Source: Prorocentrum cordatum (lineage: Eukaryota > Sar > Dinophyceae > Prorocentrales > Prorocentraceae). Taken from it: 64,000 nucleotides of DNA. The position numbers and the translations under genes were made by a program. Where the stretch lies: contig CAUYUJ010009446.1 of the NCBI GenBank assembly GCA_963575745.1, positions 801,259 to 865,258 of the forward strand, written 5' to 3'. Under the pieces are notes generated by a model. It was given only the letters and a program-made list of their open reading frames with translations, did not search any database and was not told where the DNA came from. The first letter of the stretch is position 1. Every line of letters begins with the position of its first letter. Shown in pieces: positions 1-64,000 of this stretch.

Positions 1-318
1 ATCGCCTCTTCTTCAGCATCCGTGGGGGTGATCGAGGCAAGGACCGACGACGAGAGCATGATCGCCGCAGAGAGGACTACAGCGCGGACTCCCGAGATTC
101 TCGGCCAATATGAGGATGAGGGCGCAGCACCGATGACGGTAAGCTTGCGTGGTTGACCAACCTCTTCAAGACGATCGGCATTCAGACGGGTGCCATGACT
201 TATCTCTAGCAGTCCTTACGCAGTGACGTGCTGGCCGTGAAGAAGGAGACCCTCATTCACAACCAGCAGACCAACGACCTGAGCCCGCTTCGCCAAGGTC
301 GAATCTACGGTCACCGCA
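1..318. other. Unassigned sequence at window edge
   Basis: I see no convincing coding segment, RNA gene or repeat here. The reading frames are short and the composition is ordinary for the window. It may be the upstream part of the LINE-like relic that starts near 319. Confidence 0.3.
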
Positions 319-880
319 ATGCAGCAGCGACCTGCTCTTCCGCCTCGGGCCTCAGCCACCAGTGGTGGTGCTGGTCGTACCGAAGTCGAGCAGCCTGGAG
401 ATAGGATTAAGATATGGCTCGGTGGCAGTCCTCGCCCGCTGCTCAAGGACGCATTTGACAGTTGTGCAGAGCAGCTTCGGAGTGCGACACCGCAGCATCA
501 TCAGACGGGTTTGCTGATACATTGTTGCAATCATGCTCAGAGTTTCGCTTTCAAGTTCGACAGCGGTGCCTCGGCGAAGTGGTTCCTGAAGCAGGCCAGG
601 CAGGTGAGGCGAATGTGGTTCGGCCACCGGCATAACAAGCAGATCGAACTGAGAGCCAGGTTCAATTCCCTCACCGCCACTCGCGCAAAGCATCGTGTCC
701 TGGACCAAGTTTGGCAGGTGCGCAAGGATCATTGGGGCTTGCACCAGTTGGAAGTTCAGAATTGGCAGCTTGGTTGCAATGGATGTCGTGTCAATGTCGC
801 AGACTACGAGATCTATAACTTGTTTCATCTCCATACTCAAGATCGTGATCAGTGGACGCTGGAGCCAGGTACGAGACCTT
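319..880 (+). pseudogene. Possible LINE ORF1-like relic
   Basis: The open frame reads as a basic, Trp- and Arg-rich protein. Segments such as FKFDSGASAKWFLKQAR, ELRARFNSL and RVLDQVWQVRKDHW resemble the C-terminal half of ORF1-type proteins of dinoflagellate LINEs, where an arginine-rich helix precedes a conserved TNG-like turn (here CNGC). ORF1 proteins bind the element RNA during target-primed reverse transcription. No start or complete domain is visible, and the frame runs on into unrelated sequence to 1038. A LINE ORF2 relic on the same strand lies at 1990-3235, so both may be parts of one old insertion. Recognition is from memory of the family, not a search. Confidence 0.35.
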
Positions 881-1728
881 GCTTCGCTTCCAGGCTGCTA
901 CAGAAAAGGCCAACCAGATGGTTGATACGTTTATGTTGCTGTGCAGTAGGGGTATCCACCGTTTCTCGAGTTCACGCCGAAAGTGAATGGCAAAGTCGCG
1001 TTGCCGCTGGGAGGCATGTCTGCAGGCTGGCCTGCTAGACACATGCACACAATTGTTCAGCATGAGTTGCAGTGGTTCAATGTGTTTGTCTTCCTCTTCC
1101 TCATCGTCGTCGAGTTCCTCCTTGTCTGGGTCGTCTGGTTCTTGTGGGGCGAGTTCATCAATCGCACATGTTGTTTGTCCCTTCGAGTTCTCTGGCAAGT
1201 TTGGGATCGCGTCTTGGAGCGCGTGGTCTCTGTCTGAGATTTCCATATCTTATCCTAGCGCCCTGAAGCTGAAACACAGCATCCGCTATCAACTGCTTTT
1301 GTAAACGAAGCGTTGTGGGCATTCGGGAGGCCAGGGGCTCCTGGTACGATCTGCACATGGTTCATGTAGATGTCTTGGGCATGCGAGGTTATGGTGCGTG
1401 CTTGGCTCTCTTGCGTGGTCCTTCTGGTGGCTGTCTCATTCCTGCCAGCCCTCATTTATGTCGTCAGTTTAATGTTGTCGATCATCGCTTGCTTCAGCGA
1501 TGCCAGGCACAGAGCATCTGTTAGCATGGGGCCAGGGGGTCGCTTCAGATAATGAACGTCCATGTCGACTCCGGCCTCGGCGTCTCTCGCCAGAAGCAAC
1601 TCGTAGTGCGCACGAGGAGTATTTTGCCAGCCCCGAGGGCAGCGAAGTTCATCTGCGGGGATAGGAATGTTTGTGCTTCCAGGGTAGGTAGCTTGCAAAT
1701 GCCTCGTGGCTCGAGAGACGGGGGTCAA
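791..1728 (-). other. Weak protein-like open segments
   Basis: Three short minus-strand frames (1456-1728, 1255-1455, 791-1246) follow one another and have mixed composition, including an acidic run of Asp/Glu near 1085-1130. They are not joined in one frame and show no motif I recognise. They overlap the plus-strand LINE-like relic, so at most one strand is meaningful. I record them only because nothing else explains 1040-1730. Confidence 0.12.
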
Positions 1729-1734
1729 TGCAAA

Positions 1735-1945
1735 CGGGGGTCAGCCAGGGCACCGGATCCTGCAGGATCCTGCGAAGGCCTCCTTTGGCTGACCCGGGTT
1801 AGCGAGCCGCTCGTGGCCACGAGGCGGCCACGCATATTGGCAGACCCGGGTTTGCGAAGCCCTGCGTTGCAGTTTTTTTTCCTTGCATTGCAGTTTTTTG
1901 GTCTCCTGCTGACCCGGGTATGGTTGGCCCGGGTTAGCAGATCCC
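1735..1945. repeat. Short scattered GACCCGGGTT repeats
   Basis: The motif (T)GACCCGGGTT, or close variants with GCTGACC or CAGACCC starts, occurs about five times in 200 bases. Examples are near 1790, 1845, 1910 and 1930, and there is an inverted relative (GGGGGTCAGCC) near 1737. Spacing is irregular. Two T-tracts following TTGCA (near 1870 and 1890) look like a local duplication. Confidence 0.4.
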
Positions 1946-1989
1946 CGAATGTCGGGCCAAACGCTGCGTGCCTCCAGGAATGTCGGGTC

Positions 1990-3235
1990 TGAGTTTTCGA
2001 AGTTGTTTCTGGAGTGCGGGCAATTTACGCAGCTGTTTGCGTCTCGCAGAGGAGTGCGTGAGGAGCGAATCCTGTCGGCTAGCCGGCTGGATAGGATGCG
2101 CGCTAATATGCACGCCGCCAAGCTCCTCGATCCAGCGCCCAACGGCCTCCTGGGATGCCCATTCGATTGGGAACTTTATGGATGATGCGCCAGTCCGTGT
2201 TACTTCTCAGGCACCCGACCTCCGCGATCCCCCCGAGGCCCCCAGCTGGCTCGCCAACCGCCCCGACTTCCATTGCGTTTTTGAAGAGTTTCGTATTGCG
2301 CATGGGCCTTGTCGCGAAGACCATTGCAGACCCTAGAGAAGCTCCAGGACCTCCCTCACCTCGCCGCTCGGGACCTTGAGCGGCGCAGTGGCTACCGCTG
2401 TGCCTAAGTCGATCGCCAGGCCCTGGGCTGCCGCGCGCGCGTTGGCCGCTGGCAAGGCAGCAGTTATTCGGATAGCTTGCGCTGCTAATCAAGGACGTCA
2501 TAGTGAAGATGCCACGTTGACAAATGACCACGGCTTTCACGCCCGCCTTGCAGAACCCAGCCGCCGCTCGATTCGCGCGCGAGTGCAGGATATTCATGAA
2601 ACGATGAGCCTGAGTTTTGAAAGCAGCGGCAGTTCGTTTATTTACTCTGTTTGCAGCTGCGCGCGCCATGCCGCTTGGGGCTGTTGGTGCCAACCCCACC
2701 GACGCCGAGATTGCGGATCCGCAACAAGCGCGTGATCTGCCGGCTGGGCATCGGGGGAAGGTGCCCGAGGAGGGGGGTCCGCGCGATGAGTGCGAACGGT
2801 TGCGCCCGCCCACCCCGCAGCCGCCGCGGAATGTTCCGCGGCTCTTGGGGCCAGGTGAATTCGAGGCCATGGCGCGCAAAACGAAAGATGCAAGCCCAGG
2901 CCCTGATGGGTTACCGCATGCCTGATTTCCTAAACTGCAGAAGCGGATGGGTTGCTATATCGAGTTCGCCGTGCTCTTCTGGATGGGGCCATGAAACGCG
3001 CTGGGTTCGCGCTCTGGGGATGCCCCACGGCGTAGGGCAATAGCCCTGAAGACCCCCGAATGGCCGCGAGAGCCCTGACCCGCGCAAGCGGCGACAACAA
3101 GCTGATCTCCAAGGCCCCTAACAAGCCCGTGTCCTACGTGGCCTAGCACTGCTGCGAACCCGTTCATTGTGGCTTCGTTCCCAGACGGCGGACAACTAAC
3201 ATTTTCACCCAGCTCGAAGCCTGCGGGATGCCTAG
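1990..3235 (+). pseudogene. LINE ORF2 relic (endonuclease end and RT start)
   Basis: This is a frameshifted reverse-transcriptase relic. At about 2850-2920 one frame reads FEAMARKTKDASPGPDGLPH, the conserved N-terminal RT block (SPGPDGLP) of dinoflagellate LINEs. At about 3090-3230, after stops and a frame change, another frame reads NKLISKAPNKPVSYVA and then HCGFVPRRRTTN. This matches the next RT block, where a conserved Asn-Lys helix precedes a GFV-x-GR turn. A segment near 2230-2330 (APSWLANRPDF, EEFRIAHG) fits the linker between endonuclease and RT. The catalytic palm motifs are absent, so the copy is truncated downstream. It is old: several stops and frame changes. Confidence 0.6.
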
Positions 3236-4231
3236 AACGATGAGAATGATGAGAACGACGAGAATGAATTCGATTATGAATCCGATGAATAACCCAGCAC
3301 GGTCGGGGACCAGTCCTGCTCGGCGGGCAGACTAAGGACGGGCCCTCCGCGGGGCCACGGGCCGAGATCGCTGGGAGATCGAAGCGGTCGCTCGAGGATC
3401 AGCGGAGGGTGGCAAAAATGAGGAGGAGCGGGGAGGAGGGGCAGGGAGAAGGAAGAGGAAGAGTAAGAGGAAGAGGAGAACGAGGAGGAGGAGGATGAGG
3501 AGGAGGAGGAGGAGGAGGAAGGGGGAGAAGGGGGGAGGGAGGAGGGGGCAGGGTTGAGAATGGGGTAGGAAGGAAGAGCAATAGGGGGCGAGCCAGCTTT
3601 GCCAGTCTGCTGTGCTCCCCGTCGCCGCGAGGAGACGTGGAGCCCGCGCCGCCTGCCGCGAGCCAGTGCCCGGATAAGGACGGCAGTAGCAGGAGGAGCA
3701 GGACTATAGGAATTGCAGCAGGCGTCAAGTCAGCAATGCCGAAGAAGCCAGCGGCCCGCGCTCATTCTTGCCACTGGGGCGTGATCGTGGTATGCCACGC
3801 CGCCGGGCTGCTCGGACAGGAGTTCCGACCGCCTTGAGTCGCCTGGAAGAGGCCGTCCCCCACGCCGCGTCCCCAACGCCACGGAGGAGGTACGGCAGGT
3901 TCGCGTGGCGTCGACCGGCGGCGACCCCGCCGCCGGCGTTCAGCGTTGATCGCTGCCCGCGACCCAGAATCCGTCGATGCTGAACGATCGGACGTTTCGG
4001 AAACGGCCGATCGCTCAAGGTGGAACGATCCCCGCGGAGTCAGGGATCAACACCAGAGCAGGCACGACACGAGCCTGCCGCAGAGAAAACTCGGAGACTC
4101 GGAGTCAGCGGCGCTGGCAGTCAGCCAGACCGCGGGGGGCCCGACCGCGGCGCACCGTCGCGCGCCGCTTGGCCCTGGCCAGCTTCAAGACGAGGACGGG
4201 GAGGTGCGGACGGCCGCGGCCGCGCAGAGCA
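3236..4231. other. Purine-rich stretch with GGA tract, no gene
   Basis: An ATGAGAATGATGAGAA-type run near 3238-3270 is followed by a broad GA-rich tract at 3410-3560 containing GGA/GAG trinucleotide runs. The rest is GC-rich with overlapping open frames on both strands, typical of non-coding GC-rich DNA. No motif is recognised. Confidence 0.4.
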
Positions 4232-4392
4232 GCAGGAGCAGGTCGAAGAAGCCAGGTCACCCCCAGGGGCGCGAAGAGAATGGCGCTATGCGCATCGGGA
4301 CTTGGGTTGGAGAGCTGCCCTTTTCCATGGCGGCGGCACGAGGGCGCGAAGATAACCGCGCGTCGCAGGGCGCGATACTCGAAGCTCGATTA
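4232..4392. repeat. Dispersed repeat, copy 1 (pair with 12541-12690)
   Basis: This segment aligns by eye with 12541-12690. Shared blocks include CCAGGTCAC, CTTGGGTTGGAGAG, GGCGGCGG, GATAACCGCGC/GGTAACCGCGC and GGGCGCGAT. Divergence is high but the order of blocks is kept. It lies just upstream of a MITE-like element, and both families occur again elsewhere in the window. Confidence 0.5.
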
Positions 4393-4454
4393 CCTAGAAG
4401 AAGCCGGCGGCCCCAACCCATTCCCCCCCCCCTGCCCCCCCTCGCATAACATAC

Positions 4455-4657
4455 CGTCAGAAGCTTTGCCTTGGTGTGTCGCGCCGCCGGTTCTAGCGCC
4501 ACACGCTTCGGCGCGACTCTTTTGCCCCCAAACGTCCACGTCCCGAGCCTTTCCCAGCCTCCCCTCCCCGCGGAGCGGAGCGACACGCTATCCGCTTGCA
4601 GGGCATAGCGTGTCACCGGGGCCGCCGTCGCGACACGGTAAGCAAGCGCTTCCGACG
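4455..4657. mobile_element. MITE-like element, copy 1
   Basis: This is an ~203-bp element whose two ends are inverted copies of each other. The left end reads CGTCAGAAGCTTTGCC, then GTGTCGCG; the right end, reverse complemented, reads CGTCGGAAGCGCTTGC, then GTGTCGCG. It matches 7642-7847 along its whole length: shared CGCCGGTTCT, GTCCACGT, TTTCCCAG, CCGCGGAG and GCGACACGCTA blocks. It has no coding capacity. No clear target-site duplication is visible. Terminal inverted repeats, small size and two copies suggest a non-autonomous DNA transposon. Confidence 0.6.
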
Positions 4658-4914
4658 ACCGCATCCAGGTTGAACAAGTCAATTGGTCCCGCCCATTCCC
4701 ACCCTCCCTCGCACCACGTGAGAGTCACTCAGGTCGCAAGGTTGATGTTGGGACTGGCGCCCGTTCCCCATTCTACAGGGCGCTCACGCGCGGTCCCCTG
4801 CTGACGGGTGCAAGTCCGGGGCGAGGGTGAGGAAGAGGGAGGAGAAGGAGGAGCGGCTGCAGCACCAGAAGCAGCAGGATGAACAGTATCAACGGGAGAA
4901 TGACAAGGCGGGAG

Positions 4915-5070
4915 GGTCTTCTTCCTCCTCCTCCTCCTGCTCCTCCTCCTCCTCCTCCTCCTCCTCCTCCTCTTTGTCCTCCTTATCCTCCTCCTCCTCC
5001 TCCTTCCCCTCCTCCTCCTCCTCCTCCTCCTCCTCCTCCTCCCCCTCCTCCTCCTCCTCCTCCTCATCCG
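4915..5070. repeat. CTC/CCT trinucleotide tract
   Basis: Nearly pure (CTC)n with small interruptions; it opens long Ser, Pro or Glu frames that are not genes. It sits at the head of the repeated cassette described at 5072-5239. Confidence 0.85.
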
Positions 5071-5071
5071 C

Positions 5072-5239
5072 ATCATATCGCGATTCCTCATCATTTTCGT
5101 CTTCCTCCCTCCTCCTACCTCTCCACTCCTTTCCCGTCCGAATAACTCCTCCCTGTCGCACCCCGAGACCAGTCAGAAGGGCGGGCCGGGCGTTTCGCTT
5201 GAGACTTCTTTACCAGTTATGAGCCTGAAGCTGAGAAAT
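5072..5239. repeat. Cassette leader, copy 1
   Basis: Starts with CATCATATCGCGATTCCTC and continues through ACTCCTCCCTGTC, GGGCGGGCC, CGCTTGAGA and TGAAGCTGA. The same order of blocks appears at about 6224-6404, each time directly before an ~82-bp tandem array. A third truncated start (ATGATATCGCGATCTCTCC) occurs at about 7207. The cassette is therefore a unit of duplication. Confidence 0.6.
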
Positions 5240-6080
5240 TGTCAACAGTTTCACAGATGGAGGGCGGGTCGCTTCCAAAATGTGGCTCTCGCTTAAGGGC
5301 AGCGCACATTCGTTTTTCGAGGCTTGCAAGAAATTCACGGTTTGAGGGCTGGTGGTTTTCAAGACGTGGCTCTCGCTTTACCGCCACGCACATTTGTTTT
5401 CAACAGTTGGAAAAGATATACGGGTTGAGGGCGGGTCGTTTTCGAAATGTGGCTCTCGCTTTACCGCCGCGCACATTCGTTTTCAACAGTTGGAACAGTT
5501 GCCCATGGTGAGGGCGGGTCGTGTTCAAAATGTGGCTCTCGCCCTAGCGTCGCGCACATTCGTTTTCAAGATTTGCAAGGGCTTCACGGATTGAGGACGG
5601 GTGGCTTTCAACGTGTGGCTCTCGCCTTAGCGCCGCGCACAGTCGTCTTAAACATTTGAAGTTTTACCAATTGAGGGCGGCTCCTTTTCAAAACGTGGTT
5701 CTCGCTTTTCCGCCGCGCACATTCGTTTTCAACAGTTGGAAAAGCTGCACGGGTTTAGGGCGGGTCGTTTTCAAAATGTGGCTCTCGCTTTTCCGCCGCG
5801 CACATTCATTTTCAACAGTTGGAACAGTTGCACGGGGTTAGGGTGGGCGTTTTCAAAATGTGGCTCCGCCCAAGCGTCACGCACATTCGCTTTAAAGATT
5901 TGCAAGGGCTTCACGGATTGAGGACGGGTGGCTTTCAACATGTGGCTCTCGCCTTAGCGCCGCGCAGAGTCGTCTTAAACATTTGAAGTTTTACGAATTG
6001 AGGGCGGCTCCTTTTCAAAATGTGGCTCTCGCCCTAGCGCCGCGCACATTCATTTTAGACAGTCGCAAGAGTTTCATTGC
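5240..6080. repeat. ~82-bp tandem array, block 1
   Basis: About ten degenerate units begin near 5262, 5344, 5427, 5510, 5593, 5674, 5756, 5839, 5919 and 6000. Each has the core GAGGGCGGGTCGTTTTCAAA, then TGTGGCTCTCGC and CGCCGCGCACATTCG. Because 82 is not a multiple of three, the same sequence is read in all three frames, so the open frames here are not evidence of coding. A higher-order period of about 326 bases (four units) is visible: the units at 5510-5755 are much closer to those at 5839-6080 than to their neighbours. Confidence 0.85.
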
Positions 6081-6223
6081 TCTCCATGTCGACGTACCAG
6101 ACATTATGTTTTGAAAAGAGAACGGAGTGTTGAAGTCCCAGGAATCGTCAAGACGCAACAGTCAGGTTGACGCGTGAGCCTTGGGCTTACACTGGTCCTC
6201 ACGCTTCTTCTCTTCCTCGACCT
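6081..6223. repeat. Cassette trailer, copy 1
   Basis: Contains TTGAAGTCCCAGGAA and GTCAAGACGCAACAGTCAGG. Related blocks recur at about 7040-7135 (GCCAGGATGCAACAATCAGA, TTGAAGTCCCAGGAAA, GTCAGGACGCAACGGTCACG). This shows that the duplicated unit extends beyond the tandem array. Confidence 0.55.
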
Positions 6224-6404
6224 CCACATCATATCGCGATTCCTCCTCCTCCTCCTCCTCCCCTTCCTCCTCATCCGTCGTTTTTCCTTTGAGATGACTC
6301 CTCCTTGTCCCTCCCCTAGACGCGCTGGTAGGGCGGACCAGGCGATTCGCCTGAGATACCCTCGCCATGTTATGATCTTGAAGCTTGAACTTTGCAGCAG
6401 TTTA
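6224..6404. repeat. Cassette leader, copy 2
   Basis: Same block order as 5072-5239: CATCATATCGCGATTCCTC, a CTC run, ACTCCTCCTTGTC, GGGCGGACC, CGCCTGAGA, TGAAGCTTGA. It leads into the second array. Confidence 0.6.
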
Positions 6405-6990
6405 ACTGGTGAACGGTCGGTGGTTTACAACTTGTGCTTCTTGCTTCAGCGCCGCGCGCATCTGTCTTAAAAGGTTGCAGCAACTCCGTGGGTGACGGAC
6501 ATGTCGTATTCGAAATGTGGCCCTCGCCTCAGCGCCGCGTGCATTCGTTTTAAAGTTTGCAGCGCCTTCACGGATGGATGGTGAGTCGTTTTCAAAACGT
6601 GGCACTCGCCTCAACAACGCGCACATTCGTTTCAAGAGTTTGCAACGGCTTCGTGGATGGAGGGCGGGTGTGTTTTTAAACGTGGTTCTCGCCTCAGCGC
6701 CGCGCGCATTCGTTTTAAACAGTTGCAGCCGTTTCACGGATGGAGGGTGGGTCGTTTTCAAAACGTGGCATTCGCCTCAGCAACGCGCACATTCTTTTCA
6801 AGAGTTTGCAACGGCTTCGCAGATGGAGGGCGGGTGTGTTTCTAAACGTGGTTCTAACCTCAGCGCCGCGCGCATTCGTTTTAAACATTTGCAGCCGCTT
6901 CACGGATGGAGGGTGGGTCGTTTTCAAAATATGGTTCTCACTTCAGAGCCGCGCGCATTCGTTTCAAAGGTTTACAACAGTTGCGAGTGT
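6405..6990. repeat. ~82-bp tandem array, block 2
   Basis: Seven units begin near 6410, 6492, 6573, 6657, 6741, 6823 and 6907. They belong to the same family as block 1 but have their own consensus, for example CACGGATGGAGGGTGGGTCG and CAGCGCCGCGCGCATTCGTT. An alternation of two unit types (AACAACGCGCACATTCG versus GCGCCGCGCGCATTCG) suggests a two-unit higher-order period here. Confidence 0.85.
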
Positions 6991-7641
6991 TCATATGGTC
7001 GGAGTGCCGGGAATGGGGTCTTGGCACTAGGATTGCCAGGATGCAACAATCAGATTGATTCGCGGTATTGAAGTCCCAGGAAATTGTGTTCTAGCACGAT
7101 TTAGAGTTGTCAGGACGCAACGGTCACGCTGACCCTCGGCGTTGAAGACGCAGGATCGGCGTTCTGGCACGATTGAGGATTATCAGACGATTGTTTCCCT
7201 CCTACGCATGATATCGCGATCTCTCCTCGCCCATCTCTGCCCTTCCCCAGCGGAGGGTTGCCGCGCTGGTGCCGCCAGGAGAGCTGCCTGCAGATCGTGG
7301 ACAGTTTCCTCGACGAGCAACCGCGGAGCTTCGGCCTGCTGCAGGCTCGGCTCGTGCCTCCCGCGCGCGGGCCGCGCTCAGGTCGTCGCACGAGACAGCA
7401 CAGGACGATCTCAAGCCTGTAATTGAGATACGTTCGAAAACTTCGGCTTGACGCAACATCTGGGGACCAACGGATGCTGAAACGCAACGCTTGGGGACCG
7501 ACAGTAGACATTGCAACCCGTAGCTATGGTGACTCAGACCGCTGAGCGAACAAGAGCACTGGGCAGTTTTGTAGAGTCTGCCCCAGTCACGAAAAAGTGA
7601 GCTTGAAACATTGTCGTCGCACGCCCTTCAGAATACTATCG
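6991..7641. other. Cassette trailer copies and third cassette start
   Basis: Holds two more copies of the trailer (GGATGCAACAATCAG near 7038; GGACGCAACGGTCACG near 7115). A truncated third cassette leader starts at about 7207. From about 7260 to 7640 I see GC-rich sequence with no gene. Confidence 0.5.
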
Positions 7642-7847
7642 GGAACTTTGGCTTAGCGTGTCGCGCCGCCGGTTCTGGCCCACCACGCTTTGGCGCGACA
7701 CGCTATCCACATCGCGGTCCCCAGGCGTCCACGTTCCGAGTTTTTCCCAGGCTCCCCCCCCCCCGCGGAGTGGGGCGACACGCTAGCCGCTCGCAAGACA
7801 CAACGTGGTGCCTGGGCCGCCGACGCGACACGCTAAGCAAGGCTTCC
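7642..7847. mobile_element. MITE-like element, copy 2
   Basis: This is the better-preserved copy of the family at 4455-4657. Left end GGAACTTTGGCTTAGCG then TGTCGCG; right end reverse complemented GGAAGCCTTGCTTAGCG then TGTCGCG. That makes terminal inverted repeats of roughly 30 bases. The block GCGACACGCTA recurs inside the element (near 7693, 7778 and 7827), so the inside is built from further copies of the terminal motif. No protein is encoded. Confidence 0.7.
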
Positions 7848-8041
7848 TGACCGTGGTTCGCTGTTTCAGGCGCCCTGGGTGAGCTTTCGGCGACCACGTT
7901 GCCTCGTCAGACTGGCCTGAGTCCAAATGGCCGTGGCCCTCCCTCCATCCAGCACGCGCGCGCAGGAGCAAGCCAGGGAGGGGAAAGGAAGGTACTGCCT
8001 GACTGCGCCGCTCCACTTCGAGGAGCTGGCGCCCGACACGA

Positions 8042-8083
8042 GAAAAGCTGGGATCGAAAACGTGTTTTCGGTCCCAGCTTCTC
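8042..8083. other. Near-perfect 20-bp hairpin
   Basis: The arm GAAAAGCTGGGATCGAAAAC at 8042-8061 pairs with 8064-8083 at 18 of 20 positions across a 2-base spacer. No T-run or gene end lies next to it, so I do not call it a terminator. Confidence 0.7.
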
Positions 8084-8114
8084 CCTGCGCGGAAGGGGTG
8101 ATGGAACATGGGCC

Positions 8115-8330
8115 ATCAGGGGCGACGTTAAGGGAGGGTAGGCTCAGGTTCGAGGTTCTAGATTTTCGGACGTTTTCGAGGGCCCTTTGGGGTTTGCCAG
8201 CCTGGGGATGCTTTTCAGCAGCTGCGCCTCGCCGAGAGCGCTCGTTCCGGGGGGGGCCCGGATCGTCCCGAACGGCCGCCAGAGACCCGAGTTATGTCAC
8301 GAAAACGAGACGACGATCGGGGCAACGCTG
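8115..8330. repeat. Dispersed repeat family, copy 1
   Basis: Aligns with 12066-12276 and in part with 48633-48768. Shared blocks: ATCAGGGGCGACGT, GTTCGAGGTTC, TTCCAGCCT-like, GCTGCGCCTCGCCGAGAGCG, GGATCGTCCCGAACGGCCGC and GATCGGGGCAACGC. Three copies on one strand in 64 kb point to an interspersed element of about 215 bases. No coding capacity is evident. Confidence 0.65.
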
Positions 8331-8720
8331 CTAGCAAGTCTTCGGCTCCTCCCACTCTCTACTACTTACCCTGCTCTTGGTCCTGCTCTCCTGCTCCTCA
8401 CTCTCCGGCTCTTCCTCATGCTTCTGCTCTCAGTATGCGTCGAATCCCCCTGCTCGTCGTCCTTCCCCTCGTCTCGCTTCTTTCCTCCACCCGCCTCCTT
8501 GTCCTCCAAATCCCTGTCTTGCTGCTCATGCTGCTGCAGCTCCTCCTGGCTCCCCCTGAGATCCGACGTTGCAAACCACATGCAAAGTCGCGAAGATCAC
8601 GACCAGATCCCTACACTAATCTTTCTGCTGCATCTTTCAAGCTGGATCGATCTGTCCTGGGGCCCAAAACCATGCGAAAACGCCCAGCGCCACCAAATCG
8701 CAGCGCGGGGATTTCAGGGC
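8331..8720. other. Pyrimidine-rich stretch, no gene
   Basis: CT-rich sequence with imperfect CTCCTG and TCCTC runs. Overlapping frames are all low-complexity. Nothing recognisable. Confidence 0.4.
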
Positions 8721-9275
8721 ATCATCGTCATCATCACCAACAACAACAGTATCATCATCAGCATCACATCATCATCAGCAGCATCATCATACTCAGCATC
8801 ATCATCATCATCATCAGCAGCATCATCATTATCATCTTCACCATCATCATAATCATCTTCATCAGCATCAACATCAAAAACTACAACAACATCAACATCG
8901 TCATCATTATGAACATCAGCATCATCACCACCACCTCACCACCAACATCACCAGGACCATCATCATCATCATCAGCAGCAGCAGCAGCAGCATCAGCATC
9001 AGCATCAACACCAGCATCAGCATCAGCATCAGCATCAGTATAATCACCGCCGTCATCATAATCAGCATTATCGTCATCATCAGCATCATCATCAGCATAA
9101 TCGTCTTTATCGCCATCAGCATCGTTATCATCATCACCATCACTACCATAGTTTATCAACATCAATATGAACATCAGCACCATCATCGTCAGCATCAGCA
9201 GCAGCATCATCGTCATCATCAGCATCATCATCCTCGTCCCTGTCCTCATCCTCATCCTCATCCTCCTTCGATCGG
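8721..9275. repeat. CAT/ATC trinucleotide tract
   Basis: About 550 bases dominated by CATCAT with CAGCAT, CATCGT and CAACAT variants. It opens frames rich in His, Ile or Ser on the plus strand and Asp or Met on the minus strand. A GAT-type counterpart on the same strand lies at 20080-20580. Confidence 0.85.
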
Positions 9276-9415
9276 CCGCCCTGTCTTCCTGGAGATCTCG
9301 GCCCGTGGCCCCGCGGAGGGCCTGCCTGCAGCCCGCCCGCCGCGCAGGTCCGGTCCGAGGCCGTGCTTGAGCAGGACCTGCCCGGAGCCTGTCCCGAGGG
9401 TGGGGGGGGGGGGTC

Positions 9416-9623
9416 GGGGGCAACGATAGGGGGGGATAGGCATAGGGGGGATGCATCGACCTCGAGTGGCTGATACATCGATGCTGCATCGTTACTACCA
9501 AGGCGATGCGTCGACGATGCATAGACGATACATGCGGCGATCTGCATCGACGATGCATGGGTGATGTATCGTCCATTCGAGGTCGATGCATCCCCTCTGT
9601 GCCTATCCCCCTATTGTTGCCCC
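9416..9623. mobile_element. MITE-like element with ~50-bp inverted termini
   Basis: The left end (GGGGGCAACGATAGG, GGATAGGCATAGGGG, GGATGCATCGACCTCGA) is the reverse complement of the right end (TCGAGGTCGATGCATCC, GTGCCTATCCCCCTATTG, TTGCCCC) with few mismatches. The centre is built from ATGCATCGACGATGC-type words. The size (208 bases), paired termini and lack of coding capacity fit a non-autonomous DNA transposon. A diverged relative may lie at 12277-12485. No target-site duplication is clear. Confidence 0.6.
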
Positions 9624-10019
9624 TCAGGGGGGCATCGACTACACGTAAGAGTGACCATTCGCCGGAGTGACCTTTTGTGCGGGCCCACTGGGGCCGGGTA
9701 AACACCGACCCAAGGAACGACCGAACCTTGGGAAACGAAGGCACCAACCCAGGATGAAAACGAGGCGACCCAGGGAAACCGAAGAGGCACAAACCCGGGA
9801 TTTCGGAGCCACCGAGCCCAGGAAACACGGAACAGGAGCAACACAGTGCCGTTTTTTCATACATGCTCCGCGTGCGGATCATGTATTAAACATGCAGGGA
9901 TGTAGTATTAAAAACAACGATGAGTTCACGCATAAATTTATTCATACATTAATCATGTATTAGAACTCCGATATCTTAAAACATCCTATTGTATTAAAAA
10001 CTGCCCTGTAGGCAGGAGG
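9624..10019. other. GACCCAGG-type repeats, then an AT-rich island
   Basis: Bases 9690-9840 carry loose ~22-base repeats of the form CGACCCAGGGAAAC or CAACCCAGGATGAAA. Bases 9855-10005 are AT-rich (ATACAT, ATGTATTA, TTAAAAAC), unlike the surroundings. No gene is seen. Confidence 0.4.
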
Positions 10020-10125
10020 AGGCGGATGGGGAGGAAGAGGAGGACGCTCAGGAGGGAGAGGATGAGGAGGAGGAGGAGGAGGAGGAGGAGGAGGAGGAGG
10101 GGAGGAGGAGGAGGCGGATCTGCAG
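10020..10125. repeat. GGA trinucleotide tract
   Basis: Imperfect (GGA)n, leading into the ~530-bp tandem repeats. Confidence 0.75.
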
Positions 10126-10194
10126 GAACATCAGAGGCAGTAGGAGCAGGAGCAGGAGTGGGTGCACCTGGCGCGCAGCAGCACTTCCATGCCC

Positions 10195-11470
10195 GTTGAG
10201 CACTCTGGCGTCGTCTTGGGGCTCTTTTTTGCGCTGGTTTTGCTGGTCTGTTGGCAGAAAGATGGTTGTCTGGGGGCTGTCGCAGGGCCTTCGAAGGTCT
10301 CCACTGTCTGCTTTCCGCTTGATCTCTCATCCTTCAGATCGTCTGGCGGAGTCCGGAATCATAGGCTTCGGCCTCGCCCCTGCAGCTGCTACACGGTTTT
10401 GTTGTGCGGGCCAGCCACCGACGGGAAAAAATCCCGTTTGCGTTCCAGGCGGGTCGGCTAGGACGAAGTCCAGGAACGACAGTGGGAATGCAGTCTCGTC
10501 TCCACGGAGGGACTCGCTTCGAAATTCTAGTCAGAGCGCGTTTTTGGGAAGGTCAGGCTGGAGAGCTCAGCGATATTTGATTGATTTGGGCGCGTGCTCC
10601 TCTCCATTATCCTTGTCTCCTCTTCCTCTTCCCCGCTCTTCTGTTCCGTCTACTCCTCTCTTTCTCTCCCTCAGGTGGTCCATGGAGGCTTCCGGAGGTT
10701 TCAGGACGTCGAGAGTCTAAGGGTATCCCATGGGACACCCTGACGGCTCCCTTGCGCTGGCTCTGCTGTACTGTTGGCGGTGCGGCGGTTGTCCGGGGGC
10801 TGTCGAAAGGCCTTCGGAGGTGTCCGCTCTCTGCATTCCGCTCTTTCTCTCATCCTTCAGATTCTTCTGGCGGGAACCGGTGATCATAGGTTTTCGCCCC
10901 TGCAGCTGGCGCATGGTTTCGTCATGCGGGCTGGCGTCCGACGAGGGGGATTCCCATTTGCGTTCCCAGCGGTTCGGCTAGGGCGAGGTCCAGGAATGAT
11001 TGTGGGAATGCAGTGTCTCGTCTCCTCGGCTGGACTCGCTTCGACATCGTAGTCAGAACGCGTTTCTGGGCAGGTCAGGCTGACGAGCGCGACACTGGAT
11101 TGATTTAGGCGCGCGCTCCTCTCCATGTTCCTCCTCTTCCTCTTCATCTTCCTCGTTCGTCTGTTCCTTGTCCTCCTCTCTCTCTCTCACAGTGTTCTGT
11201 GGAGGCTGGAGGCTTCCCGAGGTCTCAGGATGTCGAGTATCCAGAGGGATCCCGTGGGGCACCCTGGCGTCGTCTTGGGGTTGTCTCGCGCTGGCTCTGC
11301 TGCGCTGCTCGCGGTGCGGCGGTTGTCTGGGTCTGTCGCAGGTCTAGGGGCTCTCTTGCGCTGGCTTTGCTGCGCCGTTGACAGTATGGTAATTGCTTGG
11401 GGGCTGTCGAAAGGCCGTCGAAGGATTCCGATGTCTGCTCTCTGTTTGTCCTCTCATCCTTCAGCAGGTA
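10195..11470. repeat. ~530-bp tandem repeat, about 2.4 copies
   Basis: Units begin near 10200, 10735 and 11255. Diagnostic blocks recur in order: CCTGACGG or CCTGGCGTCGTC, TTGCGCTGGCTCTGCTG, GGTTGTCTGGGGGCTGTCG, CTCTCATCCTTCAGAT, CCCCTGCAGCTG, CATTTGCGTTCC, GGTCCAGGAATGA and GATTGATTTAGGCGCG. The third unit is rearranged, with the first ~100 bases repeated. Open frames shift between units, so I do not call a gene. Confidence 0.75.
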
Positions 11471-11880
11471 TCGAGCACAACATGTGCTCTTCCCATGCTG
11501 AGGAGTCCTCCTGTGGGTCTGAGAGGCCCTTGAATGCCGCATGTACCCTGCGCAGCCACGCAAGGTCGTCGATGATGCGATGTATCCAAGACGTGCCTTG
11601 TCGTGCCACCGTCGTACTATGTACATGTGCAGACAGGCTTCGTAGAGTGGGTGTGCCGTGGTGTAGCTGACGTCCTGGCAGCCTCAGCCTGCGTATGCGT
11701 AATATCGTATGCAAGTTGGCGCGCTCGCATCACATGTAGCATGTTCATCCTGCTTTTTCAGCCCCATGACTTGTCTGTATTCGTCTTGCATGATGTTTTG
11801 TAGGTGTGCATGCTGTGATTCCGTCAGCGTAGGCCACGCCCCTGAATTAGATGGCAGTCCAGAGAGAAGCAGTGTATCGC
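11454..11880 (-). pseudogene. LINE C-terminal region relic
   Basis: On the minus strand, one frame (11684-11860) reads GAWPTLTESQHAHLQNIM and EYRQVMG. The next (11454-11714) reads LRIRRLRLPGRQLHHGTPTL and, further on, WIHRIIDDLAWL. These resemble the region after the RT palm in dinoflagellate LINE ORF2 proteins. There a Trp-x-x-Leu-Thr segment is followed by an Arg-rich RxARLR-x-x-GR-x-x-RH helix and a W-x-x-x-x-x-D-L-x-W-L motif. The copy has at least one frameshift, and the palm itself is missing. It is separate from the plus-strand LINE relics. Confidence 0.5.
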
Positions 11881-12065
11881 ATAGGTGTAGCGCCGCCATC
11901 CTGGGTGGGGTATGCTGGCGTTTCCGGGTTTCGTGGCTCAACCGCTGGGGCGATGCGATAGCAGCGGCTTGCGTGCTTGGGCTTGGCCCCCTTGCGCCCC
12001 CAAAAAGCCGCGCACCAAGGGCCACTATTGCCCAGCGCCGCCTTAGCGCCACACCTCAATGTAAA

Positions 12066-12276
12066 ATCAGGGGCGACGTGAGGGGGGACAGGCCGAGGGG
12101 TTCGAGGTTCGAGATTTTCCAACGTTTTCGAATGTGCTCGGGGGTTTTCCAGCCTCGGGATGCCTTCCAGTAGCTGCGCCTCGCCGAGAGCGTTCCGGGG
12201 GTGCCTGGATCGTCCCGAACGGCCGCCGCAGACCCGACTTGTGTCACGCTGATTTGACGGCGATCGGGGCAACGCC
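12066..12276. repeat. Dispersed repeat family, copy 2
   Basis: Second copy of the 8115-8330 family, with the blocks ATCAGGGGCGACGT, GGTTCGAGGTTCGAGATTTT, GCTGCGCCTCGCCGAGAGCG and GGATCGTCCCGAACGGCCGC in the same order. Confidence 0.65.
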
Positions 12277-12485
12277 AGGGTTGGGGATCGGCTAAGGGGC
12301 CCGGCCCAAGGGGCAACGCATCGGCCCCAAATCGCGCAACCATCGCCGATAGGGTCCCGATAGCCCGCCCCGCCCAGGAGCGTGCGGTTTTGCTACCGGA
12401 GGCCTATCGCCGACCTATCGGCGATGTATCGCCGATTCCAGCTCGACGCTTCTCCCCCGAAGCCAGTTCCCCCGTATCGTTGACC
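12277..12485. repeat. Possible diverged relative of the 9416 element
   Basis: The right half (GATGTATCGCCGATTCCAG, CTCGACGCTTCTCCCCC, CCCCGTATCGTTGACCC) follows the same order as the right end of 9416-9623. The left half has CGGGGCAACG but is otherwise degraded. Internal CGCCGATAGG/CCTATCGGCGA inverted words are present. Confidence 0.4.
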
Positions 12486-12540
12486 CTTAAGCATGGAGCG
12501 CCACGTATCAGGGTAAATGTTTGTTGCTTGCGAGCAGTGT

Positions 12541-12690
12541 TGCAGCAGGGAGAAAGACCAGGTCACGAACAGGGGCACGATGATCATCGCGTTTCGCGCG
12601 TCGCGGCCTTGGGTTGGAGAGGCGCCCGTCTCCAAGGCGGCGGCGGGTGCGAAGGTAACCGCGCATCGCGGGGCGCGATGCGCGAGGTTT
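12541..12690. repeat. Dispersed repeat, copy 2 (pair with 4232-4392)
   Basis: Matches 4232-4392 in block order (CCAGGTCAC, CTTGGGTTGGAGAG, GGCGGCGGG, GTAACCGCGC, GGGCGCGATG). With the two preceding repeats it forms a composite cluster of three dispersed families. Confidence 0.5.
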
Positions 12691-15600
12691 GTTGACTTTG
12701 ATGGGGGGTGGGGGGGAATGGGTGGGCAAGGTGCGGGGACGGGGCAGGGGGAATCGAGGAAGGGAGCGCGAGAGACCCGCTGGGAGCGAACCAAGACACG
12801 GCATTGCCAGCGGGGGGGGGGGCGGACTCGGTCCTCGGCTCGGGGGTGAGGCCCTGCAAAGTGCAGGCACGACACGTACGACAGCGCATTAGCTGCTTTG
12901 TACTACACCAAGCGGGGCAGCTTAGACAAGGTCAGTTCTTTATTTCTTTCTCTCTCGCTCTCTTTCTCTTTCTCGTACTGCTTCTCCCGCGCACGCTCTG
13001 CCTCTGCTTTTCTCTCACTATCCCTTCTGGTGTCTCTCGACCCCTCTATGTCGTTCATTTCTTCCCTCTATCTCTGCATCTCATGTTTCCCCCCTCGTGC
13101 ATCTCTTCGCCTCTGCCTCTGAATCTGTCTTCGTGCCTCTCTGTAGACGTTCGTAGTGTCTGTGTCGCTTGTTCTCGTCCTACACGGCTGGATGCGTTTG
13201 GCTTCTCGTCGTGACGCAGGGAGCGCGAGTATCCAACATCGTTTGTTTCCTTTCTGCATCACCGTTTTAGCAAGGTCGTCTCTTCCCCCGCCCCCCCCCC
13301 GCAATAAGCCAGCTGCGCCTTGATACCTTGAACAGCTCAGAGGCTTGCGGCCAAGGCGTCCATAGCAAATCGCGACCCGCCGTACACCGCGTGCGCATGC
13401 TCTGAATGTTGCACACTTATTGTGTTGGTTACCCGAGTCGCATCTTAAGTCCTCGATGATGCATCGCCATCTTGGTCGAGGCGCCACTCAACCCCATGAT
13501 GGTGGCCACCCAGGGAGCATAAGAGTTGCATTGATTGCTGGCACCTCTGAAGCCCAAAGATTGTGCACACCGCTGGCTTCAGATGCAGACGGAGGTGGCA
13601 GCGGAGAGGTATACTGCGCGTATATATTGCGACTGCCTTAAGCAGCGGCGCTGGACAAGCCATGACGTACGGCCCGCGTGAGCCATTATTCCCGCTTCAT
13701 ACAAGTTGCCATCGGACTTGGATTCCAGACGTCTCCGTAGCCCAATCTTCGCAGAACTAGCAAAACCAGGCTCACTGGAGGAGGCCGCACCTCAAGGACC
13801 GCTTGTGACAGTGGGGGCATGGATGGGAAGCGATTCGGCATGAGAGCGATTGGACATAGGTTCGTTCATTGGACTTCCAGTCGCGCTCGGCTGTTGAATG
13901 GCATTGTGCGACTTGGCCCATAATACGCTTGGTGGCGTCGTTCTAGCTTGGTTGTCACCCGCTAAGGCCAAAGACATTTTGGACAGTCTGCTCAAGATTT
14001 TGTACCCCGCCAGCCTCAGCAATATGAAGCCTGCGACCACCAAGACGCAGTACACAGGTTCTCATTCGGTAGAGTGAGCAGCAGTAGGAAGGCGTCACTG
14101 GCGGCACCCATGATCGCAGGAATGGCTTCTGTAGGCCGTTGTCAGACAGGGAAGAGGGGAAGGAGCGCAGATGAGTGCAATCCAGCTCAAGGTACGATGC
14201 GCGAGAAGCAGCCTGTTGACATTCTGTATGTCACGAGTGTTGGGTATGACATGACAGTTTTCACATATCAGCCATGTTCAGTTGGATTCCGATTGCACCT
14301 CACAGGGGGGATGAGATAGGCACTTGTGATCGGAAGTATTTAGTGAATGCGTCTTGATAGCGCACGCAGCAGCACGCTGGATGCAACAGCCAAATAAGGG
14401 AAACGTTTTCAACTTCGAAGAGAAACGCTCGGTACTTGAAGTAATCGCAGGATGCCGGTGCCGACAAGACAGGAACGATATGCCGAGTTCAAGAGCTGTG
14501 AGGTGTGATGGGGACTAATTCCTAACCGTAGCATGCTAGGCACGCGTAGACTCGATCGCACCTAGGAATGTGATTCAGAGTAGATGTATGGTTCTGGGAA
14601 CAGGTACCAGGGAAGTACGATAGCACCAGGGAAGAGCTGAGCAGCGCAGGACCAGTGAGCACGGTCATGGCATGACTTTGAGGAGGAAGTTCGCGCAGGT
14701 GTTGCAACTGGCAGTACTTTGACTCTTCTGGCTTCCTCATATAATTCAGCCAACGCACCAGCAGGGGGCAATTACGAGGATCCCTATGTGACAGACGGTG
14801 GCGTGGACTCAGGCCGCAGGGATGTTGCCACCAGCATTGAAAGGCAGCAGGATAGTGCAAATAGAATAGAGAGTTAGGTTTTTCACGATGGCGGGCAATG
14901 TGGAGTTCTGTAGGCGGCGCGGGCTTACGCACCATTGGCAGCATGATGAAGCTTGGACACCCCGTCCGCTCTCAGGAGGCGGAGGAGGGGGGAGGAGGAG
15001 GAGGAGGAGGACGAGCGGCATCAACAGAAGCAGCAGCAGGAGGAGTGGAGGTGAGAGAAGGGAAGGAGGGGGAGGAGCAGAAGAAGGTGGAGGGATACGG
15101 GCTGCGGCATGCCCTCTCCCTCCTTCCTCCCTGCCTCCTCCTCGTCCCTTTTTCCTGCAGGGCAAGGTACAGGCGCGCATGCCATGATAAGTGTCCAGGG
15201 AATAACGTGTGATGGTTTTGAGATAGCCTTTGTTGTCCGTGGCCGCTCTCCATTATCGTGCCGTGCGCAAGTTGGTGTTTCCGCCATGGGCGAGGCAACA
15301 ACGCCTGGGCAGCCCTGGCCTTTGCGCACTACGCCGCGGCCTCATCGCAGGACTTGGCACCTCTCTGCACGGGAATGACGCGCGTGCATTCCGTTCCCTC
15401 TTCTCCTCACGGCCCCCTCTTGGTTCCGCCCCTTCCTTTCGCTTCCGCTCTTGCCTCCCTCTTCGCTCTCCGCCTTTCTTTTTACTCGCGCCAATGGAGC
15501 CACGGCCCTGGAATACATATTGTCTCGGTGCCAGAATGGGCCTGGTGATTCTCGGGTCCCTCAAGTTTTCCTCGGGCGTCGTTTCTGCCTTCATGGCCTT

Positions 15601-16317
15601 GTCCCGTACACGACGTTGAACGGCCCGATTTTTGCAGGACTCGCAGGACAGCGTATGTCATCGATTGTTAACCCTTCGTCGCCATCGGTCTGCTGTCAAA
15701 ACAAGGTCTTCCTCGGGCGTTCCTCGCACCTCCATGCGCAGCTGGAACCAAGATGTGTGTCGTTCCTCGTGTAAGGTCGAAGGCGCCATGTAGCATTACT
15801 TTGGTGGTCTAGCTGCACATCGGTGCTTCTTGACCCAGAGGGCCGGAAGCCGCGGCTCCACCCAGCCTGTCTTCGCTCGGCCTTCGCGCTTGTCCGCAGC
15901 TGGCATTCTTCGTAGCAGTATTGTGACGTGCGTTCCCATTACTCCTCTTGCATTTACTCTGCTTGACATGTTCTCCGCCCCTCAGTCCTTCTCCCGATCG
16001 TTGCCAGTCCCCCCCTCGCTCCCCCCTTCCTCCCTTCTGCCTCTGCTTGCGCACCCCTCCCTTCCTCCAGACGTCACCCAGGCTCGGGCCCTTCCTCTCG
16101 ACGCAGCACGCGTGCACCGCGCGGGTTCTCTGGTCCTCCAGGGGCTATGTCGTTCAGTGATGCTTTGCAGCGCTCGACAAGGATTCGGTTCTGGCTTTGC
16201 TCTTGTCGCTGCACGCGGTGCCAACCTCCAGCTCGGCATACTTGCGCATTGGAGCTCTCGCCCAGCATAAGCATCATTGGCGCGCACTAGACCTGGTGTG
16301 GCAAGCGAGTTAGGAAA
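12691..16317. other. Long stretch without an identifiable gene
   Basis: Contains a CT-rich tract (12940-13140), a short GGA tract (14985-15060) and GC-rich sequence with many short open frames on both strands. Minus-strand frames at 13792-14055 (one hydrophobic segment at its N-terminus) and 14522-14944 have mixed composition but no recognised motif or support from the other features. I do not call genes here. Confidence 0.35.
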
Positions 16318-16600
16318 GTCACACACACACACACGCGTTCGCATGGGAATTGTGTGTGTGTGTGCGAGGGAGGAGGAGGAGGAGGAGGAGGAGGAGGAGG
16401 AGGAGGAGGAGGAGGAGGAGGAGGAGGAGGCGGAGGCGGCGGAGGAGGAGGAGGCGGAGGAAGAGGAGGAGGAGGAGTTGGAGAAGGAGCAGGAGGAGGA
16501 GGAGGAGGAGGCGGAGGCGGAGGCGGAGGAGGAGGAGGAGGAGGAGGAGCAGCAGCAGCACCAGGACTGGGAGCAGGAGGAGGATCAGGCCTCATTCGAA
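16318..16600. repeat. CA run followed by a GGA tract
   Basis: (CA)n at 16318-16335, (GT)n near 16351-16364, then about 190 bases of GGA with GGC variants. Long Glu-, Gly- or Pro-rich frames on both strands are by-products of the tract. A short TATATACATACAT stretch follows at 16610-16665. Confidence 0.85.
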
Positions 16601-16689
16601 TCTATCTATGTATATGTATATATATACACATGCATACATACATGCAAAATAATGCATATGTAGTATACATCTATGAGAGATCCCGGCCC

Positions 16690-16848
16690 GAGCCCCTGGG
16701 GCCGGGACTTCCCTGCGATGTTTTGCCCCCCCTCCCTCTGGGCAGGTTTCCTGGAGGCCCCCGTGGCTCCTGGACCGCCCAAAGTGCTCCAAGAGCGCCC
16801 AGGATGGCCTCCAGACCGCCCAAACGCCCCAAGAGAGCCCCAAGACCG
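16690..16848. repeat. CCCCAAGA-rich satellite, left remnant
   Basis: Degenerate words such as CCAAGAGCGCCCAGG, CTCCAGACCGCCC and AAGAGAGCCCCAAGACCG. The same satellite resumes at 18468, directly after the retrocopy insertion, so this is the left part of one interrupted array. Confidence 0.6.
16832..16848. repeat. Target-site duplication, left copy
   Basis: AGAGAGCCCCAAGACCG ends at the base before the spliced leader and is repeated exactly at 18468-18484 after the A-rich tract. The host sequence is repetitive, so chance identity must be weighed. The exact fit to both ends of the insertion supports a true duplication. Confidence 0.75.
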
Positions 16849-16870
16849 TCCGTAGCCATTTTGGCTCAAG
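16849..16870 (+). other. DinoSL spliced leader, full match
   Basis: All 22 positions of the known dinoflagellate spliced leader are present, with T at the variable first base; the sequence starts TCCGTAGCC and ends TTTTGGCTCAAG. The leader is added to messages by trans-splicing, so finding it in the genome directly upstream of a coding sequence marks a retroposed mRNA. It is not followed by a donor GT and is not an SL RNA gene. Confidence 0.95.
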
Positions 16871-16915
16871 ACGTGTCGGCTGAGCATCGACACCGGTGTA
16901 GGTCTGGCAGCGCAG

Positions 16916-17974
16916 ATGGGTAGCGGTTGGTCGGCCAAAGCTGTCGAAATGGATGACGGCGTGAAGGTATTCTGGAGTGGGCATCTTACCAAGGGACACG
17001 CTGACAGGCGGCATGCGTGGCTTCATGAGTACTCCGAGGCCCAGCTGGCGATTAAGGCCTCCATGCCGCCTTTCAACAACGCGAACAAGATGGATGTGCC
17101 TGCGTTCGTAGAACAGTTCAATGTTCCCACTTTTGGGCCAAACATCGCCAATTCGGTCATGCGTATCTTTTCGACTGAAGCGATTCTGCGCGTTGCCAAA
17201 CAGCTCGGCGTCGTGATTCCAACTTACGTGCTTAGCACCTTCGTCCAGGATAAGATGGTGAAAGTGCACGACATGATCAGGTACGCTCGACAAACCGCCG
17301 CGATCGCCGATAAGAACGCGGGCGCCATCGACCAGCTTGAGAGGTTTGTGCAAGCGTTCAAGGCGCTCGATGGCAAATCGGTCCCCGACGTTGCCTCCTG
17401 GCAGGCGTTTGTCCTGGAGCACGTGCCAGCAGGGTGGGAGTCGAGGCTCCATTTCGACCACCTGCTCGAGAACTTCGGCTTCGCAAAGGAGGCCTCCGAC
17501 GAGCTGAGGGCAGCGCAGTTCGTGAAGGAGGACGGGGAGACTGTAACGTTTGAGTAGCACGCTTATCGTTGGCTCAGCAAGGCCTTCTCCGCGTATGGCC
17601 CTAAAGGAGCGCTCACGGACGTGGTCAACTTGGTGTTCGCCATGTCTGGCGCTTCTGCTAAAGGTCTCAGCGACTTGGACGTCGCCAGGCAGATCGACCA
17701 GTTCACCAGCAAGGTCATGGCCGGAGACTTGAAGGGCCTGTGGGTTCCGAACAAGTTCTTCATGGACTGCGAGGTGGACGACTGCATGTGCTGGGCGCTC
17801 CTTCAGTACATCCACGAGACGAGGGGCACGACCCTCCACGTCCTGGCGCAGATGCCGCCCGACAAGGAGCTGGACGTGCTGGAGAAGCGCTGGGCGCAGC
17901 TGCCGGGCTGCGAGGTCTGGCGGGACCCCGACTCCCGCAACGCCAAGGCGATCAGGACTGGCCACGGCATTTGA
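16916..17974 (+). pseudogene. Retroposed gene of unknown function, one in-frame stop
   Basis: Starts at the first ATG after the leader. One reading frame covers 352 residues, interrupted by a single TAG at 17555-17557 (codon 214). The frame continues without shift to TGA at 17972-17974. I do not recognise the family. The first ~210 residues are predicted soluble and helical, with no signal peptide or membrane segment visible. After the stop, residues 283-291 read MDCEVDDCM. This loosely resembles the DxDxGxDD metal and ribose site of nucleoside hydrolases, with a hydrophobic strand before and an alternating strand (LHVLAQ) after it. That link is weak. It is either a retropseudogene with a nonsense mutation or a readthrough gene. 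The lack of frameshifts suggests a young copy. Confidence 0.7.
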
Positions 17975-18449
17975 GTGAGGCCTCGCGCCGGTCGCCATGA
18001 AGGGCCGGTCCCAGTGGAAGACCCCCGGCCCAGGACCCGTCTCTTTCAGGACCCCCTCCCTTCGGGCCAAGGCGGAGCAAAGTAGGATTCACAGCTGAAT
18101 CATGGGGCCAGACGCACGCGCGCACACAAGGCGGCCGCAGCACACCTCGGCTGCGCACGCCGCCCAGAGCCAACGCGAACAGACTCCCACATTTGATTCG
18201 GGGTCACTGCGCTCTGCCAACGACTGATCTTCTGGTCGCGCCGACGACCAAGGAGTCCGTGGGGGGCTCATCTGCATGTGTGATAAGCCTGCACCTTGCA
18301 CCCCTCTTCTGCTCGGTGAGCAGCTCCGCGCCATCCTCCTCTCTCGTCCGTCCTCTGTCCTGCGTTCCTCGTCTTCCTCGCCCCTCTCCTCGGCCCCCGC
18401 CCGACATAGCTCGATGACGTCTGTACTGGAGATCGCCTGCCTCACAACA

Positions 18450-18465
18450 AGAAAACCAAAAAAAA
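18450..18465 (+). other. A-rich tract, probable relic poly(A) tail
   Basis: AGAAAACCAAAAAAAA closes the retrocopy and is followed, after two G, by the right target-site duplication. Its place between coding sequence and duplication is what a poly(A) tail would leave. Confidence 0.7.
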
Positions 18466-18467
18466 GG

Positions 18468-18484
18468 AGAGAGCCCCAAGACCG
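18468..18484. repeat. Target-site duplication, right copy
   Basis: AGAGAGCCCCAAGACCG, identical over 17 bases to 16832-16848. Confidence 0.75.
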
Positions 18485-19815
18485 CTCCGAGACGCCCCAA
18501 CAAGCCTTCAAAAAGCGCCAGGAGGCTCCCCAGGAGGCCAAACTCGTTTCATTCCTTTCGGAAAAGGGATGTTTTTATCCTACTCGCTTTTTCGGCTTCA
18601 ATAGAGTCCAAGACTGCCCAAAAGGCGCTGAAGGGGTCCCAAAACGGTTCCAGAGGGCCCCAAGACGGCTCAAAAGGGTCCTAAGACGGTCCGCGGAACG
18701 CCAAAGACAGCCCAAGAGAGCCACCCGAGGGCCTCAAGGTAACCCCCAATAGGCTCCAAGAGAGGGTCGTAGGGCACTATCTTGGAGCGTGCAGCTCCCA
18801 ACATGCCCTCAAGACCCTCCCAGAGGCTTCCAGGAGGCTGCCAAGAGGCCCTATAAGCTCCCGAGAAGCCCCCAAGAGGCTCCGCGAGGCCCCCAAGAGG
18901 GCCTGCAGAGGCCCCCAACAGGACCCAAGAGAGCCCAAGACAGCTTAAGAGAGCCCCTCAGCTGATCACATTTCTGCCGATTTGGCTTCTCCACGCTTTA
19001 GAACGGCCCACGAGGCCCCCATCGCCTCCGACGGACGCCCCCCAAAAGGTGACAAGGCAGCTTTTGGGGGCCCCAAGACGGCCCCCGAGGCGCCCCTGAG
19101 GCGTCCCAGACGGCCCCGTGGCGGCCCAGGATCGCACCCAGAGGCCCCCGACACCCTCCAAGAACGCCTTCAATCGCTGACAGAGGCGCTCAACAAGCCC
19201 CGGATGGCCCCTCACGGCCCAATAGGCTTCCAAGACGACCCAAGATGCCTCCAAGAACACTCCCATGACGGTCCCAAGAAACAATATTCATGTATTTGTT
19301 CATACGTTTTTAAAGGATTCCCGCTATTCTGCCTTTCGGGCTTCTCCACGCTCTACAACGGTCCCAGAGGCCCCCAAGATCGCCCCACGACCGCCTCGGA
19401 CGCTCCCAAGAAGGTGCCAACACAGCCCGCAGGGGCCCCAAGACGGCACACGAGGCGTTCCACAGGCGTCCCAGACGGTTCCCGGGCGGCCCAAGAGAGC
19501 TTCCAGAGGCTCCCAAGGCGATCCAATAACGATCCGAATCGTGTACAGTGGCGCTCCGCACGTCCCGAAGGCTTCCCAAGAAACGAATTCAGTTCAGTTG
19601 ACTGTTCTTAGATTTATGTCTTGCAATTTTCACTATTCTGCCTTTCTGGTTTCTCCACGCCCGAAGACGACCCAAGAGGCCCTAGGATCGCCCCAAGACC
19701 GCCTCAGACACCCCCGCGAAGGTGCCAATATAGCCCCCGGGGGCCCCAAGACGGCCCAAGAGGCCTCTCAGGCCCAGAAAGGGCCTTCCTGAGGTCCATT
19801 CGAGACCCTCTTGGG
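18485..19815. repeat. CCCCAAGA-rich satellite with ~310-350-bp higher-order period
   Basis: Short words (GCCCCAAGACGGCCC, CCAAGAGGCCCCC) are organised into longer units. Each opens with an AT-richer block (TATTCTGCCTTTC, TGGCTTCTCCACGC) at about 18560, 18966, 19325 and 19640, followed by ATCGCCCCAAGACCGCCTC, AAGGTGCCAA and GGGGGCCCCAAGACGGCC. The open frames are Pro/Arg-rich by-products. Confidence 0.75.
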
Positions 19816-19844
19816 CCCGTCCACCGCGGAGTGGGGCTTGAATA

Positions 19845-20075
19845 GCAGTGATGATGCAGTCACGCGAGAGAGCGCGCGCGTGAGTTCCCTGTCCGTGCTC
19901 TTGGGGGCCTTCGGGGCCCTCCTCGAGCTCTATCGGAGACCCACCCTCCCAGCCCTTCTTGGGGCCTTCCAAAGCGGCCTGGGATGGCTCCCAGAGGGCT
20001 TCCACAGAAGTGCAAGTTCAGTCACGCGGGATAGCGCTCGCGTGACTTACCTATCACTGCTCTCGAGGGCCCTCT
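19845..20075. repeat. Diverged tandem duplication (~170 bp)
   Basis: GCAGTCACGCGAGAGAGCGC at 19856 is echoed by CAGTCACGCGGGATAGCGC at 20020. Each is followed by CGCGTGA, a short sequence and CTGCTCT or GTGCTCT. TCACGCG and CGCGTGA form a small inverted repeat in each copy. Confidence 0.5.
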
Positions 20076-20079
20076 GGAG

Positions 20080-20515
20080 ACGATGATGATTTTGATGATA
20101 ATTACGACGACGATGAAGGTGATGACGACGACGATTATGGTGGTAATGGCCATTATGGTGGTGAAAACGTGGATGACTGATGCTGATTGCGACGATGATG
20201 TTTAAGATGATGATGATGATGAGGAGGAGGAGGAGGAGAAGGAGGAGGATGAGGATGAGGATGAGGATGACGATGATGAGGACGAGGATGAGGATGATGA
20301 TGAGGAAGATGATGATGATGAGGATGAGGACGATGATGATGATGATGATGATGATCATGATGATGGTGGTGGTAGTGGTGATGGTGATGGTGATGGTGAT
20401 GGTGATGGTGATGGTGATGGTGATGGTGATGGTGATGGTGATGGTGATGGTGATGGTGATGGTGATAGTGATGGGTGATGGGTGATGGTGATGGTGATGG
20501 TGATGGTGATGATGG

Positions 20516-20566
<51 letters not shown>

Positions 20567-20580
20567 GGATCACGATGTCC
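20080..20580. repeat. GAT/GATGGT trinucleotide and hexanucleotide tract
   Basis: About 500 bases of GATGAT, GAGGAT and a long pure GGTGAT hexanucleotide run (20370-20510). Asp- or Met-rich plus frames and His/Ile/Thr minus frames are by-products. Confidence 0.9.
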
Positions 20581-21553
20581 TGAATGGCGTCGGTTACGGT
20601 GACGCTGGCGATCAGGATCCTGACCCTGACAGTGATAATGCTTATGACTCCTGCTCTTCGATCCGGCGGCCGCACTCGCTTGTGGACCCCCCCCCTCCGG
20701 CATGCGCTAGAACTTGAGCGCGCGCGATGTTTCTAGTTATATCTGCGTATACAAATGAAAGGCGCAAGTGGGTCGCAGTGTATCATTTGTTCCTGGCTGT
20801 CGGTAGCAGCACACGAGCTTCGTGAGAACAGTTGCCAAGAAGAAAGCACGCAGACCGCGCGTCACGTGTGCACAGCCACTCGTCGTCCTCCTCCTCCTCC
20901 TCGACAAACTTTGCGCTCCCGCGTGCTCAGTCGTGCTACGGCGCCGTCGCCCAAGACATCATGGGCGCACTTGTTGAAGCCGGCGGGTGCGCGGACTCCC
21001 TGCAGGATTGAAGCGCGTTGCAGGGTGCAGAATGGTTGGGCGAAGGGAAGTGGAGGTCGGAGGAAGAAAAGATACCGATGCCGCTGCTCGTCTTGGAGGG
21101 CCCTCGTCACCACGGCTGGATTCTCCTCGAGATTCTGGACAGGTTGCACCCCAGGGACGAGGTCTGGGGAGTGGGGGTATGTGGGGGTATGTGGGGGTAT
21201 GTGGGGGTATCGGTGCACTTTAGTTCCCCCACGGGAAGTGGAGAAAGAGAGAGAGAGAGAGAGAGAGCAGGGAGTGCAGCGGAAGGAAAGGGGAAGGAGA
21301 ATGCGAGAGGTGATGTGAGACACAGTCGATGCTCTCTGACGCGATCTTCAAGCCTGCCGTCGTCCATGCAAGAGCGCGTGCCCCAGGGACAGCAGTGCTC
21401 TCGCTTCCGTCCGCCTGCGCCTGCCTGCCACCACACGCATGATCCCGCAGACTCAGCTGCGCATGATTCCTTCCTTGAAGCTCCACTCGCATTCAGATAT
21501 TGTTCCTTCCTCCTGCGATTGCCATCGCTTTCTCCCTCTCTCTCGCTCTCCTT

Positions 21554-21554
<1 letters not shown>
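20581..21554. other. No gene; short minisatellites
   Basis: GC-rich sequence with a GTGGGGGTAT decamer repeated about four to five times at 21170-21215 and (GA)n at 21246-21270. I see no recognisable protein. Confidence 0.4.
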
Positions 21555-21584
<30 letters not shown>

Positions 21585-21765
21585 GTATGTATATATACAT
21601 ACATACATACATAAATACATACATGCATACATACATTCATACATACATACATACATGCATGCATGCATACATACATACATACATACATACGTACGTACAT
21701 ACATACATACATACATACATACATACATACATACATACACACATATATATATATATATATAGAAT
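21555..21765. repeat. TA and ATAC tetranucleotide tract
   Basis: (TA)n at both ends encloses an (ATAC)n core with occasional GCAT and GTAC. A similar tract is at 23604-24010. Confidence 0.9.
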
Positions 21766-21879
21766 GGGGCCCCCTGCCAGGTGCCACGACTCGCCATGGG
21801 CGCGTTGGGCCTCGGGGAGCACTGCCTCTGGGGCCCCCTGCCCCCAGGAGAGCTCCAGGACAGCTCCAAGACGGCCCAA

Positions 21880-22560
21880 GAGCCCTCCAAGAGAGCCCTA
21901 GACCGCCCAAGAGCGTTCCAGGATGCCTTCAGATGGCCTCCAGACGGTCCGAAAAAGGCCCCCACGACGGTCCAAGATGCCTTCAAGGGGACCCCCGAGA
22001 GGGCCTCAGGAAGCCAAAAATAGCGATGTTCCATTGGTTTTTGAAAATGGTTTTGAATTCTCGCCTGTTCGGGCTTCCCACGGCCCAAGACAGCCCAAAA
22101 GGCACACACAATCGCCCCGAGAGGACCCCAAGGCGACGGAAGTGGACCCCAAGATTGCCTCAGAGGGCCCCAAGATTGTTCAAGAGAGCCCCGAGGTGGC
22201 CCAGGACGGCCCCAAGAGGCCCCCAAGAGAGCCCAAAGCGGGCCCCAAGACACCCCCAAGAGAGCTCAAAGACGGCCAGAGCCCCCCAAGACGGCCCAGA
22301 ACAGCCCCAGGACGGCCTAAGAGGGCGTCCACCATCGCTCCAAAATGGCCCAAGAGGCCTCCAAGAGAGCCCCAAGGGGACCCCGAAGGACGCCAGCGCC
22401 ACGACGCTCCAAGACACCCCCAAGACGGCCTCAGTGGCCTCTAAGACGGCTCCGAGCCTTGTGCCCCAACATGGCTCCAGAAGTTTCCCAGGTGCCCCAG
22501 AGGCGCCCCTGAGAAGACCTAACAGGCCTCCAAGAGGCTCAGGGAGACTCCAAGAGGCTC
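21880..22560. repeat. CCCCAAGA-rich satellite, second block
   Basis: Same family as 18485-19815 (CCAAGAGAGCCC, CCCCAAGACGGCC, GGCCTCCAAGAG). One AT-richer spacer occurs near 22020-22080. The block is separated from the first by microsatellites. Confidence 0.7.
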
Positions 22561-23560
22561 GCCAGCTCCCGTTTCTACGTGCTCCAGAAACGTCTCTCCC
22601 GAGCACGTCGAATTTCCTCTGCACCAGGCCCCGAATGTCCCTGCACAGGACGTCGTCGGTCGTTCTCTCAATTTGAACGTGCTCCGGACACATCCCTCTG
22701 GAGCACGTCGAATTTCCCTTGCACCCGCTTCTTGAATCCAGTGCCTTCTCATCCAGGGTTCACCGCCCAAGGGGAGCCGCGCCAAATTGCATGACGGCCC
22801 CGAGGGAGCTCAAGAGAACCCCTAGAGCTCTTTTTTCTACGTGCTCTGGAACCGTCTATCAAGGGCACGCAGGATGTCCGAAGCACCCCTCCCAGCATGC
22901 CTGCTTTGCACCTGAAGCACCAGAATCGCCTCTCTGGAACATGTGGCGCCAGCTGCACCCCACTCCGCCTTCAGCTCCTGCTTCTTCAGAGGAGGACCCA
23001 ATAGCCCATCCAATACAATTCCCAGACGGCTCATGAATCCCCCCAACAGTCCAAGATCGCCCTCAGCAGCCCAAGATGGACTCCAGAGACCGCCCAAAGT
23101 TTGTCAGTCACCGACATGCTCTCGAAACGCCCTTCCAGAACACGTGGCCCCAGCTGCACCTCCCTCCCCCTTTCAGTTTCTGCTTCTCCAAAGGAGGCCC
23201 CAGTAGAGTCCATCCAATACCGCCCCCAGACGGCCCAAGAGCACCCCCGATAGTCCAAGACCGCCATCAGCAGCCCAAGATGGATCCCAGACATCCGAAG
23301 CCCGCCCAGAGTGTCGCCAGTCCCCCGACATGCTCTGGAAACGCCCTTCTGGAACACGTGTCCAGCGAGTCCCTTTGGGGGTACGACGACGGACTGCCAC
23401 GACGACGAACAGCTGCTCGAGCTCTAACGAATTTGCGTGCCCAGTGGCGCCGCGGACGCATCGGAAGACGCCCCACCAACGGCCAGGAGGGTCCTAAGTC
23501 GGCACAAGAGGCATCCCAAGACGGCCCCGAGGCCCCCGAATGCGGCCTGCAAGCGTCTTG
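22561..23560. repeat. ~220-bp tandem units with GTGCTC(T/C)GGAA blocks
   Basis: GTGCTC-x-GAA or ATGCTCTGGAA blocks recur near 22577, 22678, 22843, 23118 and 23330. The stretch 22925-23115 is repeated at 23120-23365, sharing CCAGCTGCACC, TTCAG(C/T)T(C/T)CTGCTTC, GGAGG(A/C)CCCA, CATCCAATAC and CAGCAGCCCAAGATGGA. The unit mixes with the CCAAGA satellite. Confidence 0.6.
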
Positions 23561-23603
23561 GACATTGACTAGAGCGCGCGCGAAACGCGCACGATGGTTC
23601 TAG

Positions 23604-23807
23604 TGTATATATATACACATACATACATACACACATACATACATACATCCATACATACATACACACGTACATACATACATACATACATACATACATACAT
23701 ACATACATACATACATACATACATACACACATACATACACACATACATGCATGCATGCATGCATGCATGCATGCATGCATGCATGTATACATACATGCAT
23801 GCATGCA

Positions 23808-23849
<42 letters not shown>

Positions 23850-24010
23850 CATGCATGCATGCATGCATGCATGCATGCATCCATGCATGCATGCAGACAT
23901 GCATACATGCATACATGCATACATGCATACATGCATACATACATACATCCACACATACAGACACGCAAACTACATACATACATACATACGTACATACATA
24001 CATCTAAATA
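23604..24010. repeat. ATAC/ATGC tetranucleotide tract
   Basis: Alternating long runs of (ATAC)n and (ATGC)n with a (TA)n core near 23815-23850. All open frames here are Tyr/Ile/His/Cys/Met by-products. Confidence 0.9.
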
Positions 24011-25255
24011 CGTATGCCAGTGTATATATGTCTATATATTTCTATGTTTATCTCCCTCTATCTCTATCTCTCTCTCTCTCCCTATCCAGGTATTAACTTC
24101 ACCGCTGGCGTTTGGAGTCAAACCACGCTTTCGGGCATTTTTCAGACTTGCCTGGTTTTCAGCCCCACCACGGCTGGTCCTCCTGTCTCAAGATGGGCCG
24201 CGGCCAAGTGTCAAGCTTCAAAGCTTGGCTCCTACAAGGTTCCTGAACGCAAAGGTGTTCGGACGGGTTTCTTCAAGCAAATTGATCATGCAAAGTGGAT
24301 CTGGTGCCGCTGGCAGTATTCCGAGTCATCGGGGTTCTAGTTCGAGAATTGGCAGATCTCTTCCCCCTCGATCTGGCGCTATCTGGTGACGCGGGTGTCC
24401 TACTCAGTGATCCGTTTCACCGTGGGCAAATTTAATAGCTCTTGGGAACCGAATGGCGGCCACATCGAAGTTTAGACGTGGGACTGGGCTTACAAGACTA
24501 ATCATACGAGACGCAAGGAGTGTTAATGCCAAATCTGACATACGTGTTCACTAGTCTGGGTTTACCTATCTTCCTTTCCCGATGTAAGAGATGGGTCATC
24601 AAAGCGGTCACCCACCCCCTGTGTCTTTCTAGGGTTTCCCTTTCATCGCGCCAAGAGTATTGCAAGTTGACGTTTGCAATCCATTCTCTCAGTTTTCTTC
24701 AACCCCCACCGCGGCTAGACACTAAAAGGTCGCAGCCATTCCTTTATACTTCCACGCGCTTGTCGCTTTCTCTCCATGCCAACCATCCGACACTGGGACT
24801 TCCGGGATGTATTACGTATGACAGTTTGTTCGCGCATTCACAAGAGTCCATTTTTCGGAATATTTGTACACATGGTTTGTCACAAGACAACGGTCGGATC
24901 GTCAGGTTCGTTTTTGTTGTTTTGGTAAATTTCTATGTTTTGGACACTCGTATGTGGGAATTGTCAGTAGACTGATGTTTTGTCTAGCGTTTATCGCTCA
25001 TAAGAGTTTTCGTCGCGCCCTTGGTGCGACGTGTTCTGTTCCTTTGCATGCGTCTGCCTGTTTTCTCAGGCCGCGCGGCACATGGACTTCCGCTTCTCAT
25101 GAGCGCCTCGTCATCACCTCCATCATCTCTGCACAGCGTTGCAGAGCGGGGTATGTACTCGCATAGTAACGGTGCATCATATATCATGGAGTTGCATACC
25201 ATGGTTGCGCGAAGGATGCAGCCAGAAAACCATGCTGGAGGACCGACAATTTAGA
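24011..25255. other. No assigned gene
   Basis: A CT run (24050-24085) precedes ordinary-complexity sequence. A plus frame at about 24090-24340 (GINFTAGVWSQTTLSG, KIDH-like basic end) looks more protein-like than its surroundings. It ends in a stop after about 80 residues and I do not recognise it. The rest shows no motif. Confidence 0.3.
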
Positions 25256-25405
25256 GATGAGGCCAGTGCTGCAGCGGAAGCACCATTTGGAAGGACAGAA
25301 ATCGCGAAGATGAGGCCAGCGCTGCAGCGGGAGCACCATTCGGAAGGACCGAAAACATGAAATTGCGACCAGCGCTGCAGCGGGAACACCATTTTGAAGG
25401 ACCGA
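25256..25405. repeat. ~53-bp tandem repeat, three copies
   Basis: Core GATGAGGCCAG(T/C)GCTGCAGCGG then AGCACCAT(T)TGGAAGGAC, repeated three times. Confidence 0.8.
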
Positions 25406-26037
25406 TCGATGTGGAAACACATATACCAAAGACCAATGTTGAAACTCGTGTGTGCGAGAATTCAGTACGCGGAGAGGGCAGGACATCTTCCGGACAGAGT
25501 CAGGGGAGAGGAGAGTAGTATTCACTATGTGTAAGTGTGGAGGGTGGTGGCAAGGCAGGGAAGGGCGCGCGTCGGGCGCGCGCCGGACCCTCAGGAGAGC
25601 CCGTGGCCCCTGAGAGGCGTTCATGGTTCGCCTTTTCTGGAGCTGGCGCCAGAAGCGCACGGCAGCACCCTTTCCGCCATGCTTTCCAAGCGCAGCGGCA
25701 AGCTTCGAGTGATCAAGATGCAATTTCGTCAGAGTGAGGGGGCCGAACGGTCATTCACTGTCCCTGGGTGCGTGGCTGAAGTGGGATTCCGCGGTGCGGA
25801 TTCTCGTTGTTGTTTGTTCCCCACATGTTTCGTGGGGTTCTGGTTTTCTTCCTTGCCGCGGCGCACCCGCGTCTCCTCCTCCCCTCCTCCTCTTCATTCC
25901 TCTCCTCAACCCGCGGTCAACACATGCACGGCAAGTACATGAGACACGCGTCTACATACAGCCGCACGCATGCACACACTCGCACACACAAGACGCATGT
26001 TCACTGCATCATACACCCAAGACGTCTGCACAATCCT
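25406..26037. other. No gene; CA-rich lead-in to satellite
   Basis: GC-rich sequence, then a CT-rich patch (25850-25910) and a CACACA-type patch (25960-25995). Nothing is recognised. Confidence 0.4.
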
Positions 26038-28365
26038 GTGAGGGTCGTCCAGGGCACAGCAGGCATGGCATATTCTCGACACCGTAGGGGGTGCGCAGGG
26101 GGTGGTTTCTCACCGCGGCCGCTATCCGTGACGGTCGTCCAGGGCATAGCAGGCAGGGCATATTCTCGACACCAGAGGGGGTGCGCAGGGGGTGGTCTCT
26201 CACCGCGGCCGCTATCCGTGACGGTCGTCCAAGGCACAGCAGGCATGGCATATTCTCGACACCATAGTGGTCTCTCACGCTATCCGTGACGGGTGGCCTC
26301 TCACCGCAGGGGCGCTATCCGTCGTCCAGGGAGCAGGCATTCTCGCATAGGGGGTGCGCAGGGGGTGGTCTCTCACCGCGGCCGCTATCCGTGACGGTCG
26401 TCCAGGGCACAGCAGGCATGGCATATTCTCGACACCATAGGGGGTGCGCAGGGGGTGGTCTCTCACCGCGGCCGCTATCCGTGACGGTCGTCCAGGGCAC
26501 AGCAGGCATGGCATATTCTCGACACCATAGGGGGTGCGCAGGGGGTGGTCTCTCACCGCGGCCGCTATCCGTGACGGTCGTCCAGGGCACAGCAGGCATG
26601 GCATATTCTCGACACCATAGGGGGTGCGCAGGGGGTGGTCTCTCACCGCGGCCGCTATCCGTGACGGTCGTCCAGGGCACAGCAGGCATGGCATATTCTC
26701 GACACCATAGGGGGTGCGCAGGGGGTGGTCTCTCACCGCGGCCGCTATCCGTGACGGTCGTCCAGGGCACAGCAGGCATGGCATATTCTCGACACCATAG
26801 GGGGTGCGCAGGGGGTGGTCTCTCACCGCGGCCGCTATCCGTGACGGTCGTCCAGGGCACAGCAGGCATGGGCATATTCTCGACACCATAGGGGGTGCGC
26901 AGGGGGTGGTCTCTCACCGCGGCCGCTATCCGTGACGGTCGTCCAGGGCACAGCAGGCATGGCATATTCTCGACACCATAAGGGGGTGCGCAGGGGGTGG
27001 TCTCTCACCGCGGCCGCTATCCGTGACGGTCGTCCAGGGCACAGCAGGCATGGCATATTCTCGACACCATAGGGGGTGCGCAGGGGGTGGTCTCTCACCG
27101 CGGCCGCTATCGTGACGGTCGTCCAGGGCACAGCAGGCATGGCATATTCTCGACACCATAGGGAGTGCGCAGGGGGTGGTCACCACCGTGCCGGTTCGGT
27201 CGCAGGGCACAGCAGGCATGGCATATTCTCGACACCATAGGGGTGCGCGTCTCTCACCGCGGCCGCTATCCGTGGTCGTCCAGGGCACAGGCATGGCATA
27301 TTCTCGACACCATAGGGGGTGCGCAGGGGGTGGTCTCTCACCGCGGCCGCTATCCGTGACGGTCGTCCAGGGCACAGCAGGCATGGCATATTCTCGACAC
27401 CAGAGGGGGCGCGGGGGGTCTCTCACGCGGCCGCTATCCGTGACGGTCGTCCACAGCAGCATGGCATATTCTCGACACCATAGGGGGTGCGCAGGGGTGG
27501 TCTCTCACCGCGGCCGCTATCCGTGACGGTCGTCCAGGGCACAGCAGGCATGGCATATTCTCGACACCATAGGGGGTGCGCAGGGGGTGGTCTCTCACCG
27601 CGGCCGCTATCCGTGACGGTCGTCCAGGGCACAGCAGGCATGGCATATTCTCGACACCATAGGGGGTGCGCAGGGGGTGGTCTCTCACCGCGGCCGCTAT
27701 CCGTGACGGTCGTCCAGGGCACAGCAGGCATGGCATATTCTCGACACCATAGGGGGTGCGCAGGGGGTGGTCTCTCACCGCGGCCGCTATCCGTGACGGT
27801 CGTCCAGGGCACAGCAGGCATGGCATATTCTCGACACCATAGGGGGTGCGCAGGGGTGGTCTCTCACCGCGGCCGCTATCCGTGACGGTCGTCCAGGGCA
27901 CAGCAGGCATGGCATATTCTCGACACCATAGGGGGTGCGCAGGGGGTGGTCTCTCACCGCGGCCGCTATCCGTGACGGTCGTCCAGGGCACAGCAGGCAT
28001 GGCATATTCTCGACACCATAAGGGGGTGCGCAGGGGATGGTCTCTCACCGCGGCCGCTATCCGTGACGGTTGTCCAGGGCACAGCAGGCATGGCATATTA
28101 TCGGCACCATAGGGGGTGCGCAGGGGGTGGTCTCTCACCGCGGCTGCTATCGGTGACGGTCGTCCAGGGCACAGCAGGCATGGCAGATTCTCGACACCAT
28201 AGGGAGTGCGCAGGGGGTGGTCTCTCACCGCGGCCGCTATCCGTGACGGTCGTCCAGGGCGCAGCAGGCATGGCATATTCTCGACACCATAAGGGGGTGC
28301 GCAGGGGGTGGTCTCTCACCGCGGCCGCTATCCGTGACGGTCGTCCAGGGCACAGCGGTATCGGC
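26038..28365. repeat. 90-bp satellite, about 25 copies
   Basis: The unit is exactly 90 bases over long stretches, e.g. starts at 26459, 26549, 26639. It contains TCTCACCGCGGCCGCTATCC, GTGACGGTCGTCCAGGGC and GCATATTCTCGACACCATAG. Most copies in 26350-27100 and 27530-28000 are identical, pointing to recent homogenisation. Two zones (26265-26345 and 27170-27480) are full of small deletions. Since 90 is a multiple of three, all frames repeat 30 codons and stay open on both strands. This explains the long frames and is not evidence of a protein. Confidence 0.95.
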
Positions 28366-28439
28366 GGGGCAACGGCCACCAACATCATTCTCACATGCTT
28401 CACTTCAACTCTCATCACTCCAGCCATAATATAAGTATG

Positions 28440-28497
28440 TGGGGTTCCTCGGTAGCGTAATTGTTGTTTGTTGTTGTTTGTTGTTGTTTGTTGTCGT
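28440..28497. repeat. TTGTTGT heptamer run
   Basis: About six imperfect copies of TTGTTGTTTG, ending in GTCGTCGTCC, at the start of the GACCCACC minisatellite. Confidence 0.75.
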
Positions 28498-28890
28498 CGT
28501 CCCACCCGCAACCCGCGACCCACCCGCGACCCACCCCGCGACCCACCCCGCGACCCACCCGCGACCCACCCGCGACCCACCCGCGACCCACCCCGCGACC
28601 CACCCCGCGACCCACCCCGCGACCCGCCCGCGACCCACCCCGACCCACCCCGCGACCCACCCCGCGACCCACCCCACGACCCACCCCGCGACCCACCCGC
28701 GACCAACCCGCGACCCACCCGCGACCCACCCCGCCGCGGCCCACTCCGCGACCCACCCGCGACCCACCGCGCCACCCACCCGCGACCCACCCCGCGACCC
28801 ACCCGCGACCCACCCCGCGACCCACCCGCGACCCACCCGCGACCCACCCGCGACCCATCCCGCGACCCACCCGCGACCCACCTTCGACCC
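28498..28890. repeat. CGCGACCCACC minisatellite
   Basis: About 33 copies of an 11-12-base unit (CGCGACCCACC with or without an extra C). Strong strand asymmetry: C-rich on plus, G-rich on minus. Confidence 0.9.
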
Positions 28891-29320
28891 AAACCACGTT
28901 CAAGGTACAAACCACCATTTTCGGCGCCTGCGGCGAGTTTTTTTTGCATTCCTTCCATGTGGAGAGCCCGCGACCCACCCCGCGACCAACTCGCGACCAA
29001 CCCGCGACCCAAACCACGGTCAGGGTACAAACTGCATTTTTCGGCGCCTGCGGCGGGCATCTTTTGCAGTCGTTTCAGGTGGAGAGCCCGCGGCCCACCC
29101 GCGACCACGTTCAGGGTACAAACCAAATGTTTCGGCGCCTGCGGCGGGCATCTTTTGCATTCGTTCCCGGTGGAGAACCCGCGGCCCACCCGCGACCCAT
29201 TACACGTTCAGTGTACAAACGATTTGTTTCGGCTCCTGCGGCGGGCTGCTTTTGCATTCCTTCCAGGTGGAGGTGGAAAGCCCGCGACCCACCCGCGACC
29301 CAAACCACGTTCACTGAACA
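28891..29320. repeat. ~100-bp higher-order repeats, five copies
   Basis: Each unit has AAACCACGTTCA(A/G)GGTACAAAC, then TTTCGGCGCCTGCGGCG, TTTTGCATTC and GGTGGAGAGCCCG, followed by one to four CGCGACCCACC copies. Units start near 28892, 29008, 29105, 29200 and 29300. Confidence 0.8.
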
Positions 29321-29564
29321 AACTAATGCCGCACAAGCGCGGCGGCGGATTTTTGCGTGCCGCCTGAGCCCGCAACGACCTCTTCAAGCCCCGCGCATCC
29401 ACACCAGCCCGTCCAGCAAGTTTGCCCTGGCGAGTTGCCTTGATCAGAGAAGTCGGGGAGCATAAAGTGGAAACAAAAATTGCGTTGCCGTTATCTCGGG
29501 AAAGGAGGGGGAGGCAGGAGGAGTAAACAGGGGACGAGGAGGACGCGAAAGAAGAGAGGATGTA

Positions 29565-29925
29565 AGGAGAATGTGGAGAAAGAGGAGGAGGAGGAGGAGG
29601 AGGAGGAGGAGGAGGAGAGGAGGAGGAGGAGGAGGGAGGAGGAGGAGGAGGAGGAGGAGAGGAGGAGGGAGGAGAGGAGGAGGAGGAGGAGGGAGGAGGA
29701 CAGGAGGGAGGGGGAGGAGGGGAAGGAGGGAGGGGAGGAGGATGATGGACGACAGTGGGAGGACGATGATGGAGGCCGATGAGGGTGTGGACGACAATGG
29801 GAGGGCGATGATGGAAGGACGAGGGGGGAAGAGGGAGGACGAGGAAGAGGAGGAGGAGGACGAGGTGGAGGAGAAGGATGACGATGACGATGACGATGAG
29901 GACGAGGACGAGGAAGAGGAGGAGG
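29565..29925. repeat. GGA/GAG tract
   Basis: (GGA)n with GAC variants toward the right end. Its last bases form the target site of the LINE insertion that follows. Confidence 0.9.
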
Positions 29926-29942
29926 AGGAGGAGAGCGCCATC
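29926..29942. repeat. LINE target-site duplication, left copy
   Basis: AGGAGGAGAGCGCCATC, identical over 17 bases to 34925-34941. It abuts the spliced leader exactly. Confidence 0.9.
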
Positions 29943-29979
29943 TCCGTAGCCATTTTGGCTCAAGCCATTTTGGCTCAAG
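29943..29979 (+). other. DinoSL plus relict DinoSL in tandem
   Basis: A full 22-base leader (29943-29964, T at the variable first base) is followed at once by CCATTTTGGCTCAAG (29965-29979). This is the leader minus its first seven bases. The cut falls right after the internal TAG of the leader, as expected if a new leader was trans-spliced onto an AG inside an older genomic leader. This pattern is known from recycled processed cDNAs of dinoflagellates. It implies at least two rounds of transcription, trans-splicing and reinsertion. Confidence 0.95.
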
Positions 29980-30127
29980 GCCATTGCCCGAAGCCACCCT
30001 CTCTCGTTCGCGAGGGTGTACTCGGTTAGGGCCCCAGTCTGCCCGCAGGAGGGCGCCATTTTCTCGGCCGGAGGCCGAGAGCACTTCCACATGTGTTCTC
30101 CCGTCCGCCAGCCCTGCTGGCCCTGCA

Positions 30128-31140
30128 ATGAGCGGTGCTGCCTCTGCCGCCTCGCTCGATGGCCTCGCTCAGGAGTGGGAACTGGCGAGCACCTTCCCCA
30201 CGCAGGAGGCTGCCGCCGTCGCCGCTGCTGAAGATGCCGCGAAACGGCAACGCATCGCACACGCTGTTGCCCCCGAAGACGCTGCTAGCCTCAAGGAGTA
30301 CGTGGACACCACCAAGAAGAGCTTGCTCGCTGCCCTGGCCAACATCCAGAACTCGGTGGCCACGCTCACGAACACCTTCACAAGCAGCTGGAATGACATC
30401 GACAAGAGAATCGAGGCGCGGCTCAACGGCGTGGAATGCCGCCAGTCTGCCCAAGAAGCCCGCATCGACGTCCTCGAAGGCCAGATCCGATCGCTCACGG
30501 AGACCCTCGGCGACATCAAGGCCGCTCGCCCCGCTCTTCCTGCTGCTGCTCCTGGCTTCAATCGTAATACCGACCCGACCATCCTTCTGCTTCGCACCAA
30601 GCTGTCCTGCGCCAAAGCTGGAGTTCTTGCGGCGCTCTCCGGTTGGCTCGGCCGTGCCCAGCTCAACGAGCTGACTTCTCTATGGAAGGAGAACCGGTCT
30701 CCAACAGATACATCCTACGGATCAATGGATCGATCCCCTATGCCTCTCGGAAAGTCCAGCAGGCCCTCGGCGCTCTTCGTCGACACGACCAGACATGGGA
30801 GCGCTTCCAGTGCCAGGCCCCCGACAACTCCATGCAGGAGATATTCATCTCTGGCGACAAGAACGTGGCCCAGGTCAAGAGAGAGCTCGGCCTCAAACGT
30901 GTTCGCCGCGAGCTGGAACTCCACTACGGACACCTGCGCTTCTACAGTGACAAAGACAAGGGTGAGATCTCGTGCCAGTGGGAGCCGCTTGTTCATGTGG
31001 AACCACAGGCGGGAGAAGCACCGCCCAAGCTCTCGTTCTGCCTCGCCAACCTCAACGCTCTCGGGATTGACAAGTCCAAGATCCTTGATGGCGTCATGGC
31101 TGGCTTCAAGTCCGCAAGTGAGACGACGTGGAGTGTTTAG
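30128..31140 (+). pseudogene. LINE ORF1 protein (one frameshift)
   Basis: The first ATG after the leader starts a ~337-residue protein ending in TAG at 31138-31140. Residues ~55-135 form a probable coiled coil (DTTKKSLLAALANIQNSV, EARIDVLEGQIRSLTETL), the trimerisation type of region usual in ORF1. After a Pro/Ala linker there is a basic domain with KLSCAKAGVLAALSGWL. Following a frame change near 30672 come SMEGEPVSNRYILRI, ASRKVQQALGALRR and NVAQVKRELGLKRVRRELE. The order is that of an RNA-binding fold and basic helix in dinoflagellate LINE ORF1. ORF1 coats element RNA and aids strand exchange at the target. The frameshift would truncate it; whether it is real cannot be told here. Confidence 0.7.
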
Positions 31141-34100
31141 CCCGCTACTGGCGAAGTGGACTGATCCGCACGGCTCCCCGACCCCTCTCTCGCTGGTCAC
31201 ATGGAACGCCCAGGCGCTGGTCCACTGCAAGGCCACCATCCGCTCCAGGAAGCTCGCTCTCGCGCGCTCGCTGTGGAAGACAGGATCGATCATCTCGATC
31301 CAGGAGACCCACGGCGCGATGATTGAGTTGCAGGACTTCGCCTACTTCTCCAACTCCGCCTTCTCTTTCGCCTCTTCGTTCTGCCCTAACATCCGAGCAG
31401 GAGGAGTCGTTACCCTGTGCCCCAACTTCGAACGTCTTCCGATTCGGCCTCATTTAGTTCAAAAGAATGTCCTGGTTCCAGGACGAGTTTTGGAGCTCTT
31501 CTTCGGTTTCTCCGAGGGCATCTGGATATCACATTTTAATGTTCACCTCCATGGGCTTTCGGTGGGAGAACGGCACCTCGTTGCTCAGGCTCTTCGGGCT
31601 CGTCTTGCTGATGCCGCCTCTTCGCCCACTACTAGGCTGGTTATCGCGGCTGGAGATTTGAATCTGGCCGACTCGGCCCCGCGCCCGCTGGACGCAGACC
31701 CCTCCATTGACCCGCTAGATACCCTTCGAGATTGGCGCGCTTCCAGGGACGCGATTTTTAGCCCAGTTTTCAGCTCCATGACGGAAATCGAGACCCCAGA
31801 CCCCGCCCACTACAACAGCGCGCTGGGAACCCTGAACACCATTGATCGGATCTTCGTGAGCTTTCTTGGGTGGGTCTGCAACCAGCTGTTTACTAGCGGC
31901 CAGGTCAGTAAGATCCCAGAGGTCCTCCACGCCCAGGGCCTCTCAGACCGCGCGCCGCTCGTGGTCAGCCTCGCTGGTAGTCCTCCGATCCCGTCTGGCG
32001 AACGCCCCATCCCGAAACATGTTTTCCTCCAGCCCGAGCACAAGGAATACCTCAGTTATGTTGGGGCCCTGGGAGATACTAGCCACCTCTCCCCGCCTCT
32101 TCTCCTCCAGTACCAGACGAGGATCATGAGGGAGGCTGCGTCTGTTGCTAGGAACGCCATGATTGTGAAGCGCCCCGAGTCGATAGATACCAAGTTTTTG
32201 ATAGTCAAGAGCATCAGTCGAGCGGTTTGGAGACAGGATATCATATTAGCAGAACGACTCAGAGCGTCACACTTCCTGGCCCGTCAGTACTTGGACATTG
32301 ACGTCCTCGCCCGCACGGTGACCCTCCTGCGCGTGTTTGAATTCTTGCAGGTCTCTTCCGAGCTCCACAGAAGTATCTCTGAACGCGAGCAGGCTGAGAT
32401 CAGGGCCAGCCTGACGAGGGTGCACTCAGAGAACCAGAAGCGGAAGCTCAAGAGAAGACTCTGCGCTGTGATTCAGCGCAGTCGCTTATGGAGTCCATTT
32501 GACCGCCGAGTTTCTCTTCGTGGCGTGCGCTGCGGGGGTGGTGTCTGCACGGAGCCTGGAAAAATGATGGAAGTATTATCTCAGCATTGGTCCTCCGTAT
32601 TCTCGAACAAGCAGATCGACTCCAAGAGCGCCCAGAGGTACCTCTACTGTTTCGGCGTCTCCCCTGACCTGATGAACTTGCCCCCTCCTTCCCTTCGCTC
32701 CGTGAAGAAATACATCCAGTGCCTTGAGCACTCGGCCCCTGGCCCCGACGGGCCCCCGTTCGCTGCTTGGCAAGGGCACCCTGAAGGCTTTCTGATACTC
32801 GACAAAATGACGCGGTGGATTCTCAACGGCAACCCCCCCAATGGCCTCCTTCAATGACCTCCGCAAGGTGTTCATTCCCAAAGGCTCCGAGGCCTCCGAC
32901 GAAGTCGCCATGCATCGGGACCCCAACCAGACTCGCCCCCTCGGCCTCAAAAACGCCTCGAACACGATCATCACGGGAATCGTGTGCCGCGAACTCAGCA
33001 AAACTCTGGATACTTTCATTGCCCCGATACAGCGTGGTTTCGTGGGCGGTCGGAACTTCGGGACCAACATACTCGAGCTAGATACATACTCCAGGGTGTA
33101 CGGCATGCAAATCGTGGACCCTAATGTAGCCATCTTGCACAAGCCTGTTCTTGTCAGTTTCGATTACGGCCAGGCCTTCCCGTCGATTGCGCATGAATGG
33201 CTGCTAATGTGCCTTCGACGTATTCGCATCCCCGCTCCTCTTCTTCCTCGAGATCCTCTACAGTGCTGTCTGGTGCTTCGCATGTACCAACAACGCGCTC
33301 CGCTTCGCCTTCAAGATAGAGAGCGGCATCATCCAGGGCTGCCCCGCGTCAGGCATGATATGCGCCATTGCTTCGAATCCCTTCCTGTCCGGCATCGAGG
33401 CCTCCCTTCGAGCTCGCTCGCGGCCCGGTGCGGATCGCCACCTGGCTCCCCGCGAGAAAGGCATCGCTCGGGCCTGTGCTGATGACGTGGGCGCTGCGCT
33501 TCGTCAACTCGCCGATCTCCGTATTCTGAAGCGGCCCTTTGACCTGAGTCTCCGCATCGCAGGTCTCACCTTGGAGCCATCCAAATGTTTCATTACCCCC
33601 CTGGGAAGCGAGTTCTCACAAGAGCTCAGCGAAACGATCGCGGCTTGGCTGCGTGAGCAGCTTCCAGAGCGGGCCGCGTCCCAGGTTGTGCCGTTTTTGA
33701 CTTACCTCGGTTTGGTGCTTGGTCCTGGGACCGAGAATGAAAGCTGGACTGGACCCACTCGGAAATGGTCTGCCCGAGGCTGCGCCATTGCGCGTGCCAG
33801 ACCTCCAACTGCTGTCGCGCAGTATCTTTATAACAAAAGAGCTGTGCCCACGATCGGATACGTGGCTCAGTTCATTCCCCTTCCCTCGTCGGACCTCGTT
33901 CGGTTGACTCGTTCGGAGCACGCCCTCTTCGCCTCTCTCTTTCGAGTGCCTCACTGCTCCTTCTCCCGCGCTGGCTGGTTCGCCCTTTCCTCCTGGGGCG
34001 GACACTCCGTGAACAGTATTGTTGTTTTATCCTTAGCCTCCCTGATGCGGACTGCTCTGGTGACGCCCCCAGAATGGGAACCGCTTTTTCAGTTTCTCCG

Positions 34101-34896
34101 CGGGACGGCTCTCGATCACCTGTCCCTGCAGGAGATCGGAGAAGGAAAACTCAGCCCGTCTTGGTGGAAATCCCATCCCCTGGTGCAAAATCTCTCCCAG
34201 GCCGCTGCGGGCTTCTCGGGCCACGCCCAATGGGCGCAAGCTGGCTCTCTAGCCTTGCAGTCTGCCCTCGCGTGTCTCAACCCTACGAGCCCTAACAATT
34301 CGGAGCCCAGACCGCCGAAACCGAAAGTCCAGCGTGTGATTTATGCCTCGTTGCAGTGCTCTCTGTTTCCTGACCCCCTCCCCTCGATGTTCTCCTCTCG
34401 CCTCCTGGGCTGGTTTCCCGACCGTCGGGGCGAGATCCAAAATAGCAACTGGACTAAGGTGAAGGCGTGTCTCGCTGCTCTCCCAATAGGCTTCAGCTCG
34501 GCAGTGCTCAAAACTATAGCAGGTGCTTGGGTGACATCAGCTCGCATGCACGACAATTCCCAGCGAGGATGCATGATGGGATGTGGCGGCCCCGACACGT
34601 TCCTGCACTACTGTGCATTTTGCCATGTTTTCCAGTATTTGCTTGCTCTCATCATCCAGCCGCTTCCGTTCCTCGACTCTCCCATTGCTCGTCTCGGCCC
34701 GTGCTCTCCCTGTCGCTCTGATTTCGAGCCCGCTGCTGCTGGTCTTCTTCTCTTCAATGCCGCCACCGCCTCTCGCGCCTCTCAAGCCGATGCTTCCCTG
34801 CCCCTCGCTGGCTGTCACATCTTTGAATTACAGCCTGGTGTGCGATCCGCACTAGCGAGGCTCCGCGTCGCGAGCGCGGGCGCGGGCTCGGAGTAA
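31088..34896 (+). pseudogene. LINE ORF2: AP-like endonuclease and reverse transcriptase
   Basis: ORF2 probably starts at ATG 31088, overlapping the end of ORF1 by 53 bases. The endonuclease motifs come in order: LSLVTWNAQAL (~31190), IQETHG (~31295), GDLNLAD (~31655), NTIDRIF (~31840) and LSDRAPLVV (~31940). In the last, the family's catalytic His is Arg. RT blocks: APGPDG (~32735), VFIPKG (~32867), RGFVGGRN (~33030), FDYGQAFPS (~33158), IIQGCPASG (~33330), ACADD (~33472) and YLGLVLG (~33705). A late Cys/His cluster CMMGCGGPDTFLHYCAFC (~34570) matches the C-terminal zinc knuckle of such elements. Frameshifts at the C7 run 32830-32836 and near 33240 split the RT. The enzyme nicks target DNA and copies element RNA in place. 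Confidence 0.85.
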
Positions 34897-34924
34897 TCGA
34901 CTTGGCGCGCCTCGGCGACGCGCC
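34897..34924 (+). other. LINE 3' end hairpin, no poly(A)
   Basis: The 3' UTR is only 28 bases. TGGCGCG at 34903-34909 pairs with CGCGCCA at 34919-34925 around a 9-base loop. The last A may belong to the duplication. A terminal hairpin in place of poly(A) is typical of LINEs whose RT recognises its own 3' end. That role is inferred. Confidence 0.65.
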
Positions 34925-34941
34925 AGGAGGAGAGCGCCATC
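34925..34941. repeat. LINE target-site duplication, right copy
   Basis: AGGAGGAGAGCGCCATC, identical to 29926-29942. Confidence 0.9.
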
Positions 34942-35104
34942 GACAGGGAAGGTGGGGGCCACGAGGTCTGCCGGCTCGACGACGCCCGCGTCGCCCGCGC
35001 CCGCCCCCTCACTCTTATCCGCAATTGCGGGGTGCTACGGACGTAGGTCCTTCCACTCCCTCGCGTAAATGGTGTTGCCCCGTCAGTCAGACTATATTGC
35101 TGTT

Positions 35105-35775
35105 GCGCCCGCCTTGTCTTGGCGCTGGGAAAAGACACTTCGCCAGAAGGATCCCCACAATGTTGGCGCGTTCGGGCCCTTCAGGCACCCTGGCCGACAC
35201 GCCCTTGTGGGCCAAATGCCACGCCTGCTACATCGCGGTGACCATGGGGGACCGGGCGCTCCGCCTGAGACAACATCACAATCTCGGCGCGAAGGGGCCC
35301 GTGAAACACCCACAGACGTCACCGCTCTGAGTGGCCCAAGTGCCATGCCTGTTTCGTCGCAGTGACAATGGAGCCCTGATAACACGCGCGTTTGCTTTTC
35401 AAAGCGGGCGTTCCGCCTGAGACATCTCCCCAATCTGGGCGCCAAAGGGCCCGCGAAACACTTGTACGATGATAGTCGTCACCCTTTGCCATGTCTGCTA
35501 AATCGCGGTGATCATAAGGCCCTGAATTGACATGCGCCCAGCTTTCCAGAGCTGGCTATTTGCCCGCGACATCCCCACAATCTGGGCGCGAACGGGCCCG
35601 TGAAACACCAATAACCGTCACCTTGTTGTGTGGTCCAAGCGTCATGCCAGATAGGTCGTAGTGACCATGGGGCTCTGAGAAGACATGACATGCTACTTCT
35701 TTCCCAAACTGGCGTTTCGCCTGCGACATCCCCACGATTGAGGCGCGAACGGGCCCGTCACCCTTTTGGGTGGCT
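35105..35775. repeat. ~150-bp tandem repeat, four to five copies
   Basis: Units are marked by (A)CATC(C)CCACAATCTGGGCGCG then AACGGGCCCGTGAAACACC at about 35148, 35272, 35423, 35570 and 35728. Between them lie GCCAAATGCCACGCCTG or GTCCAAGCGTCATGCC, ATCGCGGTGACCATGGGG and GGGCGTTCCGCCTGAGA. Divergence between units is about 15-30% by eye. Confidence 0.75.
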
Positions 35776-37795
35776 GAGTGATATAGAGTGTAGGTGGTAT
35801 AAGTGTGAGTGAGTCCGAGCTCTGAATATAAGTGAGTACGGTTTCGAGTGTGGGTGGTCTGAATGTGGGAGGAAAGAGGATGAAGGAGGTGAGTGTGATC
35901 AAGTGGAGACGCGACACGAATCACAACAACCCCAAATGTAGGATATGCGGGTCAAGTGCACACATGTGCAGGTGTATTTACAGGTGGAGCCCATGCCAAG
36001 AAACACCCTGCTTGCCTCCAGAGTGCCCTGGGTTTCTTGGATTTCGATGGTTTTGCTGTGGAAAGGGTGACGTCCCCACGCCAAAAATCAAGGGACGCCC
36101 TTGGGTCTCAGGGTTGGGTTTCTTGTGGAAGGTTTCTTGTGGTCGGGCCTTCACTGTATGTGGATACGATGTCAAAGTTTTACAGACACATATGTTCGGC
36201 GGATTGTCATCATCCCTTGCATCACCCTCCCGTTATGACCTGCCCCTTCCTTCCCGGCTCCCTCTGCATCTCCTTTCCTCCCCCTTCGCATCCCCTCCGC
36301 AACAACTCCACTCCCCTCGTCCCCTCACTCCATTTCATGCATCCCTCTCGTTAGTCAGTGGTCAGGGCTACATGGGCCACCTGCAGCCGTATCCTGCCAA
36401 CTACCGCTCGGCCGAGCACAACATTGACATGTACGGGCTCGGGAAGGCCGGTCCGGGGCCACCTCGATGGGTCGATGTTCCATGTCATGCATGCCCCCGT
36501 CCGCTAAGCTAATCCTGCTCCTCCTTCTCGTTGTCTCCCTACCCCTCGTCGTTCTTCTCGTCCTCCTCCTCCTCCTCGTCGTGGTCCTCCTCCCTCCTCC
36601 GCACGCTCGTATCGTCCTCCGTCCTCCTCCTCCGGCGTTGCCAGTCTGGACTGAGGAGGAGGAGGAAGGCGTGTGCTCATTTCAGCGCCAGTTCCTCCAA
36701 TAGACTACCTCGAGGTCGCACCCGCGGAGTGGACCACGTATAACGGCGAGGGTGGTGGTGTAGCATGGAAAGTGGCTCCTACAGAAGGACGGGAGGGTGC
36801 AGGAATGAGGAGGTGGTGAGGAGAGGGTGGACAGCGCGACTGACAAAAATGGCAGCAGGGGCGCGGGCAAAAACGGCAGCAGGGGTGGAGCGACTTCCTC
36901 CAGCCCTGGCCGCCGAGGGTAATTCCTCCTGCTCTTCCTTTTCCTCCCCTACCCTCGCCTTGCCCTTCATCCTCCTCCCCAATCCCTTCTTCTTTCCCCT
37001 CCTTCATCTCCCTCCATATACCCCTTTTACTTCTTCTCTTCCTCCATCCTACTTCCTCTCATCATTCACCTCGTCTGAACCTCCCTCCTCCTATCTATCA
37101 TCCTTCTATCCCTTCCTAATGTTCCTCCTCTCTCATTATTCCTTCCTTCCCTTCTTCCCTCCTCCCCCATCTCTGCTCCCTCACCTATCAATGCTCATCC
37201 CTCCTTTTTCCCCTTTTCTCGCCAACGCTTGCTGCGAACCCAAGCCATGCTCCGAAAGCCAGTTGGGGAGGCACGGGACTTAGAAGAAGAGAGGGCGGAC
37301 GAGCATAGAGTTGTACAGCAGACAGTTGGTAGCTTGCCGCGTTGTGGTACTGTGTTCATCGTCACGCGACCGCTTGTTGACGCGCGACGGAGGTCGGCCG
37401 CCACCGCGAGGTGGAAAGACAGAGTACAGCGCATCGTGATTTGGGCTCCTTGGAAGTAGTCTGATCATTCGCCTTAGGCATGTCCCTTCCCCCTCTTTCC
37501 TCCTCAGCCCGCCGGGTATGATTATCTTTCGTATTATTATGTTTCTTGTTTGTATTGTTGTTGCTATTGTTGTTGTGTACCTCCTCTTCCCCTCCCTCCT
37601 ACTACTGCTATTCCTCCTCCTGCTCTTGCTGTTCCTCCTCCTTCTCCTCCTTCACCTTCGTTTTGTCGACTAGTTGCCCTGACCTTGAGTGGCACAGCAT
37701 GGTGGTACACCAGGTCGCTGGTCCCACCACGGGGTTGAGGCGTCCCAGAGCCATACCTGCTGGAGCCATTCCTCCTCATTCTCCTCTTTCTCACT
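35776..37795. other. No confirmed gene; pyrimidine-rich tracts
   Basis: Contains CT-rich runs (36225-36350, 36510-36640, 36915-37200, 37590-37660). Between the first two, bases 36355-36480 are less biased and one frame reads GQGYMGHLQPYPANYRSAEH. It is preceded by a polypyrimidine run and AG, which could be an exon remnant; I cannot name it. Bases 37220-37460 show mixed-complexity sequence with no motif. Confidence 0.3.
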
Positions 37796-37915
37796 CAGGT
37801 CGAAGAGGTCGCTGCTGTTTGGCCCGAGCGTCGACGCATGGCTTCCTACCGTATGCTGAGTAAGAGCCCAGCTATCTACATCGTATTGCCGCCATGCTTT
37901 CTCTCGTACAGCTTA
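37796..37915. repeat. Dispersed repeat, pair with 47251-47375
   Basis: Shares, in order, AGAGGTCGC(T/C)GCTGTTTGG, CCGAGCGTCGACGCA, ATCTACATC, GCCATG(C/T)TTTCTCTCG and TACAG with the second copy. Function unknown. Confidence 0.6.
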
Positions 37916-38464
37916 CACCCCCCCAATTCTAGTTGGTAGCGGAACTGGGAGCGACCCAATCCTTGCGATCCACGGACGCAGATTCGCACTTACCTTCATC
38001 TCTGCACCGGCCTTGATTAGCATGTGATTATGGCTGTTCTGCAAGCCAAACGGCAATTCGCTTCGGACACCCGATCCGACCGCGAGGGCAACAGCAGAAA
38101 GCGTAACGGCGATGAGGAACGAATCACCCACAGGAGCGCCACGACGCTCCTCGACCCATCGCAACCTCACAGGCACTGGCCGTAGTTTCGTGTCGGGCAT
38201 GATTGCGCGGTCCTTCCTGGGCTAGCGCCGTGTTTCGGTATGTGTGCGATCGTGCTGGCTGTCCTTGTAAGCAAAGCGCGCCACCCGAGTTGAACATTGC
38301 AAGGCAATGTACAAAGCTCGCCGACCTCGGTTTCGACCACGGTCGACAGAGGCATCATCAGCCTGCCCCGCACTTCGACGTGATTCGTCCCTGCGCAGGC
38401 CCGAGCCCCAAGGCGCCTGCGCAGCCATCATCGTGGTGAGGTCTGATCGAGGGGGACCTCAATA
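37916..38464. other. Region upstream of copia gag, no LTR found
   Basis: I looked here for a long terminal repeat or primer-binding site matching the sequence after 44794 and saw none. No gene is recognised. Confidence 0.35.
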
Positions 38465-38589
38465 TTGACGCTCTGGGGCAGCACCCTCGTGTTCTTCGTG
38501 GCCGTCCTGTTTTGGCTCACCGGCATGATGCCTGGTGGAGCTTGTCCACAGGGCGGCGGCTGCGGTGCCATCACATCCCGCCTTCCGCC

Positions 38590-39133
38590 CTCGTGGTCAC
38601 CCGCCAGTGACATGGGTAGCGCTCAACAATGCGCTGCTGTCATCCTCAACCTCGGTGATGCCGCCCGCGAGCTCACGCGTTCCATGAGCTTCACGGTCAT
38701 GACGGAAGGAGGCATGGTGAACGGTCAGCCAGAAGACGCCGTGACCTACTTGATCGCGAACCTCGCCACACAGTTCGGCCCACTAGGCGAGGAGTCGCGC
38801 CTCCAAGCAACCCGCGAACTCTTCGATTTTTCTAGGCGACGCAACGAAACCACCGACGCGCTGCTCTCGCAGTTTCTCACGCTGCGATTCCGAGCTGCGC
38901 AAAACGATGGAGCTGCCATGCCGCGCGAGGGCTGCAGCTGGCTGTTCCTCCGAGCGGTCGGTGCAACAGCTATCCAACTCATGACGCTGCTCCAGCCATG
39001 TGGCAACCGATACCCAGCCACAGAGGCCGAGTTCAGCAGTCTAACGACCATGTCCAGGCGCGTGGGACACATCGTGGAGCACGCACCAAACAACATCGCC
39101 AGCGCTCTCCGTGCGCCGCCATCGTTCGGATGA
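38590..39133 (+). pseudogene. Copia-type gag segment
   Basis: One open frame of about 180 residues with LNLGDAARELTRSMSF, QFGPLGEESRLQATRELFDF, ETTDALLSQFLTLRFRA and GHIVEHAPNNIASALRAPPS. It matches the gag layout of dinoflagellate copia elements (FGPLGEE helix, LLSRF helix, then RRxGHILE-x-AP-x-NIA). Gag forms the particle that packages element RNA. The frame is open upstream to about 38465 with no ATG in a convincing place. It ends in TGA at 39131-39133, so the join to pol needs a frame change. Confidence 0.65.
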
Positions 39134-39149
39134 ATCGCGGGCATGACCG

Positions 39150-41150
39150 GTGACAACAGCAACGATGCACGTGACCCCCGGCACACTCAAGGTCTCGACC
39201 CCCGGGACGCCAGCGCCGCCGAGCTTTTTGGACCAGGAGGTGCCCAGATGCCCGGGCTCTCTTGCTTCATTGGCAGTTAAGAGGGCAGCCTGCATCAATC
39301 ATCAACGCGAGCCCGGCGGTCTCGCCGTCAACACGCCGAGTGGGAGACAGCGCTCCACTGCGCGCGAGGTCTTGCCATGCGAATGGACAGGCAGAACCTC
39401 TTTCCTTGTAAACCAGGTGCCCCCGTCGCTCTCCTCTCCCGCCGAGGAGGCCGACTGCGCGACGGCGCGCAATGGACAATGCCATGTGCCAGTCAAACGC
39501 GCCAAGAAGGGTGAAGTCGTGTTTGACGATATCGGAGACGACCTCTTAGGCCTCGGCGCGGAGGAGCAGCTCGAACGACTGTTCCTGGACACAGCCATTG
39601 AACGCGCTGGAGACCCCCGGTCGGGGAGCATCCGGCGGAAACGTACGCAGCAGGGACCATGATCGGTTATGGTGCCGCGTACCCAGCGTCCACTTTCCAT
39701 GCCGCAGACGCCGCGCATGCCCTGGCAACGATCCGCGCCTTTGGACCCGGCGCGGACCTGCGTGGGCTGCGCGGCGGCGAAGCCCGCGCCTCACAGACTG
39801 CGATTCGACGGCAACTCGATATTGGAGACAACCTCGACGTGGTCGCTGGTTGTGATTTGGGCGACCCTACTCTTCAATGACGCGTCCTACAGCGCCCCAA
39901 GCCCAGCAATGTACTAGCGGTGGTCATGGCGCCGCCTTGCCGCGGCGCGGGGCTGCCCAGCGGTCTCAACTGCCGTTTCAATCGCGATGCCTGGCGGACG
40001 CGCTGCGCGGAGGATGCACCGCGCATCTCCTTATGTGGGCAAGATGCGGTGGTGCAGATGCACCGCGGACAATGCTCCTTCTTCGTCGCGTTGCTGAGCC
40101 CTGCGCGGCTCAGCGCGGCGCCGCCGTGGGAACAAGTGGCCGCGCCCCCCCACGTGGACGCGGTTGTGCTCGACCAGCGCTGCCCGGGGGCCAGAGGGCC
40201 ACGCGGGCTAGAGCCTCGCAGGAACTCGAGGTGCAGCCGTCGCCACGACCACGATGTGAATCGTGGTCGCAGCCAACGCAACGAGACACTCCAGGTTTGG
40301 CCATGGCGCTTAGTTGAGCGTGCGGCGCAAGGCGTCGCCACCATCGAAGCCGCGGTGGAGAGCTCCCTCACCCTGATGGCAGTTTTACTTGGCCACAGGG
40401 GCACGCATCAGCCCGGAGGCTTTCCAGGGACTTGAACGTCTGGAAGATGCCGAAGCGCCACCTGCGCCAGCGCCATCACTAGCAACAGCAGTCACGCCTA
40501 CACCAACAGGCAAGCCCCATGCCCGACCGAAGGCGACCAGGGCCCCCAAGCGCGCCGCGGGCGCGCAGACGGCGGCCACCACGCCAGCTGCCATGCAAGC
40601 AGCCAACACCAAATGCCAAACGGTATCCAGAATGTCCTGGCTGCCGCGGCAATCGCAGCCATCTCGATCCACGTCGCATCAAGGCCCCGGGGAAGTGCGC
40701 CATCCCTCCAGGAGTTGAATCACCATACTCTTATCCAGGATGCACCCGAGGCCCGCCGCGAGATAGAGCGCGCCCTGACCGCGCCAGGCGGCCAGGCCAA
40801 CGCCGCTGGCTCGACGATCCACGCAGGGTCATCCGAGAGCGCCGCACCGGCCGGCGCGGAACCTTTCCCCGCGAGGCCCGAGCGCAGCAGTCGCAAGATC
40901 CCGCGACAGGAAGCCTTGGGTCACATGTGAGTCTTAACACCGATGGCCCACCTCCAGACCGAGGCCCCGTCGACGACCTGGCACCGCCAGCTCCGATCCG
41001 CGACGATCCCTGCGATGGCGACGAACCGCCGCGACCGCCCGACCGGGCGGCGCCCCGGGCTCCCAGAGTTCCTCGGCCGCAACCTCGAGCCAGAGACGCT
41101 GTGACGGGTCACGCACCAGAAGGCTGGACGAGTTTTGACGTCGCTCAGAG
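39150..41150 (+). pseudogene. Copia gag-pol middle region with Cys motif
   Basis: Open frames change at about 39660, 39880, 40390 and 40520. The only family-like feature is YPECPGCRGNRSH near 40630, followed by AIPPGVESPYSYPGC. This paired CxxC and PGC pattern is seen between gag and integrase in dinoflagellate copia proteins. The rest is rich in Pro, Arg and Ala and lacks a clear aspartic protease triad, so I do not assign a protease. It lies directly between gag and integrase, supporting one degraded polyprotein. Confidence 0.45.
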
Positions 41151-42340
41151 CTCACGCATGGAACGAAGTGGGGATGCATCGCAAGTGCGTCGCGAGATCC
41201 ATAAACTACATGCTCGCTGGCGGCATGCTACAAGGACTCAGATGGAAAAAGATACTCGCCGCAACCCGGTGCCAAGGTACAGTCGCCCATGCAGTCGTCA
41301 GCGTGGAAGGCGCGTGCCGCGAGCGCAGGGCCAGGGCCAGCAACGCGTAACAAATCACACCCTCGGTCGAGCTGGCCACGGCTCTCGACCAGGGACTAGA
41401 GCGGGATATGTACTTTCACCGCCAATGCCCGATCTGGCACTTGATCGATAAGGCCGGTCGATGGCATGCACCAGAATTTCTCGAAGGTGACTCCAGCGAT
41501 GCTGGAAGCCCCTCTTCAGAGAGCCTGTGCCCTGTCATCCTGGCGCGTTGCATCTCGATCTTCGGACCGCTCAATGCACTGATCGTGGACGGCGAAATAG
41601 TATCCTTGGCGCCGCAGCTTAGCCATTCTTCGATCGACGCAGCGTCGCAGTCCGAGCGCGAGCCCCCGACCAGCGCGCCCGGATGACGGGGCGACGGGGT
41701 GCAATCTTGCGAAGCGGCAAGCGCTGCATTGAAGAACGCTTTCGGCGTGACGATCTGGGAGTCAGCATGCCCGACCTACTATCCGAGGCAGAGGTCTCTC
41801 ATGCACCATGGAGGCGCAACGCCAGGCAACGCGCGATTGAGACGGCAACCGCGGATCTTGCCAGACATGTTGGCGCGCCCGGATGACGCCGCAGGCGGTG
41901 CTCCGCAACTCACGCCAGCCAAGATATTTCGCACTGCAACCAAGCGTAGAAGCCTCGGCCATCTCCCGTACCAACCGAGCCTCCAAGACCAACACCACAG
42001 TCGCAGGCCAGACCCCAGACTACAAGCCAGGTTAGTTGGTCGACTGCTACAGGGCCCCATCCACCAACGATGCGAACGGATGGAGCGGTCCAGCCGCAGT
42101 CGTCAAGATGAGTGCCCAACAGGGCGCCGTGACCATCAACTACCGAGGCGCCGAACAGATATGCCGCCTCGGAGATGTGCGACGGTCCATGCACTTTTGG
42201 TGGGTTGGTCTACGGAGTTACGAGCCAACCTACTACACCCCACGGTCAGGCATGGGCGAAGGGACCCTTCAACGCTTCGGCCTTGCCACGCCGTCACGGC
42301 CACCGCCGTCGCCACCCCTGGGTGTTCCGTGGCCTTGAGC
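41100..42340 (+). pseudogene. Copia integrase segment
   Basis: Near 41180-41230 the frame reads REIHKLHARWRHATRTQME, the pre-integrase His motif (LHxRWxH). The core follows at 41350-41640: LERDMYFHRQCPIWHLIDKA, GRWHAPEFL and FGPLNALIVDGE. The Asp of RDMYF and the Asp/Glu of VDGE sit where the first two catalytic acids belong. Near 42040-42190 there is a C-terminal domain (NGWSGPAAVV, YRGAEQICRLGDVRRSMHF) typical of dinoflagellate copia integrases. Stops at 41347 and 41684 and frame changes break it. Integrase joins element cDNA to host DNA. Confidence 0.65.
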
Positions 42341-43235
42341 CTCGAGTACTGAGCCAGAAACCTTTTCAATCTCAGCAGTGTCGCAGCCATCCAAGTCGGC
42401 CGCGGCCTCGAACGCATCGTGACCGAAGATAGTCGGGACGGTTCACTCTTGGCACGGTGGCGACAGGGCCATCGCGAAGTGGGCGCGCGGCGGAGCTTCG
42501 AGGCTGAGCCTTGTCGAGCTGCTAGGTCTCGACCACAGCAAAGTGTGCTATCTTATATTCAAAGTGGACGCTGCTTCGGAGATCTCGTGGAAAATGAGCT
42601 CCTCTTAGCAGACAGTCGGGGGGCTAGCGCCGATAATTTGGAAGCCGGCGCGCGACCCGACGATTCCACGCACGGCGAAAGGATGCCATCAACCATCGAG
42701 AAGGGCCCCACGAAGACTCTTTGAGCGATCACTACCTTATCGACACTGCATATCGAACCTCCTTAGCGCACGACAAACAGGCAGTTATGAAGGATGCGCT
42801 GCTCACAGAGTCGGTCACCTTGCAGGACATCTTAGAGACGGAGACCCAGCCTGCTCTGTCATGCCCACTGCCACAATCCCTGCCCCCAGAGGTGCGCGCA
42901 CCACCACTACTTCACAGTCGGTGCTGCGCCTCTCGAGACTACAGAGGCCATCGACACCAATGGGGCCAGGAACGCCCGCGTGGAAAGGTTGGCCCCAGAC
43001 GAGGTGCACAAATCCAGATTGGATCATGCTGTGCGCGCGCCTCCGGGTCTCCGTGGCAGGAGCCGAGATGGCAGCGGTCGAACGTGACGCTGACTTGCTC
43101 AGAGAGTTTCGAGTGCACGTCGCAGCCGTCGCTGCCGCTGTGCTCGAGGAGCTGCAAGTACGGGTAGATCACGGCTACTTCTAACGGCGCCCGCGCCGAA
43201 GGGCGCGCTACCTTCTTAACTGCAGGTGGGTAGGC

Positions 43236-43870
43236 ATGCGGAAATGGACAAGAAGTAGACCAGACCCATCTCAGAAGGTTTGGATCATCCACATGAGGCT
43301 GACTCTCCGAGGCTTCAAGGACGCCCGCGCCGATCTCATCACCACATGCGCAGGCAACTCATCGCGATTATCCCAGTGCGCGGTTGTCTCCGAGGCTGCG
43401 TGCCGAGGATGGACGCTCGATGCGTGGGACGTCAAGATGGCCTTCTTGAAGGGCGTCAGCTACCAGGAACTTGCGGAGGCAACGGGTGAGGATGAGCGCG
43501 AGGCTAACCCTGGTTTCCCCCTGACGCCGTCGCAGTCCTACGCAAATCAAAGGGGCGCGAAGATTTCGACCCAGCATTTGACATTCCTCACGCGTGGAAA
43601 TCAGGCGCCAGGTGCAAAGATGTCCCGAGGTGCTGGTCCATTCAATTCACCCAGATCACCTATCAAATGTACAAAGCCATCTCAACATTATACGGCAACG
43701 AATTCCTCGCCAAACACAGAGGCGGTGTTCTCGTCCTGCTGGCCACCAAGCATGTCGACGACATCAAAGTCACAGGATCACCACAGGAAAAGGCAAACTC
43801 ACGTCAGTGTTTACAGGATGCGTTCGGTAAAGGTGAGATGGATGTTAGCGAAGATACTTTAACGCGCTGT
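43236..43870 (+). pseudogene. Copia reverse transcriptase segment
   Basis: RVT_2-type motifs are clear: MRLTLRGFKDARADLITT, AACRGWTLDAWDVKMAFLKG and YQELAEATGEDEREAN. In another frame near 43530-43660 come DVPRCWSIQFTQIT-like blocks, then at 43745-43780 KHVDDIKVTG, the catalytic YVDD-type loop. The first Asp (DVKMAF) and the VDD pair are kept. At least two frame changes occur near 43500 and 43665. The segment 42345-43235 upstream is a degraded linker in which I see no motif. Confidence 0.75.
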
Positions 43871-44794
43871 GGACCACGTCGCTCCCCCACGCACAACGAC
43901 ATATATGAGCTGGGCAAGATCGAGTACGTTCGGGCGCTGAAACCAATGGGAAGCGCTGAGCTGGTTGGCAAATCCAACTTCGAGCTAGCTTCAAAGAGCC
44001 TGGCCAAATTGTACATCGGTCTGCTTATGGCTCCGGTTTTTCACGCTCATCACCCGAATCGATCTGCACGACTACGTGGTTGCGCTTCAGCGCCACACAG
44101 CGGCGCCAACTCGCGGCCGCATATGGAAGGTCAGCACATTGGTGAGATGGGTGGTGAGATGGGCAGCGGCCGCGCCACTACGCATCCACTATCCACCCAT
44201 GCGTTGCGCACACAAGCTCGAAATACACAGCGACGCAGTATTCCGAGAAGAACAGAAGGAGGGCGCCGACGCAGGCCGAGCCCTGCGAGGAACCACCCTC
44301 TTGCGCATGGGCACCAGAGACACGTGCACTCACCGAGCTTTGGTCGGCAAATCAACGTGTCACTTGCTTGGCCAGCAACGCGGGGCATTCAAAACTGTTA
44401 CACGAAGTACCTTCGCAAGATATCTGATGGCCGCAAACAGGTCAACAGATAACGGCCTCGCTCTTCTAGGGACCACACCCTATGAAGTACTCACAGGACC
44501 TCGTGGCCCTCAATGGGGCACGTCGCCAACGAGATGGTCAACTGCCACTCGCACTGCAAATCGAGTTCTGCCTCGACTCGATGGGAATGGTCACAGCCGT
44601 CACAGCTACGAGACACAAGCATCAGGAGGACACTCGCTGTTGCCGCGCGTGCTCTGGCCCCGGGACCTCCTGGGTCCAGGCCAACTACGGGCGCTGAGCT
44701 GGGAGATGCCCGCGACGTGATTGCGGACGGACTAACCAAGGGCAGCATAGATAGGTCTGCCCTCAATGACGTGGCTGCTGGTTTTCGTCAGTGA
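43870..44794 (+). pseudogene. Copia RNase H segment
   Basis: The segment contains VALQRHT (~44080), VRWVVRWAA, HKLEIHSDAVFREEQKEGAD (~44215) and GRALRGT. The HSDA stretch supplies the first acidic residue of RNase H1. Then come VTRSTFARYLMAA (~44400) and, in another frame at the end, DVIADGLTKGSIDRSAL (~44718), the ADxLTK signature that closes copia pol. The copy has several frame changes. RNase H removes the RNA strand during cDNA synthesis. Confidence 0.7.
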
Positions 44795-45569
44795 CGCACA
44801 CCGCGCAGAGTCACCCTCGTCGGCCGGCAAGCTCGCGCCGCCAGGGCACGGGCGCCAGCCGACTTCCGACAACTAGCTTATATCATTATTATTCGTATAG
44901 GGACTGCGCGTGCCCCATCGCCCTCGGAACCATTCGCCCTTCTCCATCCTCGTATTTTCGGAAGGTCTGTCACGTGGCGCGCGATGGTCGGGGGGGATGT
45001 TGTAGCGCGGCAGTTCGGGAGAGTATGCTATCGGGAGTCAATGTTGCAGTGGCGAGCATTCGCTGTGACATGAGCGCAGGTGAACGCATGCGCGGACATA
45101 GCGGACGCAGAAGCAGCAGGAATAATGGGGGAGAAGCATTCATTTTACCGCTGCCATTTTCCATCAGCAGGCTTGTGCGCCGCCCAGCCGAGGCGCGCTG
45201 AGCTGCCGGCCGCAGCTCGCCCGCAGCTCGCCCGCAGCCCTGCCCGCGCTCGGGCCGTCGACGCGCGCCGTCGCGCGCCGGCGGCCACCCGCTGCCGCGC
45301 GCGCGCGCGGCACCGCGCCTCAGAGTGCGCCGCCGGAGCCTCCAGGTCCGCCGCAGCCTCGCCGCTCGCGTTCCGCGCCCTCGTCTTCCTTGTCTTCCAC
45401 AGGAAGTGGCGTCGTCAGACGATGCGGCTCTCGCATCGACTGCAGGCCGAGCCTTCCGAAGGGCTCGGTCGCCGACGCCCCCCCCCCCCCCAGGCGCCCG
45501 GGCCCCTGGGCGAGAGCCGACGGCCCATCAGGGCCGCCGGCGTTGATCCGCCCTCCCGGCGCGCCTCAG
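44795..45569. other. GC-rich spacer after copia relic
   Basis: A TTATATCATTATTATTCG patch at 44878-44897 is the only AT-rich part. From 45180 the sequence is extremely GC-rich (GCGCGCGCGCGGC near 45300). No LTR match to the region before gag was seen. Confidence 0.35.
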
Positions 45570-46589
45570 ATGACGCAGCCGCCGCGCAGAACCCGGCGTC
45601 TTGAAGCGCGTCGCCCGGCGCGGCAGTCCAACGAGACAAGGCGCGCGGTGCTAGCGGCACCTGTCTCACAAGGCCGCGTTCAGGCACAAGGGCTGTCCAG
45701 TTCCTGGTCGCGCCCGCTTTCTCCGCGCAGGCGCCGCGCGGCAGCCGTGTCTCACTCGCGGCAGCTGCCGACCAGTAAGGCACCCGCCATGACGCCGACC
45801 CCGCCAAGCGCACACCCCCCTCCGGAGGTGCCGGCCGCGGCACTCTCGGAGGGCGCTCAGCCGTTCACCAAGTCCGACGTGGAGATAGTGAACTTCGCGC
45901 GCACTTGGCACCATGCGGACCCAGTGCCAGAACAGGCACCCCGTCGCAACTCGTCCAGCGCAAACGCGATGGATCCTGAGCTCCGCGATGCACTCACTTT
46001 CGAAGCGCCGGACATTCACGGCTGGACAGATGACCCGAGGCCCGCATCCGCGAACGCCCTCTTAGGCATCGCATTCGCGATGCTCACGACGAACGAAGCC
46101 CCACTACCTCTGGAGGTCGTGGGGCCCCCGGCAGCGAGACAAATGCAGGCGTTACTGGGCGATGATGAATGCGAGGTCCTAGCCCAGATTCGGGCAGGAT
46201 CCGTTTGCCGAGCTCGACGGCGCATCGCCCGGCATCCCTCGTCCAAGAGCCGTCCGCCTGGCCATGAGCGGCCGGCGGGGCTGCCGCCGCGCGCAGTGCG
46301 ATCCCCGTCGCCTTCGGGTGAGCGCGCGCCGCGCGCTCCTCCTCGTCGCGCGCGCTCGCCAGAGGGCCCCCCTCCGTCGTCACCTGGCGGGGCCGTCTAC
46401 GACGAGGCCAGCGCGGCCAACGGTTCGAGCTGGAGACCGACATTGCGCCCGTCGACTCCGCGCCCGCTCTGGGCCAGGACGGGGACCACGGCGCCCATCG
46501 GCCCCCGAGGGCTCGCTGCGGTGATTGCCCGCAAGGGCAAGGGCAAGAGCAAGGACAAGGAGCGAGCCCGCGCCGGACGATGCCACTGA
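45570..46589 (+). CDS. Hypothetical protein, Pro/Arg/Ala-rich
   Basis: The frame is open from well upstream; the first in-frame ATG I see is at 45570, with a second candidate at 45789. From the first start it gives 339 residues. The ends are low-complexity (Pro/Arg/Ser-rich; C-terminus KGKGKSKDKERARAGR). The middle (about residues 95-210: FTKSDVEIVNFARTWHHAD, DALTFEAPDIHGWTDD, LLGDDECEVLAQIRAG) looks like ordinary folded protein. No family is recognised. Long frames also exist on the opposite strand because of GC bias, so coding status is doubtful. An AAG microsatellite and a basic frame to 46809 follow and could be a frameshifted extension. Confidence 0.25.
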   Translation: MTQPPRRTRRLEARRPARQSNETRRAVLAAPVSQGRVQAQGLSSSWSRPLSPRRRRAAAVSHSRQLPTSKAPAMTPTPPSAHPPPEVPAAALSEGAQPFTKSDVEIVNFARTWHHADPVPEQAPRRNSSSANAMDPELRDALTFEAPDIHGWTDDPRPASANALLGIAFAMLTTNEAPLPLEVVGPPAARQMQALLGDDECEVLAQIRAGSVCRARRRIARHPSSKSRPPGHERPAGLPPRAVRSPSPSGERAPRAPPRRARSPEGPPPSSPGGAVYDEASAANGSSWRPTLRPSTPRPLWARTGTTAPIGPRGLAAVIARKGKGKSKDKERARAGRCH

Positions 46590-46596
46590 CCTCCCC

Positions 46597-46636
46597 AAGA
46601 AGAAGAAGAAGAAGAAGAAGAAGAAGAAGAAGAAGA
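46597..46636. repeat. AAG trinucleotide run
   Basis: Thirteen AAG units in a row; they encode poly-Lys in one frame, just after the hypothetical frame ends. Confidence 0.9.
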
Positions 46637-46809
46637 CCCGCAGGGTTGCGGAGAAGGTCAAGCGTCGGCGCGCCGACGCGGCCCTCCGCGCGGCTAGCGC
46701 CGAAGAGCCACGGCAGCCGCCTTCGCCCATGGGCAGTGCCGAGCCTGCCACGCCCAGCGAGGAGGTCGCCCACGGTGGTCGTGATCGGAGCTTGTCCGGC
46801 GGATCGTGA

Positions 46810-48059
46810 GGCGATCGTGCCGAAATAGTGTGCGCATCCGTCAAGGTCTGCTTCCATTCATCACCTTCTTTCCCACCTACCAGGTCAAGGCACTACACCG
46901 CCATTTCACCACTTACGTGACTCCGGGGCCCTCGTCTTGCCTAAGTTACAGGACAGGCCTTCAGACATCATGTCTGCGGCTCGAAGTTACCAGCATCGCG
47001 CAATGCGGCACACGGTAACTCGCACCCTCATCACTCACACGCGTGAGCTCCTCTGCCGCTCTTAAGAGCACGAGCGAGCTGACCAGAACAGTGGATGAGC
47101 TCGCGCCCCCCGCGCGCGCGCCCGTCAGGTCAGACAGCGACGGTGTCTCCTTGCCGACTCTAGAATGTGCTTGGTTGGACAGTCCTGGTTCCCTTCTTCT
47201 TTTGGTCTCTCGTCTCCGCCACAGGTGTTCGATCGCCCGCACAATCCCGACTCAGATAGGAGAGGTCGCCGCTGTTTGGGCCGAGCGTCGACGCAGATCC
47301 TTTTACTGCATGATGAAGAACAGCCCCGCAATCTACATCTGATTGTCGCCATGTTTTCTCTCGTACAGGTTCCACTCCTTGCAATTATAGTTCCTCCTCC
47401 TTCTCTTTCTCCTCCCCCTCCTCCGTCCTCTCCTCCTCCTCTTCCTCCTCCTCTTCGCTCTGGGGCCCTGACTTCGTTCGTCAGGTCGTCCGCCGTTCCC
47501 TGGGGCACCTGATTGTGGGTGTGGCCTTCCATGATGTCCACACCAGAGCTCCTCAGGCCTGCAAGTCAAAAAGGCCCCGAGGCTTCAGTTGTTGCGCGTC
47601 ACGTGTGGCTGCTGGGTCCAATGGTGTTCTCGAAATCTTGACAAATTCTGCAAGACAATTTCGAGACAAGGCCGCGAGGTGTTAGCCAAGTACCAGCGCG
47701 GCCTTGGTCCCAGTAGTCGTGTGCGTCAGTTCATAGATAGACCCTCTGCGGTATAAGCTTTGCTTGTGCTGCCCAAGCCGCGGTGTAAGGCTCTTGCTCG
47801 TACGTTTGTCACGTCTGCCCTGTCTGGCGCTCCTTCTGCCCCCGGTTATGAGAGGCGATTGGCTGCCCTCGCGGAGCGAATGCGGGCCAAAGAGGTGCTC
47901 AAGGCAGAGCAATAGCAGGTTGTGGCACCCCGTCGCGGACCCTGGTCAGAGTGCGGGGAGCTCTTTCCTCTAGGGTAACAAATCCTTTTCCGACGGGTGC
48001 CACAGACCTCCCAGTTTCACACTCGCGAGTCTCTTCCCCGTGGGGCTGTCCTAACCGAC
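46810..48059. other. No assigned gene
   Basis: Holds the second copy of the 37796 repeat (47251-47375) and a CCT patch at 47390-47455. Bases 47160-47225 run through a pyrimidine-rich stretch to CACAG, a possible 3' splice site, but no exon can be supported. Confidence 0.3.
47251..47375. repeat. Dispersed repeat, pair with 37796-37915
   Basis: Same block order as the first copy, including GAGCGTCGACGCA and TTTTCTCTCGTACAG. Both copies are followed by CT-rich or C-rich DNA. Confidence 0.6.
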
Positions 48060-48280
48060 CGTGACCTCCTCCTCCTCCTCCTCCTCTTTTTCTTTTTCCT
48101 CCTCCTCCTCCTCCTCCTCCACCTCCTCGTCCTCCTCCTCGTCCTCCTCCTCGTCCTCCTCCTCCTGCTCCTCCTCCTCCTCCTCCTCCTCCTCTTCCTC
48201 CTCGTCCTCCTCCTCCTCCTCCTCCTCCTCCTCCTCCTCCTCCTCCTCCTCCTCTCTCTCTCTCTCTCTTTCTTTCTCTC
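48060..48280. repeat. CCT tract with terminal CT run
   Basis: About 190 bases of (CCT)n with GTC interruptions, then (TC)n and CTTTC repeats. Ser-, Leu- and Glu-rich frames are by-products. Confidence 0.9.
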
Positions 48281-48469
48281 CTCGTTTCCCTCCGTTCCGC
48301 TTCCAGAGGGGTGGAGGAGAAGGATCCACCAGGCATGCAGGCGGAGGGGGGTGGCCCAGTACAAGAGAGGTCTTGGGGAACCAGAGCGTGCAGAGCAGCG
48401 CCGGGAGCTTTGTCAAAGGCGCCTCGTTCGATGTCGGATGCTGTTGCTCTCTGGGGCGCGGCCCCGTTC

Positions 48470-48473
48470 GACC

Positions 48474-48505
<32 letters not shown>

Positions 48506-48522
48506 GCTGTCGTCTTCGTCCT
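48470..48522. repeat. GTC trinucleotide run
   Basis: Imperfect (GTC)n lying between the CCT tract and the third copy of the 8115 repeat family. Confidence 0.8.
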
Positions 48523-48632
48523 TTCTGGGACGTTCCAGACAGGGTCTCGTCCTCGAGGCATCCGCGGGAGGTGCCAGCCTTTTCTCGGCGCGGCGGGCGG
48601 CGGGAGGGCGGCGGAAGCAAAACGAGGCTTCC

Positions 48633-48768
48633 TATCAGGGGCATCGGGCTTCGAGGTTCATCGGTTCCGGGTGGTCTTCCAGCCTCCGGACGCCTCCCAG
48701 CGGCGGCGCCTCTCCGAGCGCGTTCCGGGGGTGCCCGCATCGTCCCGGACGGCCGCCGGAGAGCGGAG
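48633..48768. repeat. Dispersed repeat family, copy 3 (partial)
   Basis: Shares ATCAGGGGC, CTTCGAGGTTC, GGTCTTCCAGCCTC, GGCGCCTCTCCGAGCGCGTT, CCGGGGGTGCC and CATCGTCCCGGACGGCCGCC with 8115-8330 and 12066-12276. It lacks the right-end block. Confidence 0.55.
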
Positions 48769-48924
48769 TTCTGGCTTGGAAGCCAGGAGCAATGTCAGTG
48801 CGTGCCAGGGAAGATGCAGGAGGGCGACTCCGCTGGCGGAAGGCTGGCGGAAGGCTGGCGAGAGTAAACGAATCGTCTCCAAGACCTGCCCAGTTTTTTG
48901 GATATCGGATTCTCGGAGCCCGCC

Positions 48925-49045
48925 ATATGTATGTATATATATATATATATATATATGTGTTTATGCTTGTGTAAATATGTATACACACGTCATGTATATA
49001 TATGTATATGTTTACATCTATATACATACATATATATATAGTCCC
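48925..49045. repeat. TA and TATG tract
   Basis: (TA)n and TATGTATA-type words over about 120 bases. Confidence 0.85.
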
Positions 49046-49960
49046 CTCGTTTCCCCCCAGAGTTGCCTTTCTTTCAATGTTTGTTATGTCTTGGCCAGTT
49101 TGTGTTGTTGCCCGCAGATGCCACCTCTCTGGTATCAGCTATAGTTATTGTGTGGAGACGTTGGTATTCCTGGTGCTATACTGACCGTCCTACAGCCCTG
49201 ACTCGTCCTTGGAAGTCCGATCGACTGAAGTCCTCGCGATCCGTGGTCCGTGCTGCGTAAACACTCAGCGCCATGATGCTGGACGTATCTCAAGCGGGCT
49301 CGGTTCTCAAATGTAGTTGGCCCTTTCAATGTGCCGTGGATGTTGTCGTCGATGGTCCCGCTTTGCCCCGTGTTCAGCGATGAATCCCGTACTCCACTCC
49401 TAGAACGCATGCAAATCTTTCGCACAACAAATGCATCTACACGGCCCGCAATTGCGAGCCTTGCGCGCATTGCGTGCTTGTGCATTGCGAGCCTCGCGTT
49501 CTAAAGGCGTTTGCAAGAACAGCTGAGGTTCTTCAACGTGGTATGGAGTTAGGGAAGACATGACCTAATGAGCCGAATGATGAGAAAGAAGGCTCGAACC
49601 TCGGGGGGGCAAGCTGGATGGGGGAGGAGGTGGAGGGGCAGGGAAGGGTAAGGAAGAGGAGGAAGAAGGAGGAGGAAAGGGAGGCGGAGGATAATGCTGG
49701 CATTCCCGATAGAGTTCAAAACACATCGTCGTCCTCCTGCCAGACGCAGCCAGGATGGCGACGGAGAGTTTTGCCCACCCGCCCCCACTCGTGTCCGTCT
49801 GTGGCGATGCGTCTGATTACAATCCAGTTGTGCTTCCGCGCGGATCCGCCACCGCACTCGGGGGTGCGCCTAGGGGTGGGGGGGGGGATGGGGGGCGTGC
49901 ATGCACTCGTGCAGGGTCTTGAGGCAGTGAAAGAGCGTGTTGTACCGCTGCTGGCGGGAA
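49046..49960. other. No assigned gene
   Basis: Mixed sequence with GCATTGCGAGCC-like words near 49450-49500 and a GGA-rich patch (49620-49690). Nothing is recognised. Confidence 0.35.
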
Positions 49961-49964
49961 ACCC

Positions 49965-50150
49965 GGGAGGGGGTCACTGGGGGTTCTTTACCCGCGCCCC
50001 GCCCCCGCCCTTCGAACATTGAGCGGGGGGTCACTGCTGGTTGAACCCCCCCCCTCCCCCCCCCGTCCATCATGAAAAGGGGGGGGCGTCACTACTGGTT
50101 CGAACCCTCCCCCCCCCTCGCCGCCGGCAAACGATTCCCGCTCCTCGGGA
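49965..50150 (-). repeat. Inverted arm, left of the minisatellite
   Basis: Read on the minus strand it contains GAATCGTTTGCCGGCGGCGA, then GGTTCGAACCAGTAGTGAC and two further diverged copies of a ~55-base unit (GGTTCAACCAGCAGTGAC and a more decayed one). It mirrors 51147-51300. Confidence 0.75.
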
Positions 50151-51146
50151 CAGTGGGACAGTGGTAGGGACACTGAGACAGTGGTGAGGACGGTAGTGGT
50201 TGGGACAGTGGTGTGGGGACACTAGGACAGTGGTGGGGACAGTGGAAAAGTGGCGGGGCGGGTGGTGGTGGGGGACTGGGGGACAGTGGTGGGGACAGTG
50301 GGGACAGTGGTGGGGACAGTGGGGACAGCGGGACAGTGGTGGGGACAGTGGGGACAGTGGGACAGTGGTGGGGACGGTAGTGGTGGGGACAGTGGTGAAG
50401 GCGGTGGTAAGGACGGTGGTGGGACAGTGGTACAGTGGGGAGAGTGGTGGGGACAGTGGGGACAGTGGGACAGTGGGACAGTGGTGGGGACAGTGAGACA
50501 GCACAGTGGGACAGTAGCGGGGACAGTGGGGACAGTGGGGCAGTGGTGGGAACAGTGGGGACAGTGGGACAGTGGTGGGGACAGTGGGGACAATGGTGGG
50601 AACTGTGGGGACACTGGGACAGTGGTGGGGACAGTGGGGACCGTGGTGGGACAATGGTGGGAACAGTGGGGACAGTGAGACACTGGTGGGGGCACTGGTG
50701 GGGACAGCGGGGACAATGGTGGGAACAGTGGGGACACTGGGACAGTGGTGGGGGCCGTGGGACAGTGGTGGGGACGGTGGTGGTGGGGACAGTGGTGTGG
50801 GGACACTGGGACAGTGGTGGGGACAGTGGGGACAGTGGGAGAGTGGTGGGGACGGTGGTGGTGGGGACAGTGGTGAGGGCGGTGGTGAGGACGGTGGTAT
50901 GGGACAGGGGTACAGTGGGGACAGTGGTGGGAACAGTGGGACAGCTCAGTGGGACAGCGGCGGGGACAGTGGGAAAGTGGGGACAGTGGGACAGTGGTGG
51001 GGACAGTGGTGACAGTGCGACAGTGGTGGGGGCACTGGTGGGAACAGTGGGGACGGTGGTGGGAAAAGTGGGGACAGTGGTGTTGGGGACGGTGGTGCTG
51101 GGGACAGAGGTGGGGGATGTGGTGCGGGCAGTGGTGGGGATCCGGG
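50151..51146. repeat. GGGACAGTGG minisatellite, ~1 kb
   Basis: Variants of GGGACAGTGGTGGGGACAGT fill the interval with extreme G bias on the plus strand. Frames stay open on both strands by composition. Confidence 0.95.
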
Positions 51147-51300
51147 AGTCGTTTGCCGCCGGTGAGCGGGGGGGGTTCGAACCAGTAGTGACCCCCCCGG
51201 TTTTCTGGAGGGGGGGTTGGGAGGGGGGTTCGAACCGGTAGTGATCCCTCCGGTTTTCTGGAAGAGGGGGGGGGTCGAACCGGTAGTGACCCCCCTCGGT
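51147..51300 (+). repeat. Inverted arm, right of the minisatellite
   Basis: GAGTCGTTTGCCGCCGGTGA is followed by three tandem ~45-55-base units. Each carries GGTTCGAACC(A/G)GTAGTGA or GGTCGAACCGGTAGTGA, a C run and GGTTTTC(T/C)GGA. GGTTCGAACC equals the T-arm or B-box word of tRNA genes. No cloverleaf can be drawn, so I do not call a tRNA. Confidence 0.75.
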
Positions 51301-51336
51301 TTTCCGGACGGGGGGGGAGGGGTTAGGGGAACGGGA

Positions 51337-51462
51337 ATAAGAGATGTTTCTCCTTGAGCACCGATGCGAATATTGGTACCACTCTCTGTCTGATTGTCTG
51401 GCTAATTACACACCCTACTGATAAGAACAGATACTACCTTTGTTCTAACCTGAATTCTAGCT
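51337..51462 (-). repeat. Candidate LTR, distal (3') copy
   Basis: Aligns with 59973-60103 in the same orientation: ATAAGAGATGTTTCTCCTTG, CCGATGCGAATA, CTCTCTGTCTGA, TACACACCCTA, AAGAACAGATACTACC and CTAACCTGAATTCTAGCT. It lies at the end of the minus-strand element, directly after RNase H. TG..CA ends are not evident, so the exact limits may differ. Confidence 0.65.
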
Positions 51463-51787
51463 CCAGTTCCAGTGTCCCGAATTGAAGTCCAAAACAGTCT
51501 TCAACACTTTAAATCGTGGGTGTTTCAAGCTCATCAAGCGTTGGAGCATCAAATTCACTTGCATAAAATATAGCCTCGAGATGATGAGAACAGATACTAC
51601 TCTGTAGTAAGGGCAGAGGTGAACGACGAGTGATCAGGCCTTCGCGACGCAGATTGTCGCGTAGATCAGCCTGAAGACACGGTCGAGGTACACCAGTCCA
51701 CGCGACATCGACTATCGCGTAGATCTGACCGATGAGCCAGCCGAGGTGTACAACTCCAGCAAAATAGGAGATTCATATTATCAGATG

Positions 51788-52619
51788 TTAGCTCTTCAAG
51801 TCCAATAGATCTTTCTCGTCGAAACTGGTCTGAGGCTCGATGATGGTCCGCATCGTCACGTACTTGTTCTTGGGGACATCGATCTTCCAAGCTCCCGTAG
51901 TCATGTGCGTCATGAGTAGCTTGAAGATTCCACACTTGGTAAGCCCGTCAACCAGCATCACCTCCGTAGGTAAATGAAGAAAGTGCGAATACGTCCTGAC
52001 AACCAATCCTCACGCATTGATAGTACTGCCAGTCTCGACCTTTTGTCACTTGGCACGCCCTCCGCTCCACAACACAGCTGCCAGAAGTCCATACAGTCCG
52101 AATCTGGTGCACGCTTCTGTCCACTGCCTTATGCTTAACGTCCGAACAAGTGATGATCTCTGAGAGTCTGAGGGCGATGAACTGAGCACTCTGGTTGACC
52201 TTGTAGCCTGCGTTCGTCTCTGCATGACACGTCGAGTGTGATATACGCTTTGCCTTGCCCGAAGCCAATGATAACGTGTGACAGTTACCGTCAATCTTGA
52301 AGGCGTCGCCCCGGTGAACCTGATCTTTCCTCACTATGAGTTCATGCATGTGGTTTTCCATCAAACATACCGCCGTGCCCCCTTGAGGGTAGGATGTCTC
52401 CGTGCCACCGTGACTTGCGTCGCCGATAGAAACCAAGCGGACGGGATAATTGAGCGGTGCAAAATGGAGTCCAGCCATCTTCTTATTTTTCTGGGCTCGA
52501 TCGATGATGAGGTTCGCCTGCTTGAGATGCCCAATGTTGGCCTTCTGTACTTGTTGCTGCAAGTGCACAACCTCGCAGTCGATGTCTTCCGTGTTTGACA
52601 TAACCACAATAAATTGCAA
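51788..52619 (-). pseudogene. RNase H segment of LTR element
   Basis: The frame at 51948-52619 has PVRLVSIGDASHGG, TSYPQGGTAVCLM and SGKAKRISHSTCHAETNAG. This is the copia RNase H arrangement: DAS, then G-x-x-V-x-L, then SxKxxRxxxSTxxAE. The next frame (51788-52006) has EVMLVDGLTKCGIF, the ADxLTK-type terminal signature. A frameshift separates them near 52000. Acidic residues D and E of the active site are kept in DAS and AET. Confidence 0.65.
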
Positions 52620-52634
52620 AGCGCCTTCCTCAAA

Positions 52635-54400
52635 TCATGCTGCTGCTGATGGTTGCACTCCGTCTCCGTCTTGTCTTTCAGCGCCGGCTCGATGAAAATC
52701 TTCTTCAACGAGTCTGTGAAGTTCTCCTGGTGCATATATCGCTTCACCAGTTAGAAGATCGAAGTAGAACGTCCGATCCTCTTTGAACGGGCCTGGCATG
52801 ATCGAATGGGCCTCCGACGCTGTCCAGGATGTCGTGTTGTTCTGCATGCGTCGTAGGTTTTCCGAGGCTTCCTGGGCCAGATTCATCATGATGTGCTGGT
52901 ACTCGTCCAACTCATCTGTAGCCATGCAGGCGCTGATCAAGTGCCTGTCCTGAACATGGGCGATGTCAATCTGCTGGTCACCGAAGGCCACAACGCCCTC
53001 CAATGTCTTGGGCCGTTTCGTCTCCGTCAGTCGAGGTGGTGAAGTCGATGCCGCCAATGATCCGCTTCCGGAGTCGTCTTTGATGGGTAGTGGTCGCTTG
53101 CCGGTATCAGGAGGCGCCGATGATGACCGCAATCTGACTTTCTTGCTCTCAGGAGGCTGTGGCGGTAATACTCTTCGCCCAGTGGTCTCGACGTCGTCGT
53201 TTTGACTCCAGTCGCGCTTCTTCGCGGTCTGCTGGACTTGACCGGGAGATGGCTTAACCTCCCCGGTCTTCTTGGGCGATCCATAATCAACCGTCGGTGC
53301 TGGTGATGACGCGCCTTCAGGGGCCTCGTCGCGCACGAATGGTGCTCTTGTCGGCCTCGGGAGTGTCGATCCTAACAGGAGTTGATTCTTTCTTGATGCG
53401 CGTATCCGTGGTCTGTGCCGGTGAACTCGTCTTAGCCGGGCTGCTCGATGATGCGGGGGCTGCCGCGGTGGGCTCGATCGTCGGCACTGCCAATGTAGGA
53501 GACTCGGAGGAAGAGGGGCCCGAGGGTTGAGAGAGAGAGAGGTAATGTTGCTTGGCTTCCAGTGCCTGATTCATTCCGTTGCCGTGGTGGTGGCCCGCCG
53601 AGCTCCTGCCGCTCGATCTTCTCCTGCCGCGTCTTAGGGATCGATGTAGGGGCTGCAGCTCGTGTCGCGATGGGTAGTGATGCCCTCGGCGTCGGCGCAG
53701 TAGCCTTGGGTACTGGAGGTGCAGGAGGAGCCCCAGGAAAGCCAGGTGATCCGCCAGTTCCGCCAACTTCTTCCATGCTGTGATCGTCGATGTCGACTGG
53801 TACCGCCTGGTCAACTTCAGGTTCACGACTCTGAATTCTCGGTGCTGCCGGAGGGGCTGGAGGAAATGGAGGTCGTGGTTCCATGATGTTCGCGGGATTG
53901 CTGATTGTGTCACTTTCCTCTTGCCACGTCATGACTCGATCGCCGATGTCAAATCTCTCTGGACTCACTCGAACTGCAGGTGGTGCTGGACGAGCCGGAG
54001 GCGGACCAGGAGGTCCACCCGGTATTGGCTGACCTACCTCTGGCGATGAATGGCTCGACGGTTGTCCAGGCTGGGTAGTGGGGGCCTCCTGCGGTGCCAT
54101 GGGTACGTCAGGTGGTGCTCCGGGATCTTCAGGTGGACTCAGGGGCCACTGCAAAGGAAAATCAATATTTGGTGAGCCGTCGTCAGGATCATAGCCGATG
54201 CTGCTGAGGTTCGAGAGGTCGGGCAAGGTGTACTTCTTGGTCTCGTCGTCCTCCGAGGCCGCATTGAACGTGTAGAAATCGATACTGCAAGCGTTGGTGT
54301 CCTTCATGTTTGGAATCGCCGCCAAGATGTCTAGCACCTGCCTACTCGGATTGATATCGCGCGCGATGCGCTGAGATCGTTTCGTGCAGTCCCATATCAC
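52635..54400 (-). pseudogene. Pro-rich linker between integrase and RT
   Basis: Two frames (53432-54400 and 52635-53336) are rich in Pro, Ser, Ala and charged residues (PPGPPPARPAPPAVR, GGTGGSPGFPGAPPAPPVP), as in the spacer before RT in copia-like proteins. A short more ordered part near 52760-52900 (QHIMMNLAQEASENLRRM, RTFYFDLLTGEAIYAPGEL) fits the segment just before RT. The RT palm itself does not follow. No catalytic motif is seen. Confidence 0.5.
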
Positions 54401-54553
54401 CAGTCGGCGAACAAATGCTCCATTGATCTCGTAGAGGCGCTTGACGCACCTGCCATGGATAATACCGTCGATCTTGATGCCCCACTCGTTCTCCGCTCAC
54501 TGTATCGCCTGCTGCCGAAGCTTAGGAGGATTATAATGAAGATCCGCTGGTGT

Positions 54554-54985
54554 CTAGTGTTGACGTCCATCCTTGCCGATATTATTGCCCATGACTTGCG
54601 GCTTGAAGGGTATGGTACCCTCGACGATGTCCAGCATGTCGATGTAGTCCGTCACCAGGTGAAACATGTCGTAGGTCGCCGCGCGCTGCTCCAATAAGCC
54701 AGCGGCCCAGCTAGCAAGGGGCTGATGTAGACGGATGTGTCGTAGAGATACGATGTATGGGTAGCCATTCCAGGTCGCGATCGCGCCAGTCGACTTTCGG
54801 TGGAGGAGCTCACATGGGCCGCGCCAGCCTTCCTGATCCTTCTTATCGGGTGTCCGATGTAGGTCGACTTGGTCTCCAACCTTGATTTTCTCCGCGTCGA
54901 GTCGCCGAGGTCGAGATCTATCAGCAATTGCGATGCGCTCCTCAACGATAGAATTCAATACATTCTGTTTCGGTCGCACTCTCAT
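54554..54985 (-). pseudogene. Integrase C-terminal domain of LTR element
   Basis: One frame reads RLDAEKIKVGDQVDLHRTPD, KKDQEGWRGPCELLHRKSTG and ATWNGYPYIVSLRHIRLH. The pattern (GDxVD, then W-x-GP, then a small barrel ending RHIRxH) matches the C-terminal domain found after the catalytic core of dinoflagellate copia integrases. It is separated from the core (55194-55997) by about 200 bases with a frame change. Confidence 0.6.
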
Positions 54986-55193
54986 TCAAATATTCGATTC
55001 AAACGTGTCAGGAGAGATCTCGAGCGCACCCCTAGCATAAGTAACCATGGAAGCCTGGCCGTCGAAGAAGTCCCGAGGGGTGAATCCCAACAACGCATTG
55101 GCTGGTGTGGCTCCGCCGTAGTTCAGTAACAAGTTGTGTGACATGGTGGCCTTGTAGACCGGCATCTCATCAGAAATATCAAGACCATCTCGT

Positions 55194-55997
55194 TTAGCAT
55201 TTGCCTTGTTCTTGAGCGATGGCCTTTGTCATGCGACTATGACTTTCCACGAGTCTGGTCGCCATATGCTGGCCCTCGGTAGGGTCAGTTCCTGCCAGCT
55301 CGCGTTTAATAGAGTACCTGTCCAACGCTGTACCCACCAAGTCGCTTGTCAACGATCCTACCTGATCTGAGACAAAACATTCCATGGGACCAAAGAATCT
55401 GATCCAATGTTCGGACAGTCCTCGTAGGTATTCCACACCAGTCTTCGAGCCGAGCTTGCCTGTCGTCTTTTTCCCAATATGTTCATCGACGAGAATGAGC
55501 CGTATCTGATCCCAGAGAAAGAATAAGTGTTCCTGGACACGATCATTGAATCTCGTGGTAAGGTGAGCTCGAAAGGCTGGCCGATGTAGCCGGTGAGAGA
55601 ACTTCCGATAGGAACCACATAAATCAGTGCAGACCCGAGGTGTTGACGTGATGATATCGAGAGATGCTCCGAGCGCCAACAACAATCTTGCCATCTCGTC
55701 CGCCGTTGCGTGCCAGAACTTGATGTGAAATCCCAGCAACAGAGCCAACCTCGCCTGCTCGGTGGCCGCTTCCTCGAGTTGATGCTTAAAGCACTGTAAA
55801 TCAAAATTGGGCTTGATGGCCAACATCTTGGAAGGAGTGTCCTTCGAGATGCTGGGCTGGTCCGTGGCGTCGCCCTTGCAACTCGCCTTATCCTTCGAGA
55901 CCTGCTCGGGCGGAGACAGTCCTGGAGGTGACTCCAAGGGTGACTTCACTACTGGTTCTGGCTCAGGTGCTGGTTGAGATGGTTCACCTGGCTGCAC
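55194..55997 (-). pseudogene. Integrase zinc region and core of LTR element
   Basis: IKFWHATADEMARLLLALGA gives the pre-integrase His helix and VCTDLCGSY its paired Cys. The core follows: RFNDRVQEHLFFLWDQIR, KTGVEYLRGLSEHWIRFFGP, MECFVSDQVGSL and HMATRLVESHSRMTK. The second Asp (VSDQ) and the Glu (LVESH) fit the catalytic set. At the first Asp position the frame has QEH instead of the expected Q-x-D, so activity is doubtful. The frame is continuous for 267 residues, the best-kept part of this element. Confidence 0.7.
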
Positions 55998-57062
55998 TGA
56001 TGGTGGTCCTGGTGCTGCCTCTGACGATGCTGGGGGTGCTGGTGCTGACGGAGCGGCTCCTGAATGAGGTGATGCTGCTGGTGGACTCGATTGGGATCAA
56101 ATCTACAACGTTTCGTCCGAGCATGTGGTCCAGTACCTTTATTACCGTTCTTACTGCGGTCGCAAGTCCAGTACAAAGGTCCAGCGGGCTGGTAAGAACA
56201 CGCTCCAATCTACGAAGAATATCGCTGAGGAGGTTATTGCACATCTTCTCAGGGTATATCTTCGCCTTCGTTGTTTGCGCACCGCCAACCAACCAGGCAT
56301 GAGGTCGTGCACATCTGCATAGCTGTGCGGTACGCTTGAGACGGAGTGATGCTGCAAATTTCGTCCTTTTCTGAATTGGCGTGCCCTCTGAGTTGTGCAG
56401 ACCATGCTGACATTGATCACACATATTCTGATAAAGCCTGTCATCGTCCATCAAATCCTTGAGCGGCGACTCGAGCCAAATACAGCTCTTGCCAGGATTC
56501 CACGATGTAATCCGTAGGATCGTCCTTCGTCTGCTTGCAGGTGTTGGCAATCCACTGCAGTGAGGGCTTGTCGCTGATCCTCGCCATGGCCTTTCCTTGG
56601 GATCCGCCGTCGTGCTTGCCTGTGACCAGGGAGTACATTCGGGTGAGAAGAAAACTTCAGCCAAATTTTCAAGAATAAGGTGTCGATGATCTGCTGATGC
56701 TCAATCATATTCATATTCCAGCCGTACCTCATGTCCGTCGGAAAGAGAGCCGATACTTCTCTGCGATAGGCCCAGTAGCTAAGAGAACCACTGCCGCTGA
56801 AATGCTCCTGCATGTCCACGCTCGTGACTCCATTATCCTTCAGATGCCGAAAAAACTGGAGAGCATTCTTGGGAGTGGTGACCAGCAGTTTGGTACGACT
56901 ATAAAACTGGTCAGGGACTCCGTGATAATTATTGCGAAATATTTCCAGCTGTTGATCGTCCAGTCCGTCTGCGAAGTTGTCGCCAGTATATTGAGCTCCT
57001 TTGAACTGACTCCAGACCTTCCAGAAATATTGAGTCTTTGACAGATGTGTCTTCCTTGACAA
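55984..57062 (-). pseudogene. Cytosine-methyltransferase-like domain in LTR element
   Basis: Across three frames the order is VDMQEHFSGSGSLSYWA (a possible AdoMet loop, like the F-x-G-x-G of C5 methyltransferases), PTDMRYGWNMN (second acidic strand) and EVFFSPECTPWSQAS (a PC-type motif: Pro-Glu-Cys-Thr). Then come ISDKPSLQWIANTCKQ, SWNPGKSCIWLESP and CDQCQHGL, TPIQKRTKFAAS, CRCARPHAWLVGG. The same order (PCT-x-FS, helix, hydrophobic strand with ExP, DQC, KxT-x-F-x-x-S, C-x-x-x-H-x-x-x-GG) is common in dinoflagellate retroelement polyproteins. A link to C5 methyltransferases is inferred from motif order. Frameshifts near 56640 and 56520 break it here. Confidence 0.5.
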
Positions 57063-57199
57063 GTGAGTGGCCAGGAGATCCTCAGGAGATATAGGAGGTG
57101 ATGCGACTTCAGATGATGCTGTGTTCTCCGCGGCGAGGGAATTGCCAGTGCTGTCGCCATTGGGCTTGATCTGCTGCTGAAGGGTCTGGATGCTACTCG

Positions 57200-57988
57200 T
57201 TAGGTTCTGGAGCTGATGAATGATTTATGCTTATTATCTGAAATCTGAATACCGGTGCCAGTGTCCAAGGGCGTTTGTTCTTGATGAATATCTTCCGTCG
57301 GAGATCGGGATGCTGTCGCCGAAGGTTTGAAGCCAATGAACCAGTCGACGTGACTCATGACATGCTCGCGTAGATACGTGGACTTCCGTTTGCCGCCCAT
57401 CTGTGCTAGAGTCTGTGGAAACAATGCCAAGACACCATCTCCGTTCGGAAACGCGTCGCTGAACATCGCCGCTCGATATCTCATGGAAGTAGACAGAAGG
57501 ATAAGTCCAGGACAGAAACTGCCATGATTCTCGATCATGTCGCCCGGGAAGGTTGCTCCTCTCAGAGCCGGAATCATCAACGGTACAATACCTTTGCCAG
57601 TGCCTGGAGTGGGCTTGCCATCGACACCCGCGAATTTCGACTTAGTCGGTCGGGTCTCGATGTTCGTCTCGGGAATGATGTCACGATGGTATTCTCTGAC
57701 CGTGTCCGTGCCGATGTCGCCGGATGCTGCTTCTGGATCGTACAGAAGTCCACATCTCCGTCGTCTTCTGACCATATGATAGCTGTTCGAGTTCGTGTCG
57801 TGTACTGGGTACTGTCCGTGATCTGATGTGCCCATGTCTCTAACCATGAACTCCAGACCTCCAGGTACTATACCGCGTCGAACTGTTGGGGCGTTTTCTG
57901 GTGGTTCCGATCGAGGTCGCTCATCTTCTTCCGTTAAGAAACGCAGGCTAGGTGTCCAAGAGGAAGGCTTGCCAGATGAAGAAGGCAC
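57200..57988 (-). pseudogene. Protease-like segment of LTR element
   Basis: A 262-residue frame with RRCGLLYDPEAASGDIGTDT, TKSKFAGVDGKPTPGTGKG and ALRGATFPGDMIEN. Dinoflagellate copia proteins have a conserved L-x-D-P-G-A-x-S-G-x-x-G block here, thought to be the retroviral-type protease active site. In this copy the Gly after DP is Glu, so activity is doubtful. It sits between the CCHC knuckle and the methyltransferase-like domain. Confidence 0.45.
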
Positions 57989-58830
57989 GTTAGGTCGTTA
58001 GGTGATGTTCTCGTCGTGGTTGCCTTGGGCGTGCTTGGGGTGTTATCCACGTCATATGCGTCCATGGGATCATTATGAGGCATCGCTGGTTCTTGTTCGT
58101 CGAGACTGTGTGACTGAGTCGTTTGCAGGGAAGACCAGGATGATGCAGCTCCTCGAGACGGTGGGGTATCGCCACTATCAAAGTGTAGGAAATCATGATT
58201 GTGAATGTCTGCTTTGTTAACTCTGCGTTTCATATCCTGCGAGTCCGCTTCAGCATGATACCAGTTGCCGGTGTTGTCGAGATTCCACCAAGTGTCGTCA
58301 TAATCGTAGCTGTCATCGTCGTAGTCCTCGGAATGGTCGCGGCGCTTGCCTTTGCTGCGTTTCCCTTTCCTGCCTTTGCCGCGTCCTTTTCCTCTGCCGC
58401 GATACTTACAAGAACTCTTGCGTCGGCCAGAATTGCCGCCACGACCTTTGCCACCACCACGACATTTACCTTTGCTTCTGTCCTTATTATTGTCGTGGTG
58501 GTCTTTCTGAGCTCGATCATTATCCTTGTCCTTGCCAGCCGGGCAGTCCGTCGTGTTGTGCCATTTGGAGCCGCACTTGCTGCAATTACCAGGGTTGTTC
58601 ATCCTACCGGATCTTTTATAAGTGCCATCGTCATGTTCATGGGAATCGTCATAATCATATTCATTTTCTTCCCAGTACTGGTCATCAGAGTAATAGTGCC
58701 AATATCCGTGACTGTCGTAGTGGCCGTCGTCATACTCTTCGTAGTCTTCGTCCGAGTCGACCCAGTCGCCCTCGTGCTGCTCATGGTTGTTCTGGGCTTG
58801 GTTTTGCTTGGACGGCTCTGATTTCTCCAT
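57934..58830 (-). pseudogene. Nucleocapsid-like region with CCHC knuckle
   Basis: An acidic Asp/Tyr/Glu-rich start (DSDEDYEEYDDGHYDSHGYW) leads to CSKCGSKWHNTTDC at about 58540-58590, an exact CX2CX4HX4C knuckle. It is followed by a Lys/Gly/Arg-rich stretch (GKGRGGNSGRRKSSC, RGKGRGKGRKGKRSKGKRR), a second acidic patch and a Ser-rich end. This is the RNA-binding end of gag. It overlaps the gag core frame at 58781-58830, so a frameshift lies there. Confidence 0.7.
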
Positions 58831-59413
58831 ATCGGTTCAGATCGCCGCCGATCTTGAGCTTGATGTCGTCGGTTCTTTTAGAGGGTAGATCACATCCTTG
58901 TAACAGCACATAGCTTCTGCCAGCTGCCTTGATAGTGAGCCCTGCCTGATCATGGACTTCATCACATACGAGCTCAACATCCGATATGGATTGCAGAAGG
59001 TCGCGGGGCCCACGCTTATAATTGAAGAATTTGTCCAGTGACAAACCGACGGTGTCCTGATCATGAAGACCATATTCTGTCGCCTACCACCTCGTAAACA
59101 GTGACAATCCAGAAGGGTGAGCTTGAACACCTAAAGCTGTATCTTCTGTGGTTCTGGTCAAGGCGCAAGCTTTGTCTCCAACATGTTCAACTCCATCACG
59201 CATGACTTTGAATCGCATCGCCTGTTTGAGAGCTCCGCCCTGAAGACGTTGAAGGACCAATAATGCTGCCACACTATCATCTTCAACATTCTTGGTCCTC
59301 CACCAAAGGCTCAGCCTGTGAAGGTATTTCTTGATACTGTACTTTGCCACACCCGGCTTCCAGCCGGGAGGTGTTTGACGCGTGCTTTTTTTCCAAGGGT
59401 AATTGTTCACCAA
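58781..59413 (-). pseudogene. Gag core of LTR element (frameshifted)
   Basis: The first frame (59084-59413) has KYSIKKYLHRLSLWWRTKNV and AALLVLQRLQGGALKQAMRF. The second (58781-59044) has MSLDKFFNYKRGPRDLLQSI, GLTIKAAGRSYVLLQGCDLP and DDIKLKIGGDLNRYGEIRAV. The order matches copia gag of dinoflagellates: a W-rich helix, an L-x-G-x-A-x-x-x-A helix, a LDKFF strand and a LLxGxxL-x-x-x-x-x-DI-x-LKxGGDL end. At least one frame change lies near 59060. Confidence 0.65.
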
Positions 59414-59439
59414 TGAATGATCGAGCCATTTCGATGAAC

Positions 59440-59735
59440 GTTGATCTCGTCACTGATATTCACGATGAGAGTGAATGTCCGTGTGCTTAGCCAGGTATGG
59501 TGTTGATCTCGTCACCGAGATGAGAGTGGATGTCCGTATGCTTTACCAGGTATGATGCCGTTGATCTAGTCACCGAGATGAGAGTGGATGTCCGTATGCT
59601 TTACCAGGTCTGATGTCGTTGATCTCGTCACCGAGATGAGAGTAAATGTCCGTATGTTTTACCAGGTATGATGTCGTTGATTTCGTCACCGAGATGAGAG
59701 TAGATGTCCGTATGCTTCACCAGGTATGATGTACG
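59440..59735. repeat. 58-bp tandem repeat, about five copies
   Basis: Core GTTGATCTCGTCACCGAGAT then GAGAGTGGATGTCCGTATGC and TTTACCAGGTATGATG. Successive copies of TGAGAGTGGA at 59521, 59579 and 59637 give a period of 58. It lies inside the LTR element, between gag and the terminal repeat. Confidence 0.85.
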
Positions 59736-60065
59736 CCAAGCCGCGTCCGAGAAGCGATCGGGCTCCTCTGCGATGGCGTCGCTGTTGGGGAGGTGGATGG
59801 CGAACTCTAAGTTTCGTGGCACCAAGCTGCTGGTGCTGCTCACCTCCGCGAGGCAAGTGTTCAGAAACTCGTGGTTCCTGCCCTGCTGGTCGTACGTCAG
59901 CGTCGCGATGTCTATCGCCGGCCGGGCCTGGCGGGGGCGCGCCCCGAGAGGCGGCTCCGCTACCAGAGCGGAGATAAGAGATGTTTCTCCTTGAGCCCCG
60001 ATGCGAATAGTTACGGGTGCCGCTCTCTGTCTGAAAGTCTGACTATTTACACACCCTATTGACAA
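59736..60065 (-). other. Unknown frame between LTR and gag
   Basis: A minus frame of about 110 residues ahead of the 58-bp repeats reads PAIDIATLTYDQQGRNHEFL, NTCLAEVSSTSSLVPRNLEF and AIHLPNSDAIAEEPDRFSD. Composition is protein-like and stop-free. I do not recognise it. It may be element leader sequence or a captured host fragment. Part of it overlaps the candidate LTR. Confidence 0.3.
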
Positions 60066-60103
60066 GAACAGATACTACCTCGGATCTAACCTGAATTCTA
60101 GCT
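59973..60103 (-). repeat. Candidate LTR, proximal (5') copy
   Basis: Direct repeat of 51337-51462, about 85-90% identical by eye. It lies at the upstream end of the minus-strand element. The flank is a G-rich tract (60104-60165), as on the other side. Confidence 0.65.
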
Positions 60104-62110
60104 AGGGGAGGGGGGGAGGTTGCCGGGGAAAGGGGGAGGGGAGGGGGGGGGGTCCAGCAGGGGGGGGGGAGAATTTTCGAAGGGACCCCTGGGTTCTGGA
60201 GGAAGAAGGGGGGGAATTTTCCACAGTAAAGCGGCGGCGGATCACGCGCTCTCGAGGCAGTACAGCTCGAATCGGTAGGAAACAGGTGAACATGGACACG
60301 TTTGTGCGACTCGCGGGCAAGTCTACAACACCTTTTATCTCGTATCAGGGTTGCCGAATCAGAAGCAGTCGTACACATATGCAAAGGTTGTGCTCATCAT
60401 GACTAGCACCATGTCTAGTGATATCGCCATCGCCATCGTCGCAGTCAAATCCTAGGTGGTTCCTGCCATATGTTTGTATCATATCCGCGCGGTTCGAGGT
60501 TGCCTGGGGAGCAGGACGGGCGGGGGAAGGATAAGGCAGGAGGGACGGGTATGGGAGGGAGGGGCGAGGTTTTGAGGAATGAGGGCGGCAGGACAGGACG
60601 GAGGAGAGCATACGTTGCGAGCGAGATGGAGGTAGGTGAACCAGAGGATTGCACCCGCTACGTTCACCTTGTAAGGCTCCTTACCGCCTCTGTGCCCTCC
60701 GCCGTCACGCCGAGTCGGTTTCCTTCGCGTTGCTCCTGTCTGCTGCCCTGCAGTGTCCTGCTTCTACTTTTCGCCTCCGCTCCTTACATGTTCCCAATGT
60801 TTTCCGTAGCCCAAGGTTTGGCATCTTCTCTTGATCAGAGACGCATTGTCTTCCACGCCTTTGTCTGGCTTTGTTTGCTCGGGGTATTGCGTGGTGGGTC
60901 CTATCCCAGCAGTCAACGGCCTGGCCCCCACGGTCTCACATTTTGGCCTGTATCTACATAGAGGGGAGAAACAACAGCACGAGGAGGAGGAGGAGGCGGA
61001 CGAGGAGGAAGCTGGTTGAGCATAAGCAGGAGAAACAAGCTGGATAATGAGCAGGAACATCGGGAGGGAGCGAAGAGGAGAAAAAGGAGGTGATGAGGAG
61101 GAGGCGGAGGATGGCAGGAGAAGGAGGATCGGACGGCATGAGCAGCACGGGGAGGAGGTAGCACGTTTGCTGCGCCACTTCCGCAGGCATGTATGGCATG
61201 AACACCGATTTTCCAGGCACCTACGCGACAGGCACTGCCAGCGCCAGGGGGGCGGCCGCGCTTTGAAACCACGAGTGAAGAGAGGGAAGGCGGAGTCACA
61301 CCAATAAGTACATGGGCGGATTGCGCCACGCGTGTTTGCACATATCCGTGCTACAGGGGGGGAGGGATAGCGATTACATTCGCGAGGCATTCGGGAGGTT
61401 CACGGACGTACCCATGCAGCGGTGAGGGGGGGCTCGATCCCATCCCATATGCAATCGGGGGTGGGGAGGGGCGGCAACGCTGGATCAAACATACCATCTT
61501 CGTCCCTGTGTGTAATTTCAGGCTCTCCAGACACCCCTTCCATGCTTATCACACGAACTGTACACTTGCAGCCTTGCGTGTTCAATCATGATGTTCTGCA
61601 TTCATTGCTTACGCCGCAGTATTTTCACTGGCGCGCTCGTTCGCTTTGAATGGCGTTGGCCAGGGAATGACTTGGGCCATGGCCAGTTTTCCCCCCTTCC
61701 CGTCCGCCTCCCTTTCCCTGTCCCGGTCTCCCCCCTCCACAATCTCTTCCTCCGTCCATCCTCTGTCCTCCTCCACCCCCCCTTCTTGGCGTCTGCGAGA
61801 ACATGGACAGGGACGTGGACCGTCAGCACGCTTCCCCTGCTCCTGGTCTAAGGCATTCTCGTTGCGTGGGGCCTTGTGTCCAGCATCTTCATGGAGGTCG
61901 GCACTAAGGCTCTGCCGCCGCTGACGTTCGGCGAGCCGCTCTTCCCGGCACGCGCACCTCAAGAGCTGCCTCGTGCCGCCCCTGACGCTCTGTGCGCTCG
62001 CGCCTCGCGCTTCGGCGCCACTCCATCTTCCCGCCCCCTGCAAGGCAGGGGGCTGGCTAACGACGCTCGCCCGACGACTTCAAACGTCGGGCGATCGAAG
62101 GCGTGTACTA
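60104..62110. other. No assigned gene
   Basis: G-rich tract at 60104-60225, GGA-rich patches at 60975-61120 and a CT-rich patch at 61690-61790. Open frames are short and biased. Nothing is recognised. Confidence 0.35.
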
Positions 62111-63620
62111 GCCGCCGCCGCCGCGCAATGCAGGAACAGGAGCGCTTCCCTTGCCTGCGCGGTTTGGACGCGGGTTGGTTCCTGCCTCCTTCTGGCCTGT
62201 GGTCCTGCAGGGAAGCTGGTGCGTGAACGTCCGCAGCCGCGGGCCTCCCCGAGGTGCGTCGTGCTCGTCGCGGCCGTGAGGCGCGTCGTGCAGAGCGTCT
62301 TTGCACCGGACGGGCCCCCGTCTGAAGTACCTCTCAGAGGTGCGTCGTGCGCGACGCAGCGCGGGGTGAACGGTGTCCCGTGGTGGACCGCTCGTTTTCT
62401 CTGACCGCGCAGGTTTGGCGGGGCGGGCCTGGGCGCCTTCGGAGGCGCGGATCGTCGCGGGCAGGCCGGCTGCGCGGGCCTTGAGAATAGCAGGCGCGTC
62501 GAATAAGAGACTGGCTTGCCAGCGTGTGCCCCGCTGAATTGTCTCATCCCTCGATGGCCCGAGTGACCCAGAGAAGCTCTGGGGCGCCCCATGAATATAG
62601 GAGACCGACGTCAAACGCGCCCTTGGATTTCTTACAGCAAGATTTTTTGCCGCACGTGTCAACTGCAGCTGCTGAACTGTGCCCTGCCTGTTCTGCAGGC
62701 CCCCAGGCTCTTCACGAATGGTGAGGGCGGTGATGAAGATGATGGTTCGTGCCACGAATCCTGATGGGCTGTAGTTGGCGGCGTGACTTTAACCTGTATA
62801 TCTTGCACATCTTTCGGTTCCAGTTTGGCGTTTCGGTCTGTCCTGCTTCGTTGTCCACTCGGGCTCCAGTTCTCGCTCGCTCTTCGGTCACGTTTTGGGC
62901 GACTCGTCGGCGTCACTGCTGCTGCGTTGGACGGAGTTGGGGTTAGACGCCGACCTGCGTTTGAATAAATACATCCCCCCCTCCCCGCTGCAGCAGGTCG
63001 TGCCGCGGCGGCTGCAACCCCGCCGCGGGCGTTCAAGTTTGAATGCCGCCTGTGGCCCAGAATCGGCCAATATGGAACGATCTGGTGATCAAGAAGCAGC
63101 CGCTCGTTTCAAGGTTGAGCGATCCACGCGATGTCAGAAACCCAACGCTGGGGGCCACCACGACACGAACCCTTGGGCGTCGCGTAGTGGGGGGGCGATA
63201 ATTGAGGGGACAACGAGGTCTGCAGACAGAAGAGGGGCCCTTGAGGGCCCCTTAAGTCGCCCTTTAGGGTCCAAAAGGGGGCCTTCGGGGCCCGAAAAGT
63301 ATATCTTCCCCCCCATGCGTCGCCCCCCATTAAGCGACGCCCAAAGCCTGCTGTAGACGAATCACCCTCCCTCAGCGCCACCCCGCAATCCCCTTCCTCC
63401 TCCCGTTCTCTTCTGCCCCCAACATTTTTTGGGGTAATGACTCATGGCGCCAGTGCCGAGCTGGGGCCCCTCGCCGTCGCCTGTTGGATCCCGGAGCAGG
63501 CTGGGCAAGGCAGCGATTTTGGCGAGCAGCCCAGTGTTGGAGGAATCGCCGATTGCGGCCTCCTAACCGAGGGAGGCCTTTAATTACGAGGATCCCCCAC
63601 TGTTTCTCCCGGCGGGGAAT
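62111..63620. other. No assigned gene; local GC repeats
   Basis: GGTGCGTCGTGC words recur near 62252, 62275 and 62340. Near 63225-63300 a run of GGGGCCC, GGGTCC and GGGGCCTTC words forms small palindromes. No protein motif is seen. Confidence 0.35.
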
Positions 63621-63629
63621 AGGTTCCGT

Positions 63630-63692
63630 CCCTCCTCCTCCTCCTCCTCCTCCTCCTCCTCCTCCTCCTCCTCCTCCTCCTCCGCCTCCTTC
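63630..63692. repeat. CTC trinucleotide tract
   Basis: (CTC)n of about 60 bases. Confidence 0.9.
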
Positions 63693-63890
63693 CCTCCTCC
63701 TCGTCCTTCCTCCGTCGTCGTTGCGCAACTGGTGCCGCGGAGAAACAATTGGTTTCCACTCTTGGTGGAACACCAGTCCGTCAAGAAGGGCGTTGAAAGG
63801 ATTGTTATTTCCAACCATCCTGTGGTGTTGGGTCCTCGTTTTGAAGAGACGGTGCCCCGCGTTCCTCCTCCATTCCTTCCCGCCCTCCTT

Positions 63891-64000
63891 GGGGTGTCCG
63901 CATGCGGTTCCCCCACCCAGGGCAGCGTTTCGTGGCCCCATAGGGAGCTCCACCGTAGGCCCCAGTGGGGGTGTCCGCATGCGGTTCCCCCACCCAGGGC
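63891..64000. repeat. 77-bp-spaced direct repeat at window end
   Basis: Bases 63891-63923 (GGGGTGTCCGCATGCGGTTC and the following CCCCACCCAGGGC) are repeated exactly at 63968-64000. The second copy runs to the last base, so a longer array may continue beyond the window. Confidence 0.75.

Follow-up and report, generated by a model that had tools for sequence, protein, structure and literature searches.

Dinoflagellate genomes reportedly contain processed cDNAs (retrogenes) headed by the dinoflagellate spliced leader (DinoSL), which Slamovits and Keeling are said to have described in 2008. According to the accessible text of PMC3229502, relicts and tandem relicts of the leader are known for such retrogenes; the relict is the remainder of a previous leader whose internal AG, after nucleotide 7, served as acceptor for the next SL. 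Here we analysed a 64-kb stretch of DNA from Prorocentrum cordatum (hereafter the window), in which a LINE beginning exactly at a spliced leader and framed by 17-bp duplications was confirmed. This element resembles the DinoSL retrogenes in having DinoSL at the 5' end of the genomic copy, a relict cut at the internal AG and tandem relicts that count rounds, and like any DinoSL retrocopy it starts at DinoSL or a relict. However, those retrogenes are copies of host mRNAs, whereas the window LINE encodes a reverse transcriptase, has defined duplications, a fixed 3' end and a target preference, and is not the copy of a host gene mRNA with poly(A).

Two other lineages offer comparisons. SL-bearing retrotransposon loci have been reported in flatworms, and in the available parts of PMC12582326 and PMC5832876 the authors suggest that SL trans-spliced transcripts were then integrated; the suggestion comes from partial leaders, with one of the papers also naming assembly chimeras. 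The family described here differs from the flatworm loci in its full SL, its duplications, its relicts and its repeated copies, and it belongs to a different lineage. Trypanosome L1Tc is likewise a LINE in a host with SL trans-spliced mRNAs, but in the excerpts of PMC4748587 and PMC8190864 it is described as having its own Pr77 promoter, an HDV-like ribozyme and unspliced transcripts. Insertion into simple repeats is shared with microsatellite-targeting non-LTR retrotransposons; in the accessible part of PMC4640811 target specificity is mostly tied to restriction-like endonucleases, whereas the P. cordatum family shows an APE-type endonuclease match and starts at the SL. Within the dinoflagellates, the LINEs of Symbiodiniaceae are presented in the available text of PMC8045281 as likely remnants of an ancient expansion, and the reverse transcriptase behind mRNA retroposition is called unknown in the consulted portion of PMC6050394, with Ty1/copia favoured. 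No account of a dinoflagellate LINE starting at DinoSL was found in the literature searched, which consisted mostly of papers outside subscription, represented by listings and parts of their text.

The insert is bounded by two exact copies of the 17-mer AGGAGGAGAGCGCCATC, at 29926-29942 and 34925-34941 (plus strand), which occurs in exactly two places within the 64-kb window. A previous sequence-only reading had placed the left copy against the first base of a DinoSL and the right copy against the 3' end of the LINE, and both junctions proved exact. On the left, 0 bases separate the repeat from the DinoSL TCCGTAGCCATTTTGGCTCAAG (29943-29964), the junction falling at 29942/29943; on the right, the LINE 3' end, ...GACGCGCC, has its last base at 34924 and directly abuts the repeat (34924/34925). 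Immediately 3' of the full DinoSL lies a truncated second SL, CCATTTTGGCTCAAG (15 nt, 29965-29979), which matches DinoSL nucleotides 8-22 exactly and follows the AG truncation rule given in the text available from PMC3229502. This relict was left by an earlier round, so that an SL was added at least twice in the ancestry of the window copy. A 5' untranslated region common to the family copies follows (29980-30127, defined by genome matches and copy alignment). At the other end, the terminal segment (34897-34924) extends 28 nt past the ORF2 stop without poly(A). The 17-mers are the only direct repeats at the ends of the LINE, and no LTRs are present.

Several other features of the window were considered. 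A second, decayed relict at 29981-29993 is not claimed, as approximately 4-5% of background segments align equally well, and a 19-bp repeat at 4476 and 7658 was rejected as a target-site duplication because its flanks, too, consist of repeat sequence. None of 200 shuffles folded as well as the first 130 nt of the LINE (29943-30072; z -3.1), whose SL is partly palindromic; a hairpin at the LINE 3' end was no better than shuffles. The repeat units of a tandem array at 26156-28356 share stretches of perfect identity as long as 363 bp.

One could suppose that the SL precedes the LINE as a chance neighbour, as part of an SL RNA gene or through an assembly join, given that assembly errors are common in repeats and that one flank is a GGA repeat. 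The window contains 2 full SLs, compared with 0 in 100 dinucleotide shuffles. Among its 63,988 junctions there are 388 at which a maximal repeat (15 nt or longer, partner 0.5-8 kb downstream) ends on its right side. Of these 388 repeat words, 56 are present exactly twice in the window, and both SL junctions fall among the 56, each with 17 bp. The duplications at both SL junctions speak against chance or misassembly, as does the recurrence of the same SL-LINE junction in all 20 further copies examined, which lie on contigs other than that of the window. An SL RNA gene is countered by the CC that follows the window SL in place of a GT splice donor. We therefore regard this explanation as having a practically negligible chance of being correct.

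As reference for the coding content we used P0002, a P. cordatum protein whose gene model omits parts of the endonuclease region. ORF1 (30128-31140, plus strand) is 94-95% identical to P0002 and shows a frame change relative to it near 30670, and the same comparison places frame changes in ORF2 (31088-34896, plus strand) near 32840 and 33230; the ORF2 start at 31088 is a guess. ORF2 carries endonuclease motifs at 31196-31960, reverse transcriptase motifs at 32934-33723, with the catalytic ADD motif present as CADD at 33475, and a CCHC motif at 34570-34623. Pieces of ORF2 matched Pfam PF03372 (Exo_endo_phos, E 1.9e-4, slightly under the curated score) and PF00078 (RVT_1, E 2.2e-4 and 0.049, both under the curated score), and the relative P0001 matched RVT_1 above the Pfam curated score. 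With an APE-type endonuclease match upstream of the reverse transcriptase, no LTRs and target-site duplications of variable length (17-18 bp in 8 of 10 copies, see below), the element is classed as an APE-type LINE (non-LTR retrotransposon). Its endonuclease motif SDH is altered to SDR (31943-31951); SDH was kept in 5 of 66 proteins, those in which both other endonuclease motifs were found, and P0006 also has SDR. The three frame changes and the altered motif indicate a damaged copy, and the earlier description of this copy as autonomous was not borne out, its frames being broken.

A profile search retrieved 65 proteins, mostly metagenomic, with Heterocapsa, Karenia and P. cordatum among the named sources. 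No peptides from the SL reading frame were present among the 66 proteins, and IMG/VR yielded no confirmed relatives of ORF2 and none of the tandem SL. The predicted structure of P0001 (mean pLDDT 87) gave human LINE-1 ORF2p as the top Foldseek match (E 6.4e-15), with R2 close behind, and its modelled reverse transcriptase core and C-terminal architecture appear to resemble the solved structures of both, whose known mechanism is target-primed reverse transcription. Sequence similarity to these two is low, and unlike them the window family starts at an SL and targets GGA tracts. The structure search does not tell LINE clades (L1, R1, I and others) apart; in the VIA table for P0001, from which the absence of a fold is no evidence, other reverse transcriptases tie with human LINE-1 ORF2p and R2. 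The ORF1 model (mean pLDDT 40) was too poor for use.

When positions 29980-30700 were searched against the P. cordatum genome (4.13 Gb), matches were obtained at 37 places, the window included: 17 longer ones starting at query base 1, 12 short ones also from base 1 and 8 starting later. We examined 20 other 5' ends, corresponding to the 16 other longer matches and 4 of the 12 short ones; outside this sample were 8 short and 8 later-starting matches, one of the latter being the second piece of an examined copy. One family copy, a 93% match, lies on contig C18173. As the sequence-only reading had anticipated for independent insertions, a DinoSL headed all 20 ends. A single SL was exact in 12 copies (L054, L056, L057, L058, L060, L062, L063, L065, L066, L067, L071 and L072), carried one mismatch in L064, L068 and L069 and two in L073, and was truncated to the 15-nt form in L070. 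The tandem arrangement of SL and relict was seen in L055, L061 and, with one mismatch, L059, which together with the window gives 4 of 21 copies, the other 17 lacking a full relict.

The sequence upstream of the SL was purine-rich. At least 21 purines were counted in the 24 bases before the SL in 19 of the 20 copies, with 20 in L056, against 2.0% of 52,430 sampled background 24-mers. In the window copy the count at this position is only 19 of 24, as the duplication extends beyond the tract, and the 24 bases preceding the duplication are GA-rich. Shared non-SL sequence upstream of the element would have contradicted the sequence-only reading, and it was sought by a 13-mer comparison of 21 upstream flanks. 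Non-GGA sequence was common only to L065 and L067, a pair that fits one insertion later duplicated.

For the 3' ends, 10 of the 16 longer copies were sampled at the expected positions, one of them reading N. The last base was identical to that of the window copy in 9 of 9 readable copies, and the right flank started with AGGAG in 8 of the 9 and with AAGGAG in L054. Duplications of 17-18 bp with at most one mismatch were found in 8 of 10 own flank pairs (the window, L056, L057, L058, L059, L061, L062 and L063), 5 of them exact, in agreement with the expectation of duplications near 17 bp in other insertions. L060 showed a 9-bp duplication only, and L054 an uninformative repeat. Among 90 mismatched flank pairs used as a control, 3 were exact over at least 16 bp, and the GGA tracts blur the lengths of the duplications. 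L056 and L057 have a common right flank and are probably one insertion seen twice. Together with L065/L067 this makes two pairs in which a single insertion was apparently sampled twice, and the copies therefore cannot all be counted as independent.

The end products, namely a fixed 3' end, a full SL and a 17-18-bp duplication starting AGGAG, show that the template was an SL-spliced RNA with a fixed 3' end, that reverse transcription reached the first base of the leader, and that a GGA tract was cut with a stagger of 17-18 bp. The original proposal that the inserted RNA was the mature trans-spliced transcript is supported by the sequence of the copies, with an SL at 20 of 20 other 5' ends and an SL plus relict in 4 of 21, and the latter shows that trans-spliced RNA served as template repeatedly. 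We thus consider it very probable that the window element is a damaged member of a LINE family whose insertion into GGA-rich tracts proceeds by target-primed reverse transcription, with an SL trans-spliced mRNA as template. In such a cycle, a LINE copy would be transcribed from outside or from some promoter. The host would then splice on a DinoSL, using one of two acceptors: the internal AG of the old SL, which leaves the 15-nt relict seen in the tandem copies, or the AAG at the end of the old SL, which gives the exact replacement to which the single-SL copies point. As in LINE biochemistry, ORF2p would nick a GGA tract in its pyrimidine strand, and the RNA would be copied from its fixed 3' end to the first base of the leader. 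Every new copy would thereby start with a restored leader and with a splice acceptor already in place, and in this sense the host leader may solve the 5'-end problem of the LINE. The family may still be active today.

The SL could alternatively be an encoded part of the element, with a promoter at or just before the SL starting transcripts at its first base and trans-splicing occurring only occasionally. The 17 of 21 copies without a full relict agree with this, as single-SL copies could also arise from transcription starting at the SL, and the TTT(G) of a retroposed SL is proposed as a possible promoter in the accessible portion of PMC6050394. Nevertheless, in 4 of 21 copies (the window, L055, L059 and L061) a transcript that already bore an SL received a new one by splicing. 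The transcripts behind these tandems began upstream of the old SL, as transcription from the SL cannot give tandems. In addition, the flanks are unrelated GGA tracts with no common promoter-like sequence except in the one duplicated pair. An encoded SL is thus rather unlikely. A self-cleaving ribozyme like those of R2 or trypanosome L1Tc is extremely unlikely to define the 5' end, with the SL added on top. Such LINEs do exist (PMC4748587 and PMC8190864, in their available parts), but no Rfam ribozyme was matched over 29701-35220 at E up to 5, the sole match there being a weak antisense microRNA model (Rfam covers known ribozymes), and no common sequence upstream of the SL could hold a cleavage site.

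A second SL-headed insert in the window (16832-18484, plus strand) is mRNA-like. This processed cDNA has a 17-bp duplication (16832-16848 and 18468-18484), a DinoSL at 16849-16870, an A-rich 3' end and one in-frame stop. Two further SL-headed inserts were found elsewhere: L033 (1,319 bp, A-rich end, 14-bp duplication) and L038 (6,593 bp, A run, 14-bp duplication, with a weak RNase H match inside), the latter possibly an A-tailed SL-LINE. Integrases usually leave duplications of 4-6 bp. LINE-type insertion appears to fit these three inserts better than an integrase, and the same kind of machinery plausibly made the cDNA at 16832-18484. As the window LINE has no poly(A) and the cDNA is A-rich at its 3' end, one enzyme for both is no more than a possibility; an A-tailed SL-LINE such as L038 would suit poly(A) mRNAs better than the window LINE. 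These observations bear on whether SL-headed copies were made by the enzyme of an LTR element of the Ty1/copia type. This type is favoured for dinoflagellate retroposition in the consulted text of PMC6050394, and Oxyrrhis ESTs with retrotransposon hits all matched Ty1/copia in the available part of PMC3942190. Against it stand the 17-18-bp duplications, the GGA target and the fixed 3' end beside a LINE-type ORF2, as well as the 17 bp at the processed cDNA, and we hold it to be very unlikely. Eight LTR-like or other ORFs in the window gave no Pfam match, and no copia element is claimed.

DinoSLs were also noticed in metagenomic contigs. An AT-rich, giant-virus-like IMG/VR contig (L001) contains two full DinoSLs on the minus strand (2746-2766 and 2893-2913), the second immediately preceding an approximately 1-kb segment (42-51% G+C) that resembles a captured dinoflagellate cDNA. 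L003 holds a eukaryotic rDNA unit that had been assigned to a Dehalococcoidia MAG. The spacer of this unit contains a DinoSL (4334-4354, minus strand) with GTACGC and AATTTTTTGG after it, the latter presumably an Sm site, an arrangement as in an SL RNA gene. In L002 (31-52) the DinoSL follows a TCA repeat near the end of a bacterial MAG contig, probably through a chimeric join.

The SL 21-mer occurs 14,218 times in the P. cordatum genome, and its reversed control 0 times. A full relict directly follows the SL in 1,202 of the 14,218. Twelve purines precede the SL in 1,371 cases (9.6%) and twelve pyrimidines in 4,110 (28.9%), each compared with 1.0% of window 12-mers; among 30 SL loci, 7 flanks were polypurine and 15 polypyrimidine. 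The 4,110 pyrimidine-flanked DinoSLs mostly follow a TCC repeat in the places listed, and a LINE ORF2 is present at some of these loci. Further families may insert into the GGA/TCC repeat on its other strand. To sample these SLs, 20 loci with 8.4-9.8 kb downstream were taken in listing order, 17 on contig C1 and 3 on C2, with L004 excluded; duplications within pure TCC tracts are uninformative and none was counted. LINE-protein (ORF2) matches lay downstream of the SL in sense orientation at 7 of 20 loci and in antisense at 0 of 20. The ORFs of 7 of the 13 remaining loci were given to Pfam. RNase H matches 3-6.5 kb downstream were obtained for L038, L042 and L045 (C1, E 8e-5 to 7e-4) and an RVT_1 match at the same distance for L050 (C1, E 4e-5), all under the curated scores, and neither domain was detected in L035, L048 and L053. 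The four loci with matches are perhaps further SL-LINE families. Hence 7 of 20, perhaps 11 of 20, SLs in this small sample from two contigs head a retroelement, and any figure for the whole genome would be extrapolated from it.

Taken further, several P. cordatum LINE families with GGA/TCC tracts as targets would regularly regenerate their 5' ends by host SL trans-splicing and be responsible for much, perhaps the majority, of the 14,218 DinoSLs, with LINE reverse transcriptases as the source of dinoflagellate mRNA retroposition. We give this wider proposal an even chance of being right; if it is true, the SL-tagged "retrogenes" counted elsewhere may include many LINEs. An SL in genomic DNA is in any case not, alone, proof of a retrogene. 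The presence of an SL-headed LINE and an SL-headed cDNA, both with 17-bp duplications, makes a LINE route for mRNA retroposition directly testable. The family itself combines a 5' end apparently supplied by the host, a countable record of trans-splicing rounds and a GGA-tract target, and an SL-headed LINE is relevant to the way in which copies of host mRNAs accumulate in dinoflagellate genomes.
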